Source: Selenomonas sp. AE3005
GTDB lineage: Bacteria > Bacillota > Negativicutes > Selenomonadales > Selenomonadaceae
Length of the DNA: 64,000 bases
NCBI RefSeq assembly: GCF_000686945.1
Contig: NZ_JMME01000013.1
Location: 62,001-126,000 of the forward strand
Direction: 5' to 3'
Positions within the stretch are counted from its first letter, which is position 1. Each line of letters opens with the position of its first letter. This document shows positions 1-64,000 of this stretch, piece by piece. The position numbers were made by a program, and so were the translations under genes. Below the pieces are notes generated by a model. The model saw only the letters and a program-made list of their open reading frames with translations. It was not told the DNA's origin and did not search any database.

Positions 1-311
1 TTTACAAGCTGTTCCGGATTTACTGCCATCTTGTCCTTTACCTGGGACGTCGGCAGCAAAAAGAGCGTTTCATATTTCTTATGACGAACCAGAGCCTTCT
101 TGTAAGGAACACGGCCTTCGGTAACGTCGATGAGGTCATACATAATGCGGTTTTCCAGGCCGAGGAGCAGGTCAAGATTGCGCAGGCCCGTATCAGTATC
201 CACCAGCACTACCTTCTTGCCGCGCATAGCAAGGCCCATACCTAAATTTGCCGTTGTCGTAGTCTTACCAACGCCGCCTTTACCAGAGGTTATTACATAG
301 ATTTCACTCAT
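1..311 (-). CDS. minD: Septum site-determining ATPase MinD (partial, C-terminus outside window)
   Basis: The first about 103 codons of MinD, the membrane-bound ATPase that with MinC keeps FtsZ rings away from the cell poles. The deviant Walker A motif GKGGVGKTTTTANLG lies at residues 10-24, and DTDTGLRNLD follows near residue 40, both typical of the ParA/MinD family. The ATG at 311 is preceded by AAAGGTAGG. It lies 11 bp downstream of minC, the usual minC-minD order, at the end of a shape and division block. The gene runs off the left edge, so the membrane-targeting helix cannot be judged. Confidence 0.96.
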   Translation of the reverse strand, partial: MSEIYVITSGKGGVGKTTTTANLGMGLAMRGKKVVLVDTDTGLRNLDLLLGLENRIMYDLIDVTEGRVPYKKALVRHKKYETLFLLPTSQVKDKMAVNPEQLV

Positions 312-322
312 ACTGTTAATTC

Positions 323-997
323 CTACCTTTCTATTGGTTCGATTACGATTTGACCATCTTTTATGGACGCGCGCTCAGCACGGTCCGTTTTTTCCATCTC
401 GTCCGGGCTCCGGGCGATGAGGTTGGAAATCCTTATCTGGGTGGGCATCAGGTGGTCAGCGATGATAAACGCCGTGCTGTCGCCATAGGCGCCGGCATGT
501 ACCATGCCCCGGCAGGTACCGCGGATATCAATGCTGCCGCCGGCGATAATCTGTGCGCCGGGGTTTACGTTGCCGCATACCAGAACCGATGATTTCGTCG
601 TGATTTCCTGGCCGCCGCGCAGGGTGCGGTTAATGACCACCATTTCCTGCGGCTGCAGTTCATCCTTGGCCGCCGGCGGTTCCGGCTGGGCCTGTTTTAC
701 CTCAGCCTGCGGCCTCTTTTCCGCCTGCATTTTCGCGGCCTGTTCTTCCTCTGATTCGGGGCGCTGTGTCCGGCAAATCAGACCATGCTCGTGGAAGAGC
801 CGCTGCAATTCATCACGCTCACTGCCCCGAAACACATCCCGGGGAATGAGGACCAAGGTGCCCCGCAGGAAAAAGGTGGAGCCGGACTCCAGCTTTTTCA
901 GCAAGTTTGCCCGCACATCCTCAAAGGATGCATCAGGAGCAAAGCTGAGCTGCAAACCCAGGGATGTACCCTTGATTTTTACAATATCTTCACTCAT
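323..997 (-). CDS. minC: Septum site-determining protein MinC
   Basis: MinC, 224 aa, the FtsZ-polymerisation inhibitor recruited to the membrane by MinD. The N-terminal domain (about residues 1-105) and the C-terminal beta-helix domain (from about 120, with the family motifs RGGQ and GNVNPGAQI followed by GGSIDIRG) are both present. A charged, proline- and glutamine-rich linker joins them. The ATG at 997 follows a GAGGA ribosome site. It sits between mrdA and minD on the same strand, probably one transcript with the mre genes. Length is normal for the family. Confidence 0.96.
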   Translation of the reverse strand: MSEDIVKIKGTSLGLQLSFAPDASFEDVRANLLKKLESGSTFFLRGTLVLIPRDVFRGSERDELQRLFHEHGLICRTQRPESEEEQAAKMQAEKRPQAEVKQAQPEPPAAKDELQPQEMVVINRTLRGGQEITTKSSVLVCGNVNPGAQIIAGGSIDIRGTCRGMVHAGAYGDSTAFIIADHLMPTQIRISNLIARSPDEMEKTDRAERASIKDGQIVIEPIER

Positions 998-1024
998 GGC
1001 TGTCCTCGTTTCTCTTAAAAATAT

Positions 1025-2836
1025 TTATTGCTTAGCGGCCTGCTGTGCTGCCCCGTTTTGCGGTGCGGCAGGTTTGTTCAGGCCAAACCAGGCTTCTAAA
1101 ACCTTACGGCCGATAGGCACGGCGGACTGCGAACCGAAACCGCCCTGTTCCACCACTACGGCCACAACTATATCCGGATTGGCAAAAGGCCCATAGGCCA
1201 CAAACCAGCCATGGTCACGACCATGCGGGTTTTCTGCCGTACCGGTCTTACCGGCAATCTCGATGGGGAATCCCCTAAAGATTGAGGCTGCCGTACCAAC
1301 CTTGGTAACGTCATGCAGACCAGCCTGTACGAGGCTGATAACATCTGCCGGCACATCAAGTGTTGACAACAGTTCCGGCTTAAATTCCTTGACGGTACTG
1401 CCATCAGGCCCCACAATGCGGTTAACCAGATGGGGTTTAAAGCGCTTGCCGTTGGCAGCGATTTCCCCCATAACCATGGCCGCCTGCAGGGGTGTCACCA
1501 GATTAAAGCCCTGACCGATGGCGGCGTCGAAGGTTTCCGACAGGTACCAGTCGCCGTCCTCAAAGTTCTTTTCCTTGTAACGGCGGTTGGCCACAAGGCC
1601 ATCGGACTCATACGGCAGGTCAATGCCGGTAATCTTGCCCAGACCAAACATCCGGGCGTATTTTTCCAGCCGGTCAATGCCTAAGCGGTTGCCCATTTCG
1701 TAGAAATACACGTTATCGGAATGAGCCATGGCCTGTTGGAAGTTGATGAGGCCCAGCGCCTCACCTTCGGCGTTGCCCTTGGGGATAATCCAGTGATGAC
1801 CACTGTCCATGATGAGTTCTGACGGACTCACGACGTTTTCCGTCAGCGCGGCCGTACCCGTTATAATCTTAAAGGTAGACCCTGGCGGATATTCACCGGT
1901 GATAGTCTTGTTATCCATCGGATGATAGGGATTGTTATTAAGTTTATCCCAGTCCTTGCTGGATATGCCATGGGCAAAGAGGTTGGGGTCAAAGGCCGGC
2001 CGGCTGACCATGGCCAGCACCTCGCCTGTCTGCGGATTGAGGCAGACCACGGCGGCTGCATTGGCATGAATCTGCTTTAACTGCTCGTCCACGGCCTTTT
2101 CGGCGGCGGTTTGCAGATTCTTATCAATAGTCAGGTACAAATCAGCGCCGGGAATAGGCTGCTTAATGCCGAGAATCTGTACCGGCTTGCCAGTTACGTC
2201 AACCTCGACCTGCTGGCCGCCATTCTCACCGCGCAGTTCCTTATCGTAGACCTTTTCCAGGCCGAATTTGCCGATAATGTCGCCGCTCTTGTAGCCTTCG
2301 TCCTTTTTCTTCTCCAGCTCCATGTCATTTATTTCACTGACATAGCCGTAAGTATGGGCAGCCTCTTCCTTATTCATATAATCGCGGATGGGCTGAACTT
2401 CGATGACCACCCCGGGATAATTGTCTTTTTGTTCCTCGATGATGGTGACGATGTCCGGCGTCACATCAGCTTTAATGCGGATGGGGTCAAACCCCGTATG
2501 CGCCGCGATTTTTTTATCGATATCCTCCACCGGCACCTTCAGCAGGGTGGACAGACGCTGTATCACCACCGGGTCGATTTTGGTCATTACCGGCATCAGG
2601 GATACGGCAAAACCGGGACGGTTCTGCACCAGCAGCTCACCGTTGCGGTCAAAAAATGTCCCGCGGGGCGCCATGGTGGGAATTATGCGGATGCGGTTGC
2701 CCTCTGCGAGTCTGGCATAATTCTCACCATCATAAATCTGCAGGTAGCCTGCCCGGCCGATAAGCACGGCGATGACCAAAACAGCCAGATAGCCCAGCAC
2801 GTCCAGCCGCACGCCGTATTCGTCATTTTCCAGCAA
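1025..2836 (-). CDS. mrdA: Penicillin-binding protein 2, elongasome transpeptidase
   Basis: Class B PBP, 603 aa, which cross-links peptidoglycan during lateral wall growth with RodA and MreBCD. One membrane anchor lies at about residues 14-31, followed by the pedestal domain with the conserved APRGTFFDRNG segment. The transpeptidase domain has SxxK (S320-TFK), SDN (373-375) and KTG (530-532), so it should be active. The C-terminus is rich in Ala and Gln. Translation appears to start at TTG 2836, nine bases after GGGAGAG; no better ATG is visible. It follows mreD after a 46-bp gap holding a hairpin. Confidence 0.95.
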   Translation of the reverse strand: MLENDEYGVRLDVLGYLAVLVIAVLIGRAGYLQIYDGENYARLAEGNRIRIIPTMAPRGTFFDRNGELLVQNRPGFAVSLMPVMTKIDPVVIQRLSTLLKVPVEDIDKKIAAHTGFDPIRIKADVTPDIVTIIEEQKDNYPGVVIEVQPIRDYMNKEEAAHTYGYVSEINDMELEKKKDEGYKSGDIIGKFGLEKVYDKELRGENGGQQVEVDVTGKPVQILGIKQPIPGADLYLTIDKNLQTAAEKAVDEQLKQIHANAAAVVCLNPQTGEVLAMVSRPAFDPNLFAHGISSKDWDKLNNNPYHPMDNKTITGEYPPGSTFKIITGTAALTENVVSPSELIMDSGHHWIIPKGNAEGEALGLINFQQAMAHSDNVYFYEMGNRLGIDRLEKYARMFGLGKITGIDLPYESDGLVANRRYKEKNFEDGDWYLSETFDAAIGQGFNLVTPLQAAMVMGEIAANGKRFKPHLVNRIVGPDGSTVKEFKPELLSTLDVPADVISLVQAGLHDVTKVGTAASIFRGFPIEIAGKTGTAENPHGRDHGWFVAYGPFANPDIVVAVVVEQGGFGSQSAVPIGRKVLEAWFGLNKPAAPQNGAAQQAAKQ

Positions 2837-2856
2837 AAATTATCTCTCCCATAAAG

Positions 2857-2880
2857 AAAGGCACCCTGCCAGGTGCCTTA
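2857..2880 (-). terminator. Hairpin between mreD and mrdA
   Basis: An 8-bp GC-rich stem (AAGGCACC / GGTGCCTT) with a short loop, followed on the minus strand by a T-rich stretch. It lies between the mreD stop and the mrdA ribosome site. It may be a weak terminator that lowers mrdA expression relative to mreBCD, or an mRNA-stabilising structure. Confidence 0.5.
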
Positions 2881-2882
2881 AC

Positions 2883-3383
2883 TCAGTTTGTTTCTTGTGT
2901 GCGCATTTTCTTATCCATATTATATGTAAGATAATGCACCGGATAGGCAAAAGCCAACTGATAGGTAAGCATAGGCAGCAGCATATACTGCACATTGCTT
3001 ACCGGATTAAAGCGATACCCTAATAATACCATAAGTAACGCTAAAATAAAATAGTTAGCCGCCGTTACGGCCAGGGAGGCAAACACTGGCAAAAAAAACT
3101 GTTCCTTAAAGACACGATTGGCAAGCCGTCCGCATAAATAGCCCAGTAACAAATGGGTAAAGGCGTGCATGCCTAAAAATGAGCCCATGGCCAGGTCCTT
3201 CAACATGCCCGTGGCAAAGCCCATCATGGCTCCCTGCTCCGGTCCGCGCAAAAAAGCATAAGAGGTCGTGAGCAGGAGCATAAAATCAGGGCTGATGCCA
3301 TGATAGCTCATCAACGGAAAAAATGATGTCTGCAGGGCGTAAAGCACCACCACAAAGACAATCCATTTTATGATATTACTCAC
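2883..3383 (-). CDS. mreD: Rod shape-determining membrane protein MreD
   Basis: MreD, 166 aa, a small polytopic inner-membrane protein of the elongasome. Four to five hydrophobic segments are visible, with the family pattern SPDFMLLLTTSYAFLRG followed by GFATGMLKDLAMG (about 30-70). The start is GTG at 3383, overlapping the mreC stop as GTGA, which implies translational coupling. Length is normal for the family. Confidence 0.93.
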   Translation of the reverse strand: MSNIIKWIVFVVVLYALQTSFFPLMSYHGISPDFMLLLTTSYAFLRGPEQGAMMGFATGMLKDLAMGSFLGMHAFTHLLLGYLCGRLANRVFKEQFFLPVFASLAVTAANYFILALLMVLLGYRFNPVSNVQYMLLPMLTYQLAFAYPVHYLTYNMDKKMRTQETN

Positions 3384-4312
3384 TTTTTCTGCCCCTCCGC
3401 CTGCGCCTTGGGGTCAGTTTCCGTCCCCGGCGTCTGAGGGGGCGGCTGAATGGGTTCCGGCGGCGCCTCACGGGAGGCGGTAATTACCATTACATCCTCG
3501 AGTTTTTGGAAGTCTACAGCTGTCTCCAAAACACCTATCTTCAAGAGGCCGCCAGCGTCATTCTGCAGGCTGCTTACCAGTCCGACCACGATACCCTTGG
3601 GGAAAATCCCCCCAAAGCCGGAAGTGACAATAACGTCACCTTCCACCACATCGGCGTTTTTCGGAATGTTGACCATCTGCGGCATGGTCGGATTACTCAC
3701 ATCGCCGCGCACAATTCCCGTTACCCGGGATTCGGCACGCTGCACGATGGTACCGACCGACGAACGCGGGTCCAGTATCAGCTGCACCTTGGAAGAATTG
3801 AGTCCGGCCTCTACCACCCGGCCGACCAGACCGGCCGGGGTAACCACCGGCATGTCATTTTGAATGCCGCTGCCGGTCCCCCGGTCAATGACAATCATGC
3901 TGGACCAGGTGTCAGACTCACGGCCGATTACGCGGGCCGCTACGGTGTCAAACTGATGGGCTGACTGCTTGTAGCCCACCATAGCGCGCAGCCGTTCATT
4001 TTCTGACATGGCCTCATTGGCCTGTACATTGATGGCGCGCAGCTGCTCCACCTCACTGCGGAGCATTTTATTTTGTTCGTGGAGCGTAGCTATCTCCCAT
4101 ATATTGCTGGTTACAAAGCGAAACTCATTGCTTACCCAGGACACTGCCTGCTGAAAAGGCGACAAGACCAGTGATACCGCTTGACTGCTCACCGGTGCCT
4201 GAAATCTGCCACGGGCAGCAAAAAAGATAATGCAAAAAAGACTGATGGTGACAAACACCATAATCCAGGCTTTGCTGCCAGCGTCTTTATCTTTTCTTAC
4301 ACGGTTGCTCAT
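3380..4312 (-). CDS. mreC: Rod shape-determining protein MreC
   Basis: MreC, 310 aa, a bitopic protein whose periplasmic domain links MreB filaments to the wall synthases. It has an N-terminal membrane segment (about 15-33), a coiled coil at about 70-110 (NKMLRSEVEQLRAINVQANE), and the beta-barrel domain with VIGRESDTWSSMIVIDRG near 125-145. The tail after about residue 285 is Pro/Glu-rich and low-complexity. It starts 4 bp after the mreB stop and its stop overlaps the mreD start, so mreB-mreC-mreD form one operon. Confidence 0.95.
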   Translation of the reverse strand: MSNRVRKDKDAGSKAWIMVFVTISLFCIIFFAARGRFQAPVSSQAVSLVLSPFQQAVSWVSNEFRFVTSNIWEIATLHEQNKMLRSEVEQLRAINVQANEAMSENERLRAMVGYKQSAHQFDTVAARVIGRESDTWSSMIVIDRGTGSGIQNDMPVVTPAGLVGRVVEAGLNSSKVQLILDPRSSVGTIVQRAESRVTGIVRGDVSNPTMPQMVNIPKNADVVEGDVIVTSGFGGIFPKGIVVGLVSSLQNDAGGLLKIGVLETAVDFQKLEDVMVITASREAPPEPIQPPPQTPGTETDPKAQAEGQKK

Positions 4313-4316
4313 GTTC

Positions 4317-5357
4317 TTAGCTTCTCAGCTTCTTGCTGGTCATAACCACACGTTTTAAGAGTTCGATGTTCTCCAGGGAACGACCCGTACCTTCGCCTAC
4401 GCAGGACAGAGCGTCCTCGGAAACCAGTACCGGCATGCCCGTTTCATTGGACAGAAGTTTGTCCAGATTATGCAGCAGGGCACCGCCGCCGGTCATCATG
4501 ATACCGTGGTCCATAACATCGGCTGCCAGTTCAGGCGGAGTTTTTTCCAACGTGCCCTTAACGGCATCGATAATCTTGTAGATGGGGTCATTCAGGGCAT
4601 CGCGGATTTCCCGGGCCTGAATGGTCAGCGTCTTCGGCAGACCGGATACCAGGTCACGGCCACGGATTTCCATCGTCTTATCCGTATCCGGCGTAACGAT
4701 AGCCGTACCGATGGTCATCTTGATTTCTTCAGCCGTGCGCTCACCAATCATCAGATTGTACATGCGCTTAATGTACTGCACGATAGCAGAATCCATCTCG
4801 TCACCGCCGATGCGGATGGAGCAGCTGACTACGATGCCGCCCAGGGAAATAACAGCGATTTCCGTCGTGCCGCCGCCGATATCAACAACCATGCTGCCGG
4901 TTGCCTCTTCTACGGGCAGGCCGGCACCGATAGCTGCTGCCATGGGCTCTTCAATCAGATAGGCCTCACGCGCACCAGCCTGCTGCGCAGCGTCAATAAC
5001 TGCACGCTTTTCCACTTCCGTAACGCCGGAGGGAACGCCTACTACGACACGAGGACGAACGAAGGACTTCGTGTTCATCGCCTTGCGGATGAAGTACTTC
5101 AGCATGGACTGCGTCACATCAAAGTCCGCAATAACGCCGTCCTTCATCGGACGGATAGCCACGATGTTGCCCGGCGTACGGCCAATCATCTGCTTTGCTT
5201 CCTCGCCTACAGCCAGGACTTCGCCCGTATCACTCTTAATGGCCACAACCGACGGCTCACGCAGAACGATGCCTCTGCCCTTTACATGCACCAGCGTATT
5301 AGCCGTCCCCAAGTCGATACCCATATCATGGGATAAACCACCAAACAGACTCCACAT
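4317..5357 (-). CDS. mreB: Actin-like cell-shape protein MreB
   Basis: MreB, 346 aa, the bacterial actin that organises lateral wall synthesis. Its ATP-binding motifs are clear: phosphate-1 [17 protein letters not shown] (about 11-27), phosphate-2 [18 protein letters not shown] (about 158-175), and [12 protein letters not shown] near 289. The ATG at 5357 follows AAGGGAG. It is the first gene of the mreBCD-mrdA-minCD block, with a good sigma-A promoter 80-110 bp upstream. A GC-rich hairpin lies in the leader at about 5393-5415. Confidence 0.97.
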
Positions 5358-5437
5358 TTTGAAAAAAAACTCCCTTCAGAAAACCATATAAAGCTGCCGC
5401 AAAACTGCAGCGGCAAAATTTCACAAATAACTATCTT

Positions 5438-5466
5438 ATTGTAGCACAACTATGGGCAGTTTGTAA
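5438..5466 (-). promoter_or_regulatory. Probable sigma-A promoter of mreB
   Basis: On the minus strand, TTACAA (5461-5466), a 17-bp spacer, then TACAAT (5438-5443) with an extended TGC just before the -10. It is 81 bp upstream of the mreB start codon. Confidence 0.65.
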
Positions 5467-5488
5467 TGGGGGAAAACAATTTTTTTCC

Positions 5489-6190
5489 TCACCGGGCAAT
5501 CTCCATCAACAGCCCCTTATCCTTAAAGCTGAAATAGCGTTCCCGGCCGATGATAACATGGTCGAGCACCGGAATGTCCATGATTTTGCCGGCCTTGACC
5601 AGCCGGCTTGTCACCGCCTTATCCTCAGCACTGGGCGACGGGTCGCCGCTCGGATGATTGTGCAGTAAAATCATCGCCGCGGCTGCATGGTCTATCGCCG
5701 CCCGGAATACCTCCCGAGGATGAACCACTGAGGCCGACAAACTGCCGATGGACACGTCCGGCATGCCGATGACATGATTCTTCGTATTTAAGAGCAGCAC
5801 CGCAAAATGCTCCTTCTGTTCAAAACGGAAACGCGGCATGGCAAACTTGGCCACATCATCAGGACTGTGAATAATCTTCACCTTGGCCCCTTCCTCCCGG
5901 GACAACCGGCGTCCCAGTTCCACGGCCGCCTGCAGCGTGGCTGCCTTCACCTGCCCCACGCCGGGAATTTTGGCCAGCTCAGCCACCGACATGTGTACGA
6001 TAGCTCCGAGCCCCCGTTCCTTGATTTTGGCCAGAATTTCCTCGGCCACACCCAGCACGGACCGTTCCCGGGTGCCGCTGCGTAAAAGAATGGCCAGGAG
6101 CTCCGTGTTACTCAGAGACTCCGGGCCATAAAGCAGCAATTTTTCCCGCGGGCGTTCAGTTGTCGGTAAATCTTTCACCATGATTGCCAT
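5489..6190 (-). CDS. radC: RadC/JAB-domain protein
   Basis: RadC family protein, about 233 aa. An N-terminal helix-hairpin-helix region (IPGVGQVKAATLQAAVELGRR) is followed by the RadC JAMM metalloprotease-like domain with the metal motif HNHPSGDPSPS plus downstream Asp. Despite its name, no role in repair is established for the family; it is often linked to horizontal transfer and competence. An in-frame extension reaches 6232, but the ATG at 6190 has the better site (CAGGGGT, 8 bp upstream). It overlaps the end of maf by 35 bp. Confidence 0.92.
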   Translation of the reverse strand: MAIMVKDLPTTERPREKLLLYGPESLSNTELLAILLRSGTRERSVLGVAEEILAKIKERGLGAIVHMSVAELAKIPGVGQVKAATLQAAVELGRRLSREEGAKVKIIHSPDDVAKFAMPRFRFEQKEHFAVLLLNTKNHVIGMPDVSIGSLSASVVHPREVFRAAIDHAAAAMILLHNHPSGDPSPSAEDKAVTSRLVKAGKIMDIPVLDHVIIGRERYFSFKDKGLLMEIAR

Positions 6191-6749
6191 ATAAATCAAC
6201 CCCTGCCTTTTCCGCCAGGCGGATAGTGGCATTTAAGGGCAGGCCGACCACGTTGCTAAAGGAGCCTTTTATCTCCTTGATAAAAGCAGCCGCCCGGCCT
6301 TGAATGGCATAAGCTCCGGCCTTGTCCAAGGGTTCCCCCGTGGCGATGTAAGCCTGGATTTCCGTTTCCGTAAGCTCATCAAAAACCACCTGCGTGGTGA
6401 CTGTTGCGGTCAGCGTCTGACCGTCCTTCACCCAGGCAATACCCGTGGACACCTTGTGGCAGTTGCCGGAAAGCTCCCGCAGCATTGCTGCCGCCCCTGC
6501 CTCACTATCCGGTTTTCCGTATGTGTGCCCCTTGAAGGACACCACGGTATCAGCCCCCAGCACGGCCATTTCCGGGTGTTCCTGAGCCACGGCCTGAGCT
6601 TTGGCAGCAGCGTTTCTTGCCACCAGTTCTTCGGGGGCTATCTCATCCCCCGTGATTTCCTCAGCCTCGCTTACCAGGACTTCAAAACGGGCACCAATCT
6701 GCTGAAGTAATTCTTTGCGGCGCGGTGAACCCGATGCCAGTATAAACAT
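6156..6749 (-). CDS. maf: Maf-type nucleoside triphosphate pyrophosphatase
   Basis: Maf/YhdE family, about 197 aa, a house-cleaning pyrophosphatase acting on dTTP/UTP or modified nucleotides. The hallmark ILASGSPRRKELL is at the N-terminus, followed by ADTVVSFKG and GKPDSEAGAAAMLRELSG. The ATG at 6749 lies nine bases after GGGGAAAGG, so I prefer it to the TTG at 6758. It is co-directional with and overlaps radC, the common maf-radC-mreB neighbourhood in Firmicutes. Confidence 0.93.
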   Translation of the reverse strand: MFILASGSPRRKELLQQIGARFEVLVSEAEEITGDEIAPEELVARNAAAKAQAVAQEHPEMAVLGADTVVSFKGHTYGKPDSEAGAAAMLRELSGNCHKVSTGIAWVKDGQTLTATVTTQVVFDELTETEIQAYIATGEPLDKAGAYAIQGRAAAFIKEIKGSFSNVVGLPLNATIRLAEKAGVDLYGNHGERFTDN

Positions 6750-6775
6750 ATAAGCCAACCTTTCCCCTCAACAGT

Positions 6776-7048
6776 TTAATAACGGCGAAACAGCACCAGC
6801 GCGATGACAATGCCGAAAATACTCATGAGATTCGGGGCAAAGGCCAGGCCTAACGTCAGCTTAATCACATAGAGATTGAAAGTGATGGCCGAAGTGTCAA
6901 ATACCGGAAAGGTATTCACCAGATAAGGCATAACGCTGCTCAGGGCCTCCACGCCCAGCAGGAGCTGTCCCAGAATACCACCTAAGATAGCACCGATAAC
7001 CACAAACAGCACCGCCATACCATAACCATGTCCACCAAATTTTGCCAC
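6776..7048 (-). CDS. DUF4321 small membrane protein
   Basis: A 90-aa protein with the DUF4321 layout: a short N-terminus beginning AKFGGHGYG, then two hydrophobic segments (about 11-32 and 65-88) ending LFRRY. The GTG at 7048 is chosen because GGAGG sits nine bases upstream; the longer in-frame ORF to 7216 has no supporting site. It lies directly upstream of maf. Function unknown; Firmicute homologues usually sit beside maf/radC/mre genes, as here. Confidence 0.8.
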   Translation of the reverse strand: MAKFGGHGYGMAVLFVVIGAILGGILGQLLLGVEALSSVMPYLVNTFPVFDTSAITFNLYVIKLTLGLAFAPNLMSIFGIVIALVLFRRY

Positions 7049-7130
7049 AAAGAATTCCTCCTTACAGTGTAATGGCATTCGCCCTTTAATAAAAAACTCC
7101 TGCCTATAAAGACATATTTGTAAAAATAAA

Positions 7131-7165
7131 ACAGCCTGTGGACTCCGCCGGAATCCACAGGCTGT
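7131..7165 (-). terminator. Terminator of the NhaD-like transporter gene
   Basis: A strong stem (ACAGCCTGTGGA / TCCACAGGCTGT) followed on the minus strand by TTTTATTTTTA, just after the transporter stop codon. Confidence 0.85.
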
Positions 7166-7172
7166 AATCCGG

Positions 7173-8450
7173 TCAGATAAGGTACCGGATATAAACATAC
7201 ACCGTTGACAGTACAATCGTCAAGAGCATAATCGGAAAACCGATTTTAAAGTAATTGATAAAGGTGATTTTGACGCCGCGTTCTGCTGCCAGGCCGGCCA
7301 CGATAAGATTGGCCGACGCGCCTACCAGCGTACCGTTGCCGCCGAGGCAGGCGCCCAACGCCAGACTCCACCAGATAGGCTCGAGGTTGCTGACACCCAT
7401 GGCCCCCATGTTCTGAATCAGCGGAATCATCGTGGCGACGAAAGGAATGTTATCCAGCACCGAGGAAACGATAGCGCTGAGCCAGAGCACCAGCAGGGAC
7501 GTAGCCGTCACATCGCCGCCGGTCAGTTCCACGGCATGGCTGGCCATGCTGCCGATAATACCGGTTTCGATAAGACCGCCGACAGCGATAAACAAACCAA
7601 TGAAGAAGAAGATAGTGGCCCATTCCACGGACTTCATGGCACTTTCCACCAGGTGATGGCTGCCGCCCGCGAGCAGCAGCAGCAAAAAGCCGCCGGTCAA
7701 GGCAATCATCGAGGATTCGATGTGCGTGAAGGAATGCGTGAAAAAGCCCAGAATAACCAGCCCCAGCACGAAGAGGGATTTCTTCAGCAGGCGGCGGTCC
7801 TTTAAGGCCTTATGCTCGTCCATCGCCATCAGGTCAGCCTGCAGTTCCGGCTTGGTATGCAAGCCCTTCTTGTAAATGATTTCCACAATGAAAATGACGA
7901 TAATCAGGTTCAAAATAGCAATCGGCGCCAGATTCTCAATGAAGGCCATAAAAGTCAGTTCCTTTACGGCGCTGCCAATCATGATGTTTGGCGGGTCACC
8001 GATTAAGGTCGCAGTACCACCGATATTAGATGAAATAATCTGCGTCAACAGGAACGGATTCGCCTTCAAATGCAGTTTCTGTGTGATACTGAACGTTACC
8101 GGCACCATCAGGAGCACCGTGGTCACATTGTCGAGGAAAGCGGAGAACACCGCCGTAATAAGTGCCAGATAAATTAGTATGCGCTTAGGCTCTGCCTTGG
8201 CCACCTTGGCCGCCTTGATGGCCACGTAGTCAAACAGGCCCGTGTGGCTCGTGACACCTACCAGCACCATCATGCCCACCAGCAGCCCCAGCGTATTAAA
8301 ATCAATGTGGTGCAGGGCTGTTTCCTGGGACAAAATCCCCAGCAGAATCATGGAGGTGGCACCCAGCATGGCCGCCACGGTGCGGTGAATCTTTTCCGAC
8401 ACAATCACCATGTACATAAATACAAAAATAATTCCAGCTATAACTTCCAT
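7173..8450 (-). CDS. ArsB/NhaD-family ion transporter
   Basis: A 425-aa polytopic membrane protein of the ion-transporter superfamily (NhaD/ArsB/P-protein group), with about 10-11 hydrophobic segments. Family motifs are visible: FSAFLDNVTTVLLMVPVT, GGTATLIGDPPNIMIG, and in the second half LDNIPFVATMIP and GGNGTLVGASANLIVAG. The inverted-repeat organisation is typical. The likely role is Na+/H+ antiport or anion efflux; substrate cannot be told from sequence. Start ATG 8450 has GGAGG six bases upstream; the longer ORF to 8561 runs through the leader hairpin and is rejected. Confidence 0.88.
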   Translation of the reverse strand: MEVIAGIIFVFMYMVIVSEKIHRTVAAMLGATSMILLGILSQETALHHIDFNTLGLLVGMMVLVGVTSHTGLFDYVAIKAAKVAKAEPKRILIYLALITAVFSAFLDNVTTVLLMVPVTFSITQKLHLKANPFLLTQIISSNIGGTATLIGDPPNIMIGSAVKELTFMAFIENLAPIAILNLIIVIFIVEIIYKKGLHTKPELQADLMAMDEHKALKDRRLLKKSLFVLGLVILGFFTHSFTHIESSMIALTGGFLLLLLAGGSHHLVESAMKSVEWATIFFFIGLFIAVGGLIETGIIGSMASHAVELTGGDVTATSLLVLWLSAIVSSVLDNIPFVATMIPLIQNMGAMGVSNLEPIWWSLALGACLGGNGTLVGASANLIVAGLAAERGVKITFINYFKIGFPIMLLTIVLSTVYVYIRYLI

Positions 8451-8480
8451 TTTTGCCTCCTTTTTTGCTAAAAGATATAA

Positions 8481-8580
8481 AAAAGCACAGACCGAGCCCT
8501 GCGTTGACCAGACTCCACCTGTGCTTTTCCTATGCAATTTAACTATACAACAGGATAACATAAGTTATTATCCCTTGGCA
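8481..8580 (-). promoter_or_regulatory. Leader with promoter, palindrome and intrinsic terminator upstream of the transporter
   Basis: On the minus strand the leader has TTGCCA, 17 bp, TTATCC as a possible promoter (8551-8579). Its spacer carries an inverted repeat GGATAA-N9-TTATCC. About 30 bp further on, a 48-nt structure with 10-bp arms AAAAGCACAG / CTGTGCTTTT (8481-8528) ends in a T-tract only about 20 nt before the ribosome site. That is the layout of a transcription attenuator or riboswitch expression platform. No known riboswitch class was recognised. Confidence 0.55.
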
Positions 8581-8596
8581 AGAGCTTTCTCTATCC

Positions 8597-10348
8597 TCAG
8601 CGGACTACAACATCATTCTTGCCGCGAACCTGTTTGGCAGCATAGAGGGCCTCGTCCACCCGTTTAAAGAGCGTGCCCGGCGTATCTTCCCGGTCAGCGG
8701 ACACCACACCGATACTGGCGGTAATATTCGTACCATCGGGCAGAATCGTCGCCTGTTCTATCGAACGGCATATCCGCTGGGCGATTTCTGCTGCCACATA
8801 ACGTGTCGTCTCCGGCAGTATCACAAAGAACTCATCACCGCCCCAGCGGCCGGGAATATCCGTACCTTTGCGCGTGTTCTTTTTCAGTATGTCCGCGATA
8901 AGTTTTAACGTCGCGTCCCCTACATCATGGCCATAGGTATCGTTGATAACCTTAAAATCATCAACGTCCAGCATAATAACCGACATTTCCTGTCCGTTTC
9001 TCAGGGTTCTCTCCAACAGCGTTTTAAGATTCCCCTCTGTTTCACCGCGATTGAAAAGTCCTGTCAGCTGGTCTGTCTGGGCTTGATGTTTGAGCTGCCT
9101 GTTGGTTTCTTCCAGTTCCCTGTTGGTCATTTCAATAAAACGCACCAAGTGGGCCATAATGGACCGGTGCTTTTTGAGCTTGGGCGCCGGCGGAATGATA
9201 TTGGACTGGCGTCCCTGACTGACACCTTCGCGCATGCCCACCGTCACAAGCGTCATGTTGGAAACCATAATTTCGCCCTGCTCATTACGCATAAACTCCC
9301 CATAGGCATAAAAACCGGAGGACGGTGCCAGATGACGGCTGATAGTCAGTTCCTTGACCGTATCGCTGCCCAGTAACATCCAGCGTGCCACGCAGCTGAC
9401 CATAAAAATGCCTTCCGACTGAAAACTGGCCATCTTATCCTGAATCTCCATGGCGTTGTCGAGGATTTCCCCCGGGTCACCATAAGCCAGGCGCAGCTGC
9501 TCGCCTTCCTTGAGGTCAGCCCCGAACATCATGCTGCCATCTCCGAGGCAGCGCCGTGCATGACGGGCCAGCACCGTATTATGCCGCTCAAAATAAAACG
9601 GAAATACCAGCGACTCTTCCAAAAAGCTCTCAGTGTTGTGAATGCCCAGATAGCGCTCGAAAAACTCCAACGGCGGACGCCCATCCAAGGACCGCAGGCA
9701 GTAGTCACCGTCCATGCTGGTAACCGTCATCGTGCGTCCCAAGGGTTTCCAGCCAAAGCTGGATACAGCCTTTACATGCAGACTGCTGCCGCTGAATACC
9801 ACGGCCACCACTCCATGGTGCACACTCTGCCCATGGGTAAACACCATGCCGTTCTGCCCCAGACTGCCATCATCGGCCAGACCGCCGAAGAAAACAATTT
9901 TCCTGCACGATTCTGAGAGTTTGCTCAGAAAGGGATTTATATCCAGATGGAAACCGGCAGAAATCAGCTCTACAGCTGCCACATCTTTATCAGCCTGCAG
10001 CACGGCCAGCAAATCCGCCCCGGCTTTTTGACTGTCACTCTCACGGAAATCATAGGCCAGTACCCGGACCTGGGACTTCTCGTACAGGGTAAAATTCACC
10101 ACTACGCCCTTGTCCATAAGATTTCCGTTGACAATTTCACCGCTGGACACAGCGCCGACTAGCTGCGCTTCCGGGAACACCGCCTGTACGGCTTTCCGTA
10201 TATCGTCCAGCATTTCCTTTTTCGACGCATCCATAAAAACGGAAACCAGAACACTGGCGGTATGCAGGCTCCGGCTTTCTTCCCGGACCTGCTCTATGCA
10301 GTTATGCAGTTCCTTAACTGTATTTATCGAAAATGGTATTTGCTTCAT
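8597..10348 (-). CDS. FIST-domain diguanylate cyclase
   Basis: A 583-aa protein with an N-terminal FIST_N domain (about 30-210), a FIST_C domain (about 215-365), a short coiled-coil linker (MTNRELEETNRQLKHQAQTD), and a C-terminal GGDEF domain (about 410-580). The active-site motif WGGDEFFVILPETT is intact, so c-di-GMP synthesis is expected. FIST domains are thought to sense small ligands, possibly amino acids. No membrane segment is seen, so it is probably cytoplasmic. No I-site RxxD was evident directly before the GGDEF motif. Confidence 0.88.
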   Translation of the reverse strand: MKQIPFSINTVKELHNCIEQVREESRSLHTASVLVSVFMDASKKEMLDDIRKAVQAVFPEAQLVGAVSSGEIVNGNLMDKGVVVNFTLYEKSQVRVLAYDFRESDSQKAGADLLAVLQADKDVAAVELISAGFHLDINPFLSKLSESCRKIVFFGGLADDGSLGQNGMVFTHGQSVHHGVVAVVFSGSSLHVKAVSSFGWKPLGRTMTVTSMDGDYCLRSLDGRPPLEFFERYLGIHNTESFLEESLVFPFYFERHNTVLARHARRCLGDGSMMFGADLKEGEQLRLAYGDPGEILDNAMEIQDKMASFQSEGIFMVSCVARWMLLGSDTVKELTISRHLAPSSGFYAYGEFMRNEQGEIMVSNMTLVTVGMREGVSQGRQSNIIPPAPKLKKHRSIMAHLVRFIEMTNRELEETNRQLKHQAQTDQLTGLFNRGETEGNLKTLLERTLRNGQEMSVIMLDVDDFKVINDTYGHDVGDATLKLIADILKKNTRKGTDIPGRWGGDEFFVILPETTRYVAAEIAQRICRSIEQATILPDGTNITASIGVVSADREDTPGTLFKRVDEALYAAKQVRGKNDVVVR

Positions 10349-10377
10349 AGCTTACAACCTTACTGTTTGTTTCTTTC

Positions 10378-11106
10378 TTATCTCCCCAGCAAATCACGGA
10401 CTACCTCACCGGCAATGATAAGGCCTGCTACCGAGGGCACAAAGGAAATACTGCCGGGGGCAATGCGTCCGCTCCCTTTGGTTTCGGCCTGACCGTCAGC
10501 CGGCAGCTGCACCTGCAGCGGTTCCTCCCGGGAGTACACCACCTTGAGCTTTTTTATGCCATGCTCTTTTAACTTTTTCCGCATGACTCTGGCCAACGGG
10601 TCAACACTGGTCTTATAAATATCTGTCACTTCAAACAGCGCCGGGTTTAGCTTGTTGCCGGCCCCCATGCTGGCCATCAGCGGCAGTCCGCGCCGGTCAC
10701 ACTCCACCGCCAGACTGATTTTGCCGGCCACCGTGTCGATAGCGTCCACCACATAGTCATAATCCGCGGCAAAAAAAGCGTCGGCGTTTTCCGGCAGGTA
10801 AAAATCATTTATCACACTCACCTGCGCCTCAGGATTGATATCCAAAATGCGCTGGCGCATGACCTCCGTTTTCATCTGCCCCACGGTTGAGGAAAGCGAG
10901 TGCAGCTGCCGGTTGATATTGGTGAGGCTGATACTGTCATTGTCGATGAGTACCAACTGCCCCACACCGGCCCGGGCCAGCCCTTCAGCCACATAGGAGC
11001 CTACACCCCCAATGCCAAAGACGGCCACCTTGCTGGCCGCCAGTTTTGCCACGCCCGCCTGCCCAATGAGCAGTTCCGTACGAGAAAATCTATGTATACT
11101 TGCCAA
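10378..11106 (-). CDS. tcdA: tRNA threonylcarbamoyladenosine dehydratase (TcdA/CsdL)
   Basis: A 242-aa E1-like ThiF/MoeB-fold enzyme that converts t6A37 of tRNAs to cyclic t6A in an ATP-dependent reaction. The nucleotide motif VAVFGIGGVGSYVAEGLAR lies at about 28-46 and LIDNDSISLTNINRQLHS at about 53-70. The family's SREEP near the C-terminus also fits. Start is given as TTG 11106; the ribosome site AAGGAG is a little distant, so the exact start is less certain. It lies 17 bp downstream of the FtsZ-like gene. Confidence 0.9.
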   Translation of the reverse strand: MASIHRFSRTELLIGQAGVAKLAASKVAVFGIGGVGSYVAEGLARAGVGQLVLIDNDSISLTNINRQLHSLSSTVGQMKTEVMRQRILDINPEAQVSVINDFYLPENADAFFAADYDYVVDAIDTVAGKISLAVECDRRGLPLMASMGAGNKLNPALFEVTDIYKTSVDPLARVMRKKLKEHGIKKLKVVYSREEPLQVQLPADGQAETKGSGRIAPGSISFVPSVAGLIIAGEVVRDLLGR

Positions 11107-11123
11107 GCGTTATCCACTGCTCC

Positions 11124-12281
11124 TTATTTGTGTTCGTCCTTATCCGGCGTCAGTTTAAAGGCCGGAATGGCAAAGCCATGCCCTTCAGATGGCTTGCGGG
11201 ACGTCTTACTCATAAAGGAAGGCGCATCAAGCTCTAACTGAAAGTTTTCCTCTTTAAGAGTTTCCTGCTTGATAGTGCTTTCCGGAACCTTTATCGTCGG
11301 CGCCTTCATCACCACGCTGTCCGCAAAATCGGTAGCGATAATGGTAGCCTGAATGGCCCCATCCATTTTATCATCTTCCACGGTGCCCAAAATTACATTG
11401 ACTTCCGGGTCCGTATTCTTCACGATATAGCGCGTAGCCTCGTCCACATCAAACAGGCTCAAAGTGCTGTCACCGGTCAGATTCAGAATAACCCCCCGGG
11501 CGCCCTTGAGATTCTTGTCAATCAGCGGACTGGACACAGCAATCTTCACCGCGTCTACAGCACTGCGCTTGCTGGTGCCAATGCCCAGCAATGCCTCACT
11601 GCTTTCACTCTGGCGGAAAATCGTCGTGACATCAGCAAAATCGACGTTGATGACGCCCGTGGTAAGAATCAGCTCCGCCACGCAGTTAATGGCCTGCCGC
11701 AGAATGTTGTCCGCACATTCAAAAGCCTTGACCAGCGACATGCTCCGGTTTTCCGGCAGTTTGGACAAATTGTCATTTTCCACCGCAATAAAAGCGTCCA
11801 TATTCGCCTGCATTTTGACAATGCCGTCCTGCGCTATCTTCTGCTTGCGGTTGCCTTCAAAGGCAAAAGGTACCGTTACCACGCCCATGGACAAAACGCC
11901 CATTTCCTTGGCCAGACGCGCCACGATAGGAGCTGCCCCCGTACCGGTGCCGCCGCCCATACCGGCCGTGATAAAGACCATATCAGCGCCGTTCATAGCG
12001 GCCTGAAGTTTTGCTGTGTCAGCCTTAGCCGCCTGCTCACCGAGTTCCACGCGTCCGCCGGTGCCCCGTCCACGGGTAAGGTTTTCCCCGATTTGAATAC
12101 AGTTTACGCCTTCGGCCTTGACCCGTTCCAGCTGTTTGGCATCGGTGTTTATCGCATACAGCTCGATATCCAGCGCATTGTGCTGTCCCATACGCATAAG
12201 TACGCTGTTACCGCCACCGCCGACACCAAATACCTTTATTTTTATTTTAGGTTTTACAATAAGTGATTCATCTGCTGTCAT
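11124..12281 (-). CDS. Divergent FtsZ-family tubulin-like GTPase
   Basis: A 385-aa FtsZ-family protein. The tubulin signature GMGGGTGTGAAP and the T7 catalytic-loop pattern NVDFAD are intact, so GTP hydrolysis and polymerisation are plausible. The core departs from canonical FtsZ in several places, for example TRGRGTGGRVELGEQ instead of the usual RGLGAGANPEIG pattern. The C-terminus carries FAIPAFKLTP, resembling the FtsZ C-terminal peptide that binds FtsA or SepF. Start ATG 12281 follows AGGGGTAGG. It is outside a dcw cluster, next to tcdA, so it may be a second FtsZ rather than the main one. Confidence 0.75.
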   Translation of the reverse strand: MTADESLIVKPKIKIKVFGVGGGGNSVLMRMGQHNALDIELYAINTDAKQLERVKAEGVNCIQIGENLTRGRGTGGRVELGEQAAKADTAKLQAAMNGADMVFITAGMGGGTGTGAAPIVARLAKEMGVLSMGVVTVPFAFEGNRKQKIAQDGIVKMQANMDAFIAVENDNLSKLPENRSMSLVKAFECADNILRQAINCVAELILTTGVINVDFADVTTIFRQSESSEALLGIGTSKRSAVDAVKIAVSSPLIDKNLKGARGVILNLTGDSTLSLFDVDEATRYIVKNTDPEVNVILGTVEDDKMDGAIQATIIATDFADSVVMKAPTIKVPESTIKQETLKEENFQLELDAPSFMSKTSRKPSEGHGFAIPAFKLTPDKDEHK

Positions 12282-12433
12282 GGAGCCTACCCCTCTTGCC
12301 TGTCGTCTATTTCTATTCTAAAAACATACATCCATATCTTATTTAATATTCGTTATGGCTGCAGAATACTCCTGCCCATAGTGAAAATTTTATCATAATG
12401 CACCCTGCAGCGCAAATCATCACCATGAAAAAA

Positions 12434-12454
12434 GGCAGGGCTCTGTGCCCTGCC
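12434..12454 (-). terminator. Intrinsic terminator of a short minus-strand transcript
   Basis: A stem GGCAGGG / CCCTGCC followed by TTTTTTC on the minus strand. The nearest candidate transcript is the tiny peptide ORF at 12481-12540. Confidence 0.7.
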
Positions 12455-12480
12455 TCCCTCCCCAGCGATTCATCCACAAA

Positions 12481-12540
12481 TCAGCTGAAAAGCACTACCG
12501 CCAAACCTGCCAGAACTAGTTTTAAACTGTCAAGCTTCAC
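12481..12540 (-). CDS. Candidate tiny hydrophobic peptide (19 aa)
   Basis: A GTG-started ORF with GGGAG eight bases upstream, encoding MKLDSLKLVLAGLAVVLFS before a TGA. Reading on past the TGA gives FVDESLG, so the ORF may be a nonsense-mutated form of a longer Fst-like toxin. A terminator follows directly. A 13-bp inverted repeat containing TATACT on each strand lies about 70-100 bp upstream (12607-12640). Its resemblance to the toxin-like peptides elsewhere in the window is suggestive only. Confidence 0.35.
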   Translation of the reverse strand: MKLDSLKLVLAGLAVVLFS

Positions 12541-12606
12541 GTTCCACACTCCCTATCCAATTCACCGTCATGAACCATCTACAATAAGGATTATTTCCAA
12601 GTTGAT

Positions 12607-12640
12607 TATACTATTGTATACAAAAAAATACAATAGTATA
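12607..12640. repeat. 13-bp perfect inverted repeat with paired -10-like elements
   Basis: TATACTATTGTAT (12607-12619) and its reverse complement (12628-12640) are separated by 8 bp. Each arm contains a TATACT element, giving potential promoters on both strands. A similar paired TATACT palindrome precedes the toxin locus at 38952. Confidence 0.6.
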
Positions 12641-12682
12641 GCGTCATGTATACATGGCAGGTTCGCCTTAGTTTTATAAATT

Positions 12683-13258
12683 GCAGTTTTTAAGTCCATG
12701 CCTTCTTTTTTTATTGTTACAGCTCAGTCGGGTGGAGGTGGTAATACTTTTCGCTGCTGCACTAAATGGCCCACCAGCAAACGTATTTACTTTTTTAGCA
12801 GCCTTGCGCCGGGCAGGCCAGCGGCGCGATTACTCATCATAAAGTCCAGTTACTATAGTTTGTGGGCCAGTCCTCACTGCGTTCGGACAGTCGTTCCACT
12901 GCGAAAAGCATCACCACCTCCGCCCTAAGCAACGTCCGTGTAAAATGGCTTTTTCGCAGTGATAAGCAGCAAGCACATCGATGTACTTGTAACAGGAGCA
13001 ACGAGATTGTGGCAATTGTAAATGCCGTTGCCAGTGGCGAACGGGGGAGTGATTTTTCTGCGGGGAGCGACTGCCGGAGCGCAGCGAAGGCCGGCACACT
13101 GCAAGACATATCTAAGCACAACGTTGAAAGGAGCGCCGTTGGCCTGCCCGGCGCAGGTAACTGGACAGCTCTCTTTTCCGAGGTGTGTCGTTTAGCGGAG
13201 GCAGAAAAATTACTCCCCCGTGAACCCCATGCACGTATGAAAGGGCTGCCTTTTAGTA
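12683..13258. repeat. ~570-bp palindromic repeat element, copy 1 of 3
   Basis: Non-coding element also found at 56922-57498 and 59467-60035. It has two large nested stem-loop modules. Module 1 is closed by GGTGGAGGTGGTAATACTTT with a near-complementary arm about 190 bp later. Module 2 is closed by CGGGGGAGTGATTTTTCTGC and GCAGAAAAATTACTCCCCCG. Smaller hairpins such as CTGCCGGAGCGCAGCGAAGG lie inside. The ORFs running through it differ between copies and lack family resemblance, so I treat it as a mobile or structured-RNA repeat. Confidence 0.85.
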
Positions 13259-13279
13259 CGCACCTTCAACCTGCAAAAA

Positions 13280-13309
13280 AATACAGCCCTGTCATCGCAA
13301 GGCTGTATT
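13280..13309 (-). terminator. Terminator of eno
   Basis: A stem AATACAGCC / GGCTGTATT followed by a T-run on the minus strand, 35 bp after the enolase stop codon. Confidence 0.85.
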
Positions 13310-13344
13310 TTTCCGCAAATGCTATTTTGTTTTCGTACAAGCAC

Positions 13345-14718
<1,374 letters not shown>

Positions 14719-14792
14719 TAAATTTTCCTTTGCAAACAGCCTCTTGCAGGCTAAAATAAGAATGTTGATAAAATCACAAAGGAGTCTTGTTT

Positions 14793-15680
14793 ATGACCAT
14801 TAAGCATACCGGCAAAAAAGCCGCCGCCCTCAGCCTCACCTGTTTATGGCTGCTGCTCGGCGGCTGCGGCCCCCAGGCCAGTCAGGAAGAAAAACCTGCC
14901 CCGCAGGAGGAGGCTGCACCGGCAGCCGCGGAAAAGGCGGCAGCCTACGTCACCGCCGCTGATGATTTCAGCAATCTGTCCCTGGATAATCCGGCCATAC
15001 CTGTTTATGACAGCTACACCCTGGCCCAGCGCCGGGCTAAGGGCCTGCCCACCGTTTTGCCCGCTATCAAGCCCTATAAGGCACAAAAAACTGTCTACCT
15101 CACCTTCGATGACGGCCCCGATGACAAGAACACCGACGCCGTACTGGATATCCTCAAACAGGAAAACGTCAAAGCCACGTTTTATGTTCTGGGCAGAAAC
15201 GTCAAAGCTTATCCGGAAACCGCCAAACGCATTTTTGCTGAAGGCCATGCTCTGGGCAACCACAGCTATGACCACGACTATAAACGCCTCTACGCCTCCG
15301 CCGACAACTATCTGGCCGAAATGGAACAGGCTGACGACGCCATTTATGAACTGCTGGGCGTGCGGCCTTTGATTACCCGTGCTCCGAGCGGCCGTATGGG
15401 CAACTTCACCGCCGCCTATGAAAACATCATCGCCGCCAACGCCTATGTGGAACATGACTGGAACGTCAGTTCCGCCGACGCCGCCCCCAACCATCCCGTA
15501 GCACAGGACTTCATCGACAATATTCAGGGACAGGCCGTAATGGACAGTGCCATCATTCTCATGCACAGCTCTTCCGGCCATGAAGAAACCGTCAAAGCCC
15601 TGCCGGAAATCATCCGCATTTTACGGGAAAAAGGCTACACCTTCGGCGTAATAACCCCCATGACGCCGCAGCCCTGGTAA
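14793..15680 (+). CDS. Polysaccharide deacetylase lipoprotein (NodB family)
   Basis: About 295 aa. A lipoprotein signal peptide ends in the lipobox LLGGC (about residues 24-28) and is followed by an Ala/Glu-rich linker. The NodB deacetylase domain begins near 95 with VYLTFDDGPDDKNT and has the metal-binding histidine motif NHSYDHD and a late ILMHSS motif. It probably removes acetyl groups from peptidoglycan or another envelope glycan. Start ATG 14793 has AAAGGAG ten bases upstream. It is transcribed away from eno and ends at a bidirectional terminator. Confidence 0.9.
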   Translation: MTIKHTGKKAAALSLTCLWLLLGGCGPQASQEEKPAPQEEAAPAAAEKAAAYVTAADDFSNLSLDNPAIPVYDSYTLAQRRAKGLPTVLPAIKPYKAQKTVYLTFDDGPDDKNTDAVLDILKQENVKATFYVLGRNVKAYPETAKRIFAEGHALGNHSYDHDYKRLYASADNYLAEMEQADDAIYELLGVRPLITRAPSGRMGNFTAAYENIIAANAYVEHDWNVSSADAAPNHPVAQDFIDNIQGQAVMDSAIILMHSSSGHEETVKALPEIIRILREKGYTFGVITPMTPQPW

Positions 15681-15705
15681 ATTAAAATATACTGCTGTTT
15701 ACAAT

Positions 15706-15746
15706 AAAAAGAACCGCCTGCGAATACCTTCGCGAGCGGTTCTTTT
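15706..15746. terminator. Bidirectional terminator between the deacetylase and UspA genes
   Basis: A strong stem AAAAGAACCGC / GCGGTTCTTTT flanked by A- and T-runs, between two convergent genes. Confidence 0.85.
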
Positions 15747-15755
15747 CTTTTGCCA

Positions 15756-16298
15756 CTATATAACATAATGTTCATCATCATCCCAGTCGTCGGGCATACC
15801 TTTGCAGAGCAGCACCGGGCAGCCGGCGTGCTGGGTGACAAAACTTGACACACTGCCCATCAGCAGGCTGCGGAAGGTGCCAAAACCATGTGTCCCCATG
15901 ACAATCATATCGCTTTCTTCTTCCTCGGCAATGCGCAGAATCGTTTCCCCTGGGTCCCCCACTTCCACCCGAGTATGGGCGCGGATTTCGCTGGGAATAA
16001 CATGCATTAGTTCCGCCAAAAACTGATAGGCGGCGATTTTCAGCTCTGCCGGCACATAACCGCTGAGGCTCACCTGCTCGAAGGCCGCTACATTTTTATT
16101 GTAGTCCACCACCATCAGCAAGGTCAGCTCCGCGTCCGTCACTGCCGCCAGATGGATAGCCTCGCTGACAGCCTTAAACGCCTGCCCGGAACCATCTGTC
16201 GGCAGGAGAATCCGGCTGCATTTAATCTCCTGCTTGGGCCGGCTCTTAATTTCCGCAATCAGGGTTTCGGTATCCTTTACTATGTTTTCACTGCTCAT
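15756..16298 (-). CDS. Universal stress protein (UspA family)
   Basis: About 180 aa with one Usp domain after a 27-residue N-terminal extension. The core starts at CSRILLPTDGSGQAFKAV and ends with the ATP-binding-type pattern MGTHGFGTFRSLLMGSVSSFV, matching G-2x-G-9x-G(S/T). It probably binds ATP; its cellular role is unknown. The ATG at 16298 follows GGGGAG, 10 bp after the ABC permease stop, so it is probably the last gene of the MarR-controlled export operon. Confidence 0.85.
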   Translation of the reverse strand: MSSENIVKDTETLIAEIKSRPKQEIKCSRILLPTDGSGQAFKAVSEAIHLAAVTDAELTLLMVVDYNKNVAAFEQVSLSGYVPAELKIAAYQFLAELMHVIPSEIRAHTRVEVGDPGETILRIAEEEESDMIVMGTHGFGTFRSLLMGSVSSFVTQHAGCPVLLCKGMPDDWDDDEHYVI

Positions 16299-16308
16299 AC
16301 TGCTCCCC

Positions 16309-17493
16309 CTATTCTGCCAGTTCCTTGGCCAGTTTGGCCATTTGCTGCTGCTGACGCTGTTCATCAGCCTGCTTGGCTAAAAGTTCCTTGCGCGACGCAT
16401 TAAACCGCAGGCAGAACAAAATACCCACAATGCCCATATAGACGAGAAACGCACCAAAAGTCTGGGCAATGTCCGTAAGCCCGGCACCACGCGCGATAAT
16501 ATCACGCTCAAAGTGGAATTCCCAGGTCAGCGGAAATACATGACTGAACTTTACCACCCAGTCGGCGAAAAAAGTCGTTGGGCCGGCACCGCCGCCCAGG
16601 ATAAAGCCGCCGGGGATAAAGAGAATCATGCGGCTTGAGGCAATACCAGGATTAGCTGCCGTCCAGCCAAACATCAGCGACAATGTACCCACAGTGAAAA
16701 TATAAAACAACTGAATAAAAATAAACGTAAAGAGGTTTCCCGAAAAAGTCAAGTCCCCCCAGACTCTAAGGACGGCCAGCCCCAGCACCCAGGACACCAT
16801 CAGACAGCAGGCATAAGGCACCAGCCTTGCCAGTAAATCCCAGGGCGTACCTTCCAGCAGGACTTTATCCAGCTGATGTGTCAGGCGCAGGCGCGGTATC
16901 ATACCGATGGTAGCAAACGTGAAAAACATGGAACCAAAGAAGAACAAAAAGCCCAGCGTTTCGCCGTTATCCTTTGATTCCTGCGGATTAAACAGATTGC
17001 GTGTCGCCAGGCTCACATTGCCGTACAAGCTGTCATTGCTGCTGCCCACATCGCCGTTAGCCATGGCATTATCAAGACCTACGATTTCATTAAGCGCCTC
17101 TTTGATATTACTGGTATTGGCGGAATTCGTATTGTCATAGAACACACCGATATTGGCCGCCACCTTCGTATAACGGTCCTTTTCCAGCCCTCGCGGAAAA
17201 TACACCACCGCGACAGCCCGGTCCTGATAAAACAGGTCTTTGGGGTCCTGCGCGTTGTTCAGCACCGCCGTCACCTTCATGTACTGCGACGCGTCTATAC
17301 GATTTATCAGGTCGCGCGTATAAGCCGAGTTATCCAAATCGATAACAACGACTTTAGCGTCCTTGGCAATGTTGCCAGTGAGGAGCACCGATACAAACAA
17401 CGTGATAACCATGGCCACCATGATACAGACTTTTTCATAGGGCATGCCCTGGCCGGAAAACAGGAATTTAATTTCATCTCTTAGCGAATTCAC
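16309..17493 (-). CDS. ABC-2 type transport permease
   Basis: A 394-aa permease of the ABC-2/YhgE-like class. It has one N-terminal membrane segment, a large extracytoplasmic domain (about 45-190) and five to six C-terminal membrane segments, then a Gln/Lys-rich tail. Such permeases form HlyD-adaptor-linked exporters for drugs or envelope components. It overlaps the HlyD gene upstream by 20 bp. No ATPase is encoded beside it, so the energising subunit must be elsewhere. Confidence 0.82.
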   Translation of the reverse strand: MNSLRDEIKFLFSGQGMPYEKVCIMVAMVITLFVSVLLTGNIAKDAKVVVIDLDNSAYTRDLINRIDASQYMKVTAVLNNAQDPKDLFYQDRAVAVVYFPRGLEKDRYTKVAANIGVFYDNTNSANTSNIKEALNEIVGLDNAMANGDVGSSNDSLYGNVSLATRNLFNPQESKDNGETLGFLFFFGSMFFTFATIGMIPRLRLTHQLDKVLLEGTPWDLLARLVPYACCLMVSWVLGLAVLRVWGDLTFSGNLFTFIFIQLFYIFTVGTLSLMFGWTAANPGIASSRMILFIPGGFILGGGAGPTTFFADWVVKFSHVFPLTWEFHFERDIIARGAGLTDIAQTFGAFLVYMGIVGILFCLRFNASRKELLAKQADEQRQQQQMAKLAKELAE

Positions 17494-18568
17494 TATCTTT
17501 CACCCCAATAGTCATGCCCGGGATAATACCATCCTGGGGGTCAACATAAATACGCACCTGGAAGGCTGACAGGTCAGACTGTCCTTTTTCCCGTGACTGT
17601 TTCAGGTCAGCAAAACCCGGGGCCTGCGTCAGGAGTCTTACCGTGCCGGTGACTTTCTTTTCCCCGGCTACCGTTATGCCGGTAATCTCCATGCCTTCGG
17701 ACAAGCCGGCGGCCTGCTTTTCGCTGACATAAATATCATAGTAGCTGCGCTTGCTTTCTAGCAGCACCACAGGCGTGGACGGGGAAATCATCTCCCCTTC
17801 TTTGGCCAGTACCTTAAGGATTTTGCCGTCTTCCGGCGCCCGCAGCGTCAGTCTTTCCTTGGCCACTTCCAATTCCTTTAACTGCACTTCGAGGGCCGCT
17901 TTCTGCTGGCGCAGGGCCTCCACATCATTGCCCATATTGGCAGCAGCCTGCCGTTCCTGGGCAATGGTGTCCGTAGAGCTGCCATTGGTGGCGGCTGTCA
18001 GACGGCGCAGCATTTGCTGTTGCTGTTCCACATTGGCCCGGGCCACATTGAGGGCCATTTCCGCGTCATCAAGCTGTGCCTGTGCGATAGCCCCGGCCTC
18101 TACCAATGCCGCCTTACGCCTGTAATCAATCTGGGCGTTTTTTAAGGTTACATTGGCTGACTGTACAGCGGCCTGCTGCTGGTCAATTTGACGGTAGTTT
18201 TGGCTTTCATTCGTATCTGCCTTCATGAAGTTAATCCCCTGCGTGCCGCTGGTGGAGGCAATCTGCGCCTCCATCTGCGCAATCTGCGTTTTTAACTTCG
18301 CAATGGCCAGGTCCGTGTCCGTAGAATCAAGTTCCATAATCACGTCACCCTTTTTGACGAAATCACCTTCCTTGACAGCCTCTTTAATCAGCCGGCCGCT
18401 GACAGAATCAAAAGACATCTTCACCTGCTCAGCCGTGAGGATACCTTCCTTTTTCTCCGTTGCCAGCACAATGGCGTCATTGCCCTTGTACATCAGGATA
18501 AGTCCGCCGATAATCAACAGGGCGATAAATACAATCCCTGTACGCTTGGCCTTATTCATGGTATTCAT
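17474..18568 (-). CDS. HlyD-family periplasmic adaptor
   Basis: About 364 aa. It has an N-terminal membrane anchor (about 10-28), a biotinyl-lipoyl half-motif (GRLIKEAVKEGDFVKKGDVI), a long coiled-coil hairpin rich in Ala and Gln (about 75-210), then the second lipoyl half and a beta-barrel. It should bridge the inner-membrane permease to the outer membrane in a diderm. Of two close ATGs, 18568 has the better spacing from AGGGAG. A MarR-type operator lies just upstream. Confidence 0.9.
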   Translation of the reverse strand: MNTMNKAKRTGIVFIALLIIGGLILMYKGNDAIVLATEKKEGILTAEQVKMSFDSVSGRLIKEAVKEGDFVKKGDVIMELDSTDTDLAIAKLKTQIAQMEAQIASTSGTQGINFMKADTNESQNYRQIDQQQAAVQSANVTLKNAQIDYRRKAALVEAGAIAQAQLDDAEMALNVARANVEQQQQMLRRLTAATNGSSTDTIAQERQAAANMGNDVEALRQQKAALEVQLKELEVAKERLTLRAPEDGKILKVLAKEGEMISPSTPVVLLESKRSYYDIYVSEKQAAGLSEGMEITGITVAGEKKVTGTVRLLTQAPGFADLKQSREKGQSDLSAFQVRIYVDPQDGIIPGMTIGVKDSEFAKR

Positions 18569-18592
18569 TCTCATATCTCCCTTTATAAATGA

Positions 18593-18607
18593 TTAGTTTG
18601 CTAACTA
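18593..18607. promoter_or_regulatory. Probable MarR operator upstream of the export operon
   Basis: The sequence TTAGTTTGCTAACTA forms an inverted repeat with half-site TAGTT / TAACTA. It closely matches the site upstream of the adjacent marR gene. Confidence 0.6.
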
Positions 18608-18680
18608 TATAGATAAACGCACCCCAGCTGCCGCTCTGCCAAAGTCCAGCCAAAAGCTGAAACTGCGGGCAACCGGCACA

Positions 18681-19166
18681 CTAGGCACTTAATTTTTTCA
18701 GCAGGGTGATTAACTGTTTCTGCTCTGCTTCCGTCAGCTTTTCCATCAGTTTACTGACTCGCAGGTAATGCGGCGGCAAAATCTCTGCCATAAAATCTGC
18801 CCCCTGCCTGGTCAGGCGTACCACCTTGCCCCGGCCATCACTTTCTGCCGGTTTTACCGACACCAGGCCGTCCCGTTCCATTCGTTGCAGCGTCGTGCTG
18901 ATGGTGGCCCTGGTCACGCCGACTTTTTCTGCCAGCACTGACGGGGCTATCCCTTCCTTGCTGTGCTGGTGCAATACCACCAGCGTACAAAACTTGCCGT
19001 CAGACAGATGGTATTCCCGTTGCAATACGTCCAGAATGGATTCCTGAATTTCTTCACTGGCGTCCTTAATGCTGAGCATGGCTATCACCGCCGCCGGATT
19101 TATCTCCGGCACCAGTTCGCGGTGCCGCTCCAGCTCGGCAAAGGTCGGTATCATTTCCCGTTTCAT
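18681..19166 (-). CDS. MarR-family transcriptional regulator
   Basis: A 161-aa winged-helix regulator. The DNA-binding region spans about 75-125 (LAEKVGVTRATISTTLQRMERDGLV), followed by the wing KPAESDGRGKVVRLT. It lies immediately upstream of the HlyD/ABC-2 operon, and matching inverted repeats precede both genes, so it probably represses both. Start ATG 19166 follows GAGGAG. Confidence 0.9.
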   Translation of the reverse strand: MKREMIPTFAELERHRELVPEINPAAVIAMLSIKDASEEIQESILDVLQREYHLSDGKFCTLVVLHQHSKEGIAPSVLAEKVGVTRATISTTLQRMERDGLVSVKPAESDGRGKVVRLTRQGADFMAEILPPHYLRVSKLMEKLTEAEQKQLITLLKKLSA

Positions 19167-19188
19167 AAGTGCTCCTCACAAAGTAATT

Positions 19189-19205
19189 AGTTATCTAACT
19201 ATTTA
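19189..19205. promoter_or_regulatory. Probable MarR autoregulatory operator
   Basis: TAGTTATCTAACTA is a near-perfect inverted repeat (TAGTTA-N2-TAACTA) 25-35 bp upstream of the marR start. It matches the site upstream of the HlyD gene. Confidence 0.6.
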
Positions 19206-19359
19206 CTAATTATAAATCTTTTCAGAGCAATGTCAATCACGCAATTAAAAATTATTTTTTCTGAATTTATATATTATTGTTACAATCTGTGTTATAATAA
19301 TAGAAGTAATCTTTGCAGGGAAGCAACACACCCCTGGTGGTTAGAAAGGGATGATCAGC

Positions 19360-19818
19360 ATGATAAAATCCAATACCAAGCGCCCCGTACTGCGCAACTG
19401 CCCTATTTGTGAAAGACTCTTTGCCGATACAGGGTTCGGCGCCTGTCAGAATTGCTACGACAAAATGCGCGACTATGAAACCCAGATAAACGAATACGTC
19501 AAAGCCCATCCCCACTGCACGGTTAAGGATATCGCCAAGAATACCAATATACCGCTGAAGTTTGCTACAAATATGATAAACAAAGGCCAGTTCGTTGCTG
19601 GGGGTAAAATCAGCTACCCCTGCAGCCGGTGTGGCAAAGCCATCACCTCCGGCCTGTATTGCAGCAGCTGTATGGATTTGGTGCATAAAGCCACCGCCAA
19701 CGCCAAACGCCTCGAAATCGAACGCCGGCAAAAGGAAGAACAGGAACGCATCAAAAAGAAATTCGAAAAAGAACGTACCTCCGCCCTCAACATCCTCAAA
19801 ATATTACGTGGGAAATAA
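19360..19818 (+). CDS. YvyF-like flagellar operon protein (TIGR03826 family)
   Basis: About 152 aa. The N-terminal treble-clef-like zinc motif (NCPICERLF...GACQNCY) is followed by an HTH-like segment (YVKAHPHCTVKDIAKNTNIP). A second CxxC pair region (PCSRCGK...LYCSSC) and a charged C-terminal coiled coil complete it. This matches the YvyF family encoded near flagellar genes in Firmicutes; a regulatory role is suspected. Start M4 (19360) is chosen because AAAGGG lies nine bases upstream. Here it stands alone, away from the flagellar cluster. Confidence 0.8.
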   Translation: MIKSNTKRPVLRNCPICERLFADTGFGACQNCYDKMRDYETQINEYVKAHPHCTVKDIAKNTNIPLKFATNMINKGQFVAGGKISYPCSRCGKAITSGLYCSSCMDLVHKATANAKRLEIERRQKEEQERIKKKFEKERTSALNILKILRGK

Positions 19819-19824
19819 TCACCA

Positions 19825-19852
19825 AACGCTCCGAGCCAAGCGGAGCGTTTTT
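19825..19852 (+). terminator. Terminator of the yvyF-like gene
   Basis: A stem AACGCTCCG / CGGAGCGTT followed by TTT, directly after the stop codon. Confidence 0.85.
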
Positions 19853-19910
19853 CTCTAGCCTCGCCCGGCATGAATCGGTCACGCCAGATAATTGACAACA
19901 ACCAGCAAAC

Positions 19911-20056
19911 AACGTTATAACGAGGCAAGAAAATGTCCCCCACCTCAGCAGGTGGGGGCACGAATACCAAAACAGACGGCGAGCATATCTCCCGCCTCGT
20001 TGAAACGCCAAGAGGAAGTTTTGCCTATGGCAAAACTGGAACAACGGCGTTATAAT
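19911..20056 (+). repeat. IS605-like end / omega-RNA-like element W1
   Basis: A ~145-bp non-coding element bounded by GTTATAAC and GCGTTATAAT. It has a hairpin CCCCCACC / GGTGGGGG (about 19937-19957), a CGGCGAGCATATCTCCCGCC segment, and a hairpin AGTTTTGCC / GGCAAAACT (about 20017-20037), then GGAACAACGGCGTTATAAT. The same blocks recur near 47331, 53125, 54731 and 60054. The layout resembles fused left and right ends of an IS200/IS605-type element, including the omega-RNA 3' scaffold, with tnpB missing. Confidence 0.6.
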
Positions 20057-20237
20057 TCTGTTGAAGATATGGCCGATATGCCATATCATGTGTTTGATAA
20101 TTTTATGAATAGGAGTATGCTTTTTGCGCAAAGTTACCAGTATATTGGAGCTTGTTCTGTAAGCGGCAGGCTTGCAGGACTGACTGGAAGTCTCCCGCCC
20201 TTCAGCAGTGCTAAACAATTGCTACGGGAGGCAGAAA

Positions 20238-20879
20238 ATGAACAAGAACAATTATATAATTCGCAGAGAAATACCAGCCGATTATGCTATCGTGGAAAAT
20301 TTGGTACGCGAGAGCTTTTGGAATGTTTACCGTCCTGGCTGTGTGGAACATTATGTGCTGAAACATTTGCGGCAGACAAGTGATTTTGTTGCCGAACTTG
20401 ATTTCGTAATGGAAAAGGACGGGCAGATAATCGGGCAGAATGTCTTTGTACGGGCCGAGATTGCCTGTGATGACGGCACGATTTTCCCCATTATGACCAT
20501 GGGGCCTATCTGCATTGCTCCGGCGTGGAAACGACAGGGCTATGGCAAGATTTTGCTGGATTATTCCTTGGAACAGGCGGCAGCGTCTGGCTGTCAGGCA
20601 GTCTGTTTCGAGGGAAATATTGATTTTTACGGCAAAAGCGGCTTTGTAACTGCGTCCTCTAAAGGGATTCGCTATCATGGTTTACCCGCAGGCGCGGATA
20701 GTTCCTTCTTCCTGTGCAAGGAACTTGTCCCCGGCTGTCTTAATTCTGTCACTGGGGAATACACTACACCCTCCTGCTACTTCGTGACAGAAGAAAATCC
20801 TGAGGATTTTGCCCGGTACGAGGCAGGTTTCACCCCAAAGGAAAAACTGGTGCTGCCGGGACAAATTTTTAAAGATTAA
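20238..20879 (+). CDS. GNAT-family N-acetyltransferase
   Basis: A 213-aa GCN5-related acetyltransferase. Acetyl-CoA motif A is visible as ICIAPAWKRQGYGKILLDYSLE (about 96-117), matching the Q/R-x-x-G-x-G/A pattern. The substrate is unknown. ATG 20238 follows GGGAGG; the upstream in-frame residues are part of the repeat-bearing leader. It ends at a strong terminator. Confidence 0.88.
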   Translation: MNKNNYIIRREIPADYAIVENLVRESFWNVYRPGCVEHYVLKHLRQTSDFVAELDFVMEKDGQIIGQNVFVRAEIACDDGTIFPIMTMGPICIAPAWKRQGYGKILLDYSLEQAAASGCQAVCFEGNIDFYGKSGFVTASSKGIRYHGLPAGADSSFFLCKELVPGCLNSVTGEYTTPSCYFVTEENPEDFARYEAGFTPKEKLVLPGQIFKD

Positions 20880-20920
20880 ACAGCAAATACAAAAGATAAA
20901 AACAGAGCAGTTACACCAAA

Positions 20921-20948
20921 AAGGCTCCGAGGAAAACCTCGGAGCCCT
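20921..20948 (+). terminator. Terminator of the GNAT gene
   Basis: AAGGCTCCGAGG / CCTCGGAGCCCTT stem-loop, 40 bp after the stop codon and before the convergent tRNA pair. Confidence 0.75.
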
Positions 20949-20957
20949 TGATTTCAT

Positions 20958-21034
<77 letters not shown>

Positions 21035-21042
21035 GGAGCTGA

Positions 21043-21119
21043 TGGTCGGGATGACAGGATTCGAACCTGCGACATCCTGCTCCCAAAGCAGGCGCGCTAC
21101 CAAACTGCGCTACATCCCG
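21043..21119 (-). tRNA. tRNA-Pro (anticodon TGG)
   Basis: A 77-nt cloverleaf: acceptor CGGGATG/CATCCCG, D-arm AGCGCAGTTTGGTAGCGC, anticodon loop CTTTGGG giving TGG, T-arm GCAGGTTCGAATCCTGT and encoded CCA. It is 8 bp upstream of tRNA-Arg and probably co-transcribed with it. Confidence 0.97.
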
Positions 21120-21230
21120 AAAATTACTTATCTAGTATAGCGAAAAATGGCGCCGCTGTCAAATATTTTTTCTATTTTCCAAGTGAAAGGAGGCTGATTT
21201 CAGCCTCCTTTGTTATGTTACTATGTTATT

Positions 21231-22118
21231 TTACCGCAGGAATACGACGTTGGTGTTATCGAGGAAATGAGTAGCGCCGTTTTCGATGAGGACGCGGTTG
21301 GCGTCAGCTACGGACAGGATAGGCGTACCATTGTGGTTTTCCAGGCCTACGGCGCGGACAATCAGCGGATTGCTGCCGGCACGGCTGGCATTGCTCATAT
21401 CTTTTGCATAGGAGGCCATACCGTTCTGGATAACTTTGTCGTAATCGAGGTTCTTGTAGCCATAAATGGGTTTGCCTTTGACGTTTTTGATTACCGGGCT
21501 CATAACGGGTTTGAGGCCCAATCCGCGGCAGTCAACGATAAGGCCGGTGAAACTGCCAATGGCTTTGCCATCCGGGGCAGAGGCTGCCGAAGAGGTGCTC
21601 TGCGTGGTGGTCCAGAGGCCATCGTCACGATGTTCTATTCTAGCCGGGGCAACGTTGGGTTCCTGCACGGGGAAGGATTCAATTACAGCCGGACGGTCGA
21701 TAACGGCGCTGGCCAAAGCGGATACACCGAACATCGGCACTTCCATGGTCACTTCGTAGCCGCCGTCACCGGTCTGCCCTTCCGAAACGATACGGGCACC
21801 GCGAATGGTGGCATTTACCTTGGTTTTAATGATATCGCTCTGTACAGCGGCCATGTCCACGGTGGTTTCAGCGTCCACATTTACGCCACCCACGTACTCA
21901 GCCAGCTGACGGTAAGCGTCGGCAATAGCAGCGCGGCGGGCCATCATACGGGCCTGTGCCATTGTCCGGGCACCAGCCGGGGCTACACCGCCGCCGGTAG
22001 CGCGGATTACGTTGCTGTTCCAGTCTACATTCTCTGCTGCCAGTACAGTAGCCATGGAAGCCACGAGCATTGCAGCTACCAGACCGCAAAGGCCTAAGAG
22101 TCTTGCTAATTTTTTCAT
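21231..22118 (-). CDS. Secreted LPP20-like protein
   Basis: A 295-aa exported protein with an N-terminal signal peptide ending ATVLAAEN (about residue 28). The region ARTMAQARMMARRAAIADAYRQLAEYV followed by TTVDMAAVQSDIIKTKVNATIRGARIV resembles the LPP20/TPM-like fold of Gram-negative envelope proteins. The second half is a beta-rich domain of unknown role. No lipobox cysteine is seen, so it is probably periplasmic and soluble. It stands alone between the tRNAs and hydE. Confidence 0.65.
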   Translation of the reverse strand: MKKLARLLGLCGLVAAMLVASMATVLAAENVDWNSNVIRATGGGVAPAGARTMAQARMMARRAAIADAYRQLAEYVGGVNVDAETTVDMAAVQSDIIKTKVNATIRGARIVSEGQTGDGGYEVTMEVPMFGVSALASAVIDRPAVIESFPVQEPNVAPARIEHRDDGLWTTTQSTSSAASAPDGKAIGSFTGLIVDCRGLGLKPVMSPVIKNVKGKPIYGYKNLDYDKVIQNGMASYAKDMSNASRAGSNPLIVRAVGLENHNGTPILSVADANRVLIENGATHFLDNTNVVFLR

Positions 22119-22268
22119 GTTTAATCCCTCATTTCTTCCCTCATAAAAGATTACCTTATTATGAATTTAGCACATATTTACACAGATTACAACTTATTTT
22201 CATCTGCTTTATATTGTTAATATCGCATGGCTTGATTAGAAACCAATGTAAATGGTATTAAAATTTGA

Positions 22269-23309
22269 TTATATTTTCCGCCGCTGCCGAAAGCCCTTAT
22301 CCTCCGCGACAAAACGCCCCATAGCGGCAATTCTGGCACTCATGCAGCTGCGGCAGTGTTCGGGCGTATCGTTGACGCAGGCTTTACCGGGATAGAGGGC
22401 GTAATTGCGCCGGGCCTCACCACTGGTGACATTGGGCATTACCACATTGGCACCGGAGCGCAGCATGATATCCCGTCCGCCCGGTTTCAGCGTGTCCATG
22501 GCTGTCGTAGCCGGAATGTTGCTGTCGGGGAGCAGCAGGCGCAAAATGGCGACAAAGCGTCTGGTCAGGTGCCAGTCCCCCGGGGCAGCGTCCCCCAGCG
22601 GCGTATGGGGATTGGGTACGAGTGGGCCAATTCCGAGCATATCGGCGTCTATCTGCTGGTAAAAGAGGATATCACGGGCCAGCATGTCAATGGTCTGCCC
22701 CGGCAGGCCGACCAGCGTCCCGGTCCCCACTTCATAGCCCAGTGTTTTTAAATCCTGCAGGCAGCGCAGGCGGCGCTCATGGCTCATACCGGGGTCGTGA
22801 CGGGCGTAAAGCTCCGCGTCCGTGGTTTCTATGCGCAGCAGGAATCTGTCAGCCCCGGCCTCGCGCAGGGCCTTGTACTCAGCATAGCTGCGCTCACCGA
22901 TGGAGAGCGTCACGGCCAGGTCCAGCTCTTTAATAGACAGCAAAATAGCCCGCAGTCTGGGGAGAGTAAAGTACTCATCTTCCCCCGACTGCAGGACTAC
23001 TGTTTTATAGCCATACGCCTGGGCCTGACGGGCCAGCGCGACGATTTCCGCCGCGCTCAGGCGATACCGCTTTATGTTTTTGTTGTCGCGGCGCAGGCCG
23101 CAATAAGCGCAGTTTTGCCGGCAGTAATTGGAAAATTCAATGAGGCCGCGCAGGTGAACGCCATCACCGACGTAAGCATGGCGCACTTCGTCTGCCGCGC
23201 GTGCCAGTTCCTCTTCGCAGGCAGGCTCGGCCAGCAGGCAGCAGATTTCTTCGTGGGTGAGTTTATGACTGCTTTTCCCCTTCTCGATTATCTCCTGCCA
23301 TTCTGCCAT
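22269..23309 (-). CDS. hydE: FeFe-hydrogenase H-cluster radical SAM maturase HydE
   Basis: A 346-aa radical SAM enzyme needed, with HydG and HydF, to build the 2Fe subcluster of FeFe hydrogenase. The cluster motif CRQNCAYC (CxxxCxxC) occurs in SNYCRQNCAYCGLRRDNK at about 61-78, followed by VVLQSGEDEYF and LLRIETTD. ATG 23309 is preferred over the GTG just before it. hydF is in the same orientation 4.4 kb upstream, but hydG and a hydrogenase gene are not in this window. Confidence 0.92.
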   Translation of the reverse strand: MAEWQEIIEKGKSSHKLTHEEICCLLAEPACEEELARAADEVRHAYVGDGVHLRGLIEFSNYCRQNCAYCGLRRDNKNIKRYRLSAAEIVALARQAQAYGYKTVVLQSGEDEYFTLPRLRAILLSIKELDLAVTLSIGERSYAEYKALREAGADRFLLRIETTDAELYARHDPGMSHERRLRCLQDLKTLGYEVGTGTLVGLPGQTIDMLARDILFYQQIDADMLGIGPLVPNPHTPLGDAAPGDWHLTRRFVAILRLLLPDSNIPATTAMDTLKPGGRDIMLRSGANVVMPNVTSGEARRNYALYPGKACVNDTPEHCRSCMSARIAAMGRFVAEDKGFRQRRKI

Positions 23310-23321
23310 CACTATACCGCC

Positions 23322-24008
23322 TTATTTATCCTGCTTTTTCTTGTCCTTATCGTCTTTCTTGTCTTTCTTGTCCTTGCTGTTGTCTTTCTTATCTTTATCC
23401 GCAGCCTTGGTATCAGCCTGGGCGTCGGCATTTTTGAGCTTTTCGAGGTCCTTTTTGACGCTGTCATTCAGCTGCGCGTGCTTTACCTTTTCCGTACGGG
23501 CAGCGATTTCGTCCACATGTTTATAGGCATAGTTGATAATCGTCCGGTAGAATACGCCTTCCACGCCTTTCTCCGACAAATCGGCCAGCTTGATAGTCCG
23601 CGGAGTGGTCACGGTTTCGAGCACGCCCCAGTCCGAGTCCAAATCCATGTGCTGGGTGACTGTCACCGTACCGGCTGCCAGGTCAATGCGCAGGTATTCA
23701 GCTGTCCCCACCAGGTCGTTGTAGCCCTCGGTGGACTGCATTTTCCAACGGCGCTTGGAAATGACATCCTGAATCTGTACCTGGTCATAGGTGCGCAGGG
23801 ACGGCACGAGAATGATATTGGCGTCCAGAATTCCCTTGTCCGTCTGGCCGAAGTACATGTGCTGCTTATTGAAGAAATAATTTTGACGGGAGGTGGACTG
23901 CACCCACTCGTAAATATCCGACGAAATCACTTCATCGGCCTGAGCCTGCGGCGTGGCCGTAAAAATCAGCGCGGCTGCCAGCAAGCCTGCTCCCCATCGC
24001 ATTTTCAT
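23322..24008 (-). CDS. Secreted protein with Lys/Asp-rich tail
   Basis: A 228-aa protein with a signal peptide (MKMRWGAGLLAAALIFTATP, cleavage near AQA-D). A globular domain of about 150 residues follows, and then a low-complexity KDKKDN-type tail of about 35 residues. No family was recognised. The tail may bind the anionic cell surface. ATG 24008 has GGGGG eight bases upstream. It ends 12 bp before hydE, so the two may share a transcript. Confidence 0.65.
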   Translation of the reverse strand: MKMRWGAGLLAAALIFTATPQAQADEVISSDIYEWVQSTSRQNYFFNKQHMYFGQTDKGILDANIILVPSLRTYDQVQIQDVISKRRWKMQSTEGYNDLVGTAEYLRIDLAAGTVTVTQHMDLDSDWGVLETVTTPRTIKLADLSEKGVEGVFYRTIINYAYKHVDEIAARTEKVKHAQLNDSVKKDLEKLKNADAQADTKAADKDKKDNSKDKKDKKDDKDKKKQDK

Positions 24009-24089
24009 AGTTAATCCCCCTGAATTTCAAAATACCCTACTATGTTACACCATTAAGCTGAAAAAATACTGAACGCGGCCAACCGCCGC

Positions 24090-25025
24090 TCAGTCCTCAT
24101 TTTCCTTGTAGAGTTCATCCAGCTCGTAAGGCGTTTCCTGATATACATAATAGTTAAGCCAGTTGGCAAAAAGGAGATGGGCCACGCTGCGCCATCTGAC
24201 AATGGGCTTTTGCGTGGGGTCATCATCAGGATAGTAGTTCTGGGGGATAGCCGGATTGAGGCCGGCCTTGAAGTCCCGGTCGTATTCCTGTTTCAAGGTT
24301 GTGGGGTCATACTCCGCATGCCCCGTGATGAAGAACTGCCGTTTTTCCAGATTGGCGATGATATAGGGGCCGGCTTTCCCTTCGGCCTCAGCCAAAATGG
24401 TGAGCTCGGGCACCTTTAAAATGTCCTCCTTGTGTTCCTCCGTATGCCGGGAATGCGGCACGTAGAACACGTCATCAAAACCGCGCAGCAGGCGTTCATG
24501 CTCCACACAGAGGTGATGGGGATAGACGCCGAAAATCTTTTCGCCTACCTGATACTTGGGAATGCCATAGTGGTAATAGAGCCCGGCCTGTGCCCCCCAG
24601 CAGATATGGAAGGTGGAATAAACGTGCTTTTTGCTCCACTCCATGATTTCCGCCACTTCATCCCAGTACGCCACTTCCTCGAATTCCATGTTTTCCACGG
24701 GCGCGCCGGTGATAATCATACCGTCGTATTTCTTATGGCGCACCTCGTCAAAAGTGCCGTAAAACTGAGCCAGATAGTCCATCGGGGTATGGCTCGGCGT
24801 GTAGCTTTCCGTATAAATAAAATCCACTTCCACCTGAATAGGGGTGTTACCCAAAAGCCGCAGCAGCTGGGTTTCCGTGATGTATTTTATGGGCATTAAA
24901 TTAAGGATAAGTATTTTCAGAGGGCGGATATCCTGGCTGTAGGCGCGGTCGGCGTCCATGACAAAGATATTTTCCCCTTCGAGAATATGCGCTGCCGGCA
25001 GGGCATTGGGTATCTTTATGGGCAT
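24090..25025 (-). CDS. metA: Homoserine O-acyltransferase MetA (probably acetyl-CoA specific)
   Basis: MetA, 311 aa, acylates homoserine as the first committed step of methionine synthesis. The catalytic region [19 protein letters not shown] carries the nucleophilic Cys, and the family N-terminus [11 protein letters not shown] is intact. Residue 111, in [11 protein letters not shown], is Glu. In studied MetA proteins Glu111 goes with acetyl-CoA use and Gly111 with succinyl-CoA use, so O-acetylhomoserine is the likely product. The IS607-type element sits just upstream; its own promoter region is short. Confidence 0.93.
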
Positions 25026-25059
25026 CTAATTCCTGCCACTAAAAACATAGACAAAAGTG

Positions 25060-25235
25060 TTTATGTCTTAGAAAATTCCTTGTTCATTGTGCTCGCTCTC
25101 GCCGTCCCAAAAGACAAGCTACTAGCGTTTGTATAGCACTCCAAAGGCGTTGACATCACACTCCTTGCTACGCAAGGAGGCAAGTCTGTTCCCGACTAGC
25201 CATCGGTACATATATCGGAATTTTTATAGTTAAGC
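25060..25235 (-). ncRNA. Putative omega-RNA / right end of the tnpB element
   Basis: The ~170 nt after tnpB on the minus strand hold no ORF. They contain a perfect 8-bp stem CTCCTTGC-GTA-GCAAGGAG (about 25154-25172). TnpB guide RNAs are normally made from the tnpB 3' end and the adjoining right end, so an omega-RNA is expected here. The 3' boundary and guide could not be fixed from sequence alone. Confidence 0.45.
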
Positions 25236-26438
25236 TACCCGATATTCTTTGGCGTCCCGCAAATTCAGCGAAGCATTGAAATCTCTATCCTCCGTATAGC
25301 CACATTCGGGGCAAACATATACACGGTCTTTGAGTTTTAGACCTTTGTGGATATATCCACAAACATGGCAGGTTTTGGAACTTGGATAGAATCTATCAAC
25401 CATACGAAATTCTATACCAATGATTTCTGCTTTACGCTTCAGCTTGGTCAGCAAGCGATTAAATCTCTGTGCCGCTACGTCTTTTGCCAGATGCTTGTTC
25501 TTCATCATACCTTTGACATTCAAGTCCTCCACTGTAATAAAGCGTGGTTTTTGCTTCACAATTTCGTGGATGGTCTTGTTTTCGTAATCCTCTCGGATTT
25601 TGTCAATGCGATGGTGAAGTTTCTGTACCTTCAGCTTTTGCTTCTCTATGTTTGCAGAGGCAGTAGCAGTCTTACCACCTTTCTTTCTTCTAAATTCATA
25701 TTTACGGCTAAGGCACCTCTGCTCTCTCCGAAGCCGTTTCTCCAGTCTTTTGACTTTTGAACTCTTATTGATATTCTTGAAGACTTTGCCATTACTGACG
25801 ATAGCAAGGTCTTTCACGCCTAAATCTATACCTACACCGTTCGTCACAGTATGATATGATGCCTCCAAATCCTTGTTATACTTGGATTTTTCGTCAACGT
25901 CCACAACGACGGACACATAAAAGCGGCCAGCTACATAGGAAACTGTGCCATTTGTTACTTTAGTTCCTGTAGGCAGATAGCCAAATTCCTTTAGTCGAAC
26001 CTGTTTCAATGTTGGTATCATCAGCTTGTGCCGCCATATTGTCCAATCGCCCTTATTATTCTTAGGAAAATATAGTTTTACATCCTGATTCGCTTTCTTT
26101 TTGAAGTTTGGGAATCCCGACACACCGTCAAAGAATCGTCTAAACGCCTGTTCAGCATTAACCAAGGCTTTCTTACGAGCCTTTGAACCACACTGGTCAA
26201 TCCAAGGCAAGTCTTTCTTCAGATTACGATTAACATGCTTGTCAAAATCATTGGCGGTAACAAAATGTTTTTGCTTCTCGTCAAGCTGACCACGCTGAAA
26301 CATTTTATAAAGACGGCAGTTGTAGGCGATGTACTGGTTGTACAGGAATCTAGCCACACCGATAGAACGGATGATTTTGATTTTCTGCTCTTTAGTAGGG
26401 GCTATCTCCGTTTTGAACGCCTTTAGCAATCGTATCAT
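25230..26438 (-). CDS. tnpB: TnpB, RNA-guided endonuclease of an IS607-type element
   Basis: About 402 aa. The N-terminal helical and wedge region starts LLKAFKTEIAPTKEQ. The RuvC-like core has GIDLGVKDLAIVSNG (Asp), FITVEDLNVKGM (Glu) and DRDFNASLNL (Asp). The zinc finger CHVCG...CPECG lies before the last Asp. All catalytic residues are present, so it is probably an active omega-RNA-guided DNase. ATG 26438 is suggested; an in-frame TTG lies 9 bp upstream and neither has a well-spaced ribosome site. Confidence 0.93.
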   Translation of the reverse strand: MIRLLKAFKTEIAPTKEQKIKIIRSIGVARFLYNQYIAYNCRLYKMFQRGQLDEKQKHFVTANDFDKHVNRNLKKDLPWIDQCGSKARKKALVNAEQAFRRFFDGVSGFPNFKKKANQDVKLYFPKNNKGDWTIWRHKLMIPTLKQVRLKEFGYLPTGTKVTNGTVSYVAGRFYVSVVVDVDEKSKYNKDLEASYHTVTNGVGIDLGVKDLAIVSNGKVFKNINKSSKVKRLEKRLRREQRCLSRKYEFRRKKGGKTATASANIEKQKLKVQKLHHRIDKIREDYENKTIHEIVKQKPRFITVEDLNVKGMMKNKHLAKDVAAQRFNRLLTKLKRKAEIIGIEFRMVDRFYPSSKTCHVCGYIHKGLKLKDRVYVCPECGYTEDRDFNASLNLRDAKEYRVA

Positions 26439-26453
26439 CCCCTTCAATCTGTT

Positions 26454-26630
26454 TCATGTGTTTTCGTAGACCATACAATTTGCAAGAAAATACATTCGGT
26501 TAATCGGGATTTTGTTTGCTACAAGTGTTTTCTCCCTGTCCCAACGTTGAAGCGTCTTTACCGAGACATTGAGCAGTTCTGCAAACTCTTTAGGCTTGTA
26601 ATTAGTGATGTTTGAGGAATTCCTCCTCAT
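26454..26630 (-). pseudogene. IS607 serine transposase remnant (MerR-like N-terminus only)
   Basis: A 58-codon ORF whose start ATG overlaps the stop of the upstream gene (ATGA). It encodes NYKPKEFAELLNVSVKTLQR followed by WDREKTLVANKIPINR, the MerR-type helix-turn-helix that begins IS607 TnpA. After NRMYF the match ends and a stop follows. The serine-recombinase catalytic domain has been deleted, leaving a DNA-binding fragment just ahead of tnpB. Confidence 0.75.
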
Positions 26631-27622
26631 TCCAAGCTGTAACGATGTACCCAGGCGTAGTTATTTTCTACGTAATGTCTCAGTTCGACAATGTATTTGT
26701 ACTCCGGGCTGTTCGGGGTTACCATGCGGTACTGGCCGTCAATGGCCGCCTCCAGGGATTTCCAGCCCTCGGCCGGCGTCCAGTACTTACCGGCAATGGC
26801 CTTTTCCGTGGCCTGCGGCAGGTTTACGGCCATTTTCAGGAATTTAATCTCCCTGACCTGACCGCTGTGGTCCTTGGTTTCCTGCCACTGCCAGAATACC
26901 AGATTTTCCCCGTGCATGCGCATGGTGGAAGTATCTGCCTTGATATGGGTGCGGACACCGTCAGTGGTGGTCACATCAAACACGGTCAGCCATCTGTTCT
27001 TGGCCGTCACGCGTTCCTTTTCCACATTCTGATGGAAAGCCTGGTCTACCGCAGCAGCGTAGAAGTCCTCATCAAACTGCTGGGAGTTAATTTCCTTTTC
27101 CACTGCTTTGGGGTCAGCTTTGGACCAGATAATTTCCCCGTTCTTATTGTAAAAATGCTCTGCCGCATACTGTATGGTACGGTACTGGGGCTTTATCACG
27201 AGCTGAGCCGTACTGTAAGCCAGCTGATTCGGGTCAGGGAACTTGCTGCTCAGGCCATAGGCCTCCAGCGTTTCCTGGGCGCCGCCGTAGCTGTAGGTCG
27301 TCTTGGTCCAGACCTTTATCTCCGTGGGCACTTTGCCGCGGTCAGTTACCACACTGGCAGTTATTACCACCGAGGCAGGGTCAAAGTATTTGCTGTACTT
27401 ATCGTCCGAACCCAGCCAGTACCAGGACGGCTCTGCCTGGACAGCCTTGGCCGTCTGCTGGGCCTTGGCCGTTGTCTGGCGCTCATGATGGACTGCCGTC
27501 TGACTGGCAGATTCATGGCTGTGACGGTCAAAATCAATATGGGCCGCCTGCACAGATACCGGTGCCAGCCACAGGGAAGTGGCCAAAGCAGCGCCCATCA
27601 TTTTATACAAACGTTTATCCAT
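26627..27622 (-). CDS. Secreted protein of unknown function
   Basis: A 331-aa protein with a signal peptide (MDKRLYKMMGAALATSLWLA, cleavage near VQA-A). The mature part begins with a His/Gln-rich stretch and then has two similar-looking beta-rich regions (SWYWLGSDDKYSKYF... and NRWLTVFDVTTTDGVRTHI...). No family was recognised. ATG 27622 has GAGGTG eight bases upstream. It follows hydF closely on the same strand. Confidence 0.65.
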   Translation of the reverse strand: MDKRLYKMMGAALATSLWLAPVSVQAAHIDFDRHSHESASQTAVHHERQTTAKAQQTAKAVQAEPSWYWLGSDDKYSKYFDPASVVITASVVTDRGKVPTEIKVWTKTTYSYGGAQETLEAYGLSSKFPDPNQLAYSTAQLVIKPQYRTIQYAAEHFYNKNGEIIWSKADPKAVEKEINSQQFDEDFYAAAVDQAFHQNVEKERVTAKNRWLTVFDVTTTDGVRTHIKADTSTMRMHGENLVFWQWQETKDHSGQVREIKFLKMAVNLPQATEKAIAGKYWTPAEGWKSLEAAIDGQYRMVTPNSPEYKYIVELRHYVENNYAWVHRYSLE

Positions 27623-27679
27623 AGTGTTCACCTCGTGTAATATAAGCATTTTTTCCTCAAACTCCTCTCCCATTGTACA

Positions 27680-28882
27680 TTATTTTGGCTTATTCGGCAA
27701 CGCTACCATGGGCAAAATTCCCAGCAAGGCGGCAATGGCCAGGCCGTAATTGGTCATGGGTACCTGCTGTTCACGGCAGGCCCGGACACGGCTCAGGACA
27801 TACTGGCGGTTAAACATGCAGGCACCGCAGTGAATAACCATATCATAACCGCTTACTGACGGGGGAAAATCCTTGCCCGAGGTCACGGTGATACTGATAC
27901 CGTCCCCCAGTTTTTGCCGCAGCAGCCGCGGCAGTTTCACACGGCCGATATCCTCATGCAGTGGCTTATGCGTACAGGCCTCGGCAATGAGAATCCGGGC
28001 ACTCCCCGGCAGCGCGGCCAGCCGCTCGGCGCCTTCCATAAAGCAGTCAATATCGCCCTTATAGGCGGCAAAGAGTACGGAAAAGGACGTGAGCCGACTG
28101 GACGCCGGCTTATGGGCGTAAACTTCCTTAAACGCCTGCGAGTCCGTGATGATAAGTTCCGGCGGCGTTTTGAGCCTGCCGAGGGTATCTGCCAGCCTGT
28201 CCGTGGTACAGCACATGGCCTGACAGCCCTTGTCGAGCAGTTCGCGCAAGGTCTGTACCTGCGGCAGTATCAGCCGTCCCTTGGGGGCCTGAATGTCCTG
28301 CGGCATGACCAGCAGCACGGTATCCCCGGCCTGGCACAAATCCCCGGTAATGCTAATCTCCCCATAATCCTCCGGCAAAGCGCGCAGGAGTTCTTCCTGC
28401 AGGGCCGCTAGGCCCCGGCCGGTACGGGCACTGACGATAAGCGGCCTTAGACCTGTCGCCTCTGTCACGGCCGCCTGCAGGGCCTGTCCCTCGTCGGGGA
28501 GCATATCCTGCCGGCTGATGACGGGAATGATTTTGGCCTTGTTCTGCCGCAGCTGCTTAAGCCACGCCGTTTCCGCTGTCAAATCTGCTGACGAAAAGAG
28601 CAGCAGGGCAATCTCCGTTTCCCGGGCCGCCTGTTCTGTCCGTTCCACGCGCAGCTGTCCCAAATCACCTTCATCGTCAAAACCGGCCGTGTCAATAAAC
28701 ACTACCGGCCCCAGACCTTTTATTTCCATCGCCTTATAAACGGGGTCTGTGGTCGTGCCGGGCACCGCCGACACGGTGGCCACGGACTGGCCGGTCAGGG
28801 CATTGATAAGACTTGATTTACCGCTGTTGCGGCGGCCAAACAGGCCAATATGGAGGCGCGTGCCTCTGGGAGTATCAAGCAT
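27680..28882 (-). CDS. hydF: FeFe-hydrogenase maturation GTPase HydF
   Basis: HydF, 400 aa, the GTPase scaffold that carries the 2Fe precursor to the hydrogenase. It has an N-terminal Ras-like GTPase domain (Walker A GRRNSGKSSLINAL about 16-29, G3 DTAGFDDEG), a dimerisation domain, and a C-terminal cluster domain. The cluster-ligand motif is EACTHKPLHED followed by HCGACMFNR (HxxxxHCxxC type, with Cys in CGAC). ATG 28882 follows GAGGTG. It probably forms an operon with the secreted-protein gene behind it. Confidence 0.93.
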   Translation of the reverse strand: MLDTPRGTRLHIGLFGRRNSGKSSLINALTGQSVATVSAVPGTTTDPVYKAMEIKGLGPVVFIDTAGFDDEGDLGQLRVERTEQAARETEIALLLFSSADLTAETAWLKQLRQNKAKIIPVISRQDMLPDEGQALQAAVTEATGLRPLIVSARTGRGLAALQEELLRALPEDYGEISITGDLCQAGDTVLLVMPQDIQAPKGRLILPQVQTLRELLDKGCQAMCCTTDRLADTLGRLKTPPELIITDSQAFKEVYAHKPASSRLTSFSVLFAAYKGDIDCFMEGAERLAALPGSARILIAEACTHKPLHEDIGRVKLPRLLRQKLGDGISITVTSGKDFPPSVSGYDMVIHCGACMFNRQYVLSRVRACREQQVPMTNYGLAIAALLGILPMVALPNKPK

Positions 28883-28972
28883 GATTACACCTCGCTATTA
28901 ACTACAATCATATATAACAGAACGTACTTGCCACTGCAGCGTCATAATGTCTAAACAAGAGGCTCGCAGTAA

Positions 28973-29164
28973 GTGGGGCAGGCAGTGGCTGACTGAAACG
29001 TCAGGGCCGGGGCGTCAGGAAAATCTTTTTTGCCATACCTCTGCCCCAGCCGTAAAAGCATACTGTCTGAGCGCAGCGAGTTTAGGCTTTTACGGCTGTT
29101 TAATTAAAGGCAAAAAAGATTTTCAGCCCCCGCCCGAGTGTAAGGCAGCCACTGCCTGCCCCAC
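28973..29164. repeat. 192-bp nested palindrome
   Basis: An 18-bp perfect outer inverted repeat (GTGGGGCAGGCAGTGGCT at 28973-28990, complement at 29147-29164). Inside is a second arm pair containing AAAATCTTTTTTGCC and GGCAAAAAAGATTTT, and a third pair GCCGTAAAAGC / GCTTTTACGGC around the apex GAGCGCAGCGAG. It occupies the hydF-29262 intergenic gap. No ORF is supported. It is a cruciform-forming or MITE-like repeat; no second copy was seen in the window. Confidence 0.8.
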
Positions 29165-29261
29165 GCCCTTGTCACCTTCTCTCTAAAGTATAGCACAACC
29201 AAGCGAAATATGTTACACTGTCTAAGATGAATAAATAATAACCAATAAAAGGAGCCTATAT

Positions 29262-29840
29262 ATGAGCGATTACGCCAACTTTCAAATTGGGGAGCAATTC
29301 CCCCTGCCCATCAAAAACCAACAGGACGGCGGCCTGTTCCAGATTGACGCCAACGGCTGCATGTTTATCCTGCAGCTCTCTCGTACGGATATCATCGCCA
29401 TCGAGGCCTTCCGCACCGGCAAAATGCAGCTGGCCCTCTACGAAGAGAACGGCCTGCTCTTTTTCCTCTACCAAATCGACGGTATCTTCAAGGAAGGCTG
29501 GGGCGACGCCCCGTTTACCCTGGCCGGCATTAAGCCCGAACTCATGCCCACGGCCAAGAGTATGGCCGACCACACCCTGCACCTCTATCTCGTAGACACC
29601 AGACTCCAGCTCCTGCTGGCCCAGCGCAGCGTCCCTATCCCCGACGACTTTATGGCCGTCCTGCAAAAACACGTTGACCTGCAAAAGGCCGCTGCTATGG
29701 ACGAGAGCGCCTTCCGTCTGGCTGTCCAGACCATCTGGGCGCAAAAAAGCCCCGCGCAAATGCGCGAGGCCGCCAGTGCTGTTCTGGATATCGAGCTTGA
29801 CATCAAGCCGCCCCAGCCCAGACCTTCCTTTAAACACTAA
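29262..29840 (+). CDS. Hypothetical protein, 192 aa
   Basis: A soluble protein without signal peptide or membrane segment. It starts at ATG 29262 after AAAGGAG and ends at a terminator, so expression is credible. No family was recognised. The C-terminal part (from about 120) is helical with a proline-rich end (KPPQPRPSFKH). It is monocistronic between the nested palindrome and a convergent small gene. Confidence 0.65.
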   Translation: MSDYANFQIGEQFPLPIKNQQDGGLFQIDANGCMFILQLSRTDIIAIEAFRTGKMQLALYEENGLLFFLYQIDGIFKEGWGDAPFTLAGIKPELMPTAKSMADHTLHLYLVDTRLQLLLAQRSVPIPDDFMAVLQKHVDLQKAAAMDESAFRLAVQTIWAQKSPAQMREAASAVLDIELDIKPPQPRPSFKH

Positions 29841-29855
29841 TTACACAAAAATATG

Positions 29856-29888
29856 GGGCACCCCCACTCAATGGGGAGTGCCCTTTTT
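29856..29888 (+). terminator. Terminator of the 29262 gene
   Basis: A stem GGGCACCCCC / GGGGAGTGCCC followed by TTTTT. Confidence 0.85.
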
Positions 29889-29899
29889 CCATATTTCCA

Positions 29900-30130
29900 T
29901 CATGCGACTCCTTCAGTCACACCAGTCATTTCGCGGTTATCGAGCCATTCAGCTACTACCTGACGTTCCATGGACTTGCGGTCCATCTGAACAAGGTCGA
30001 CCGTTTCCTGTTCACCTGCATAAGCCTGGAAATTCTGCAGCCCCATAAGCTTTGCGGCCTTGGTGAACTGTTTGACGCGAACAGGGATAAAAACTTCTTC
30101 CATCCATTGCGAACAAATTTGTACTTTCAT
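29900..30130 (-). CDS. Small hypothetical protein, 76 aa
   Basis: A 76-aa soluble protein (MKVQICSQWMEEVFIPV...) with AAGGAGAG upstream of its ATG. A strong promoter (TTGACA-N17-TACAAT on the minus strand, 30373-30401) lies about 250 bp upstream. No family was recognised. It is convergent with the 29262 gene. Confidence 0.6.
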   Translation of the reverse strand: MKVQICSQWMEEVFIPVRVKQFTKAAKLMGLQNFQAYAGEQETVDLVQMDRKSMERQVVAEWLDNREMTGVTEGVA

Positions 30131-30148
30131 GACATATCTCTCCTTGTA

Positions 30149-30226
30149 TCAAAACTCATGATTGCTTTCAGCAATATGATGGTTAATGCCATCCTCAGCA
30201 TCTACGCTTTCCAGCAACCACTGCAA
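30149..30226 (-). CDS. Possible 25-aa ORF
   Basis: TTG-started ORF (MQWLLESVDAEDGINHHIAE...) with GAGG upstream, ending 18 bp before the 29900-30130 gene and downstream of a consensus promoter. It could be a short leader peptide or a degraded gene. Coding status is uncertain. Confidence 0.25.
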   Translation of the reverse strand: MQWLLESVDAEDGINHHIAESNHEF

Positions 30227-30372
30227 GTACAATCCTCTGTCTTTGCGTTTCTCTACAAGTTATATCGAGATTTTCTGAAAATACTTAAGCCTACACCACG
30301 ATGAAAATATGGAAAAATTTTAAGGACTTGTTATCCTTGTACGACAAAAGCTGCATCTCCTGATGCACTTTT

Positions 30373-30401
30373 ATTGTACCGCTTATACGACATTATGTCA
30401 A
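30373..30401 (-). promoter_or_regulatory. Near-consensus sigma-A promoter
   Basis: On the minus strand TTGACA (30396-30401), a 17-bp spacer, then TACAAT (30373-30378). It points to the small gene at 29900-30130. The ~240-bp leader is long for such a small gene. Confidence 0.65.
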
Positions 30402-30444
30402 TAGTTTTTAAAGATTTTTTATTATCTGATAATTCAAGTGTATG

Positions 30445-30478
30445 AAACAGGCCCTCACCTATATGGCAGGGCCTGTTT
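30445..30478 (-). terminator. Terminator of the PHP/HAD operon
   Basis: A stem AAACAGGCCCT / AGGGCCTGTTT just after the PHP phosphatase stop codon. Confidence 0.8.
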
Positions 30479-30491
30479 TGCCAGTCATAAT

Positions 30492-31340
30492 TTATTCCAG
30501 CGGCACAACTTCACGGTTGCGGCCGGTGAATCGTATCGTCGTTTTGTAACCATAGGAACGGGCATAGGTCACGGCCTCATCATGGTACGCGCCGCAGTCC
30601 TCCGGCTTGTGCGCGTCGGAAGTGACGACAATCGGCAGCCCCTCCTTGGAGGCCACGGACATAAATTTATAGTACGGCGTGATTTCGGCAATGGGATAAC
30701 GGTAGTACGTCCCCGTGTTGATATCCACCACCATATTGGCCTTTTTCAGCGCGGCCACCGCCCGCAGCAGGTACGGCGTAGCGTCGAACTCGGGAATATA
30801 ATGGAACAGGCGGATATTATACGGGTGCCCCAGCACATCATAGTGGCCGGCAGCCGCCATCTTTTCGATTTCCTGCGTGTACCACTCATAGACGTCATTG
30901 AGGTCCTGCGTGTCCCACTGCGCCATAATCTCCGACGAATCATACGCCCAGCCGTTGAGGAAATGCACCGAACCGATAACGTAGTCAAACGGGTATTCCT
31001 TAAGGATTTTCCCCACCGCGTCCTGGTCGGAGAAGTTGCACACCTCAATCCCCGTCTTGACGTTATGCTTTTTCTTCAGCTTGGCCATAAAAGCAAAGTA
31101 CTCGTCAATGGTGTACTTAAACTTGTTGGTCTTCAGCCACTGCTGCTGAAACTTGCCGATATAGGAATCGTCCAGAATCAAATCCTTGTAATAAAGTTCC
31201 TTGAACTCCGGGAAAGTGTGAGAGTGCTCGGAAATGCCGATTTCGTCCATTCCCAGCCGCTGTGCCTGCTGGAAAAAGCCCTCCACCCAGTTTTCGTCAT
31301 AGGAGCCCTTTTCAAAGTGCATGTGATAATCTGCTCGCAT
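30492..31340 (-). CDS. Histidinol-phosphatase-like PHP-domain phosphoesterase
   Basis: A 282-aa PHP-domain protein. Metal-ligand motifs are ADYHMHFEKG (residues 3-12), ISEHSHTFPE (about 35-44), the Glu in TGIEVCNF, SVHFLNG, VLGHPYNI and the final SDAHKPEDCG. It probably hydrolyses a phosphate monoester; histidinol phosphate is one option, but no his genes are nearby. It begins 10 bp after the HAD hydrolase gene, so the two are co-transcribed. Confidence 0.82.
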   Translation of the reverse strand: MRADYHMHFEKGSYDENWVEGFFQQAQRLGMDEIGISEHSHTFPEFKELYYKDLILDDSYIGKFQQQWLKTNKFKYTIDEYFAFMAKLKKKHNVKTGIEVCNFSDQDAVGKILKEYPFDYVIGSVHFLNGWAYDSSEIMAQWDTQDLNDVYEWYTQEIEKMAAAGHYDVLGHPYNIRLFHYIPEFDATPYLLRAVAALKKANMVVDINTGTYYRYPIAEITPYYKFMSVASKEGLPIVVTSDAHKPEDCGAYHDEAVTYARSYGYKTTIRFTGRNREVVPLE

Positions 31341-31350
31341 AATTCACCTC

Positions 31351-32157
31351 TCAGCCGCATAAACCATCATCAATCAATTTCTGAATACCCTGCAGCACGC
31401 CATGTTCGCGGTTGCTGGCCGTCTGGAAACGCGCCAGCTCCTTGATTTTCGGGTGCGCGTTTTCCATGGCAAAGCTGTAATAAACAGAACTCATCATTTC
31501 CACATCGTTCAGAAAATCGCCAAAAGCCGCACATTCCATGGGGGTGATGTGCAATTTCTTCTGCACCTGCTGAATGGCAATCCCCTTGTTGATATCGTAA
31601 TTCATCACATCAACCCAGTAAGCACTGGAAGTGGCGACCTGGAAAGGCCCCTCATACTTTTGCAGATACGGATAAATGCGCGTATCAGCATTGCCGGACT
31701 CATCAAAGAAGGAACACTTTATCAGCTCATCATCGATGTCAGCAAAACTGTCCACGACTTCCGCATGGGTATAATACTTTCTCAGCTCGTCCTGAAAAGC
31801 CGTGGTTTCCTCATCAGCCAGAATATAAGCCCCCTGCTTGCCACAGAACACCTCATATATACCGGGGTTTTGCCGGGTTTCCTGCAAGGCTTTCATACCC
31901 AGCTTTCTGTTCAGCGTACTGGAAAAAAGCTCCTTGTCGTGATAGCGTACCATCGTACCATTTTCCGCCAAAAATATAAACTCATCCTCATAGCCCGCAA
32001 AGGTATCGAGCAGTGAGTAATACTGCCGCCCGGAGCAGGGTGCAAACATCACGCCCCGTCTTTTCAACTCCTGTGCCATATCCGCAAAGCCTGCCGGCAG
32101 CTGGCCGTTTTCATCCAGCAGCGTACCGTCCATATCAGACATAATGAGCTTTATCAT
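31351..32157 (-). CDS. Cof-type HAD hydrolase
   Basis: A 268-aa haloacid dehalogenase-family phosphatase with a type IIB cap. Motif I is MSDMDGTLLDENG (about 6-18), motif II is APCSGR, and the C-terminal motif is AFGDFLNDVEMM. It probably dephosphorylates sugar phosphates or a cofactor. ATG 32157 follows GGGGGG; the longer ORF to 32220 is not supported. It forms an operon with the PHP gene. Confidence 0.85.
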   Translation of the reverse strand: MIKLIMSDMDGTLLDENGQLPAGFADMAQELKRRGVMFAPCSGRQYYSLLDTFAGYEDEFIFLAENGTMVRYHDKELFSSTLNRKLGMKALQETRQNPGIYEVFCGKQGAYILADEETTAFQDELRKYYTHAEVVDSFADIDDELIKCSFFDESGNADTRIYPYLQKYEGPFQVATSSAYWVDVMNYDINKGIAIQQVQKKLHITPMECAAFGDFLNDVEMMSSVYYSFAMENAHPKIKELARFQTASNREHGVLQGIQKLIDDGLCG

Positions 32158-32239
32158 AACGCGCCCCCCAGAGAATCTATTTAGCCACAACATGGTATTT
32201 TGTATACATTCATATCTCAATTATACCATAGCAAAAACA

Positions 32240-32275
32240 AAAAACCACCCTCATCGCTAAGATGTGGTGGTTTTT
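32240..32275. terminator. Terminator after the double-glycine peptide gene
   Basis: AAAACCACC / GGTGGTTTTT stem-loop. A closely related sequence lies at 33131-33166. Confidence 0.75.
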
Positions 32276-32290
32276 CATAATTTTACCGGC

Positions 32291-32506
32291 TCAGTCATTC
32301 CAGTGCTCCTCGTCGAGGCCCTCAGACGCCATCGATATTTCTTTGGCGACGTAGGCCACGCCATCAATTACAGTGTTTACGGCATCTTCAACGCCATCGG
32401 CTACAGTGTTTGCCACACTTTTTATGCCATCCCAAACATCGTCAAAGATATTACCGCCAGCCACCATGTCCAAATCCATCTGATTGAGTTCTCTCTTCTC
32501 CAACAT
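32291..32506 (-). CDS. Small peptide with double-glycine leader
   Basis: A 71-aa peptide starting MLEKRELNQMDLDMVAGG, a leader of the kind cut after Gly-Gly by peptidase-containing ABC exporters. The mature 53 residues (NIFDDVWDGIKSVANTVADG...) form an amphipathic, Asp/Val-rich region. It may be a bacteriocin-like or signalling peptide, or a secreted protein. ATG 32506 follows AAAGGAGAGG. No exporter or immunity gene is adjacent. A second such leader occurs at 40219. Confidence 0.6.
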   Translation of the reverse strand: MLEKRELNQMDLDMVAGGNIFDDVWDGIKSVANTVADGVEDAVNTVIDGVAYVAKEISMASEGLDEEHWND

Positions 32507-32650
32507 TTTCAACCTCTCCTTTCTAAACTTTTAGTTGACTATGTTTACCTTTGTCTATACTTACGATTGATAAAGTCAAGTATTACAAAAATTTCCCCAT
32601 AAAAAAACGTCCCATGAGTGCAAAAACATAGGACGCCGTTGTATTTAAAT

Positions 32651-32707
32651 TTTTCATATTGATAAGCGTTTCGAGAATTTCATCACCGGCGGTGATAATC
32701 TTGAATC
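32651..32707 (-). repeat. flgE 3'-end duplicate, copy a (most distal)
   Basis: About 55 bp nearly identical to the 3' end of flgE at 34463-34517, in the same orientation. It encodes [17 protein letters not shown] without a proper stop. Confidence 0.8.
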
Positions 32708-32815
32708 TCATATAAATACTGCGTTGACTGAGTTATCTTATTGAAAAGTACGCCTTGATTCTATATCTCCCTCAATGCTATACTACTTATGATAATCATT
32801 AAGGGAGATATTCAC

Positions 32816-33100
32816 ATGTCACAAACACATGAACTTACTACACTAAACATTAAACTATATCGTATAATTTCCCAAGACATCATATGTGACAAAGTGATTA
32901 TAACAGAAGAGCGCATTCAACATATAAAGGACCGTCATCCCGACGATTACGAGCGCTTTATGCAATATATTCCTGAAATCTTTACAAATCCCCTTCCCTC
33001 CCTTATACTAAAGACAAGGATAGGAAAGATTTTTGAGGTGAAAAGTGCGTCTTCATACGCCGCGTACTTACGTAACGGGCAAAAGAGATGCTGGCAGTGA
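32816..33100 (+). pseudogene. Probable truncated PBECR-type nuclease-like gene
   Basis: A 94-aa product from ATG 32816 (GGGAG nine bases upstream). The segment VIITEERIQHIKDRHPDDYE, followed by a tyrosine/isoleucine helix and NPLPSLIL, resembles the start of phage barnase-EndoU-ColicinE5/D-RelE-like nuclease domains. The end YLRNGQKR resembles their C-terminus, but the middle is too short, so an internal deletion is likely. It ends at a strong terminator. Assignment is from pattern memory and moderate at best. Confidence 0.45.
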
Positions 33101-33130
33101 CGCTCCAGCCAAAAATCTTTCTGAAAGCAG

Positions 33131-33166
33131 AAAACCACCACATCACTGTTGATGTGGTGGTTTTTT
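33131..33166 (+). terminator. Terminator of the PBECR-like gene
   Basis: AAAACCACCACATC / GATGTGGTGGTTTT stem followed by TT. Confidence 0.85.
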
Positions 33167-33238
33167 CATAAGTTCCCTATTACAGCAAAAGCATAATGAG
33201 CTTTTTATGTACTTTTTCCTATTATTATGCATTTCTAG

Positions 33239-33265
33239 CTTTTCAGCTACTGGTTGAACCACTAG
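33239..33265 (+). pseudogene. Fst-like toxin remnant (C-terminal codons only)
   Basis: Nine codons LFSYWLNH-stop, the same ending as the intact toxin at 34017-34103. They are followed by the same terminator and antitoxin gene. The N-terminal codons, ribosome site and toxin promoter are missing. Confidence 0.65.
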
Positions 33266-33281
33266 CAGCCAACCAGTAGAG

Positions 33282-33337
33282 AAAGCCCCTAGGACGGCCA
33301 TCCTAGGGGCTTTCGAGTTACCCTTTGTTCTTATCGT
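33282..33337 (-). ncRNA. Antitoxin RNA gene with a degraded toxin partner
   Basis: The terminator stem AAAGCCCCTAGG / CCTAGGGGCTTT (33282-33313), the repeat GAGTTACCCTTTGTTC (33315-33330) and a minus-strand TATAAT (33344-33349) are the same as in the complete locus at 34120-34187. A ~56-nt RNA would be made. It could still pair with the intact toxin mRNA at 34007-34022. Confidence 0.55.
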
Positions 33338-33391
33338 GCATTCATTATACCATCGTGCTTACAAGAATAAAAGAAATTTAATCACCGATCT

Positions 33392-33456
33392 TACCGTTTC
33401 ATATTGATAAGCGTTTCGAGCATTTCATCACCGACGGTGATAATCTTGGAGTTGGA
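33392..33456 (-). repeat. flgE 3'-end duplicate, copy b
   Basis: About 65 bp matching the last codons and stop of flgE ([21 protein letters not shown]). It directly abuts the toxin A promoter. Confidence 0.85.
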
Positions 33457-33481
33457 ATGGCTCTCCCAAATGTGCTATAAT
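33452..33481 (+). promoter_or_regulatory. Promoter of toxin A
   Basis: TTGGAA (33452-33457), 18-bp spacer, TATAAT (33476-33481) with extended TGC. The -35 lies within the flgE 3'-end duplicate. Confidence 0.6.
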
Positions 33482-33538
33482 TCTATCGTTGCTCCAACCT
33501 CCTATTGGTACTCCGCGACGGAAGGGAGGGTTGTTTTA

Positions 33539-33643
33539 ATGGAGACTCTTCACAGCATTGTGATTGCCATCATGGGCAATGTAGCTGCCTACTACATTGT
33601 CAAGTGGTTAGATTGGTTAATCACGTTAATCAGGGGTAATTAG
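33539..33643 (+). CDS. Small membrane peptide, candidate type I toxin A
   Basis: A 34-aa peptide starting METLHSIVIAIMGNVAAYYI and ending in a Trp-rich amphipathic segment (VKWLDWLITLIRGN). It has one hydrophobic helix. GGAGGG precedes the ATG. A bidirectional terminator follows (33674-33714), and a convergent antisense promoter lies beyond it. The 13-bp sequence GACTCTTCACAGC occurs inside the ORF start (33544-33556) and again beyond the terminator (33738-33750). This is the par/Fst type I toxin-antitoxin arrangement. Confidence 0.65.
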   Translation: METLHSIVIAIMGNVAAYYIVKWLDWLITLIRGN

Positions 33644-33673
33644 CCCCAGTCTGGTGTAGCTGCAAATACACAA

Positions 33674-33760
33674 GAAAAGCACGTTGGAGGTTCCTAGTCT
33701 CCCAACGTGCTTTTCGTTTGTTGCCTAATGGACAAGCGACTCTTCACAGCGTTTGCCTAT
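33674..33760 (-). ncRNA. Antisense antitoxin RNA A
   Basis: Minus-strand promoter TTGCTA (33790-33795)-N17-TATACT (33767-33772) drives an ~87-nt RNA ending at the shared hairpin AAAAGCACGTTGG / CCAACGTGCTTTT. Its 5' part contains the complement of GACTCTTCACAGC and so can pair with the toxin A start region. Confidence 0.6.
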
Positions 33761-33810
33761 GGTTAAAGTATAACATAGCCCTTAACGATTAGCAAGGAAA
33801 TTATCAACCT

Positions 33811-33945
33811 TACCGTTTCATATTGATAAGTGTTTCGAGCATTTCATCACTGACGGTGATAATCTTGGAGTTGGACTGGAAACCACGCTGAGTGATAATC
33901 ATATCAGAGAATTCGTTGGCAATGTCCATATTGGACATTGTGCCT
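33811..33945 (-). repeat. flgE 3'-end duplicate, copy c (longest)
   Basis: About 135 bp encoding [20 protein letters not shown] and the rest of the FlgE C-terminus to the stop codon. It is nearly identical to the end of flgE and still an open frame of about 42 codons from a Met. Confidence 0.9.
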
Positions 33946-33975
33946 TAAAGTCTTTATTTATTAACACAATCACGT

Positions 33976-33981
33976 TATAAT
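33976..33981 (+). promoter_or_regulatory. -10 element of toxin B
   Basis: TATAAT 20 bp upstream of a GGAGGTG ribosome site (34001-34007). The -35 is weak (TTTATT at 17 bp). Confidence 0.45.
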
Positions 33982-34016
33982 ATATATGCCGCCTCAAAAA
34001 GGAGGTGAGTTACCCT

Positions 34017-34103
34017 TTGTTCAAAAGAATCGTGGAGTTGATACTGGCTCCGCTGATAGTGGGAATTCTAGTTGAACTTTTCAGTTACTGGCTTAACCAC
34101 TAA
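34017..34103 (+). CDS. Fst-like type I toxin B
   Basis: A 28-aa peptide MFKRIVELILAPLIVGILVE followed by LFSYWLNH. The core LILAPLIVGILVELFSYWL is strikingly like the Fst toxin of plasmid pAD1 (a VIAPIFVGLVLEMISRVLD core, from memory). TTG start, GGAGGTG nine bases upstream. A perfect 16-bp direct repeat GAGTTACCCTTTGTTC covers the ribosome site/start (34007-34022) and recurs past the terminator (34153-34168). This matches the DRa/DRb pairing repeats of par loci. Probably membrane-damaging when unrepressed. Confidence 0.8.
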   Translation: MFKRIVELILAPLIVGILVELFSYWLNH

Positions 34104-34119
34104 CAGCAAATCAGTAGAG

Positions 34120-34175
34120 AAAGCCCCTAGGACGGCCATCCTAGGGGCTTTCGAGTTACCCTTTGTTCTTATCGT
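34120..34175 (-). ncRNA. Antisense antitoxin RNA B (RNA II-like)
   Basis: Minus-strand promoter TTGCAT (34206-34211)-N18-TATAAT (34182-34187). The ~56-nt RNA contains the complement of GAGTTACCCTTTGTTC and ends at the shared bidirectional terminator AAAGCCCCTAGG / CCTAGGGGCTTT (34120-34151). Confidence 0.7.
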
Positions 34176-34269
34176 GTCTTTATTATAACACCCAATTATC
34201 CTAAAATGCAAGAACAAAATCTGCACAAACAGCTCCCCATGACCACAAAGCCATGAGGAACTTTTATAT

Positions 34270-34337
34270 TTACCGCTTCATGTTAATAAGCGTTTCCAGC
34301 ATTTCATCACCAGCGGTGATAATCTTGGAGTTGGATT
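34270..34337 (-). repeat. flgE 3'-end duplicate, copy d
   Basis: About 68 bp matching the last codons of flgE with several silent changes (for example AACATGAAGCGG for the final codons). It abuts an antitoxin-only unit. Confidence 0.85.
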
Positions 34338-34349
34338 GTATTAATAGAT

Positions 34350-34404
34350 AAAGCCCCCAGCACGGCAATGCTGGGGGCTTTCGAGTGTCATTTGTTCTTA
34401 TCGT
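34350..34404 (-). ncRNA. Orphan antitoxin RNA (toxin part absent)
   Basis: Terminator stem AAAGCCCCCAGC / GCTGGGGGCTTT, a diverged repeat GAGTGTCATTTGTTC (34384-34398), and a good minus-strand promoter TTGTAT (34434-34439)-N17-TATAAT (34411-34416). No toxin ORF lies on the other side; the flgE duplicate d is there instead. Confidence 0.6.
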
Positions 34405-34457
34405 GTTTTCATTATACCATCGTGCTTACAGGAATACAAGAAATTTAATCATCTATC

Positions 34458-36494
34458 TTACCGTTTCATATTGATAAGTGTTTCGAGCATTTCATCACCG
34501 ACGGTAATAATCTTGGAGTTGGACTGGAAACCGCGCTGGGTGATAATCATATCGGAGAATTCGTTGGCAATGTCGACGTTGGACATTTCGAGGGCAGACG
34601 CCGTAATGGTTACGCCCAAGTCAGTAGCAGTTTTTACGTTAGCGTCTCCAGAGTTGTTGGAGGCCTGATATAAACTGCTGCCAGTCTTGGTCAAACCAGA
34701 GGCATTAGTAAACTGAGCGACAGCGACCTGTGCCTCTGCTTGTTTAACACCATTGGTGTAAACACCGGTTATTGTGCCCGTACTGTCAATAGAAATACTC
34801 TTCAACGTGCCGGCAGCATTACCATCAGCAGTAGCATTGATGGTGCTATTACCTGCGTATTGGGTAAGGGACGACAAATTCAAAGCTACAGTAGTAGGTG
34901 TTTCTTCACCATTTTTAGGTTTCAATGTAAGATTTCCACTGCCGGATACAAATTTTCCATCTTCATCAAATTTCAAATCTGTCGCGTCTAAATCCACGGT
35001 AGTAGTCTTGCCATCAGAATCCGTTATCGTTGTACTTTTTGCCCCACCTTTCAAAGACAGTGCCCATACATTCGCATCTTTTTTCGTATACAAAACCGGT
35101 ATACTATAGGCTCTGCCCTGACTGCCATAAGCTGTTATAGTAGTTGTCACAGAAGGATAAAAAGTATTCCCTTTTGTATAATTTCCCTCTAACAGCCCTG
35201 GAAGTGACTTACCGTCTGTTGTATTCATTGTCACGGAAGTGACCTCTTCTTTACGAGTAACAGATTCAACATTTCCATCCGAGGCTTTTCCTTTATACGT
35301 ATATTGCGTACTACTACTATCAACATTTACTGGCGAATCTGTTCCATCTAAGGTGACAGTATTTCCATTTTCACAAGTTATATTAGCACCAGAATTTGCC
35401 TCTATTTTTTCTATGGGTAAATCAAAATTTACTGTCATACCATCCTGATATGTAAAATTTGCCGGAGGCGGAACCGTTATTTTTACACCAGTAGGGCCAG
35501 CAGTACCATCCGGATAAATAATATCAACAGTCAATTCTGTTTGTGCAGTATCCGTACCAGATGTTGTTACACCAGCACTATTGATAATTTTTACAGTTAG
35601 TGGAAAAGTATCCCCATACTTAAACGTACCATTCTTTATATTTGCCGCAGGTATTGAAATGGTTGTACCATCATCTATACTAGATAACGCATTACCAATA
35701 CCTAAAGTAAGTCCAACTTGACCAGCCCCATTTGCCTTTACTGAACTTACTGTTGAAGTAAATAAAGTTTTTCCTAGCAATGAATCTGTTGTTGTAAAAT
35801 CATAATCTGCCGTATCGTCCAGTGTATACACTTTACCAGTAGTAGTTCCCAACGTAATAGTTGGTCCATCGACACCTGACGGAGCATAACTTGAAACTGT
35901 TTCTGTACTTCCATCAGCACGAGTTACAAGTATACTGCTGATTTCATAACCTTCCATAGCTGCATTAAGGTTATTCTCATAGGTAGCGATTTTAGTTGCC
36001 GCAGCCTCCATTGACTTGCCAGCTTTTACCTGAATATTCCCCACGGCTCCAGTTGTGCTAAGCACACCATCTTTTGCAGTCCATCCCTGTACAAACATGC
36101 CATTTCCAGGCAAAACATAGTTACCATCAGCGTCGAACTCAAATGCACCGTCACGGGTATAGTAGACATCACTACCCTGCTTAACTATAAATAACCCATT
36201 ACCTGACAGACACAAGTCGGTGTTTTTCCCTGTAGATTGTATAGAGCCGTCGGTAAACAACAGGTCGATACTCGCAACGCCCACACCTAAACCAATCTGT
36301 TTTGGATTAGTACCACCAATGGTGTCCCCCGGCGCACTTGCCCCGGATACTGTCTGGTTCAAGGTATCGGCAAAGGTAACACGGCTGGATTTAAAGCCGG
36401 TGGTATTTACGTTGGCGATGTTGTTGCCGATTACGTCCATTCTGGTCTGGTGACCTTTTAAACCTGCAACTCCTGAAAAAAGTGAACGCATCAT
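34458..36494 (-). CDS. flgE: Flagellar hook protein FlgE
   Basis: FlgE, 678 aa, long for a hook protein. The N-terminal rod/hook domain is MRSLFSGVAGLKGHQTRMDV followed by IGNNIANVNTTGFKSSRVTF. The C-terminal helix is [20 protein letters not shown] and ends LETLINMKR. The large middle (about 180-600) is Thr/Ser/Asp-rich and should form the exposed variable domains. This middle is visibly more AT-rich than neighbouring genes. ATG 36494 follows GGAAGAG. Four partial copies of its 3' end lie downstream, each next to a toxin-antitoxin unit. Confidence 0.95.
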   Translation of the reverse strand: MMRSLFSGVAGLKGHQTRMDVIGNNIANVNTTGFKSSRVTFADTLNQTVSGASAPGDTIGGTNPKQIGLGVGVASIDLLFTDGSIQSTGKNTDLCLSGNGLFIVKQGSDVYYTRDGAFEFDADGNYVLPGNGMFVQGWTAKDGVLSTTGAVGNIQVKAGKSMEAAATKIATYENNLNAAMEGYEISSILVTRADGSTETVSSYAPSGVDGPTITLGTTTGKVYTLDDTADYDFTTTDSLLGKTLFTSTVSSVKANGAGQVGLTLGIGNALSSIDDGTTISIPAANIKNGTFKYGDTFPLTVKIINSAGVTTSGTDTAQTELTVDIIYPDGTAGPTGVKITVPPPANFTYQDGMTVNFDLPIEKIEANSGANITCENGNTVTLDGTDSPVNVDSSSTQYTYKGKASDGNVESVTRKEEVTSVTMNTTDGKSLPGLLEGNYTKGNTFYPSVTTTITAYGSQGRAYSIPVLYTKKDANVWALSLKGGAKSTTITDSDGKTTTVDLDATDLKFDEDGKFVSGSGNLTLKPKNGEETPTTVALNLSSLTQYAGNSTINATADGNAAGTLKSISIDSTGTITGVYTNGVKQAEAQVAVAQFTNASGLTKTGSSLYQASNNSGDANVKTATDLGVTITASALEMSNVDIANEFSDMIITQRGFQSNSKIITVGDEMLETLINMKR

Positions 36495-36551
36495 AATAAA
36501 TCACTCTTCCTTTCCCAATTGGCTGTGCCGGGTGTTTGCCGGCACGCCGCC

Positions 36552-36920
36552 TTACAAAATGGCAGCGCTATCGATGTTGGTGAAAATGTTTTCTTTGGCA
36601 CTGGCCTCGTCTACAGCGGTGATGACGGTGCGATTTTTGACGCTGACCACCAGTGCTGTCTCCCGGAGGAGTATCAGCGCGTCCTTGGCGCCTTTGGCGG
36701 CCATGCGGTCGATGGTGGCTGTGAGTTTGTCGCGGTCACTGTCCGTCAGTTCCACGCCACGCAGCTGCATACGCTTTTGCGCGTGCGCGGAAAATTTCAC
36801 CTCTGCCGCCCGTAAATCCCGGGCGAATTGATTTTCATTTCCCTCAGGTCGTCCATGCCCCCTGCCGTTTTCTGCCATTCCCTGGTCGGCGGTAATTGGT
36901 ACCTTGGTGATTGCCTTCAT
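36552..36920 (-). CDS. TIGR02530-family flagellar operon protein
   Basis: About 122 aa. The core FSAHAQKRMQLRGVELTDSD and the C-terminal ALVVSVKNRTVITAVD match the flagellar protein usually encoded between flgD and flgE in Firmicutes. It probably helps hook assembly; exact role unknown. The N-terminal 40 residues are polar and variable. ATG 36920 is chosen over the TTG at 36953. It lies 57 bp upstream of flgE and is probably co-transcribed with it; fliK and flgD are not adjacent here. Confidence 0.85.
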   Translation of the reverse strand: MKAITKVPITADQGMAENGRGHGRPEGNENQFARDLRAAEVKFSAHAQKRMQLRGVELTDSDRDKLTATIDRMAAKGAKDALILLRETALVVSVKNRTVITAVDEASAKENIFTNIDSAAIL

Positions 36921-37155
36921 GTATTTAAACCGTCCCTTCCGGCCTCCCTGCAATTTCCCTGTCCCTATTTTGTAACATATTTTATAACATATCTAAGTTA
37001 CACTATTTATATCGTATCCTTATGCAAAAAACTTAAATAATTTGTTATATTTTTTGTTTTCATATGTACAAAAACATAACCTGCAAATATAATATATTTT
37101 TAAACATTTGTATGTCATATTATTTGATATACAATTATTAGCAGGGGTGGTAATA

Positions 37156-37350
37156 ATGAGCAACAAACTTCTCATCACAAAGAAACTGCGTGGCGATGAT
37201 GGCTATCGCGTCTTTTCGGTCAGGCTGAAAACGGATACCCTCGAGCGTATAAACGAGCTCGCGGACAGTACAGGGCGTACCAGCAATGAATTGATTGGCC
37301 TGCTGCTGGATTTTGCGCTGGAACACAGTGAGGTTGTCGGAGAATCATAA
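37156..37350 (+). CDS. Small ribbon-helix-helix (CopG-like) protein
   Basis: A 64-aa protein. After a basic N-terminus, VFSVRLKTDTLERINELADS followed by TGRTSNELIGLLLDFAL has the beta-helix-helix pattern of RHH DNA-binding proteins. ATG 37156 follows GGGGTGG. It could be a regulator or an antitoxin, but no partner toxin is adjacent. Monocistronic with its own terminator. Confidence 0.7.
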   Translation: MSNKLLITKKLRGDDGYRVFSVRLKTDTLERINELADSTGRTSNELIGLLLDFALEHSEVVGES

Positions 37351-37358
37351 TATGGTGC

Positions 37359-37394
37359 AAAAAGAACCGTCAGACTAACATGACGGTTCTTTTT
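37359..37394 (+). terminator. Terminator of the RHH gene
   Basis: AAAAAGAACCGTCA / TGACGGTTCTTTTT stem-loop. Confidence 0.85.
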
Positions 37395-37430
37395 CACTTG
37401 CCTTGGCTGCAGGCAGTCTATTTTTTGTAC

Positions 37431-37456
37431 AAAAAAAGACCGCCATAATGGCGGTC
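37431..37456 (-). terminator. Terminator of araD
   Basis: GACCGCCATAATGGCGGTC hairpin followed by seven T on the minus strand. Confidence 0.85.
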
Positions 37457-37472
37457 ACAGGGGATTGCAAGA

Positions 37473-38174
37473 TTATTTTTTCTTCTGGCCGTAGTAAGCG
37501 TTCGGGCCGTGTTTGCGCAGGAAGTGTTTGTCGAGCAGCACCTGCGGCATGGGGTCGCGATCCTGCGTGAGCATCTGCGTATGGAAGGCCATCATGGCGA
37601 CTTCTTCAAGCACTACGGCATTGTGCACAGCGTTGAAACAGTCCGTGCCCCAGGTGAACGGGCCATGGTTCTTGACGAGCACTGCCGGCACGTAGTCCGG
37701 GTTAATGCCGTATTTCTTGAACCGTTCCACCGCTACCACGCCGGTGTTGTACTCATACGCACCTTTGATTTCTTCCTCCGTCATATCGCGCGTGCAGGGG
37801 ATTTCCCCGTAGAAATAATCGCCCTGCGTCGTGCCGTAAGCGCGCACGCCCTGCCCGGCCTGGGCAAAAATCGTTGCCCAACGGGAATGGGTATGCACCA
37901 CGCCGCCGATATTGGGGAATTCCTTGTAGAAAATCCGGTGCGTTTCCGTGTCGGAGGAAGGATTGAGGTCACCCTCCACCTTGTTGCCGTCAAGGTCAAC
38001 TACCACCATATCCGACGGTTTCATCACATCATATTCCACCCCGGACGGTTTGATGACAAACAACCCCTTCTCACGGTCAATGCCGGAAACATTGCCCCAG
38101 GTAAAGGTAATGAGGTTGTGCTTAGGCAGCAGCATATTGGCCTCGTAAACTTTCTCTTTCAGTTCTTCTAACAT
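37473..38174 (-). CDS. araD: L-ribulose-5-phosphate 4-epimerase
   Basis: AraD, 233 aa, a class II aldolase-fold epimerase converting L-ribulose 5-phosphate to D-xylulose 5-phosphate. Key motifs: [10 protein letters not shown] (about 25-34), [21 protein letters not shown] (about 76-90), the zinc ligands in [13 protein letters not shown] (about 95-107), and NHGPFTWG (about 171-178). ATG 38174 follows GGAGG. No other ara gene is adjacent. Two operator-like repeats lie upstream. Confidence 0.94.
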
Positions 38175-38198
38175 ACGCTTTCCTCCAACACATTAAGC

Positions 38199-38214
38199 TA
38201 TGTGCTCGCACATA
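38199..38214. promoter_or_regulatory. Operator-like inverted repeat upstream of araD, proximal site
   Basis: TATGTGCTCGCACATA, a 6-bp-arm palindrome 25 bp upstream of the araD start. It shares the core TGTGCTCG-CACA with the distal site. Confidence 0.5.
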
Positions 38215-38298
38215 ATTTCTACAGTTTTGTATTCTTCCCAATTGCTTATATTCCTATAATACATCAGATATTTGAAGTTTTCAATAGGATTTAAAAAG

Positions 38299-38318
38299 TT
38301 TTGTGCTCGTACACAAAG
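38299..38318. promoter_or_regulatory. Operator-like inverted repeat upstream of araD, distal site
   Basis: TTTGTGCTCGTACACAAAG, 85 bp from the proximal site. Two-site spacing and the TTGT-ACAA ends resemble AraR-type operators; this is inference. Confidence 0.45.
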
Positions 38319-38323
38319 TCTTT

Positions 38324-38716
38324 TTATTTAGTCAGCTCATACATCGCAATTTCGTTGATTTCGCGGTTGGCGCCGATAAGGATTTCTTTGCCGTCATGCA
38401 CATAGTGCAGGACATTGGCCGCGCCGCAGCCTTCGTCGAGTTTGTCAGCCACATATTTGCCGTCTTTGTAGGTGAAGGCCAGCAAATATCTTTCGCCCTT
38501 GCGGTGGCCGATGATGAAGGTGTTTTCCCCGTTGACCTGGCCGCCGAAGATGGCATGCAGGAATTCGAGCTTTTCGGGGTGGGTGTAGGCAATTTCAAAC
38601 TTGCCGTTCTTCTGCTCGTAAATATTGATGGTGTCGCCATGGAACGGAGCCAGGGCTGCAATGCCAGCGAGCTGGCCGCTATAAAAAACAGCGGCGTAGA
38701 TGTGGTGGAATTGCAT
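38324..38716 (-). pseudogene. 5'-truncated beta-propeller-like protein gene
   Basis: A 130-aa ORF (GIAALAPFHGDTINIYEQKN...) that looks like the C-terminal part of a longer FG-GAP/beta-propeller-type protein of about 290 aa. The first half and a convincing ribosome site are missing. The break falls just before the terminator and small RNA gene at 38756, consistent with loss during rearrangement near the toxin C locus. Family assignment is from pattern memory. Confidence 0.5.
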
Positions 38717-38755
38717 ATTTAAGGACGTTTTACGTCGATTTACTTCTATATAATA

Positions 38756-38871
38756 AAAAGCCGCCCTCGACCAAAAGGGCGGCTTTTACTGTCCCAAATG
38801 CGGACACGTGCGTTACCGGCGACCAAACCGATAACGCGGTAAGCAATGAATCACTTGCTCAACCTCATCTA
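38756..38871 (-). ncRNA. Divergent small RNA of toxin locus C
   Basis: A minus-strand extended -10 (TGCTATACT, TATACT at 38878-38883) lies back-to-back with the toxin C promoter in a 12-bp inverted repeat. The ~115-nt RNA ends at AAAAGCCGCCC / GGGCGGCTTTT (38756-38787). The DNA encoding it at about 38848-38866 matches the toxin C start region 14 of 19 positions (AGCAATGAATCACTTGCTC vs TGCATTGTCTCATTTGCTC). The RNA is therefore antisense to the toxin ribosome site/start. Confidence 0.55.
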
Positions 38872-38874
38872 AGG

Positions 38875-38911
38875 ATAGTATAGCATATCATCTGCAAAAA
38901 TGCTATACTAT
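38875..38911. promoter_or_regulatory. Palindromic divergent promoters of locus C
   Basis: ATAGTATAGCAT (38875-38886) and its complement ATGCTATACTAT (38900-38911). Each arm supplies an extended -10 TGCTATACT, one for toxin C rightward and one for the small RNA leftward. Confidence 0.6.
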
Positions 38912-38951
38912 TTTTGCTACGCGCCTCCGTAGCGGAAAGGAGGTGTATGCA

Positions 38952-39035
38952 TTGTCTCATTTGCTCCGCGACTTTATACTAGCTGTTTTGGCTGGTATAG
39001 TCGCAAATCTCATCTATTCTTGGTTGGTTTTATAA
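38952..39035 (+). CDS. Small membrane peptide, candidate type I toxin C
   Basis: A 27-aa peptide (MSHLLRDFILAVLAGIVANL followed by IYSWLVL), a single hydrophobic helix similar in layout to toxins B and D. TTG start at 38952, with GGAGGTG (38939-38945) at ideal distance. It is followed by a bidirectional terminator (39083-39113) shared with the convergent flagellin gene. Unlike loci A, B and D, the candidate antitoxin RNA is divergent. Confidence 0.6.
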   Translation: MSHLLRDFILAVLAGIVANLIYSWLVL

Positions 39036-39082
39036 TGCGTAGCAGCCAACCATACCTCGGGTAAGACCATACCGCGAGGGAG

Positions 39083-39113
39083 AAAAGCCGTCCTATACAA
39101 AAGGACGGCTTTT
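39083..39113. terminator. Bidirectional terminator between toxin C and flagellin
   Basis: AAAAGCCGTCC / GGACGGCTTTT stem-loop, T-rich on both strands. Confidence 0.85.
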
Positions 39114-39123
39114 CGTTTGCCTT

Positions 39124-39981
39124 TTAGGACAGCATATTAAATGCTGCGCCGCGGCTGTGGTTGTTGAGCGTGCCCAACATCTGCTGGCTGAAATTCTGCA
39201 GCCCCTGCTTAACCGCGAACAGTGCCATCTGGCTCTGCACATTAGCGCTGGCATTATTCACCGATTCTGCGGCAATATCCGCGTCATCATTTACTGCCAG
39301 TGAATTCTGGAGGTTTTCCTCCATCGTGGTGTAATTGGCAGACTGATACTCCATTCCCTGCTGGGCGGCACCGATATCGGTGGCCTGGTCAAGGGCCTTG
39401 TTGAGCGCCGCGTCCACCGTATCGATGGCATTGGCCAGGCCTTCCGGCGAATTGTTGGCCTCCTGCAGATTGATATTGCTCTTGCCCTGAGCGTCCGTCA
39501 GCCCCAGGCCTTTGGCGCTCATATCACCCAAAGCAATATTTTCATAACCGTCAATCCCGGCCACCGTCACCGTCTGGCTGCCATCGAGCAATTTCTGCCC
39601 GTTGTATTCAGCCTGAGCGTTGGTGTCAATCTGGGAAAGCGTCTGATTCACAGTTTCCTGCAAAGCGGCGATATCCGTCTGGCCGTTGGTGCCATTAGCT
39701 GCGTTGATAAGCGTCTCTTTCAGGGACGACAACGAGCTGATGGTGTTGCTCACCGCACCGCCGGCCACATTCAGCATGGAGTTAGCTGTCTGCGTATTGG
39801 CATTGGACTGGCTTACACCGCCGATATTGTACTGCATTTTCCGGGCAATAGCATAATCGGAGGCGCCATACGCCGCACTGGGGCGCTTAGAGCCGGTGGC
39901 AATCCGCTGAATACTCTGCGACTGCAGCGATTGCGCACGATTCAGCTGGTTGAGCGAGCTGTTGATACCGCTAAGACTCAT
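39124..39981 (-). CDS. Flagellin
   Basis: A 285-aa flagellin, the filament subunit. Conserved N-terminal D0/D1 helix (SLSGINSSLNQLNRAQSLQS then RIATGSKRPSAAYGASDYAI) and C-terminal D1/D0 helix (NDDADIAAESVNNASANVQS then MLGTLNNHSRGAAFNML) flank a short variable part. The N-terminal residues differ from the common MxINxN pattern, so it may be a minor or divergent flagellin. ATG 39981 has the better spacing from AAAGGAG than the ATG two codons upstream. Confidence 0.88.
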   Translation of the reverse strand: MSLSGINSSLNQLNRAQSLQSQSIQRIATGSKRPSAAYGASDYAIARKMQYNIGGVSQSNANTQTANSMLNVAGGAVSNTISSLSSLKETLINAANGTNGQTDIAALQETVNQTLSQIDTNAQAEYNGQKLLDGSQTVTVAGIDGYENIALGDMSAKGLGLTDAQGKSNINLQEANNSPEGLANAIDTVDAALNKALDQATDIGAAQQGMEYQSANYTTMEENLQNSLAVNDDADIAAESVNNASANVQSQMALFAVKQGLQNFSQQMLGTLNNHSRGAAFNMLS

Positions 39982-40218
39982 AAACATCTCTCCTTTCCTC
40001 ATTATTTGTTGGAAAATCCCATTTCCTTACTGCGAATAGTTCTCGTTAAAACTACAAACACTACTATATGTATATTATACCCCCGCCAACCACGCCGCGC
40101 AATAAAAATCGCTATGAAAAAAAATTGCTTTTCCCGCTACACACTTTGCCCCTTTCGCGGATATAAAGAACAAAGAAAAGAAAGACAAACAAAAGAAAAA
40201 GGAAAGGGGCTAATCAAA

Positions 40219-40581
40219 ATGACTACCATCAAAGACAACTTCAAAAAAGCAGGGAATTTAATCGGCAGTGCTGCCAACCGCATGTCCGACAACGAACTCG
40301 ACCAGGTAGCCGGCGGCTACACCTACGGCAAAATCACCATCAAGAAGGTTAACGGTATGTATGTTTATACATTACACAACCGCAACCTTAACGTAACAGA
40401 AACCTATGTGGGCAAGACCAAAACTGATGCTTTGCGACAGCTGGTTAAACATAATTACGATAACAAAGAATGGTTCATCGTTTTTACCGACCAGAATAAG
40501 GATATAAAAAACATCTTCGATGTAAAACAATTAGCTGAGGACTTCGGCATTATCCCCAAGAAATCCAAACCAGCTGCTTAA
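40219..40581 (+). CDS. Double-glycine-leader secreted protein, 120 aa
   Basis: A 33-residue leader ends in MSDNELDQVAGG, the classic LSxxELxxVxGG processing site of C39-peptidase ABC exporters. The 87-residue mature part is basic, with YVYTLHNRNLNVTETYVGKT and a Lys-rich end. It could be a bacteriocin-like or secreted signalling protein. ATG 40219 follows AAAGGGG; upstream in-frame codons reach back into the flagellin promoter and are excluded. No exporter is encoded nearby. Confidence 0.65.
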   Translation: MTTIKDNFKKAGNLIGSAANRMSDNELDQVAGGYTYGKITIKKVNGMYVYTLHNRNLNVTETYVGKTKTDALRQLVKHNYDNKEWFIVFTDQNKDIKNIFDVKQLAEDFGIIPKKSKPAA

Positions 40582-40589
40582 AAAAACAA

Positions 40590-40632
40590 AACCGGGCATA
40601 ACTTCCCCCACGGAATGTTATGCCCGGTTTTT
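40590..40632 (+). terminator. Terminator of the double-glycine protein gene
   Basis: AACCGGGCATAAC / GTTATGCCCGGTT stem followed by TTT. Confidence 0.85.
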
Positions 40633-40691
40633 GCGTGGCCAGACCTCGCCCCTGCCGCCAAGTTCGGCGTATTTTTTTAGGAACTTTTCCC

Positions 40692-40976
40692 TTAACGCAG
40701 GGAAAACTCAATTTTCTTCCCCAACGACGCTGCTGCTCTTATCAAAAAATCCAGTGACGGATTATATGTGCCGCTTTCAAATCGGCTGATATTGGACCTC
40801 TTTGTCCCCATACGCTCTGCCATTTCCGCCTGCGTAATCTTTTGTTCCTGTCTGGCATTGATAAGCTGCGCAATCAACGCATATCGCGGCTGCAAACGCT
40901 CGTACTCCTGCTTGAACTCTTCATCTTTCATCAACACGGCGCGCACATCTGCGGCACTGACTCCAGCCTTACTCAT
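40692..40976 (-). CDS. XRE-family antitoxin (HigA-like)
   Basis: A 94-aa protein with an N-terminal helix and a C-terminal helix-turn-helix (KITQAEMAERMGTKRSNISR then FESGTYNPSLDFLIRAAASL). ATG 40976 follows AAAGGAG and overlaps the toxin gene by 8 bp. The toxin-first order is typical of HigBA-type systems. It should neutralise the toxin and repress the operon. Confidence 0.85.
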   Translation of the reverse strand: MSKAGVSAADVRAVLMKDEEFKQEYERLQPRYALIAQLINARQEQKITQAEMAERMGTKRSNISRFESGTYNPSLDFLIRAAASLGKKIEFSLR

Positions 40977-41334
40977 TCTGCGTTCTCCTTTCATAGTCAT
41001 GCTTATAACGCAATGCCCTATCCAATTCACTGACAGGTGTTTTCATCGTCTTCTTTTTGAATCCATTTAGCAATACAAACGTATCGCCTTGAAAAGAAAA
41101 GTAAAACACCCTTGTAATATTAGAGGCAAATTTCACACGCAATTCCCATATTCCTTTATATTTATCGCCCTTTAGCGGCGCAACATAAGGCTCACGCAAA
41201 CCTGTTCCCGTATTCTCCAACAAATCAATCGTCTGTTGTACTTTCGCCCTCATTTTAGCATCCAACGAAAGCATGAATTCCAATACAGGAATCTCACCAT
41301 TTTCTTTCTGATAAAACTCAACCGACCACGACAT
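40969..41334 (-). CDS. RelE/HigB-type toxin (phage Gp49-like)
   Basis: A 121-aa protein. GEIPVLEFMLSLDAKMRAKV near the N-terminus and KYKGIWELRVKFASNITRVF followed by YFSFQGDTFVLLNGFKKKT match the Gp49/HigB mRNA-interferase family. ATG 41334 follows GGGAG; the extension to 41412 is not supported. It is translationally coupled to the antitoxin gene. Confidence 0.85.
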   Translation of the reverse strand: MSWSVEFYQKENGEIPVLEFMLSLDAKMRAKVQQTIDLLENTGTGLREPYVAPLKGDKYKGIWELRVKFASNITRVFYFSFQGDTFVLLNGFKKKTMKTPVSELDRALRYKHDYERRTQNE

Positions 41335-41416
41335 TATTATCTCCCTCGTTAAGCCCATGTTATCATATAAGATAACTCTTGACAAGATTAAATATGACAT
41401 TTTATGCAGCAAAAAA

Positions 41417-41443
41417 CTCCGCGGAAGTTTTCACTTCGCGGAG
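41417..41443 (-). terminator. Terminator of the 42847-41431 operon
   Basis: CTCCGCGAAGT / ACTTCCGCGGAG stem followed by TTTTTT on the minus strand. It overlaps the last codons of the 41431 gene. Confidence 0.8.
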
Positions 41444-41856
41444 CTGGCCGCTATTTTCTCTTTCACTTTTGCCGGCACGAACTGCCAGAACTCACTCTGC
41501 GCTGCCGGCATTTCGGCCTCCCGCTCCGCGGCCATAGCCTCGTCGATTTTCGCATACGCCTCTTTCATGGCTTTCTCCTTCGCCAATCCTCTGGCCTGCC
41601 GGATTTTGCCATGCTTATCCTGCACATACTCCGCATGCGGTATCTGCGGACTATAGCTGAACTCAATCGCCCGTTTCAGCCACGCGGCCGGATAACGGAC
41701 TTCCTGATTAAACATTTCATACCACAGCACCGCCAGCTCCCGGTCCACCATATAAAGCCCGTACCTTTTTACCAGCGCCTTGATAGTATCCGGCGTGATA
41801 TGACACCGTCCCCCGTGAAAAATGCAGTTTTCCAGCGTTACATTTCCATCGCCCAT
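41431..41856 (-). CDS. Hypothetical protein, 141 aa
   Basis: A 141-aa soluble protein, helical and charged in its C-terminal half (AKEKAMKEAYAKIDEAMAAE). The first half has a WYEMFNQEVRYPAAWLKRAI segment reminiscent of small plasmid- or phage-borne accessory proteins. It overlaps the upstream HTH gene by 19 bp. Last of a three-gene operon. No family assigned. Confidence 0.6.
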   Translation of the reverse strand: MGDGNVTLENCIFHGGRCHITPDTIKALVKRYGLYMVDRELAVLWYEMFNQEVRYPAAWLKRAIEFSYSPQIPHAEYVQDKHGKIRQARGLAKEKAMKEAYAKIDEAMAAEREAEMPAAQSEFWQFVPAKVKEKIAASSAK

Positions 41857-42278
41857 ACGTTATCCTCCCCTTCGCTCCAAGTCTCGGCAGCGTCCGCCGG
41901 CCTATCCCAGACACTCACCTTATCCGGCAGCTGCCAAAAACCGCGCCGCCCGGCCCGAAAGCCTAAATCCCGCAGTTTTTCATAACAAATACTGTAACTC
42001 AGCGTCCGGTCATACGCCTTGCCATTGAGACGCCGCCGCACGATAAGCCCCTGCTTTTCCAGACTCGCCGCCGCCCGTTTGACACTAGCCACTGACACGC
42101 CCAGCTGCCGTCCCCACTCGCTCTCCGTATTGTATACCCAGAACCGCCCGTCCGCAAAATTATGTGTATGTTCCAGCCAGTAATCAATCTGCGATAGCAG
42201 CATAGCCTCCAGCCGGCCGATTTTCTCTGCCATATCCAGCCGCAGCAGCACCACGCGGTTATTATCGCCGCTAATCAT
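41838..42278 (-). CDS. Winged-helix protein of plasmid/phage type
   Basis: A 146-aa protein. MLLSQIDYWLEHTHNFADGR then FWVYNTESEWGRQLGVSVAS and KRAAASLEKQGLIVRRRLNG is the layout of N-terminal HTH domains in plasmid replication or phage replisome-organiser proteins. ATG 42278 overlaps the preceding stop (TGATG). Probably DNA-binding; part of a mobile-derived three-gene block. Confidence 0.65.
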   Translation of the reverse strand: MISGDNNRVVLLRLDMAEKIGRLEAMLLSQIDYWLEHTHNFADGRFWVYNTESEWGRQLGVSVASVKRAAASLEKQGLIVRRRLNGKAYDRTLSYSICYEKLRDLGFRAGRRGFWQLPDKVSVWDRPADAAETWSEGEDNVWAMEM

Positions 42279-42847
42279 CACCATTCCTCCGCCAGTTTTT
42301 CCAGGCGTCCCAGTGTCACCTGCATACTGCGCAAAGTCTGCTGACAATAATAGTACTCATGATAAAGCCACCCCCGGCCTTCCTGCAGCCGCGTCCGGGC
42401 AAATTCATAGGACACCTTCACCGGCAGCGTCCGGCCGGACAAAAACCGCAGCAGCGTCCGGCCCTCTGCGTCACTTGTCACGTCCACGAGCCGCATTACA
42501 TTCGCATAGAGCCGCGTCGTATGATGAGAATTCACCGCCCGGCGATAGCGCAGCGGCAAAAACAGCAGCCGCGGACTGATATTGTAAAAATCCACACGTT
42601 TACGCACATTGCCATTTGCCAGACCGCGCAGACGCGCCAGCTGCCGCAAATCCTTGCCGTACCGGGCCGCCAGTTTCTTCAGAAAACCCTCTGCCCGAAC
42701 ATTGTTGAGCACCATGTCCGCACCGGAACCGGGAGAAATCACACAGCCATAGCCACCATTGTCCATGTCCCGTTCCCGAATTGCCTCGATGTTTGCACAC
42801 CGCAGGCACGCGTTAAACGTTTGCTCCAATTCTTTTGACATTGCCAT
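42278..42847 (-). CDS. Hypothetical protein, 189 aa
   Basis: First gene of a three-gene operon. The central segment (RLLFLPLRYRRAVNSHHTTR, then LLRFLSGRTLPVKVSYEFAR) has a faint resemblance to ComK-type competence regulators, which I cannot confirm. It has no signal peptide or membrane segment. ATG 42847 follows GAGGCG. It may also be a mobile-element accessory gene. Confidence 0.55.
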   Translation of the reverse strand: MAMSKELEQTFNACLRCANIEAIRERDMDNGGYGCVISPGSGADMVLNNVRAEGFLKKLAARYGKDLRQLARLRGLANGNVRKRVDFYNISPRLLFLPLRYRRAVNSHHTTRLYANVMRLVDVTSDAEGRTLLRFLSGRTLPVKVSYEFARTRLQEGRGWLYHEYYYCQQTLRSMQVTLGRLEKLAEEW

Positions 42848-43430
42848 GATAAACGCCTCTTTTGTGAATTTTTTTGCAAGGGAAGATTGTTGTTCATGTC
42901 CCTCTTACACGCACAATGATACGCTTGTTTCTTCGCCATGTCAAGCAATTTGTGAATTATTTTTTATCATTTTCTATTTTTTATTTTTATTTCATCTAAG
43001 GGAAAAATTTCATGACCAGGCGCCGGACAAAGGCCCCCAGGTTTACAAATTTGCAGCCGGTCAAAATTACTCAACGGCAAAAACGCGATATGGACAAATG
43101 TCCACAAAATTCTTCTGTCCTCTTCATAAACACACTTCCTCGAACAGTTAACATTTGTTAACTCTGTTTAACTTTGTTAATTTTCCTTAACATTCCCTTT
43201 TGCATATTTATACATTAAGCCCCTGCGGCACCTTATCTTATGGTTATATATGGTAGTCTATGGTATTGGTGAGTACAAAATGACCACTTCCAACGGCGCA
43301 GAATGAACACCTGGAAGTGGTCAAAAAAAGATTTACAGCTATAGGCGATTTTGGCCGGGGCAAAGTTATGTATAAGAGTGTCAGGGCCATGACAACAGCA
43401 AACAACTTACCAACAGAAAGGATGATTAAC
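42848..43430. other. 583-bp AT-rich intergenic region
   Basis: No ORF is supported. At 43147-43193 there are five degenerate GTTAAC/GTTTAAC-like units spaced about 10 bp apart, which could bind a regulator. At about 43279-43322 a hairpin GACCACTTCC / GGAAGTGGTC is visible. It separates the mobile-like block from the DUF1659 operon. Confidence 0.5.
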
Positions 43431-43649
43431 ATGGCAGCAACACGCATGAACCCCGTCACCAAACTCAACCTCAAAGTCGTAACCGCCACCAACAGCGCCG
43501 GTCACGAAGTCATCGCCACGCGCAGCTACAACGTGAACCCGGAGCTGACTGACGATGATGTCCTCGCCCTGGGCCAAAAGCTCGGCGACCTGCAGGACTT
43601 CCCCGTCCACGCCATCGACCGCCAGGACAGCGCTGACCTAGCTGAATAA
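43431..43649 (+). CDS. DUF1659 protein
   Basis: A 72-aa protein matching DUF1659 in size and pattern (KLNLKVVTATNSAGHEVIAT, then TDDDVLALGQKLGDLQD). First gene of a three-gene cassette with DUF2922 and YvrJ-type genes common in Firmicutes. ATG 43431 has AAAGGAT nine bases upstream. Function unknown. Confidence 0.82.
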   Translation: MAATRMNPVTKLNLKVVTATNSAGHEVIATRSYNVNPELTDDDVLALGQKLGDLQDFPVHAIDRQDSADLAE

Positions 43650-43678
43650 CTACCATCTGTGCGAAAGGAGCAATCACC

Positions 43679-43891
43679 ATGAAATCCACGTTAAAAATGA
43701 TTATGTCCCTCGAAAACGGCAAAAGCACGACGCTCTCCCTGGCAGCACCGCGTCAGAACCTCACCGCCGCCGATGTCACGGCCTTCCTCACCGAGGTCAT
43801 TGCCAAGCAGGCCATTGTCGTCAACGGCTCGCCCGTGACGGCCATCAAGAAAATCTACATCGAAGATGTGGACGAGAAAGTCCTGGCCTAA
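43679..43891 (+). CDS. DUF2922 protein
   Basis: A 70-aa protein with the DUF2922 pattern (TLKMIMSLENGKSTTLSLAA, then LTAADVTAFLTEVI). It lies 29 bp after the DUF1659 gene and 3 bp before the YvrJ-like gene. It shares a beta-beta-helix look with DUF1659 and the two may be structurally related. Function unknown. Confidence 0.82.
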   Translation: MKSTLKMIMSLENGKSTTLSLAAPRQNLTAADVTAFLTEVIAKQAIVVNGSPVTAIKKIYIEDVDEKVLA

Positions 43892-43894
43892 GCT

Positions 43895-44047
43895 ATGGCG
43901 GAAACACTTCTGACCGCGGTTTCCGCCGTGGGTTTCCCCATTGTGGTGACGTTCTACCTGCTGACGACCTTCCAAAAATCAATGGACCGGCTCACCTGCC
44001 AGCTTGGGGAACTAACCCACGAACTGCAGCGGCTGAAACAGGCATAA
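43895..44047 (+). CDS. YvrJ-family small membrane protein
   Basis: A 50-aa protein: one N-terminal membrane helix (TAVSAVGFPIVVTFYLLTTF) and a polar C-terminal helix (MDRLTCQLGELTHELQRLKQ). Typical YvrJ size and layout. Third gene of the DUF1659-DUF2922-YvrJ cassette; a strong terminator follows. Confidence 0.8.
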   Translation: MAETLLTAVSAVGFPIVVTFYLLTTFQKSMDRLTCQLGELTHELQRLKQA

Positions 44048-44057
44048 ACTAAAGAGC

Positions 44058-44087
44058 AACCCCCGGGGCAATCGTCCTGGGGGTTTT
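44058..44087 (+). terminator. Terminator of the DUF1659-DUF2922-yvrJ cassette
   Basis: AACCCCC-G / CTGGGGGTTTT stem-loop directly after the yvrJ-like gene. Confidence 0.85.
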
Positions 44088-44201
44088 ATATTGTCCGCCC
44101 CTGCCGCGAATGTATACTTTTACCACCGGCAGGATTTTCCTATGTTTACAACGAATGCAGGTAAACAGTTCGGAAACTGTTACAATTGATTTATGAGGTG
44201 A

Positions 44202-45185
44202 GTTTTCCATGTCCAGGCAAAAAGCGCAAATAAAGACACCTATTCACCCAGGGAGGGCATTTCTCATAATGAGAATAGCTCTCTTTGGTATTTTACCCCC
44301 CGTAAAAAAATTGCCCTGCAGCTTGCCGTCAAAAGCCTTTGCGGCGGCATCGCCGCCACTTCCAGCGGCAATACATTGAACCTTGCGGCGAAGGGCGTTA
44401 CCGCCATCGGCACCGGCAGCCTCCGCGCCGAAAGCGGTTCCTATGTTGACGCCAAGAGCTGGGCCCTCAACGTCGGTTTTGCCAAGGAAATCAACAACCG
44501 GCAGGGCAAGCTCCTCTTTGGCCCGTTGGTCGAATACGGCCGCGGCTCCTATGACAGCTACCTCGACAACGGCACCCACGGCGAAGGCAATTCCAGTTAC
44601 TGGGGGCTCGGCCTGATGGCCCGGCAGACGAACCATGACGGCCTTTACTACGAGGGCAGCCTCCGCGGCGGCAAGGTCAAAGCCGACTACAGCGGCAACG
44701 TCAACACTTTAAATGTAAACTACGACAGCAGCAGCAACTATATCGCCGCCCACCTGGGACTCGGCAAGGTAAGCAAAATTTCCGCCGACGACCAACTTGA
44801 CTGCTACGTCAAATACTTCTACTCCCGGCAGTCCGGCGATAACGTCACCATGCACGCCGCCGGCGTCCCCGACGAAGTCTACAACTTTGACAGCGTCAGC
44901 AGCCACCGCCTGCGCCTTGGCACACGCCTGACACATAAGCTCAATAAGCAGAGCAGCCTTTACGGCGGCGTGGCTTACCAGTACGAATTTGACGGCGACG
45001 CCCGGGCCACCTACAACGGCAACAGCACGCCCTCCCCCAGTGTCAAAGGCGGCAGCGGCATGTTTGAACTCGGCTGGCAGGTAAAACCTGACGCCTCCCC
45101 CCTCACCCTCGACCTCGGCCTCACCGCCTGGGCCGGCAAACAACGCGGCCTCACCGGCCAGCTCGGCATGAATTGGAAATTCTAA
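44202..45185 (+). pseudogene. Autotransporter beta-domain gene remnant
   Basis: An open frame ending in a 12-stranded-barrel-like autotransporter domain (about 44400-45185) with alternating aromatic strands and a terminal Phe (QLGMNWKF). In frame it reads back to 44202 without ATG, GTG or TTG before the TTG at 44376. The ATG with a good ribosome site (44209, after GAGGTGAG) is in another frame and closes at about 44379. No passenger domain is present. It looks like the 3' end of an outer-membrane autotransporter gene left after deletion or frameshift. Confidence 0.65.
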
Positions 45186-45192
45186 AAACAAT

Positions 45193-45263
45193 AAACCCCC
45201 GGAACGGCAATTCCGGGGGTTTTCTAATCCTTTGAAGTCGAAACTCATAACCAACTGTTTCGT
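45193..45263 (-). ncRNA. Orphan RNA II-like antitoxin gene
   Basis: Minus-strand promoter TTGTAT (45293-45298)-N17-TATAAT (45270-45275) makes a ~70-nt RNA ending at AAACCCCCGGAA / TTCCGGGGGTTT (45193-45223). The region from 45224 to 45275 is closely similar to the antitoxin D region at 50940-50989 (TCTA..TC.TTTGA and TTATAGCAC blocks). The shared hairpin also terminates the autotransporter remnant. No toxin ORF is present. Confidence 0.55.
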
Positions 45264-45316
45264 ACTTTTATTATAGCACCCCTCAATAAAGAATACAAGC
45301 ATACGAACACACAAAA

Positions 45317-45338
45317 AAGCACCGCTTTCGCGGTGCTT
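45317..45338 (-). terminator. Terminator of tRNA-Gln
   Basis: AAGCACCGC-TTTC-GCGGTGCTT hairpin followed by a T-run on the minus strand. Confidence 0.85.
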
Positions 45339-45348
45339 ATATTTCATA

Positions 45349-45424
45349 TGGCAGGGGTAGCTGGACTCGAACCAACGCATGCGGGATTCAGAGACCCGTG
45401 CCTTACCAACTTGGCGATACCCCT
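45349..45424 (-). tRNA. tRNA-Gln (anticodon CTG)
   Basis: A 76-nt cloverleaf on the minus strand: acceptor AGGGGTA/TACCCCT, D-arm GCCAAGTTGGTAAGGC, anticodon loop CTCTGAA giving CTG, T-arm GTTGGTTCGAGTCCAGC and encoded CCA. The anticodon stem has one T-T mismatch at its base. Confidence 0.93.
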
Positions 45425-45593
45425 GTGTTCTCGCGCTTTCGCGCTATCAACAATAAATATTATAGCGGAGAGTATTATATGTGTCAAGACTTTTTTTATG
45501 TTTTTTCCGCAATTCTTAGCGCGGTGCATTTCCTTCCAATATATGTTATAATAGCGGTATTTGATTCTAGTAATTATAGGGAGCGTCATACCT

Positions 45594-46436
45594 ATGGAAA
45601 GTATAGAAAAACCGCGTATCGGTCATATCAATTTCCTCAATGTCCTGCCGCTGACCTACAGCTATGCCCACGGCTTTGCTGACGGCCTGCAGCTGACGGA
45701 GGCGGTGCCGGCGGAGCTCAATCAGAAGATTCGGGCTCACCAGCTTGACATCAGCGCCGTGTCCTCCATCGTCTACGCCCGCAATGCGGCAGAGCTGTTA
45801 ATCCTGCCGGATATCTGCATTCGTTCTGACGCCGACGTGGAAAGCATTGTCCTCGTGTCGCGCAAACCGGCCGCCGAACTTGACGGCAGCAAAATCATTC
45901 TGACCGCCAAGTCGGAAACGTCCCACTGCCTGCTGAAAATCGTCCTGCACCGGGGCTACGGCGTAAAACCGGCCTATGAAATCCGCCCCATCGGCCTTGA
46001 CGATTACCTGCCGGCCGGGGCTGACGCCGCGCTTTTAATTGGGGACGACGCCCTGCACCTCTACCACAACCGGCAGCCGGGGCTTTACTACTACGACCTC
46101 GGCCGCGAGTGGCATAAGCTGACCGGTCATTCCATGGTCTATGCTGTCTGGGCCGTGCAAAAGGACTTTGCCGCCGACTGCCCCCATCAGCTGGAACTGG
46201 CCCATCAGCGTATTATTGACGGCCTGCATGACGGCCTTAGGCACAAGGACGCGGCCATCAAAGCCGTTTTTGCGGCCAAGGATTTTTCCTATGAAATCCT
46301 CGACCATTACTTAGGCGGCATTATCCACTGGGATTTGACCGCCGAGCATATAAAATCCCTGCAGCTGTTCTATCAGCTGGCCTTTGCCGAGGGACTTATC
46401 CCGGCAGTACCGGAAATAAATACAGCCCTCAGCTGA
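45594..46436 (+). CDS. mqnA: Chorismate dehydratase MqnA
   Basis: MqnA, 280 aa, turns chorismate into 3-enolpyruvylbenzoate, the first step of futalosine-route menaquinone synthesis. The periplasmic-binding-protein-like fold is recognisable from RIGHINFLNVLPLTYSYAHG, DISAVSSIVYARN, and LTAKSETSHCLLKIVLH. ATG 45594 is chosen; GGGAG lies somewhat upstream. It is followed convergently by the phosphorylase gene and then by mqnE-mqnE2-mqnC. Confidence 0.92.
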   Translation: MESIEKPRIGHINFLNVLPLTYSYAHGFADGLQLTEAVPAELNQKIRAHQLDISAVSSIVYARNAAELLILPDICIRSDADVESIVLVSRKPAAELDGSKIILTAKSETSHCLLKIVLHRGYGVKPAYEIRPIGLDDYLPAGADAALLIGDDALHLYHNRQPGLYYYDLGREWHKLTGHSMVYAVWAVQKDFAADCPHQLELAHQRIIDGLHDGLRHKDAAIKAVFAAKDFSYEILDHYLGGIIHWDLTAEHIKSLQLFYQLAFAEGLIPAVPEINTALS

Positions 46437-46444
46437 GGGCTGTA
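46421..46444. terminator. Bidirectional terminator between mqnA and the MTAP-like gene
   Basis: TACAGCCCTC / GAGGGCTGTA perfect stem overlapping the mqnA stop codon. Confidence 0.8.
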
Positions 46445-46447
46445 ATT

Positions 46448-47296
46448 TTAACCTTTTTCGGATTCTTCCTTATAAACGTCCTTCAGGAGCGTTTCCTTGC
46501 GGAGGCTCTGACACTCACAGGTATGATGGTCAGCGTCCACATTGCGGATAGTTTCCAGGAGAATCTCGCCAATCATCGGCGCGTCATCGTAGAAAATATC
46601 ACGCATGGTGTCGTGCGACCAGACACGTTCGAGCCCTTCGCCGTAGTTGACCACATAGTAAAGGCCGGCATAGCAGGCGCCGATTTCCCGGGCCAGATAA
46701 ACCTCGGGGGCAATGCTTTGGCCGACAATATCGGCATGACCTTTGAGCATGGCGATTTCTGCCGGGCTTTCAAAATGACGGCCATCGGTGACAGCGTAAA
46801 TACCGCGGTCAAATACGCGCCCCTTAAAACGGCTGCGCACGGATTTTATGAGGTTCTGCCGCAGTTCGGGGCACAGGGCGTCGCGCATGATGAGCAGATA
46901 GCGTCCGTCCAGCATGACGTCCTTGCGGTTGGACATGTCAAGATAATCGTCCGGCACCATGAAATCGCGCGGGTCGAGCAGGTGATTGACCGTGCCCACG
47001 CCCCCTTCAGACAGGATACGTTTGACGCCGGCCTCGCGGAACACCCAGAACACCTGCCGGCTGGCGTCAGCTCTGGTCACACCGCTGCGCCAGCCATGCA
47101 TACGGCAGCACAGGACTTTCTTTTCCCCCACGGAAAACAGGCGCATAGCCGGGCTTTGCCCATACGGGGTAGCAAAATAAAGGTTATCTTCTAATATTTT
47201 TACATCTTTGTCGGGCAGGTTGGCCGGAAAATCGCTGGACAGCGTGCCGGAACCGCCCACCACAGCATAAGAAACCTGAGGTATTTGGTGATTCAT
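46448..47296 (-). CDS. MTAP-family nucleoside phosphorylase (probable futalosine-pathway enzyme)
   Basis: A 282-aa purine nucleoside phosphorylase of the methylthioadenosine phosphorylase class. It starts YAVVGGSGTLSSDFP and has the catalytic-region motifs GGVGTVNHLLDPRDFMVPDD and YAVTDGRHFESPAEIAML. Because it sits inside the menaquinone cluster, it may remove adenine from 6-amino-6-deoxyfutalosine (the MqnB role); an MTA-salvage role is the alternative. ATG 47296 follows AAAGGAGAGG; the ORF's extra 30 codons are translated repeat W2. Confidence 0.8.
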   Translation of the reverse strand: MNHQIPQVSYAVVGGSGTLSSDFPANLPDKDVKILEDNLYFATPYGQSPAMRLFSVGEKKVLCCRMHGWRSGVTRADASRQVFWVFREAGVKRILSEGGVGTVNHLLDPRDFMVPDDYLDMSNRKDVMLDGRYLLIMRDALCPELRQNLIKSVRSRFKGRVFDRGIYAVTDGRHFESPAEIAMLKGHADIVGQSIAPEVYLAREIGACYAGLYYVVNYGEGLERVWSHDTMRDIFYDDAPMIGEILLETIRNVDADHHTCECQSLRKETLLKDVYKEESEKG

Positions 47297-47330
47297 CGAA
47301 TCCTCTCCTTTTTTATGAATACATAAATCA

Positions 47331-47406
47331 TTATAACGCCGTTGTTCCAGTTTTGCCACCGGCAAAACTTCCGCTTGGCGTTTCAACTCGCTTACGAGTT
47401 ATAACA
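47331..47406 (-). repeat. IS605-like end / omega-RNA-like element W2 (short)
   Basis: A ~75-bp version of the W family: GTTATAAC, then AACGCCAAGCGGAAGTTTTG with hairpin GTTTTGCC / GGCAAAAC, then GGAACAACGGCGTTATAAT, reading on the minus strand. The CCCCCAC hairpin part is missing. It supplies the leader of the MTAP-like gene. Confidence 0.6.
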
Positions 47407-47466
47407 CCATAATGATATTGTTCAAATTTTTACCGGGGAACCTGCGGTTCCCGAGGAGGGAATACA

Positions 47467-48561
47467 TTGCTTTGTACGAAAGAATACGCTGATATCGAGG
47501 CCAAAGTTATGAACGGCGAACGCCTCACCCGTGAGGACGGGCTGCGGCTTTTTGCCTGCCACGATATCGCCTGGCTCGGCGCTCTGGCCGATTACGTCCG
47601 CCGCGAAAAATGCGGGGACATCGTTTACTATAATGTAAACTGTCACGTAAACCTCACCAATATCTGCACCTCGCACTGTAAGTTCTGTGCCTTTGGCCGG
47701 GACAAGGACAGCAAGGGCGCTTATGCCATGACCAAGGACAAGGCCATCGCGCTCGTCCGCGACGCCATGCGTGACCCCCATCTGGCCGGACTGCACGTCG
47801 TCAGCGGCCTGCACCCGGATTGGAGCTTTGAGAACTACGAGGAAATCTTAAAAGCCCTCCATGAAACTTTCCCCTCATTATATCTGAAAGGCTTTACCGG
47901 CGTGGAAATCGTCCACTTTGCCAAGATTTCCGGCCTGTCCATCAAAGATGTGCTGCTGCGGCTGCAAGCGGCCGGCCTGCAGGCCATCGCCGGGGGCGGT
48001 GCGGAAATCCTCTCCGACCGTATACGCCAGCAGCTCTGCCCCAAGAAAGCCACGGCCGCAGAATGGCTCGAAGTCGCGCGGACGGCGCACAGCCTCGGCA
48101 TAAAGTCCAACGCCTCAATGCTCTACGGCCATATCGAAACCGTGGAGGAACGTGTCGACCACCTGCTGACCTTGCGCGAACTGCAGGACGAAACCGGCGG
48201 TTTCCAGACCTTTATCTGTTTCCCCTTCCTGCCCAAGAACACGGAGCTCGGGGAAAACATCACCCAGACCAGTATGTGGGACGACCTGCGCACCATGGCC
48301 ATCTCCCGGCTCATGCTCGACAATTTCCGCAATATCAAGGCCTACTGGGTTATGCTCACCGTACCTGTCGCACAGCTGGCCTTAGGCTTTGGCGCGAACG
48401 ATATCGACGGCACCATTCATAAGGAAACTATTCTCCACGACGCCGGTGCCACCAGTCCGACGGCCCTGCCCGAGGACACCATCGTCCATATCATTCGCGA
48501 GGCCGGCCGCATTCCGGCCGCCAGTGACTGCAATTTCAACATTATCCGGAACAAGGACTGA
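47467..48561 (+). CDS. mqnE: Aminofutalosine synthase MqnE
   Basis: A 364-aa radical SAM enzyme joining the adenosyl radical to 3-enolpyruvylbenzoate to give 6-amino-6-deoxyfutalosine. Cluster motif CTSHCKFC lies at about 67-74 in VNLTNICTSHCKFCAFGRDK. GFTGVEIVHFAKISGLS and AGGGAEILSDRIRQQLCPKK are family blocks. TTG 47467 follows GAGGAGGG, just after a small hairpin (47433-47452). It is followed within 8 bp by a second MqnE-type gene. Confidence 0.92.
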   Translation: MLCTKEYADIEAKVMNGERLTREDGLRLFACHDIAWLGALADYVRREKCGDIVYYNVNCHVNLTNICTSHCKFCAFGRDKDSKGAYAMTKDKAIALVRDAMRDPHLAGLHVVSGLHPDWSFENYEEILKALHETFPSLYLKGFTGVEIVHFAKISGLSIKDVLLRLQAAGLQAIAGGGAEILSDRIRQQLCPKKATAAEWLEVARTAHSLGIKSNASMLYGHIETVEERVDHLLTLRELQDETGGFQTFICFPFLPKNTELGENITQTSMWDDLRTMAISRLMLDNFRNIKAYWVMLTVPVAQLALGFGANDIDGTIHKETILHDAGATSPTALPEDTIVHIIREAGRIPAASDCNFNIIRNKD

Positions 48562-48569
48562 GGTATAGC

Positions 48570-49679
48570 ATGAATGAATCCATACTCGCAGCCGCCCGGC
48601 AAAAAGCGGCTGCCGGCCAGCGCCTCTCACTGGAGGAAGGCCTGGCCCTCTATGAGGAAAATGACCTGATGTCCCTGGCCAAGTGGGCCCGGGCTGCCAA
48701 GGAACGCCACAGCGGCCGGCAGGTGTTCTACACCGTCAACCGCCATATCAACCTCACGAATATCTGCGCCTCCGGCTGCCCCCTCTGCGCCTTTCAGGTG
48801 CCCGAGGAGGACGCCGCCCGCCGCGGCTTTTTACTGAGTCCTTCAGATTTGGACCGCGAAATCGCCGCCGCCCGTAATATCAAAGGCCTCGCGGAAATCC
48901 ATATCGTCAGCGCCCTGCACCCGAGCCAGCCCTTTGCCTACTATCTGGACGCCGTGAAAAAAATCCGCGCCGCCTTCCCCGACGTGGAGATAAACGCCTT
49001 TACCCCCGTGGAAATCGTCCACTTTGCCAAAATCAGCGGCCAGTCCGTACAGCAGGTGCTCGAAGTCCTGCAGGCGGCCGGCCTGTCCTCCCTGCCCGGC
49101 GGCGGTGCCGAAATCCTCGTGGACCGGGTACGGCAGATTATCTGTCCGCAAAAAGCGGACACGGCGCAGTGGCTCGACACCATGGAACGCGCCCATAAAC
49201 TCGGCATTGCCACCAACGCCTCCATGATGTACGGCCATGTGGAAACCGTCCGCGAACGGTTCGAACACCTGCTGAAACTGCGCGAACTGCAGGATAAAAC
49301 CCACGGATTCCGCGCCTTTATGCTGTTCCCGTTCCACCCTGCAAACACGCAGCTCGCGCAGGAACACACAATCACCCCGGCCGGCTCCTGGGAGAACCTC
49401 AAAATGCTCGCCCTTTCCCGGCTCATGCTCGATAACTTCGACCATTTCAAAGCCTTCTGGGTAATGCTGAGCCTGCCTATCGCCCAGCTCGCCCTGGGCT
49501 TTGGCGCGGACGACCTCGACGGCACCATCGGCGAGGAAAAAATCATTCATGCCGCCGGCGCTAAGACCGGTGCCGGTATCACACGCGAAAAACTCGGCGC
49601 CATCATTCGCGAAACAGGCTACGAGCCGGTGGAACGCGACGCCAGTTATCAGCCGGCAAGACAGGGAGGTGAAGGATAA
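48570..49679 (+). CDS. Second MqnE-type radical SAM enzyme
   Basis: A 369-aa paralogue of the preceding MqnE, in tandem. The cluster motif is CASGCPLC in NLTNICASGCPLCAFQVPEE, keeping CxxxCxxC but changing the usual K/R-F-C-A-F-x-R. FTPVEIVHFAKISGQS and PGGGAEILVDRVRQIICPQK are conserved. It may be a second aminofutalosine synthase, or act on a related enolpyruvyl substrate. The stop overlaps the mqnC start by 1 bp, so all three genes are one operon. Confidence 0.82.
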   Translation: MNESILAAARQKAAAGQRLSLEEGLALYEENDLMSLAKWARAAKERHSGRQVFYTVNRHINLTNICASGCPLCAFQVPEEDAARRGFLLSPSDLDREIAAARNIKGLAEIHIVSALHPSQPFAYYLDAVKKIRAAFPDVEINAFTPVEIVHFAKISGQSVQQVLEVLQAAGLSSLPGGGAEILVDRVRQIICPQKADTAQWLDTMERAHKLGIATNASMMYGHVETVRERFEHLLKLRELQDKTHGFRAFMLFPFHPANTQLAQEHTITPAGSWENLKMLALSRLMLDNFDHFKAFWVMLSLPIAQLALGFGADDLDGTIGEEKIIHAAGAKTGAGITREKLGAIIRETGYEPVERDASYQPARQGGEG

Positions 49680-50707
49680 TGCGCATGGAAAAACAGGAGG
49701 CCGTGGAGCTTTTAACCCACGGCAATCCGCTCGAACTCGGCGCCCGCGCCGACGCTATCCGCCGCGAACGGTTTGGCAATACGGTGACTTTCATCGTTGA
49801 CCGCAATATCAACTACACCAACATCTGCCAGAATGAATGCCGGTTCTGTGCCTTCTTCCGCCGCAAGGAGCATAAGGACGCCTACCTTTTGGACTATGAC
49901 ACCATTCTCGCCAAGGTGCGCGAAACTGTCGAGGCCGGCGGCACGCAGGTCATGATTCAGGGCGGCCTGCACCCCGACTTAGGCCTGCCCTTTTACGAGG
50001 AAATGCTGCGGAAAATAAAATCTAACTTTGATATCACTATCCATTCCTTCACGGCCACGGAAATCCAGCACTTTGCCCGGCAGGCAGGACTGTCCGTCCT
50101 CGAAACCCTCAAACGCCTGCAGGCGGCCGGCCTTGACAGCCTGCCCGGCGGCGGTGCCGAAATCCTCTCCGACCGCGTGCGCCAAATCGTCAGCCCCAAG
50201 AAAATCATGACTGACGACTGGCTGGCCGTCATGGAGGCCGCCCACTCCATCGGCATGAAAAGCACGGCCACCATGGTTATCGGCCTCGGCGAAACCATGG
50301 AAGAGCGCATTGAACACATGGAAAAAATCCGCCGCCTGCAGGATAAGACCGGCGGTTTCCGCGCCTTTATCACCTGGACATTCCAGCCCGGCAACACCGA
50401 TATCGGCGGCGAAAAAGTCAGCGCCTGGGACTACATGAAAACCCTGGCCATGAGCCGCATTTACATGGATAACATCGACCATATCCAAGGCTCCTGGCTC
50501 ACCCAGGGCGAACGTATCGGCCAGCTGACCTTAGGCTTTGGCGGTGACGATTTAGGCAGCATTATGCTCGAAGAAAATGTCGTCCGCGCTGCCGGGACAC
50601 GCTACGACATGTCTATCCGCAAAATGGTAAACCTCATTCAAGGCGCCGGCCGCGACGCCGCCCAACGGGATACGACATATCGGATTATAAAGCGGTATGA
50701 TAATTAA
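49679..50707 (+). CDS. mqnC: Cyclic dehypoxanthinyl futalosine synthase MqnC
   Basis: MqnC, 342 aa, a radical SAM enzyme that cyclises dehypoxanthine futalosine. Cluster motif CQNECRFC occurs in NYTNICQNECRFCAFFRRKE (about 47-66), followed by VMIQGGLHPDLGLPFYEEML and PGGGAEILSDRVRQIVSPKK. ATG 49679 overlaps the preceding stop as TAATG, with GGGAGGTGAAGG upstream. Last gene of the operon; mqnD is not in this window. Confidence 0.93.
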   Translation: MRMEKQEAVELLTHGNPLELGARADAIRRERFGNTVTFIVDRNINYTNICQNECRFCAFFRRKEHKDAYLLDYDTILAKVRETVEAGGTQVMIQGGLHPDLGLPFYEEMLRKIKSNFDITIHSFTATEIQHFARQAGLSVLETLKRLQAAGLDSLPGGGAEILSDRVRQIVSPKKIMTDDWLAVMEAAHSIGMKSTATMVIGLGETMEERIEHMEKIRRLQDKTGGFRAFITWTFQPGNTDIGGEKVSAWDYMKTLAMSRIYMDNIDHIQGSWLTQGERIGQLTLGFGGDDLGSIMLEENVVRAAGTRYDMSIRKMVNLIQGAGRDAAQRDTTYRIIKRYDN

Positions 50708-50727
50708 ATATCATGTATTATATTTAT

Positions 50728-50763
50728 AGCACAAAATCCCCTGTGAAAGAGGATTTTGTGCTA
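50728..50763. terminator. Hairpin between mqnC and toxin D
   Basis: AGCACAAAATCC / GGATTTTGTGCT, a 12-bp stem just after mqnC. Its right arm overlaps the -10 (TATAAT, 50762-50767) of toxin D. Confidence 0.65.
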
Positions 50764-50799
50764 TAATATTACTTGCCTCTGTGAAAGGAGGTGAAATCT

Positions 50800-50886
50800 T
50801 TGAGGGACAAGTTCATAGTTCATGTACTGATACCGCTATTGGTCGGAATTCTAGTTGAATTATTCAGCTACTATTTGAATCATTAA
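50800..50886 (+). CDS. Fst-like type I toxin D
   Basis: A 28-aa peptide MRDKFIVHVLIPLLVGILVE followed by LFSYYLNH, closely related to toxin B and with the Fst-like P-[LI]-x-V-G-[IL]-[LV]-x-E core. TTG start with AAAGGAGGTG upstream and extended -10 TGCTATAAT at 50762-50767. TCTTTGAG (50797-50804) and GTTCATAGTTCA (50811-50822) in the toxin start region recur at 50944-50951 and 50958-50969, beyond the terminator, as in par loci. Confidence 0.8.
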   Translation: MRDKFIVHVLIPLLVGILVELFSYYLNH

Positions 50887-50904
50887 GCTGGTAAATGACG
50901 TACA

Positions 50905-50977
50905 AAAATCCCCTGCGAGTACCAGTCGCAGGGGATTTTCTAGTCTTTGAGTTCAATGTTCATAGTTCACTCTAACT
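50905..50977 (-). ncRNA. Antisense antitoxin RNA D (RNA II-like)
   Basis: Minus-strand promoter TTGTAT (51007-51012)-N17-TATAAT (50984-50989), extended TGC. The ~73-nt RNA includes the complements of TCTTTGAG and GTTCATAGTTCA and ends at the shared hairpin AAAATCCCCTGCGA / TCGCAGGGGATTTT (50905-50939). Confidence 0.7.
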
Positions 50978-51016
50978 GCTTTCATTATAGCACAGCCATA
51001 TCGGAAATACAATACA

Positions 51017-51241
51017 TCACACCAAAGAGTGCTGCTCAAGTATACCATCATCAGTTTTCCTGATACTAATAGCCCCCACCGGGCAGTCACCAGCCGTCTG
51101 CCAGGCGTCCTCCTGCACGTAGGCAGGAATTTTTCCCACACTTTCCGCCAGCCCGTCCTTCCCCAGACAAAAGGCCTCCGGACAGGTACTCACGCACATA
51201 CCGCAGCCCACGCAAATTGCTTTGTCTACCTCTGCCTGCAT
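51017..51241 (-). CDS. 4Fe-4S ferredoxin
   Basis: A 74-aa single-cluster ferredoxin. Ligands are CVGCGMCVSTCP (C-x2-C-x2-C-x3-C) and a distant Cys in GDCPVGAI. Without a second set of ligands it should carry one 4Fe-4S cluster and serve as a low-potential electron carrier. ATG 51241 overlaps the preceding stop codon (TGATG), so it is coupled to the membrane-protein gene upstream. Confidence 0.88.
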   Translation of the reverse strand: MQAEVDKAICVGCGMCVSTCPEAFCLGKDGLAESVGKIPAYVQEDAWQTAGDCPVGAISIRKTDDGILEQHSLV

Positions 51242-51900
51242 CAAAGCCCCTCCTTGCGATAGCGCATATACAAATAGCCCTGTAAAAGCAAAAAGTCAGC
51301 ATACGCCCAACCGAGCCATATTTCCCATTTATTCTCCTGCGGCAGTGGTTCCCCCCAGCTTATACAAGTAAACCCCAGCATTAAAAGCAAAAAAAGGTCT
51401 ATAAACAGCCATGAGTGTTTGTCGAACTTTTTTACTCCCCGGTCATGTCCCAGCATTGCCGCCATAAAGCCATCGATTGTATCCTTGCCTGTGCGCAGCG
51501 CCCATTTATCGTGAAGATTCCAGCACTCCGACAACAAGGAAAGACAAAATGGCAGCACTACCAGTACAATGGCCAGCCCGCCTTGCAGCCAAAAACTATC
51601 CGGCAGCAGGGGCAGCATATCCATTACCCATAGCAAACCAACAAGCCCCACACCGAAAAATACAACCTGCAAAACTATCAGGGAAATCTTATACAGGTGC
51701 ATAACCACGGCCAGTGAATCAGGCCAGCGGATTTGTTCATGGCCCAAACCACAGTTCCGGTAACGAATCCAAACAGCCGTCCAGCCGATGACAAACAGGA
51801 TTTTCTGTAACTGCGGATTGCCTTCGCCATACCCGAAATATATTGTTACCACCGCCAGGGCAGCCAGGCCCGCAATATCCCTCTTTACCTTTGCCGACAA
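51241..51900 (-). CDS. Membrane protein of unknown function, 219 aa
   Basis: Six or so hydrophobic segments separated by short loops, for example SLIVLQVVFFGVGLVGLLWV and FIDLFLLLMLGFTCISW. TTG 51900 follows GGAGGT. Upstream of, and translationally coupled to, a ferredoxin gene, so a redox-linked membrane role is possible but unproven. No family recognised. Confidence 0.65.
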   Translation of the reverse strand: MSAKVKRDIAGLAALAVVTIYFGYGEGNPQLQKILFVIGWTAVWIRYRNCGLGHEQIRWPDSLAVVMHLYKISLIVLQVVFFGVGLVGLLWVMDMLPLLPDSFWLQGGLAIVLVVLPFCLSLLSECWNLHDKWALRTGKDTIDGFMAAMLGHDRGVKKFDKHSWLFIDLFLLLMLGFTCISWGEPLPQENKWEIWLGWAYADFLLLQGYLYMRYRKEGL

Positions 51901-51915
51901 TTTTTACCTCCGTCC

Positions 51916-52770
51916 TTAAATCCGCACCTCAAAGCGCTGCTCATCCTCCTGCTTTACCGGACGTTTTTTCACCACGGGCTTAGGCTTGGCTTTGGGCAGG
52001 TCAGCGCTGGCCGCACCGGCCACCACCTGTTCGCGGTATTGCCGGGCCGCCGTCGTGGGCACCGCCGTTTTCACCGGGATACGTCCGGCTTTTTCCAGCC
52101 GCTGCCGGGCCTCGTCACGAGCCTGACGCGCCTCGGCCCGGGCCCTATTCTTCTCGTCCGCCGCCATTTTCTTTAACACCTCGTCCGGTGTCAGGCCGCG
52201 CAGTTCGTCAAAAGTTTCCACCTTCACAGGCTTTGCCGCCCCGTCCAAATCGTCCCAGGACAAGCCGCGCCGGCCTTTACGGCGGCTCATAATCTTCTTG
52301 ATGCCGAACCACGACACCACAGCCATCAGCAGAATCACTGCGCCCCAGAAAACACCGCTATGGGCAGCAAAATCAGCCGGCAGGCTGCTATCCTGCGCCT
52401 GCGTTTCGGTCTTTGTCTGCGCCTGCGCAGCCTTATCGACATTTTCCTGTCCGGCCGGCGGCAGCTGTTCTGCCGGCACTATCACCGTCTGCCCGGCCTG
52501 CGAGGCACCGCCGCTGGCGTCCACCGCCTGACTTTTGGCCGGACGCTCCGGCTTTTCCGGCTTTTCCGGTCTGGTCGTCGTGGTTTTAGCCAAAGCGCCG
52601 TCACCCTGCGCCACGGCCTGCCGTGCCTGCGCCTCCTGCCGTTCGTCATTATTCTGCTTGATGTTCTGGGGCACATTCGAGTCCCGTACCGTGCCCCCCT
52701 CCTGCAGCGTCACTCCCGGTACGCTCGGCGGCGTGGGCGGTGTCGGTGCCACAGGTTTCTGTACCGCCAT
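51916..52770 (-). CDS. Single-pass membrane protein with disordered flanks
   Basis: A 284-aa protein. A Pro/Gln/Lys-rich N-terminal half contains EKPEKPERP-like repeats. One membrane segment follows (about 143-160, FWGAVILLMAVVSWFGIKKI), then a basic, helical C-terminal half (EKNRARAEARQARDEARQRL). No domain was recognised. Composition resembles surface or envelope-spanning tether proteins. ATG 52770 follows GGGAGGGG. Confidence 0.6.
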   Translation of the reverse strand: MAVQKPVAPTPPTPPSVPGVTLQEGGTVRDSNVPQNIKQNNDERQEAQARQAVAQGDGALAKTTTTRPEKPEKPERPAKSQAVDASGGASQAGQTVIVPAEQLPPAGQENVDKAAQAQTKTETQAQDSSLPADFAAHSGVFWGAVILLMAVVSWFGIKKIMSRRKGRRGLSWDDLDGAAKPVKVETFDELRGLTPDEVLKKMAADEKNRARAEARQARDEARQRLEKAGRIPVKTAVPTTAARQYREQVVAGAASADLPKAKPKPVVKKRPVKQEDEQRFEVRI

Positions 52771-52807
52771 ACTTGCCCCTCCCTTTCCGCAAAATAATCT
52801 CCCCTGC

Positions 52808-52871
52808 TGCCAAAACTTTCACCATCAGCAGAAATTCTCGTTGTCAGCCAAAACTCTCGCCGTCAGCAGGA
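52808..52871. repeat. Short degenerate tandem repeat
   Basis: Alternating units CAAAACTNTCNCCNTCAGCAG and AAATTCTCGTTGTCAGC repeat about twice in the gap between two hypothetical genes. It may be slippage-derived. Confidence 0.4.
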
Positions 52872-53087
52872 ACTTTCGCCCAGCACCGGGTGCCTCGTCT
52901 GTCTTAATGACCGCACCCGGATAAGCCGCAAAGCCTCCTCCATGTCCACGTCCCGGCGCTGTCCGGCATTTTCATAAACACACACGGGATTATCCACCCC
53001 GATTTCACTGCCCGGCATATACACATACTCCCGGGTATTGTTATCCCCAAAAATAACCCCGGCCTGCAACTCCGCAATCGTCAGCAA
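52863..53087 (-). CDS. Small hypothetical protein, 74 aa
   Basis: A 74-aa soluble protein (MLTIAELQAGVIFGDNNTRE...) with TTG start at 53087 and AAGGAG ten bases upstream. No family was recognised. Same strand as, and 92 bp upstream of, the single-pass membrane protein gene. Confidence 0.5.
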   Translation of the reverse strand: MLTIAELQAGVIFGDNNTREYVYMPGSEIGVDNPVCVYENAGQRRDVDMEEALRLIRVRSLRQTRHPVLGESSC

Positions 53088-53124
53088 CTGTCCTACGCTC
53101 CTTTTAATTTCACGTTGTCTATAT

Positions 53125-53165
53125 TATAACCCCGTTGTCCCGGTTTTACCACAGGCAAAACTCCC
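53125..53165 (-). repeat. IS605-like end fragment W5
   Basis: A ~40-bp piece of the W family with hairpin GTTTTGCC / GGTAAAAC and the ending ACAACGGGGTTATAAT on the minus strand. Only the right-hand part is present. Confidence 0.45.
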
Positions 53166-53250
53166 CCGGCCAGCCTGATAATCAATTTAATCAGTTATTG
53201 CATATAATGAACAGAATGATTATAATATTGATTAGAAAGAGGTGATGTAC

Positions 53251-54549
53251 ATGTTCCCCAAAGAAAATGAACATACCGAATACAAACGCGAACTCACTGA
53301 CAACATAAAGAAAGAAGTCCTTGCCTTTGCCAATACCAATGGCGGTTCTATCTATATCGGCATTGCAGACGATGGCACAGTCGTTGGTGTCAGCGACTCA
53401 GACCAGACCATGCTGCGCCTGGCCAGTATGCTGCGTGATTCTATTCACCCGGACATTATGATGTTCACAGATATGCGTGTTGAACAGATTGAACAGCATG
53501 ACGTTATTCACCTGACCATCGCCAGCGGCACCAACAAGCCCTATTACCTTATCAGTAAAGGCCTTAAATCCTCCGGCGTGTATGTACGTCAGGGCAGTGC
53601 CTCCGTCCCGGCCTCACCGGAACAGATTCGCCAGCTGATAAAAACCGCTGACGGTGACGTAATGGAAGATAATATTTCGCTCATTCAGGAACTCACCTTC
53701 CAAAAAACTACCGCCATTTTCGCGGCCAAAGGCTTGCAATTAGCCGGCGAACAAAAATTTTCCCTCGGCCTGCAGCGTCATGATGGTGTGTATACCAATC
53801 TGGGGCTGCTGCTTTCCGACCAATGCCCTTTTACCATCAAAACCGCCGTCTTTAGTGGCACCAATCAGAAAAATTTTCAGGACCGCCGCGAATTTTCCGG
53901 CCCCCTGTTCAGCCAGTTGGAGGACTGCTATGCTTACCTGCAGCTCAACAATCCGACCACGGCCGAATTTTCCGGGCTATATCGCAATGACTTCAAAGCC
54001 TACCCTGATGACGCCCTGCGTGAGGCACTTTTAAACTGTATTATTCATCGTGATTATGCCTTCAGCAGCAGTATCCTGATTAGTATTTATGACAACCGCA
54101 TGGAATTCACCTCTATCGGCGGTCTTATGCCCGGTCTGGAAAAAGCCGACATCATGCTGGGTATCAGCCTCTGCCGCAATCCCAAACTGGCTAATATCTT
54201 TTACCGGCTCGAGCTCATCGAGGCCTACGGCACAGGCCTGCCCAAAATAAAAAACGCCTACTCTCTGAACGCTGACCAGCCGGAATTTCTCACGGCACCC
54301 CACGTGTTTAAAGTCATTCTCCCCAGGCTGGAAAAAGGGCCGCTCTATGTAAAAGACACTCCCATATCCCCGGAAGAACAAACCTTAAAATTTATCCAAG
54401 CGCAAAAAACTGTCACGCGCAAAGACGTCGAGGAACTGCTCTGTACCAGCACCTCCACCGCCACCCGTGTACTGCTGACCTTGATAAACCAGGGCCATAT
54501 CCACCGCACCGGGCGTGGCAAGCAGACAAAATACATATTTAACGGCTGA
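53251..54549 (+). CDS. AlbA_2 (Schlafen-type) ATP-binding transcriptional regulator
   Basis: About 432 aa. The N-terminal AlbA_2 domain begins ENEHTEYKRELTDNIKKEVL and has ANTNGGSIYIGIADDG (about 28-43). The central HATPase_c_4-type region has ALREALLNCIIHRDYAFSSS, RMEFTSIGGLMPG and RNPKLANIFYRLELIEAYGT. A C-terminal winged helix (about 370-430) ends it. Such proteins are widespread regulators or defence-associated factors of uncertain function. ATG 53251 has AAAGAGG eight bases upstream. Confidence 0.8.
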   Translation: MFPKENEHTEYKRELTDNIKKEVLAFANTNGGSIYIGIADDGTVVGVSDSDQTMLRLASMLRDSIHPDIMMFTDMRVEQIEQHDVIHLTIASGTNKPYYLISKGLKSSGVYVRQGSASVPASPEQIRQLIKTADGDVMEDNISLIQELTFQKTTAIFAAKGLQLAGEQKFSLGLQRHDGVYTNLGLLLSDQCPFTIKTAVFSGTNQKNFQDRREFSGPLFSQLEDCYAYLQLNNPTTAEFSGLYRNDFKAYPDDALREALLNCIIHRDYAFSSSILISIYDNRMEFTSIGGLMPGLEKADIMLGISLCRNPKLANIFYRLELIEAYGTGLPKIKNAYSLNADQPEFLTAPHVFKVILPRLEKGPLYVKDTPISPEEQTLKFIQAQKTVTRKDVEELLCTSTSTATRVLLTLINQGHIHRTGRGKQTKYIFNG

Positions 54550-54730
54550 CAGGCCTTTCAGCACAGCGGCCAAACGACATTGCACGCAGCTGGCGGCCAG
54601 TCGTAAGTGCAGATTCTGCCTTTGCACAGCAGAATCATATTTCCCCACAATAAAAGCAGCTAGAAAAGTCAGCTGCTGCCATAGCAGGTTTTGACTTTTT
54701 TAGCTGCAATATCGGCAAAAATATGCAGTT

Positions 54731-54869
54731 TATAACGCCGTTGTTCCAGTTTTGCCGCAGGCAAAACTTCCTCTTGGCGTTTCAACGAGGCGGGAGATAT
54801 ATGCTCACCGCCTGTTAGTAAATTAGGAACTCGCCACCTATAGAGGTGGGAGACATCTTCTTACGAGTT
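54731..54869 (-). repeat. IS605-like end / omega-RNA-like element W3
   Basis: On the minus strand: hairpin CCCACCTCTATAGGTGG, AACAGGCGGTGAGCATATAT, CTCCCGCCTCGTTGAAACGC, hairpin AGTTTTGCC / GGCAAAACT, then GGAACAACGGCGTTATAA. It fills the gap between the AlbA_2 gene and DAHP synthase. The remaining gap (54550-54730) holds no supported gene. Confidence 0.6.
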
Positions 54870-54870
54870 A

Positions 54871-55902
54871 TTAAATATCCATTGACGTGATATTCTCCGC
54901 TTTCATGAAGGCGGAGATTTTTTTTACGCCGTCCATAACTTCGGCATAGTTTTCCGGCGTCAGGGACTGGGGGCCGTCGGAGAGGGCCTTGGCCGGGTTG
55001 GGGTGAACTTCCATCATCAGGCCGTCCGCACCGGCAGCGATGGCGGCAAAAGCCATGGGCTTAACCATGCGCCATTTGCCCGTTCCATGGCTCGGGTCCA
55101 CAATAATCGGCAGGTGGGACAGATGTTTGACCGCGGCCACAGCGCTCAAATCGAGCGTATTGCGCGTGTAGGTTTCATAAGTGCGGATACCGCGCTCACA
55201 CAGCACCACATTGGGATTGCCGGCATTCATAATGTACTCGGCCGCATTGAGCCATTCATCAATGGTTGCTGCCAGACCGCGCTTTAACAGTACCGGCTTG
55301 CCGCATTTGCCGACTTCTTTGAGCAGGCCAAAGTTCTGCATATTACGGGCACCAATCTGGAGCATATCCGCATACTCCACCACCCGGTCAATGGCCTCAA
55401 CCGTCGTGACCTCCGTAACCACGCGCAGGCCTGTACGCTCACGGGCCTCGGCCAGGAATTTAAGACCTTCCACTTCGAGCCCCTGGAAAGCATACGGGGA
55501 CGTACGCGGTTTGTACGCACCGCCGCGCAGGAACTGAGCACCGGCCTTTTTCACGATATCAGCAGCCTCAAACAGCTGTTCCTTGGATTCCACGGCACAG
55601 GGCCCGGCCATGACCACCGGCGTGCCGTCACCGATTTTTATACCAGCCACGTCGATAACGCTGTTTGCCGGGTGGAACTCACGGCTGGCCAGCTTGTAGC
55701 TCTTGGAAATCTCCACGCTCTTTTCCACACCGGGCAGGGCGTCAATCGGCATGGACGCCAGTTTGGTCTTATCGCCGATAACGCCGACGATTTTCTGCTG
55801 GCTGCCCTCCATCACCTTGGCCTGCAGGCCGGCACTTTCGATAGCACTAATGACACCGTTAATATCTTCCGCCGTTGCGTCCAGATTCATAATAATAACC
55901 AT
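54871..55902 (-). CDS. aroF: 3-deoxy-7-phosphoheptulonate synthase (DAHP synthase)
   Basis: A 343-aa DAHP synthase, the first shikimate-pathway enzyme, joining phosphoenolpyruvate and erythrose 4-phosphate. It is the type I-beta form: an N-terminal ferredoxin-like domain (about 1-70) and a catalytic barrel with [37 protein letters not shown] and [12 protein letters not shown]. Start ATG 55902 follows GGGGGA. It is 29 bp downstream of pheA in one operon, coupling pathway entry with phenylalanine synthesis. Confidence 0.94.
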
Positions 55903-55931
55903 AAGTATATATCCCCCTATATAAATTCTGT

Positions 55932-56768
55932 TTATCTAACCGTCAACACCGGGAACGTCCCGAGATTTCTGAGCCAGATACTTTTTTCCTGCACGGCCTG
56001 CAGCGACTCCGCCAGCTGTGGCGAATCCACGTACTCCAGGTCAAAGAAGAAAATATACGCGCCGAGTTCTGTCCTGGCCGGCCGTGACTCAATCCGCGTC
56101 ATGTTAATACCGCGCTGGGCAAATTCTTTCAAGACGTCATAGAGCGCACCGGCCTTGGCACCATCTATCTGGCAAATGACCAACACTTTTTCCTGCGGTA
56201 AATATCGCATATTCCCCCGTCCCACATGGAAAAAGCGCGTGCAGTTGGCGGCGCTGTCCTGTATCTCCGCCGCTACCGGCACCAGCCCCAAAAGCTCCCC
56301 GGCCCTGGCCGTCGCAATGGCCGCACTGCCTGAATCCACCGGAGCCTCGGCCACGATTTCCGCCGCCCGGGCCGTACTGGACACCTTGATTAGTTCCGCC
56401 TGGGGATAATGACGCTGCAAAAAATTCCGGCACTGGGAAATGGGCTGGGCATGGGAGTAAATCCGCTTAATCTCCCCCTGCCGCCGCGCCAGCAGCTGAT
56501 TATGAACCGGCCAGATAAGCTCGCGCCAGACTGTCAGGCCATCACATCTGGCCAGCGTGTCCAAAGTGATGTTGATAGCCCCCTCCAGGGAATTTTCCAC
56601 CGGCACCAGCGCCGAATCCACCTCCCCGGCCTCCACGGCCTGCAGGCAGTCATATATGTCACTGTAAAGCACCAGCCGGTAGTCCTCACCGCTCTGCCGC
56701 GTAAGATACACCGCCGCCGCCTCACTATGCGTCCCCGCCGGGCCCAAAACCCCCATTGTCTTTGCCAT
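55932..56768 (-). CDS. pheA: Prephenate dehydratase
   Basis: A 278-aa monofunctional prephenate dehydratase making phenylpyruvate. Catalytic domain: GVLGPAGTHSEAAAVYLTRQ at the start, ALVPVENSLEGAINITLD (about 60-77), and NCTRFFHVG. The C-terminal ACT domain includes GALYDVLKEFAQRGINMTRI followed by ESRPAR, the phenylalanine-binding ESRP motif. ATG 56768 is preferred to the GTG three codons earlier. A palindrome overlaps its promoter. Confidence 0.94.
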   Translation of the reverse strand: MAKTMGVLGPAGTHSEAAAVYLTRQSGEDYRLVLYSDIYDCLQAVEAGEVDSALVPVENSLEGAINITLDTLARCDGLTVWRELIWPVHNQLLARRQGEIKRIYSHAQPISQCRNFLQRHYPQAELIKVSSTARAAEIVAEAPVDSGSAAIATARAGELLGLVPVAAEIQDSAANCTRFFHVGRGNMRYLPQEKVLVICQIDGAKAGALYDVLKEFAQRGINMTRIESRPARTELGAYIFFFDLEYVDSPQLAESLQAVQEKSIWLRNLGTFPVLTVR

Positions 56769-56791
56769 GCGCTCCACCTGTCCTTCTCAAA

Positions 56792-56821
56792 TTGTTATCA
56801 TCATAGCATAATTGATAACAA
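56792..56821. promoter_or_regulatory. Operator-like palindrome upstream of pheA
   Basis: TTGTTATCA and TGATAACAA, 9-bp perfect arms separated by 12 bp, 24 bp upstream of the pheA start and overlapping the likely promoter. It may bind an aromatic-amino-acid repressor. Confidence 0.5.
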
Positions 56822-56921
56822 TTAACAAGTATTTTTATGTAAAAGTTACATATTGTTTTTTTGACGCGTACATCAATACTATATTTTACTATTCCATCAA
56901 GATAAGAGGCACTTGCCAAAT

Positions 56922-57498
56922 GCATTTTGACGGTCAGTGCCTGCTCTATTTTATTTGTTACAGCTCAGTCGGGTGGAGGTGGTAATACTTTTCGCTGTTG
57001 CACTGAATGGCCCACCAGCAAAAATATGTACTTTTCTAGTAACATGCGCCGGCAAGCAGTCGGCGCGATTGTTCAGCTCAGTTTCCAGGAACTGCTGTTG
57101 GTGGGCCAGTCCTCACTGCCTTCGGACGGTCATTCCACTGCGAAAAGCATCACCACATCCGCCCTAAGCAACGTCCGTGTGAAAGGATTCTTTCGCAGTG
57201 ACAGGGAACAAGTACATCGATGTTCTTGTTACGGGAGAACGGGTTCGTGGCAATTGTACAGGCCGTTTGTGGGGGCGAACGGGGGAGTGATTTTTATGCG
57301 GGGAGCGACTGCCGGAGCGCAGCGTAGGCCGGCACACTGTAGTACATATCTAAGCAGCTACGCTGCAAGGAGCGCCGTTGGCCTGCCCGGCGCAGGTAAC
57401 TGGACAGCACTGATTTCCGAGGTGTGTCGTTCAGCGGAGGCAGAAAAATTACTCCCCCGTGAACCCAGTGTACGTATGAACGGAATACTTTTTAGAAC
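56922..57498. repeat. ~570-bp palindromic repeat element, copy 2 of 3
   Basis: Same structure as copies at 12683 and 59467, about 85% similar by eye. It fills most of the gap between pheA and the exonuclease gene. The start is marked by TTTGACGGTCAGTGC, shared with copy 3. Confidence 0.85.
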
Positions 57499-57529
57499 TC
57501 ATTGCCAGACCGACTGCAATTTCCACACA

Positions 57530-57557
57530 AAAATCCGTTGACTAAGCAACGGATTTT
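57530..57557 (-). terminator. Terminator of the exonuclease gene
   Basis: AAAATCCGTTG / CAACGGATTTT stem just after the stop codon. Confidence 0.75.
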
Positions 57558-57569
57558 CTATCAATATAT

Positions 57570-58235
57570 TTATTCTTCCAAATCAGCCCGCAGTTTCAAC
57601 AAATCAGGACACAAATCCCCAATAGAGCTCGACAAATCCTCCTGCGGTTCCAAAATATCCAGCACCGGCTGCATTGTCTGCCGGAACTTAGCATCGTCCT
57701 GCATCAGCACGAGAATAGCACTCGTATTGATAGCGTCCGCCAGGGCCGTGTGCTGCGTACCCTCAAATTTATGGTCCATAGCCCCCAAGGCATGTTTCAG
57801 GGCCAGACTGTTATGAAGTCCCAGCCGGTCATCGAACTCCTGCTGCAAATCCACCCAGCGGCTGTCCAGCCATTCCACATCGAACTCCGGCAGCTTGAAA
57901 CGGCATTCCTTTTTCAGCTGCTTGATATCAGACATGCTCCAGGAATATATCTTTGTTTCTTCCTCACCAATCCAGTCCACAAACTTTTGAAAGGCCGCGG
58001 CATAATGCTCCTGCCCGTCCACCATGCTCTGGGTTATGCTGGTCAGGTTCGTTATGTGTTTCTTAATCTTGCCGTACTCCGGCTCCACATAGCACTGGAA
58101 CTCCGCCTCCTGCTGAAAACTCTCGTCCAGCCGTACGGCACCAAACTCAATGACTTCCTCGTTCAGACGCCGCCGCACATCGCGAAACTCCCTGTCCACC
58201 GGATTCATTTCCAAATCTATTACCACGTACTTCAT
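57570..58235 (-). CDS. DEDDh 3'-5' exonuclease (RNase T/DnaQ fold)
   Basis: A 221-aa exonuclease. Exo I is VVIDLEMNP (D6, E8), Exo II involves YSWSMSDIKQLKKE near 98-111, and Exo III is HTALADAINTS (H and D about 5 residues apart, DEDDh type). LNSLALKHALG-like helices fit KapD/ExoX-type single-domain enzymes. Target, DNA or RNA, is unknown. Transcribed together with or just after mobAB. Confidence 0.85.
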   Translation of the reverse strand: MKYVVIDLEMNPVDREFRDVRRRLNEEVIEFGAVRLDESFQQEAEFQCYVEPEYGKIKKHITNLTSITQSMVDGQEHYAAAFQKFVDWIGEEETKIYSWSMSDIKQLKKECRFKLPEFDVEWLDSRWVDLQQEFDDRLGLHNSLALKHALGAMDHKFEGTQHTALADAINTSAILVLMQDDAKFRQTMQPVLDILEPQEDLSSSIGDLCPDLLKLRADLEE

Positions 58236-58279
58236 CGGCCTATCCCTGCGCTTTCTACATAATCATATATAATATTATT

Positions 58280-59383
58280 CTACTGAAAAGCTGTTTTTCC
58301 TTCAAGCGCGCAAAGGAATAAGACAAGTTCCGCCGCCTTTTCCACAGCCGCGAGGGGATAACAGGCAACGTCCGGCACCTGCAGCGGCTCACTGGCAAAA
58401 AGTGCGGCCGTGGCTGCGTCAACAGACGGCTCGCCCAGACCGCGCCACAAGGAGATTTTAGGACTAACCCCCCGGCTGCGGCTTTCGATAAAGACCATAT
58501 CCACATTTTCCAAACGCGCTGCAATTTCCACGAGGCCGGGCCGCACAGCCGTCCGCTGCTCGATAAAATACCCGTCCGGTGAAACGAGTGCTACGCCCTG
58601 CGCCCCGGCCGCCTTAAAACGATAACTGTCCTTGCCTGCCTCATCGAGTTCATAACCGTGACTGTCACTTTTCACCACCCCGGCGCGCACGCCCTTCGCC
58701 TGCAGCAGGGGAATCAGACGCTCGATAAAAGTGGTCTTGCCCGTCCCCGACACCGGCGCCGTCACCGTCACCACGGGCACCGGCCGCCCCGCATTGGCCC
58801 AGCGCCCCTGCAGCAGCCGCCAATCCGCCGCCGTATTGAGATTGAAAAAAGCCGCCGCAGCCGGCAGCGTCACCCACCGGCAGGGCACCTGCGCCAGCAC
58901 AGCGCCCACCTTGTACAGTCCGCTGTTTAACGCCGCCTCCACCTGCGGCAGAATAGCGCGCCTGTATAATCCGGCCAAAGGCTGCCGCCGTCCTCCCACC
59001 ACAGGAATGACCGCCAGTTCCGCACCTGCCTGCTCCCAAAGGGGCGCGGTGGCCGCAAAATCCCACAGGGGCATATCCGCAGCCACCACCAAAGCATACT
59101 CTGCCGTCATGGCCCTGAGCCCCGAACGCAGCCCTGCCAGCGGCCCCCTGCCGCCAACTTCGTCCGGCAGAAACCTTACCCCATACTTTACCGCCAAAGC
59201 CGCACAAGCCTCCACGTCCCGGCCGCCGCACAGGAAAACCTCCCGAAAATCCCGCGCCGCCGCCTTTTGCAGCAGCCTTTCCAACAAGCTGGTTCCGTCA
59301 TATTCCAAAAACAGCTTATCCTGCCCCAGCCGCGAACTCTGCCCCCCGGCCATTATCAGCAAGGCACTATCCGCAAAATCCAT
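58280..59383 (-). CDS. MobA-MobB fusion protein for molybdenum cofactor maturation
   Basis: A 367-aa fusion. Residues 1-195 are MobA-like nucleotidyltransferase (LIMAGGQSSRLGQDKLFLEY, then GGRGPLAGLRSGL and VVAADMPLWD), which makes molybdopterin guanine dinucleotide. Residues about 205-367 are MobB-like P-loop GTPase (VTAPVSGTGKTTFIERLIPL, then VVKSDSHGYELDEAGKDSYR). The fusion suggests coupled cofactor modification and handling. ATG 59383 follows GGAAGGAGG. No other moa/moe gene is in the window. Confidence 0.88.
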   Translation of the reverse strand: MDFADSALLIMAGGQSSRLGQDKLFLEYDGTSLLERLLQKAAARDFREVFLCGGRDVEACAALAVKYGVRFLPDEVGGRGPLAGLRSGLRAMTAEYALVVAADMPLWDFAATAPLWEQAGAELAVIPVVGGRRQPLAGLYRRAILPQVEAALNSGLYKVGAVLAQVPCRWVTLPAAAAFFNLNTAADWRLLQGRWANAGRPVPVVTVTAPVSGTGKTTFIERLIPLLQAKGVRAGVVKSDSHGYELDEAGKDSYRFKAAGAQGVALVSPDGYFIEQRTAVRPGLVEIAARLENVDMVFIESRSRGVSPKISLWRGLGEPSVDAATAALFASEPLQVPDVACYPLAAVEKAAELVLFLCALEGKTAFQ

Positions 59384-59466
59384 GCCCCCACCTCCTTCCG
59401 ATATTATACCCTACACCTCCAAAACTTGTATACCTTACCCCGGCAACACACTGACAACTTGCAAAT

Positions 59467-60035
59467 TGCAGTTTGACGGTCAATGCGTGCTTATTTTTAT
59501 TTGTTACAGCTCAGTCGGGTGGAGGTGGTAATACTTTTCGCTGTTGCACTAAATGACCCACCAGCAAAAATATTGTTTTTCTAGCTACATGCGCCGGCAA
59601 GCAGTCGGCGCGATTGTTCAACTCAGTTTCCAGATACTGTTGTTTGTGGGCCAGTCCTCACTACGTTCGGACAGTCGTTCCACTGCGAAAAGCATCACCA
59701 CCTCCGCCCTAAGCATTGTCCGTGTAAAAGGATTCTTTCGCAGTGACAGGAAACAAGAACATCGATGTTCTTGTAACGGGAGCAACGATTTCGTGGTAAT
59801 TGTACAGGACGTTGCTGGGGGTGAACGGGGGAGTGATTTTTCTGCGGGGAGCGACTGCCGGAGCGCAGCGAAGGCCGGCACACTGTAGTCCATCGCCAAG
59901 CAAATACGCTGAAAGGAGCGCCGTTGGCCTGTCCGGCGCAGGTTACTGAACAGTTATATTTAGCGAGGTGTGTCGTTTAGCGGAGGCAGAAAAATTACTC
60001 CCCCGTGACCCCCGGGCAAGCATGAGCAAAATTCC
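59467..60035. repeat. ~570-bp palindromic repeat element, copy 3 of 3
   Basis: Same element as at 12683 and 56922, in the same orientation. It contains the perfect 20-bp palindrome CAAGAACATCGATGTTCTTG. Located between mobAB and the W4 repeat. Confidence 0.85.
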
Positions 60036-60053
60036 TTTAACTATTTATTTGCT

Positions 60054-60221
60054 TATAACGAGTACAAGATGTCCCCCACTTCTATAAGTGGGGGCGGCAA
60101 ACTACTAACAGGCGGCGAGTTAATATCTCCCGCCTCGTGCGACGCAAAGCTAGTCCCTGTGGGAAAACACCAAGAGGAAGATTTGTCTTCGACAAATCTG
60201 GAACAACGGTGTTATAATGTA
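60054..60221 (+). repeat. IS605-like end / omega-RNA-like element W4 (longest)
   Basis: TTATAACG, hairpin CCCCCACTTCTATAAGTGGG, AACAGGCGGCGAGTTAATAT, CTCCCGCCTCGT, then AACACCAAGAGGAAGATTTG with hairpin GATTTGTC / GACAAATC, then GGAACAACGGTGTTATAAT. Compensatory changes keep the last hairpin paired, which suggests selection on structure. Confidence 0.6.
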
Positions 60222-60232
60222 GCATTTATACA

Positions 60233-60265
60233 CGAAAATCCGTTGCTATAATCAACGGATTTTCG
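60233..60265. terminator. Terminator hairpin downstream of W4
   Basis: CGAAAATCCGTTG / CAACGGATTTTCG stem. Similar to the hairpin at 57530. Confidence 0.7.
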
Positions 60266-60438
60266 TAACGCTTATATAACTATTTTGCTAGCATCTTTAG
60301 ACACTGTTTATTATTTTATTTCTGCCACAATACCTCTTTTATATTTTAAATCTGTTGACCATTGAACTTACTATCAAAAAGAGGCTTTTTATGTCACCAG
60401 GCTCATACTGTAACAACATCGCCGGCTGGAATCTGCCC

Positions 60439-61377
60439 TCACTCATTTAAGAGGATTTTGGCCGTTTCCTCGTCCGTAATCAGCACGTTTATCAGCCGGC
60501 CGCGGAGCGCCCCCATAATGGCCGGCACTTTTTCCCGGGAGGCGGCCAGGCCAATGCTGTACTCCAGCTGGCGCAGTTTTTCCAGCCCGACAGCGATAAT
60601 CCTGTCGGAAAACGGTGTCGTCACCTCATGCCCGTTGATATCGTAAAACACCGAGCAGATTTCGCCCACTGCCCCGGTCTGGGCCAGCGACTCGATAGCC
60701 TCGCGGCCGAAACTGCCGGCCCAGACGAGGTTGGAAGATTTTACCGGCGCGCCAATGCCGACGATACCGATATTTAGCCTGTCCCAATAGGCCGAAATCT
60801 TTTCGTAATTCACGTCCTGCACAATGGCCTGCCGGATAGCCGCGGTTTTGGCAATGGCCGGTGCGTAGATATAATGGCTGCGGCCGCTGAAAGCCCGGGC
60901 CATCTGGTAACATATCGTATTGACATGAAACTCGCTTTCGATTGATTCCGGGCCGCCGTCGAGTGGCACGAAGTCAATATCCAGAGGCGAATTTTTTTCC
61001 TGTTCCGCAAACTTGGCCAGCTCGCTGATGGTTGTCCCCCAGGCCATGCCCACCACCTTGCCGTCACCTAAGATACGGCGAATCAGCCGCAGCCCGGCCC
61101 GGGCCATTTGCTCCTTGATGAACTGCATGTCGTAGCTTTTGGGCACCACACAGGCCTCCTTCAGGCCAAACCGCCGCTCCAAAGCCGCCTCCAGCTCGTC
61201 AAAGGAATCACTTTCCACTGTGATTTTGACAATTTTATCCCGTAATGCCTTTTTTAAATATTTGCTGACCGTTGTCCGGTCAATCCCCATGCGTTCCGCA
61301 ATTTCACTTTGTTTGAGATTTTCCACGTAGTACATATTGGCCACCTTGACCAGTATGCGTCGTTCAACAGGCTGCAT
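60439..61377 (-). CDS. SorC/DeoR-type sugar-binding transcriptional regulator
   Basis: A 312-aa SorC-family regulator. The N-terminal HTH is MYYVENLKQSEIAERMGIDR followed by TTVSKYLKKALRD (about 13-46). The sugar-phosphate-binding domain has GMAWGTTISELAKF, SRHYIYAPAIAK-like and GIVGIGAPVKSSN segments. Last gene of the sorbitol PTS operon, so probably the sorbitol-responsive regulator. ATG 61377 follows GGGAGGG. Confidence 0.87.
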   Translation of the reverse strand: MQPVERRILVKVANMYYVENLKQSEIAERMGIDRTTVSKYLKKALRDKIVKITVESDSFDELEAALERRFGLKEACVVPKSYDMQFIKEQMARAGLRLIRRILGDGKVVGMAWGTTISELAKFAEQEKNSPLDIDFVPLDGGPESIESEFHVNTICYQMARAFSGRSHYIYAPAIAKTAAIRQAIVQDVNYEKISAYWDRLNIGIVGIGAPVKSSNLVWAGSFGREAIESLAQTGAVGEICSVFYDINGHEVTTPFSDRIIAVGLEKLRQLEYSIGLAASREKVPAIMGALRGRLINVLITDEETAKILLNE

Positions 61378-61463
61378 AAAAATGCCCTCCCTAGTATTTT
61401 ATGCTTAGGCGCGGAAAACTGGCACACAGAGGGTTATGTGCCAGTTTTACTTATATTTTTCTA

Positions 61464-62282
61464 TTAACCGCGGGTTTTACCACCGGCAACATTATAGGTT
61501 ACACCATGAATGTAGCTGGCCCGGTCACTGGCGAGGAAGGCCACCGTATCGGCAACTTCCGTGAGTTTGCCGCTGCGTCCGAGCGGAGTGGTCTTGGTGC
61601 TCTTGTAACCCTTGCGCAGGTCATCTACGGTAATGCCGCGCGTATAAGCCAGTGCCTCTTCATAAGCGAGGGTTCTGAGGCCCGTAGCCTCCATAATGCC
61701 GGGAGCAATGCCCACCACGCGGACATTGTACTTGCCCAGTTCCTTGGCCCAGGAACGCGTGAAGGAGTTCACGGCATTCTTGGTCGCAGCATAAATGCTC
61801 TGGCCTTCGGAACCTTCGAGGCCGCTTTCAGAGGACATGTTGATGATTACGCCATGGCCGTTCTTCACGAACTCATGCCCCAGAGCCTGTGCCATCAGGT
61901 ACACGCCCTTGATATTGACGCCCGTAACCTTGTCGTAAACATTTTCATTGAGCTCATACTTGCCATGCGGATCTTTGGGGTCCACCAGCAGGCAGGGAAT
62001 GTTAATGCCGGCATTGTTGACCAGAATATCGAGTTTGCCAAATTTCTCCTTGGCCTGTTTTACCATGTCTGTGATGTTTTCCGGGCTGGTGACATTGGTA
62101 ACCACATAGAGCATTTCACCGCTGCCCTCGTGGATATCGAATTCCGGTGCCTGCGGATTCATATCGCAGACCACCACATTGGCACCATTGTCCAGGAACG
62201 CCTGGGCTACAGCCTTGCCAATGCCGGACGCACCGCCCGTTACAACTGCTGTTTTACCTTCTAAGTTAAGCCATGAAGCCAT
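61464..62282 (-). CDS. srlD: Sorbitol-6-phosphate 2-dehydrogenase
   Basis: A 272-aa short-chain dehydrogenase. The NAD-binding GGASGIGKAV (about 16-25), NNAG (about 88-91), catalytic Ser in NMSSESGLEG and YxxxK as YAATK are all present. It oxidises sorbitol 6-phosphate, delivered by the PTS, to fructose 6-phosphate. It lies 16 bp after the EIIA gene. ATG 62282 follows TAGGAG. Confidence 0.92.
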   Translation of the reverse strand: MASWLNLEGKTAVVTGGASGIGKAVAQAFLDNGANVVVCDMNPQAPEFDIHEGSGEMLYVVTNVTSPENITDMVKQAKEKFGKLDILVNNAGINIPCLLVDPKDPHGKYELNENVYDKVTGVNIKGVYLMAQALGHEFVKNGHGVIINMSSESGLEGSEGQSIYAATKNAVNSFTRSWAKELGKYNVRVVGIAPGIMEATGLRTLAYEEALAYTRGITVDDLRKGYKSTKTTPLGRSGKLTEVADTVAFLASDRASYIHGVTYNVAGGKTRG

Positions 62283-62298
62283 ACTAACATCTCCTAAA

Positions 62299-62667
62299 TT
62301 ACGGTCTTACAATGGAAATTTCATCACCGGGTACTACGTCCACGATGGGCTTATCCTCCAGATAGAGGCTGCCTTCGAGGCCTTCCCCTTCTTCGTTGGC
62401 ATTAAAGCGCAGGGTGATATGCCCCAGGTCGCGGAGATTCTTCTGCACTTCGCTGCCGACATAGACGATTTTGTACTCAGCACTGCCCAGCTTAAAGATG
62501 TCCCCGGTCTGCACCGTATCCTCCAGCTTGTTGCCGCGATGGAGAATGCAGTATTCGCGCAGTTCTTCCGGTGCGTTCTCATTGAACATAATCAGCATTT
62601 TGGCATCTTTAAAGGAATGAACATTTACGCCTAATTCCTGTACCGTCGTGCTATAATACTTTTTCAT
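62299..62667 (-). CDS. srlB: PTS glucitol/sorbitol-specific EIIA
   Basis: A 122-aa IIA-Gut protein. The phosphorylated histidine is likely the one in NLRDLGHITLRFN; IMFNENAPEELREYCILHRG is a family block. It relays phosphate from HPr to EIIB. ATG 62667 follows CAGGGGG. Between the EIIB and dehydrogenase genes. Confidence 0.9.
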   Translation of the reverse strand: MKKYYSTTVQELGVNVHSFKDAKMLIMFNENAPEELREYCILHRGNKLEDTVQTGDIFKLGSAEYKIVYVGSEVQKNLRDLGHITLRFNANEEGEGLEGSLYLEDKPIVDVVPGDEISIVRP

Positions 62668-62723
62668 TGTAAGACCCCCTGAATTTTTCTTACTTTAAAA
62701 CAAAACTTGTTTAACAGAACTTC

Positions 62724-63713
62724 TTAACCTTCGTACAGGCCAAAGCTGGCGAGCCATGCCAGGATTACAGCAATCGGGCCCGTGATGAAACGGGAATACA
62801 GTACGGAAGGTACACCAACTTCTACCGTTTCTGCCTCAGCCTCTGCCAGGCCCAGACCTACAGGAATGAAGTCGCAGGCGCACTGCGCGTTGATAGCAAA
62901 GAGGGCGGGCAGTGCCAGTGCCGGCGGAATCTGGCCATTGCCGATTTCCACACCGATGAGCACGCCGATAACCTGAGCAATAACAGCGCCCGGGCCAAGG
63001 AACGGAGAGAGGAACGGGAAGGAACAGATAAGGGACAGGATTACCAGACCTACCGGGGAGCTGGCCAGCGGTGCCAAGAGGTTGGCAATCACGTCGCCGA
63101 TACCCGTGGTCAGGATAACACCAATCAGCATGGATACGAAAGCCATGAACGGCAGAATGGTCTTAATCATCGTGTTGATGGAATCACGGCCGGCCTGATA
63201 GAATACGGATACGATACCGCCCATGAACTGACCGATTTTGGCCATCAGGCTGCCTTCAGCCTGCTGCTGGGAAATCTTTTTGCTCGTGTCATACTTGGGT
63301 TTCTTCACCGGTTCTGCACTCGGTGCCGGAGCAGCCGTGCCATCGCTGAAAGCGATATTGTCCACCTTGACTGCCGATACGTAGATATCAGCCTTGATAT
63401 GCTGTGCCAAGGGGCCGGAAGGGCCGGTCGGATTCAGGTTGATGGTGAAGATACGTTTCTGCGGATAGATACCACAGCGCAGCGTACCGCCACAGTCGAT
63501 AACTACAGCCAGCGTTTCCTCATCAGGTACGCGGGTTTTGAAGCCGTCCACAACCTCGCAGCCCGTCATTTCTCCTAAGCGGATAGATACAGGCGAAATC
63601 ACGCCGCCGGTGATGTTGACAATCTTATTTCTCGTTTCTGTCGGCGTAAGGGTAAGCGGGCCGCCAAAGCCGCCGGAACCTGCCGAAACAACTACGCTTT
63701 TATATTCTGCCAT
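62724..63713 (-). CDS. srlE: PTS glucitol/sorbitol-specific EIIB (EIIBC2-type)
   Basis: A 329-aa IIB-Gut protein. The N-terminal IIB domain (about 1-130) carries [18 protein letters not shown] with the phosphocysteine. After a Pro/Lys linker come four or so membrane segments (about 185-325, e.g. [20 protein letters not shown]). The glycine motif [20 protein letters not shown] begins the protein. ATG 63713 follows AGGGGG. Confidence 0.92.
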
Positions 63714-63733
63714 TTTATTTTCCCCCTATATCA

Positions 63734-64000
63734 TCAGGACTTAATTGCGACAACCTGCTTGGAAAGTTTTACACCCTGCTGTTTCTGTACATAAGCCGTG
63801 GTAAAGTCAGTTACCCAGCCGCGCAGGAAGTTAATCACGATACCGATAAGGAAATAACGCAGAGCCAGGTCAACCGTCGGCAGTCCCAGCGCCGATACAC
63901 CGTTGGCAATACCCAGGAACACGAAGAGTTCGCCGGGATTAACATGAGGGAACAAACCGTTCAGCGTATGACAGGAGGCCGAACCTGCTGCATAATAGGA
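63734..64000 (-). CDS. srlA: PTS glucitol/sorbitol-specific EIIC (partial, 5' end outside window)
   Basis: The last 88 codons of IIC-Gut, entering the window in frame from position 64000 ([20 protein letters not shown] then [20 protein letters not shown]). One membrane segment is visible ([15 protein letters not shown]), and the end is [14 protein letters not shown]. It heads the operon srlA-srlE-srlB-srlD-sorC-type regulator. The promoter lies beyond the window. Confidence 0.9.

Follow-up and report, generated by a model that had tools for sequence, protein, structure and literature searches.

Two anciently duplicated MqnE-type radical SAM genes in Negativicutes, a candidate co-dependent pair in the futalosine pathway

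Selenomonas sp. AE3005 carries two MqnE-type radical SAM genes, which we call E1 and E2, in tandem before mqnC, and other dual-copy Negativicutes also retain both. From comparison of their sequences we propose, with a probability of about one half, that E1 and E2 are a co-dependent pair derived from one old duplication and that both act at the aminofutalosine step. The futalosine route has been studied as a drug target and as a gut-microbiome pathway, and its usual scheme has one MqnE. In the literature that we searched, mainly open-access, we found no account of two MqnE copies.

The window analyzed here is a stretch of 64,000 nucleotides (contig NZ_JMME01000013.1, positions 62,001 to 126,000). 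An earlier note on this DNA had described tandem MqnE-type genes tightly packed before mqnC, and this arrangement is borne out by the coordinates and family scores (Table 1). The spacing between E1 and E2 is 8 nt, and the ATG of mqnC overlaps the stop codon of E2 by 1 nt. E1 starts with a TTG codon and has GAGGAGGG shortly 5' of this start. The nearby mqnA is separated from E1 by the minus-strand phosphorylase gene, so the transcription unit is likely E1-E2-mqnC. The true start of this phosphorylase gene is probably codon 31 (MNHQ...). Chance is ruled out as the source of the tandem because there are three adjoining full-length homologues with E-values below 1e-70.

Table 1. Features of the E1-E2-mqnC locus (positions in the window)
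Feature	Position	Strand	Remarks
mqnA, chorismate dehydratase	45561..46436	+	sole PF02621 gene of the genome
PF01048 phosphorylase gene (mqnZ)	46448..47386	-	belongs to the pathway variant
E1, MqnE paralogue 1, 364 aa	47467..48561	+	TIGR03700, 463.2 bits
Cluster loop CX3CX2C of E1, CTSHCKFC	47665..47688	+	
E2, MqnE paralogue 2, 369 aa	48570..49679	+	TIGR03700, 427.4 bits
Cluster loop CX3CX2C of E2, CASGCPLC	48765..48788	+	
mqnC, cyclic dehypoxanthinyl futalosine synthase	49679..50707	+	passes TIGR03699

E1 scores above the curated cut-off of the NCBIfam MqnE family TIGR03700 (434.55 bits), and the window's E2 falls 7 bits below it. E1 proteins from four other loci (L021, L034, L048, L050) were all over this cut-off at 459.7-504.9 bits; the E2 of L021 was likewise under it (426.8 bits) and those of L033, L047 and L049 were over it (446.0-462.6 bits). 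Both window proteins missed the cut-offs for MqnC (TIGR03699, 428.1 bits; E1 355.7, E2 360.3), which the mqnC product exceeded with 481.7 bits, and for CofH (TIGR03551, 374.1 bits; E1 316.3, E2 318.0). The radical SAM domain PF04055 was found in both (59.8 and 54.0 bits; cut-off 29.5), and the three cluster-loop cysteines are intact in 43/43 E1 and 45/45 E2 rows. AF2 models of E1 and E2 (pLDDT 91.0 and 92.6) matched the MqnE structure 6xi9/6xig with Z-scores of 45.7 and 44.2, versus 31.4 and 30.4 for the next chain listed.

We chose 18 columns at which MqnE differs from both MqnC and CofH, leaving out locus L073. The MqnE residues at these columns are kept at 86% in E1 rows and 84% in E2 rows, compared with 93% in canonical MqnE, 1% in MqnC and 11% in CofH. 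The idea that E2 uses a different enolpyruvyl substrate thus has little support, since the MqnE-specific positions are largely kept in both copies. We infer that both E1 and E2 would convert 3-enolpyruvylbenzoate and S-adenosylmethionine to aminofutalosine. In the window, E1 keeps 89% and E2 72% (13/18) of these residues, so the window's E2, a fast-evolving protein, is the more drifted of the two. This figure counts against a co-dependent pair. The lower MqnE score of E2 fits another explanation, which we regard as unlikely but the strongest competitor: one copy now catalyzes a new reaction of the radical-SAM type within the quinone pathway and the other alone makes aminofutalosine. The retention of most MqnE-specific positions in both copies argues against this.

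The cluster loop had been put forward as a sign of new function in E2. The letters are as described, with CASGCPLC at E2 residues 66-73 followed by AFQVP, against CTSHCKFC followed by AFGRD in E1, but the residues that follow CAF differ between single-copy MqnEs. In the 38 of these that we read, the pair after CAF is GV, GK, GC, GR, RK, QR, SK, SR or SA. QV at this place occurs only in E2 (25/45 rows), and the proline with a two-residue insert is found only in the E2 of the window. FQVP is private to this genome and was rejected as a functional marker.

According to the trees, mqnE was duplicated once, long ago, close to the root of the dual-copy Negativicutes, and E1 and E2 are each monophyletic. 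The row set excludes L030 (a repeat of L052), L031 (a repeat of L035) and proteins shorter than 320 aa; L189 is in no tree or count. The first tree (75 chosen rows) placed E1 and E2 in one clade each, with 19 and 21 rows and support of 100/100, the bootstrap being unsettled. Two quick trees also contained E1 and E2 clades, of 20 and 20 rows (70 chosen rows) and of 11 and 11 rows (60 chosen rows). The single copies of g134 fell at the base of E2 in the second tree (SH-aLRT 89) and were unresolved in the third; as their place is not fixed, E1 may have been lost after the duplication in these genomes. Both clades have long stems in all three trees, E2 the longer (0.53 versus 0.34 for E1 in the third), as would be expected if one copy had a new reaction, and the longer E2 stem counts against the co-dependent pair.

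The earlier note had named near-identical recent duplicates as a refuting outcome, and these are excluded: the two proteins are 48% identical over 353 positions, the clades are old and both copies are constrained. In ten close pairs, dN/dS was 0.009-0.026 for E1 and 0.011-0.065 for E2, and both genes are under purifying selection.

The copies have drifted differently. At 81 near-invariant columns, each departs from the canonical residue about 13 times, versus 1.6 within canonical MqnEs (calculated without L073). The conserved His289 (E1 numbering throughout) is lost in 40/43 E1 rows. The family-wide RDTxY motif has lost Arg353 in 30 of the 43 E1 rows, which keep Arg353 in 13, Thr355 in none and Tyr357 in 13; E2 rows keep them in 45/45, 41/45 (Ala in the window) and 45/45. 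Arg353 and Tyr357 are kept in all 31 canonical MqnEs, 59 MqnC rows and 3 CofH rows, and their loss from E1 falls in a derived sub-clade. The window's E1 has lost His289, Arg353, Thr355 and Tyr357. P251 has become C in E1 and L, A or S in E2. With L073, L082, L083 and 18 nearly identical loci of the same genus set aside, we also observed the clade-specific shifts K72P, D42R, A145P and R348Y in E2 and H289N, P251C and N311 in E1. A new cluster-binding trio in E1 (C251, C353, C355) was considered and rejected, position 353 being Ser in the window and R, V or T in other E1 rows.

Such shifts at fixed positions fit a new reaction, for which the loss of family-universal residues makes E1 as good a candidate as E2; the loss of Arg353 and Tyr357 could reflect a changed reaction, and the differing drift also fits two distinct jobs. 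Under the co-dependent pair that we favor, E1 and E2 would each have shed part of canonical MqnE after the duplication, so that neither could substitute for the other. E2, which sits in the old mqnE-mqnA-mqnC-mqnZ slot, keeps the family-universal residues; E1 has drifted further, both at the C-terminal motif and at the histidine that precedes the final barrel strand. The pair might be a single hetero-oligomer or two enzymes for different conditions. A lone MqnE stays canonical, as 7/7 single-copy Negativicutes sequences that we read keep P251, H289, R353, T355 and Y357.

Both copies were present in 43/43 pathway-bearing genomes of a first sample (E1 sequence read in 37, six called by score) and in at least 65/68 genomes of a second sample from some 25 families; genomes for which no sequences were fetched were called by score and position. 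Dual-copy genera include Selenomonas, Megamonas, Anaerovibrio and Propionispira. E1 never occurred without E2 (0/65, second sample). Three genomes (G158, G166, G297) had E2 without E1 among the matches listed, which counts against a co-dependent pair, although in G158 and G166 this may reflect assembly gaps. Linkage does not account for the co-occurrence, as E1 is on a separate contig or more than 5 kb from E2 in 37/65 genomes. This separation would allow separate regulation, and both genes are intact and constrained, as expected if they encoded plain isozymes, each fully active and kept for dosage or condition-dependent expression. We consider this improbable: full redundancy should have vanished more often than the joint retention and the absence of E1 alone suggest, and each copy has left the canonical residues too often.

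Strict co-occurrence is also compatible with two successive steps, one of them new. However, nine Negativicutes (seven sequences read) and the other Bacillota sampled, which share mqnA, mqnC and mqnZ, have a single copy, so the pathway as such does not require an extra step, and we found no E1- or E2-specific partner gene. Our sample agrees with the earlier statement that one MqnE is what most pathways need. Among 28 non-Negativicutes Bacillota matching both E2 and PF02621, 27 had one full MqnE-type gene, and in G078 there was just a fragment at the edge of a contig; G062 had one extra match, similar in strength to MqnC. The 49 non-Negativicutes MqnEs were gathered with E1-built patterns (IKAYW[VI]M, NASMLYGH), a choice that favors proteins locally resembling E1.

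The phosphorylase corresponds to mqnZ of Ravcheev and Thiele 2016, and that paper gives mqnD as missing in Selenomonas, Mitsuokella and Megamonas (PMC4746308). MqnZ occurrence tracks the absence of both MqnB and MqnD. None of the 43 pathway genomes searched had a second PF02621 gene above the cut-off; G021 had no PF02621 match and in G048 the gene is split across two contigs. These gaps would suit a replacement of MqnD by E1 or E2, which we judge very improbable and rejected: single-MqnE genomes lack MqnD too, including the nine single-copy Negativicutes, and 15/18 MqnZ-positive other Bacillota with a single MqnE lack a second PF02621 match above the cut-off, the exceptions being G096 (180 bits), G061 (two pieces, 94 and 43 bits) and G157 (46 bits). 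MtnA, as an isomerase followed by aldol cleavage after phosphorolysis, is no general answer either, as TIGR00512 is missing in 9/47 genomes, including the window's own and five MqnZ-positive others (G012, G026, G028, G051, G097). Beside mqnZ in the 18 other Bacillota, we found no recurrent isomerase or aldolase gene among families in at least three loci, with sequence starts inspected by eye. A conserved UbiB kinase beside E1 was withdrawn: the five proteins had no Pfam match, and the one scanned against NCBIfam had none at 1e-100.

Tentatively, and at somewhat less than even odds, aminofutalosine synthase of dual-copy Negativicutes may have become an obligate E1:E2 enzyme, or one copy may serve a second radical-SAM step whose product is a modified quinone or futalosine intermediate. 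In both cases radical SAM enzymes would divide their labor in a way for which we found no description in this pathway. The annotation mqnE conceals two seemingly non-interchangeable genes across many Negativicutes families, where inhibitors or single-gene deletions may act unexpectedly in dual-copy members. Single-copy relatives from the same class, with the same mqnA, mqnC and mqnZ, offer a natural comparison.

Among known systems, E1 and E2 are most like the MqnE of Pedobacter heparinus (TIGR03700; 6xi9/6xig): they resemble it in fold (Z 44-46) and in the neighborhood of mqnA and mqnC, and share its CX3CX2C loop, its GGGAE block and the majority of the MqnE-specific positions. They differ from it in that both lack Pro251, E1 lacks His289, Arg353/Thr355/Tyr357 are gone in many E1 lineages, and dual-copy genomes keep two copies rather than one. 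CofH of the F420 pathway and MqnC share the radical SAM and CofH_C architecture (PF04055, PF19288), and the three CofH sequences compared have Asn at position 289 as E1 does; E1 and E2 differ from both families in score and in having MqnE residues at family-separating positions, and fall outside MqnC in the trees too. The single mqnE of the mqnE-mqnA-mqnC-mqnZ operon, found in other Bacillota and the nine Negativicutes, represents the type from which E1 and E2 descend. Its slot, the ancestral one, is occupied by E2, and unlike either copy the single-copy Negativicutes proteins are canonical at the five positions noted above.

Both E1 and E2 have a radical-SAM plus CofH_C architecture and are 48% identical to each other. 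Shine-Dalgarno-like sequences are present for the E1-E2-mqnC trio, and with E2 as the query (E < 0.001) these three were the only family members found in the window's genome. E1 scores above the curated MqnE cut-off and the window's E2 is 7 bits below it; the E2 orthologues of three other loci (L033, L047 and L049) score above it. AF2 models of E1 and E2 (mean pLDDT 91.0 and 92.6) both matched P. heparinus MqnE with Z of 44-46 and an rmsd of 1.9-2.3 over 345-349 residues. The next-best family for either model was well below MqnE, at Z of 30-31.

Genes of the mqn region in the window
Feature	Coordinates	Strand	Length	Remarks
mqnA	45561-46436	+		PF02621
mqnZ	46448-47386	-		PF01048 phosphorylase
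5' part of the listed mqnZ ORF	47294-47386	-		matches elsewhere in the genome
E1	47467-48561	+	364 aa	head to tail with E2, 8 nt gap
E2	48570-49679	+	369 aa	end overlaps mqnC by 1 base
mqnC	49679-50707	+	342 aa	third of the head-to-tail trio

The pathway was found in 43 of 60 genomes, the window's included, and both copies occurred in all 43 (the E1 sequence was read in 37 and E1 was assigned by score in six). We also examined 180 Negativicutes with a completeness of at least 90%. None of the three genes was detected at the limit used in 103 of these; the 77 with a match comprised 68 with an E2-type gene and nine with a single copy. E1 was also seen in at least 65 of the 68; among the matches listed, E2 stood without E1 in G158 and G166, each with two matches in all, and in G297, which has three matches and for which E1 may be the one beyond those listed. 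E1 without E2 occurred in none of the 65 genomes. E1 and E2 are on different contigs or separated by more than 5 kb in 37 of these 65 genomes (28 outside the window's family, nine inside). Thus, joint retention is not due to linkage. One genome, G175, has two E1-type genes (L187, L188) beside E2, and L188 retains His289 (residues are in E1 numbering) and ERDSLY.

For ten close pairs, dN/dS was 0.009-0.026 for E1 and 0.011-0.065 for E2, and between L020 and L021 it was 0.147 and 0.192, respectively. Comparing the window with L020 and L021, where dS is near saturation, gave 0.079 and 0.090 for E1 and 0.198 and 0.170 for E2. E2 is the faster copy in the window's genome, with a dN to L020 of 0.251 versus 0.138 for E1 and an end branch of 0.66-0.76.

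In our most careful tree (75 rows, bootstrap not settled), E1 and E2 each formed one clade with 100/100 support. The two grouped as sister clades (91/99) within the single-copy MqnEs from other Bacillota, and both persisted after adding more Negativicutes and named MqnEs of other phyla. This pattern indicates that the pair comes from one old duplication. The nine Negativicutes with a single MqnE (seven sequences read) are eight of one genus, g134, and one of family f91; their operon is mqnE-mqnA-mqnC-mqnZ, and their MqnEs belong to neither the E1 nor the E2 clade. The f91 copy branches before the E1/E2 split. The g134 copies were at the base of E2 (SH-aLRT 89) in the tree with more Negativicutes and were unresolved in the tree with other phyla. 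A tree of MqnC and MqnZ (24 rows) separated the g134 operons from every dual-copy operon, including that of a same-family dual-copy genome (L177). The single-copy state of g134 may be an old state kept, a loss of E1, or the uptake of another operon.

In the fetched dual-copy families outside the window's own, E2 is in the order E2-mqnA-mqnC-mqnZ and E1 is located elsewhere; the single mqnE of G093, G157, G119 and G074 occupies the same slot as E2. Thus, by position E2 is the heir to mqnE, and E1 is the copy that moved. E1, E2 and mqnC are together in most genomes of the window's family; in some others, 7-9 kb or a long distance separates E1 from the rest. Near or adjoining the unlinked E1 of five families (L034, L036, L040, L042, L044) is a gene for a conserved protein of ~580 aa (57-71% identical) that gave no match in a Pfam search. 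At L044, the unlinked E1 has as its divergent neighbor a ubiE/menG-type methyltransferase gene (145-855, minus strand; PF01209, 236 bits). E1 is followed by a gene for an ABC transporter ATPase at L034 and L046 (PF00005) and, judged by eye, at L042.

The earlier note took the cluster loop of E2 (CASGCPLC, then FQVP) as a sign of a possibly changed function. These residues are not diagnostic: CPLCAF, invariant in all 39 E2 rows shown, also occurs in the single-copy MqnE of L064. The Q-V after the loop occurs locally within E2 (25 of 45 rows), and the P with a two-residue insert was seen in the window alone among MqnE-type rows. At 81 near-invariant columns of a canonical set (n = 31: 26 other Bacillota, 6xi9, two Streptomyces, Sulfurovum and Paenibacillus), canonical rows missed a mean of 1.6, E1 13.1 and E2 12.6, showing that both copies diverged. 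A deep E1 (L048) misses four and its E2 partner (L047) seven, so E1 was nearer to canonical MqnE early on.

E2 retained His289, Arg353 and Tyr357 in 45/45 rows. Among 43 E1 rows, Asn289 was present in 40, Cys251 in 39, Cys or Ser at 353 in 30 and Phe or Ser at 357 in 30. MqnEs of other phyla, a sample biased by the related-locus search, had His289, Arg353 and Tyr357 in 49/49 and Pro251 in 47/49. Five of 30 further E1-type loci from that search have His289; its loss is therefore not fixed in E1. In the E1 model, residue 251 falls in the sixth long strand (246-253), close to that strand's C-terminal end, and residue 289 directly precedes a short strand (290-292).

At 18 columns distinguishing canonical MqnE from 59 MqnC and three CofH rows, the MqnE residue is kept at 86% in E1 and 84% in E2 (16/18 and 13/18 in the window). 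This retention counts against a change of substrate class. As for E2 being the changed copy, stem length and family score favor this, and synteny and universal residues do not. Taken together, the single duplication, the nearly perfect co-retention and the partly decayed state of both copies when set against a single canonical MqnE are better explained by a pair sharing one function than by two complete spare enzymes. We hold the putative shared function to be aminofutalosine synthesis since MqnE-type positions persist in both copies. The pair could be a hetero-oligomer or two conditionally used enzymes. The chief rival, that one copy has taken up a new reaction, appears less likely to us.

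The only PF02621 gene of the window's genome is mqnA, and the late decarboxylase family TIGR03701 was found (631.8 bits). Thus, a futalosine-type route is present with no MqnD match. A second MqnE is not needed to fill this gap, as single-copy genomes also are without MqnD, nor does MtnA account in general for the MqnD step. Three genomes of the window's family (G023, G027, G030) have no PF02621, MqnE or MqnC match and a TIGR03701 match at 628-638 bits; they have late menaquinone steps without early ones and perhaps use an outside precursor. Two Streptomyces plasmids carry mqn sets with mqnE, mqnC and an mqnA-like gene beside secondary-metabolite genes: L145, also with mqnD (neighbors P450 and NRPS), and L151, also with a futalosine hydrolase (neighbors P450 and a glycosyltransferase).

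Short stretches within codons 1-36 of the listed mqnZ ORF are matched at two further sites in the genome (58% and 86%). This part therefore resembles a dispersed repeat, with the start of mqnZ probably at codon 31. The closest family to MqnZ is the MTA phosphorylases, which fits a putative MqnB role. MqnB (TIGR03664 over cut-off) was found in nine of 43 genomes tested, comprising all nine without MqnZ and none of the 34 with it (16 other Bacillota, 18 Negativicutes). In other Bacillota, a second PF02621 gene above 200 bits occurred in 8/10 MqnZ-negative versus 0/18 MqnZ-positive genomes; weaker second matches occurred in MqnZ-positive G096 (180 bits), G061 (two pieces) and G157 (46 bits). A Streptomyces MqnD shares 63-66% identity with the products of the second PF02621 genes at L113, L114 and L193. 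Ravcheev and Thiele (PMC4746308) named the phosphorylase gene mqnZ and proposed it as an MqnD substitute; MqnD is the only enzyme replaced in that proposal. In the genomes compared here, the presence of MqnZ tracks the absence of both MqnB and MqnD.
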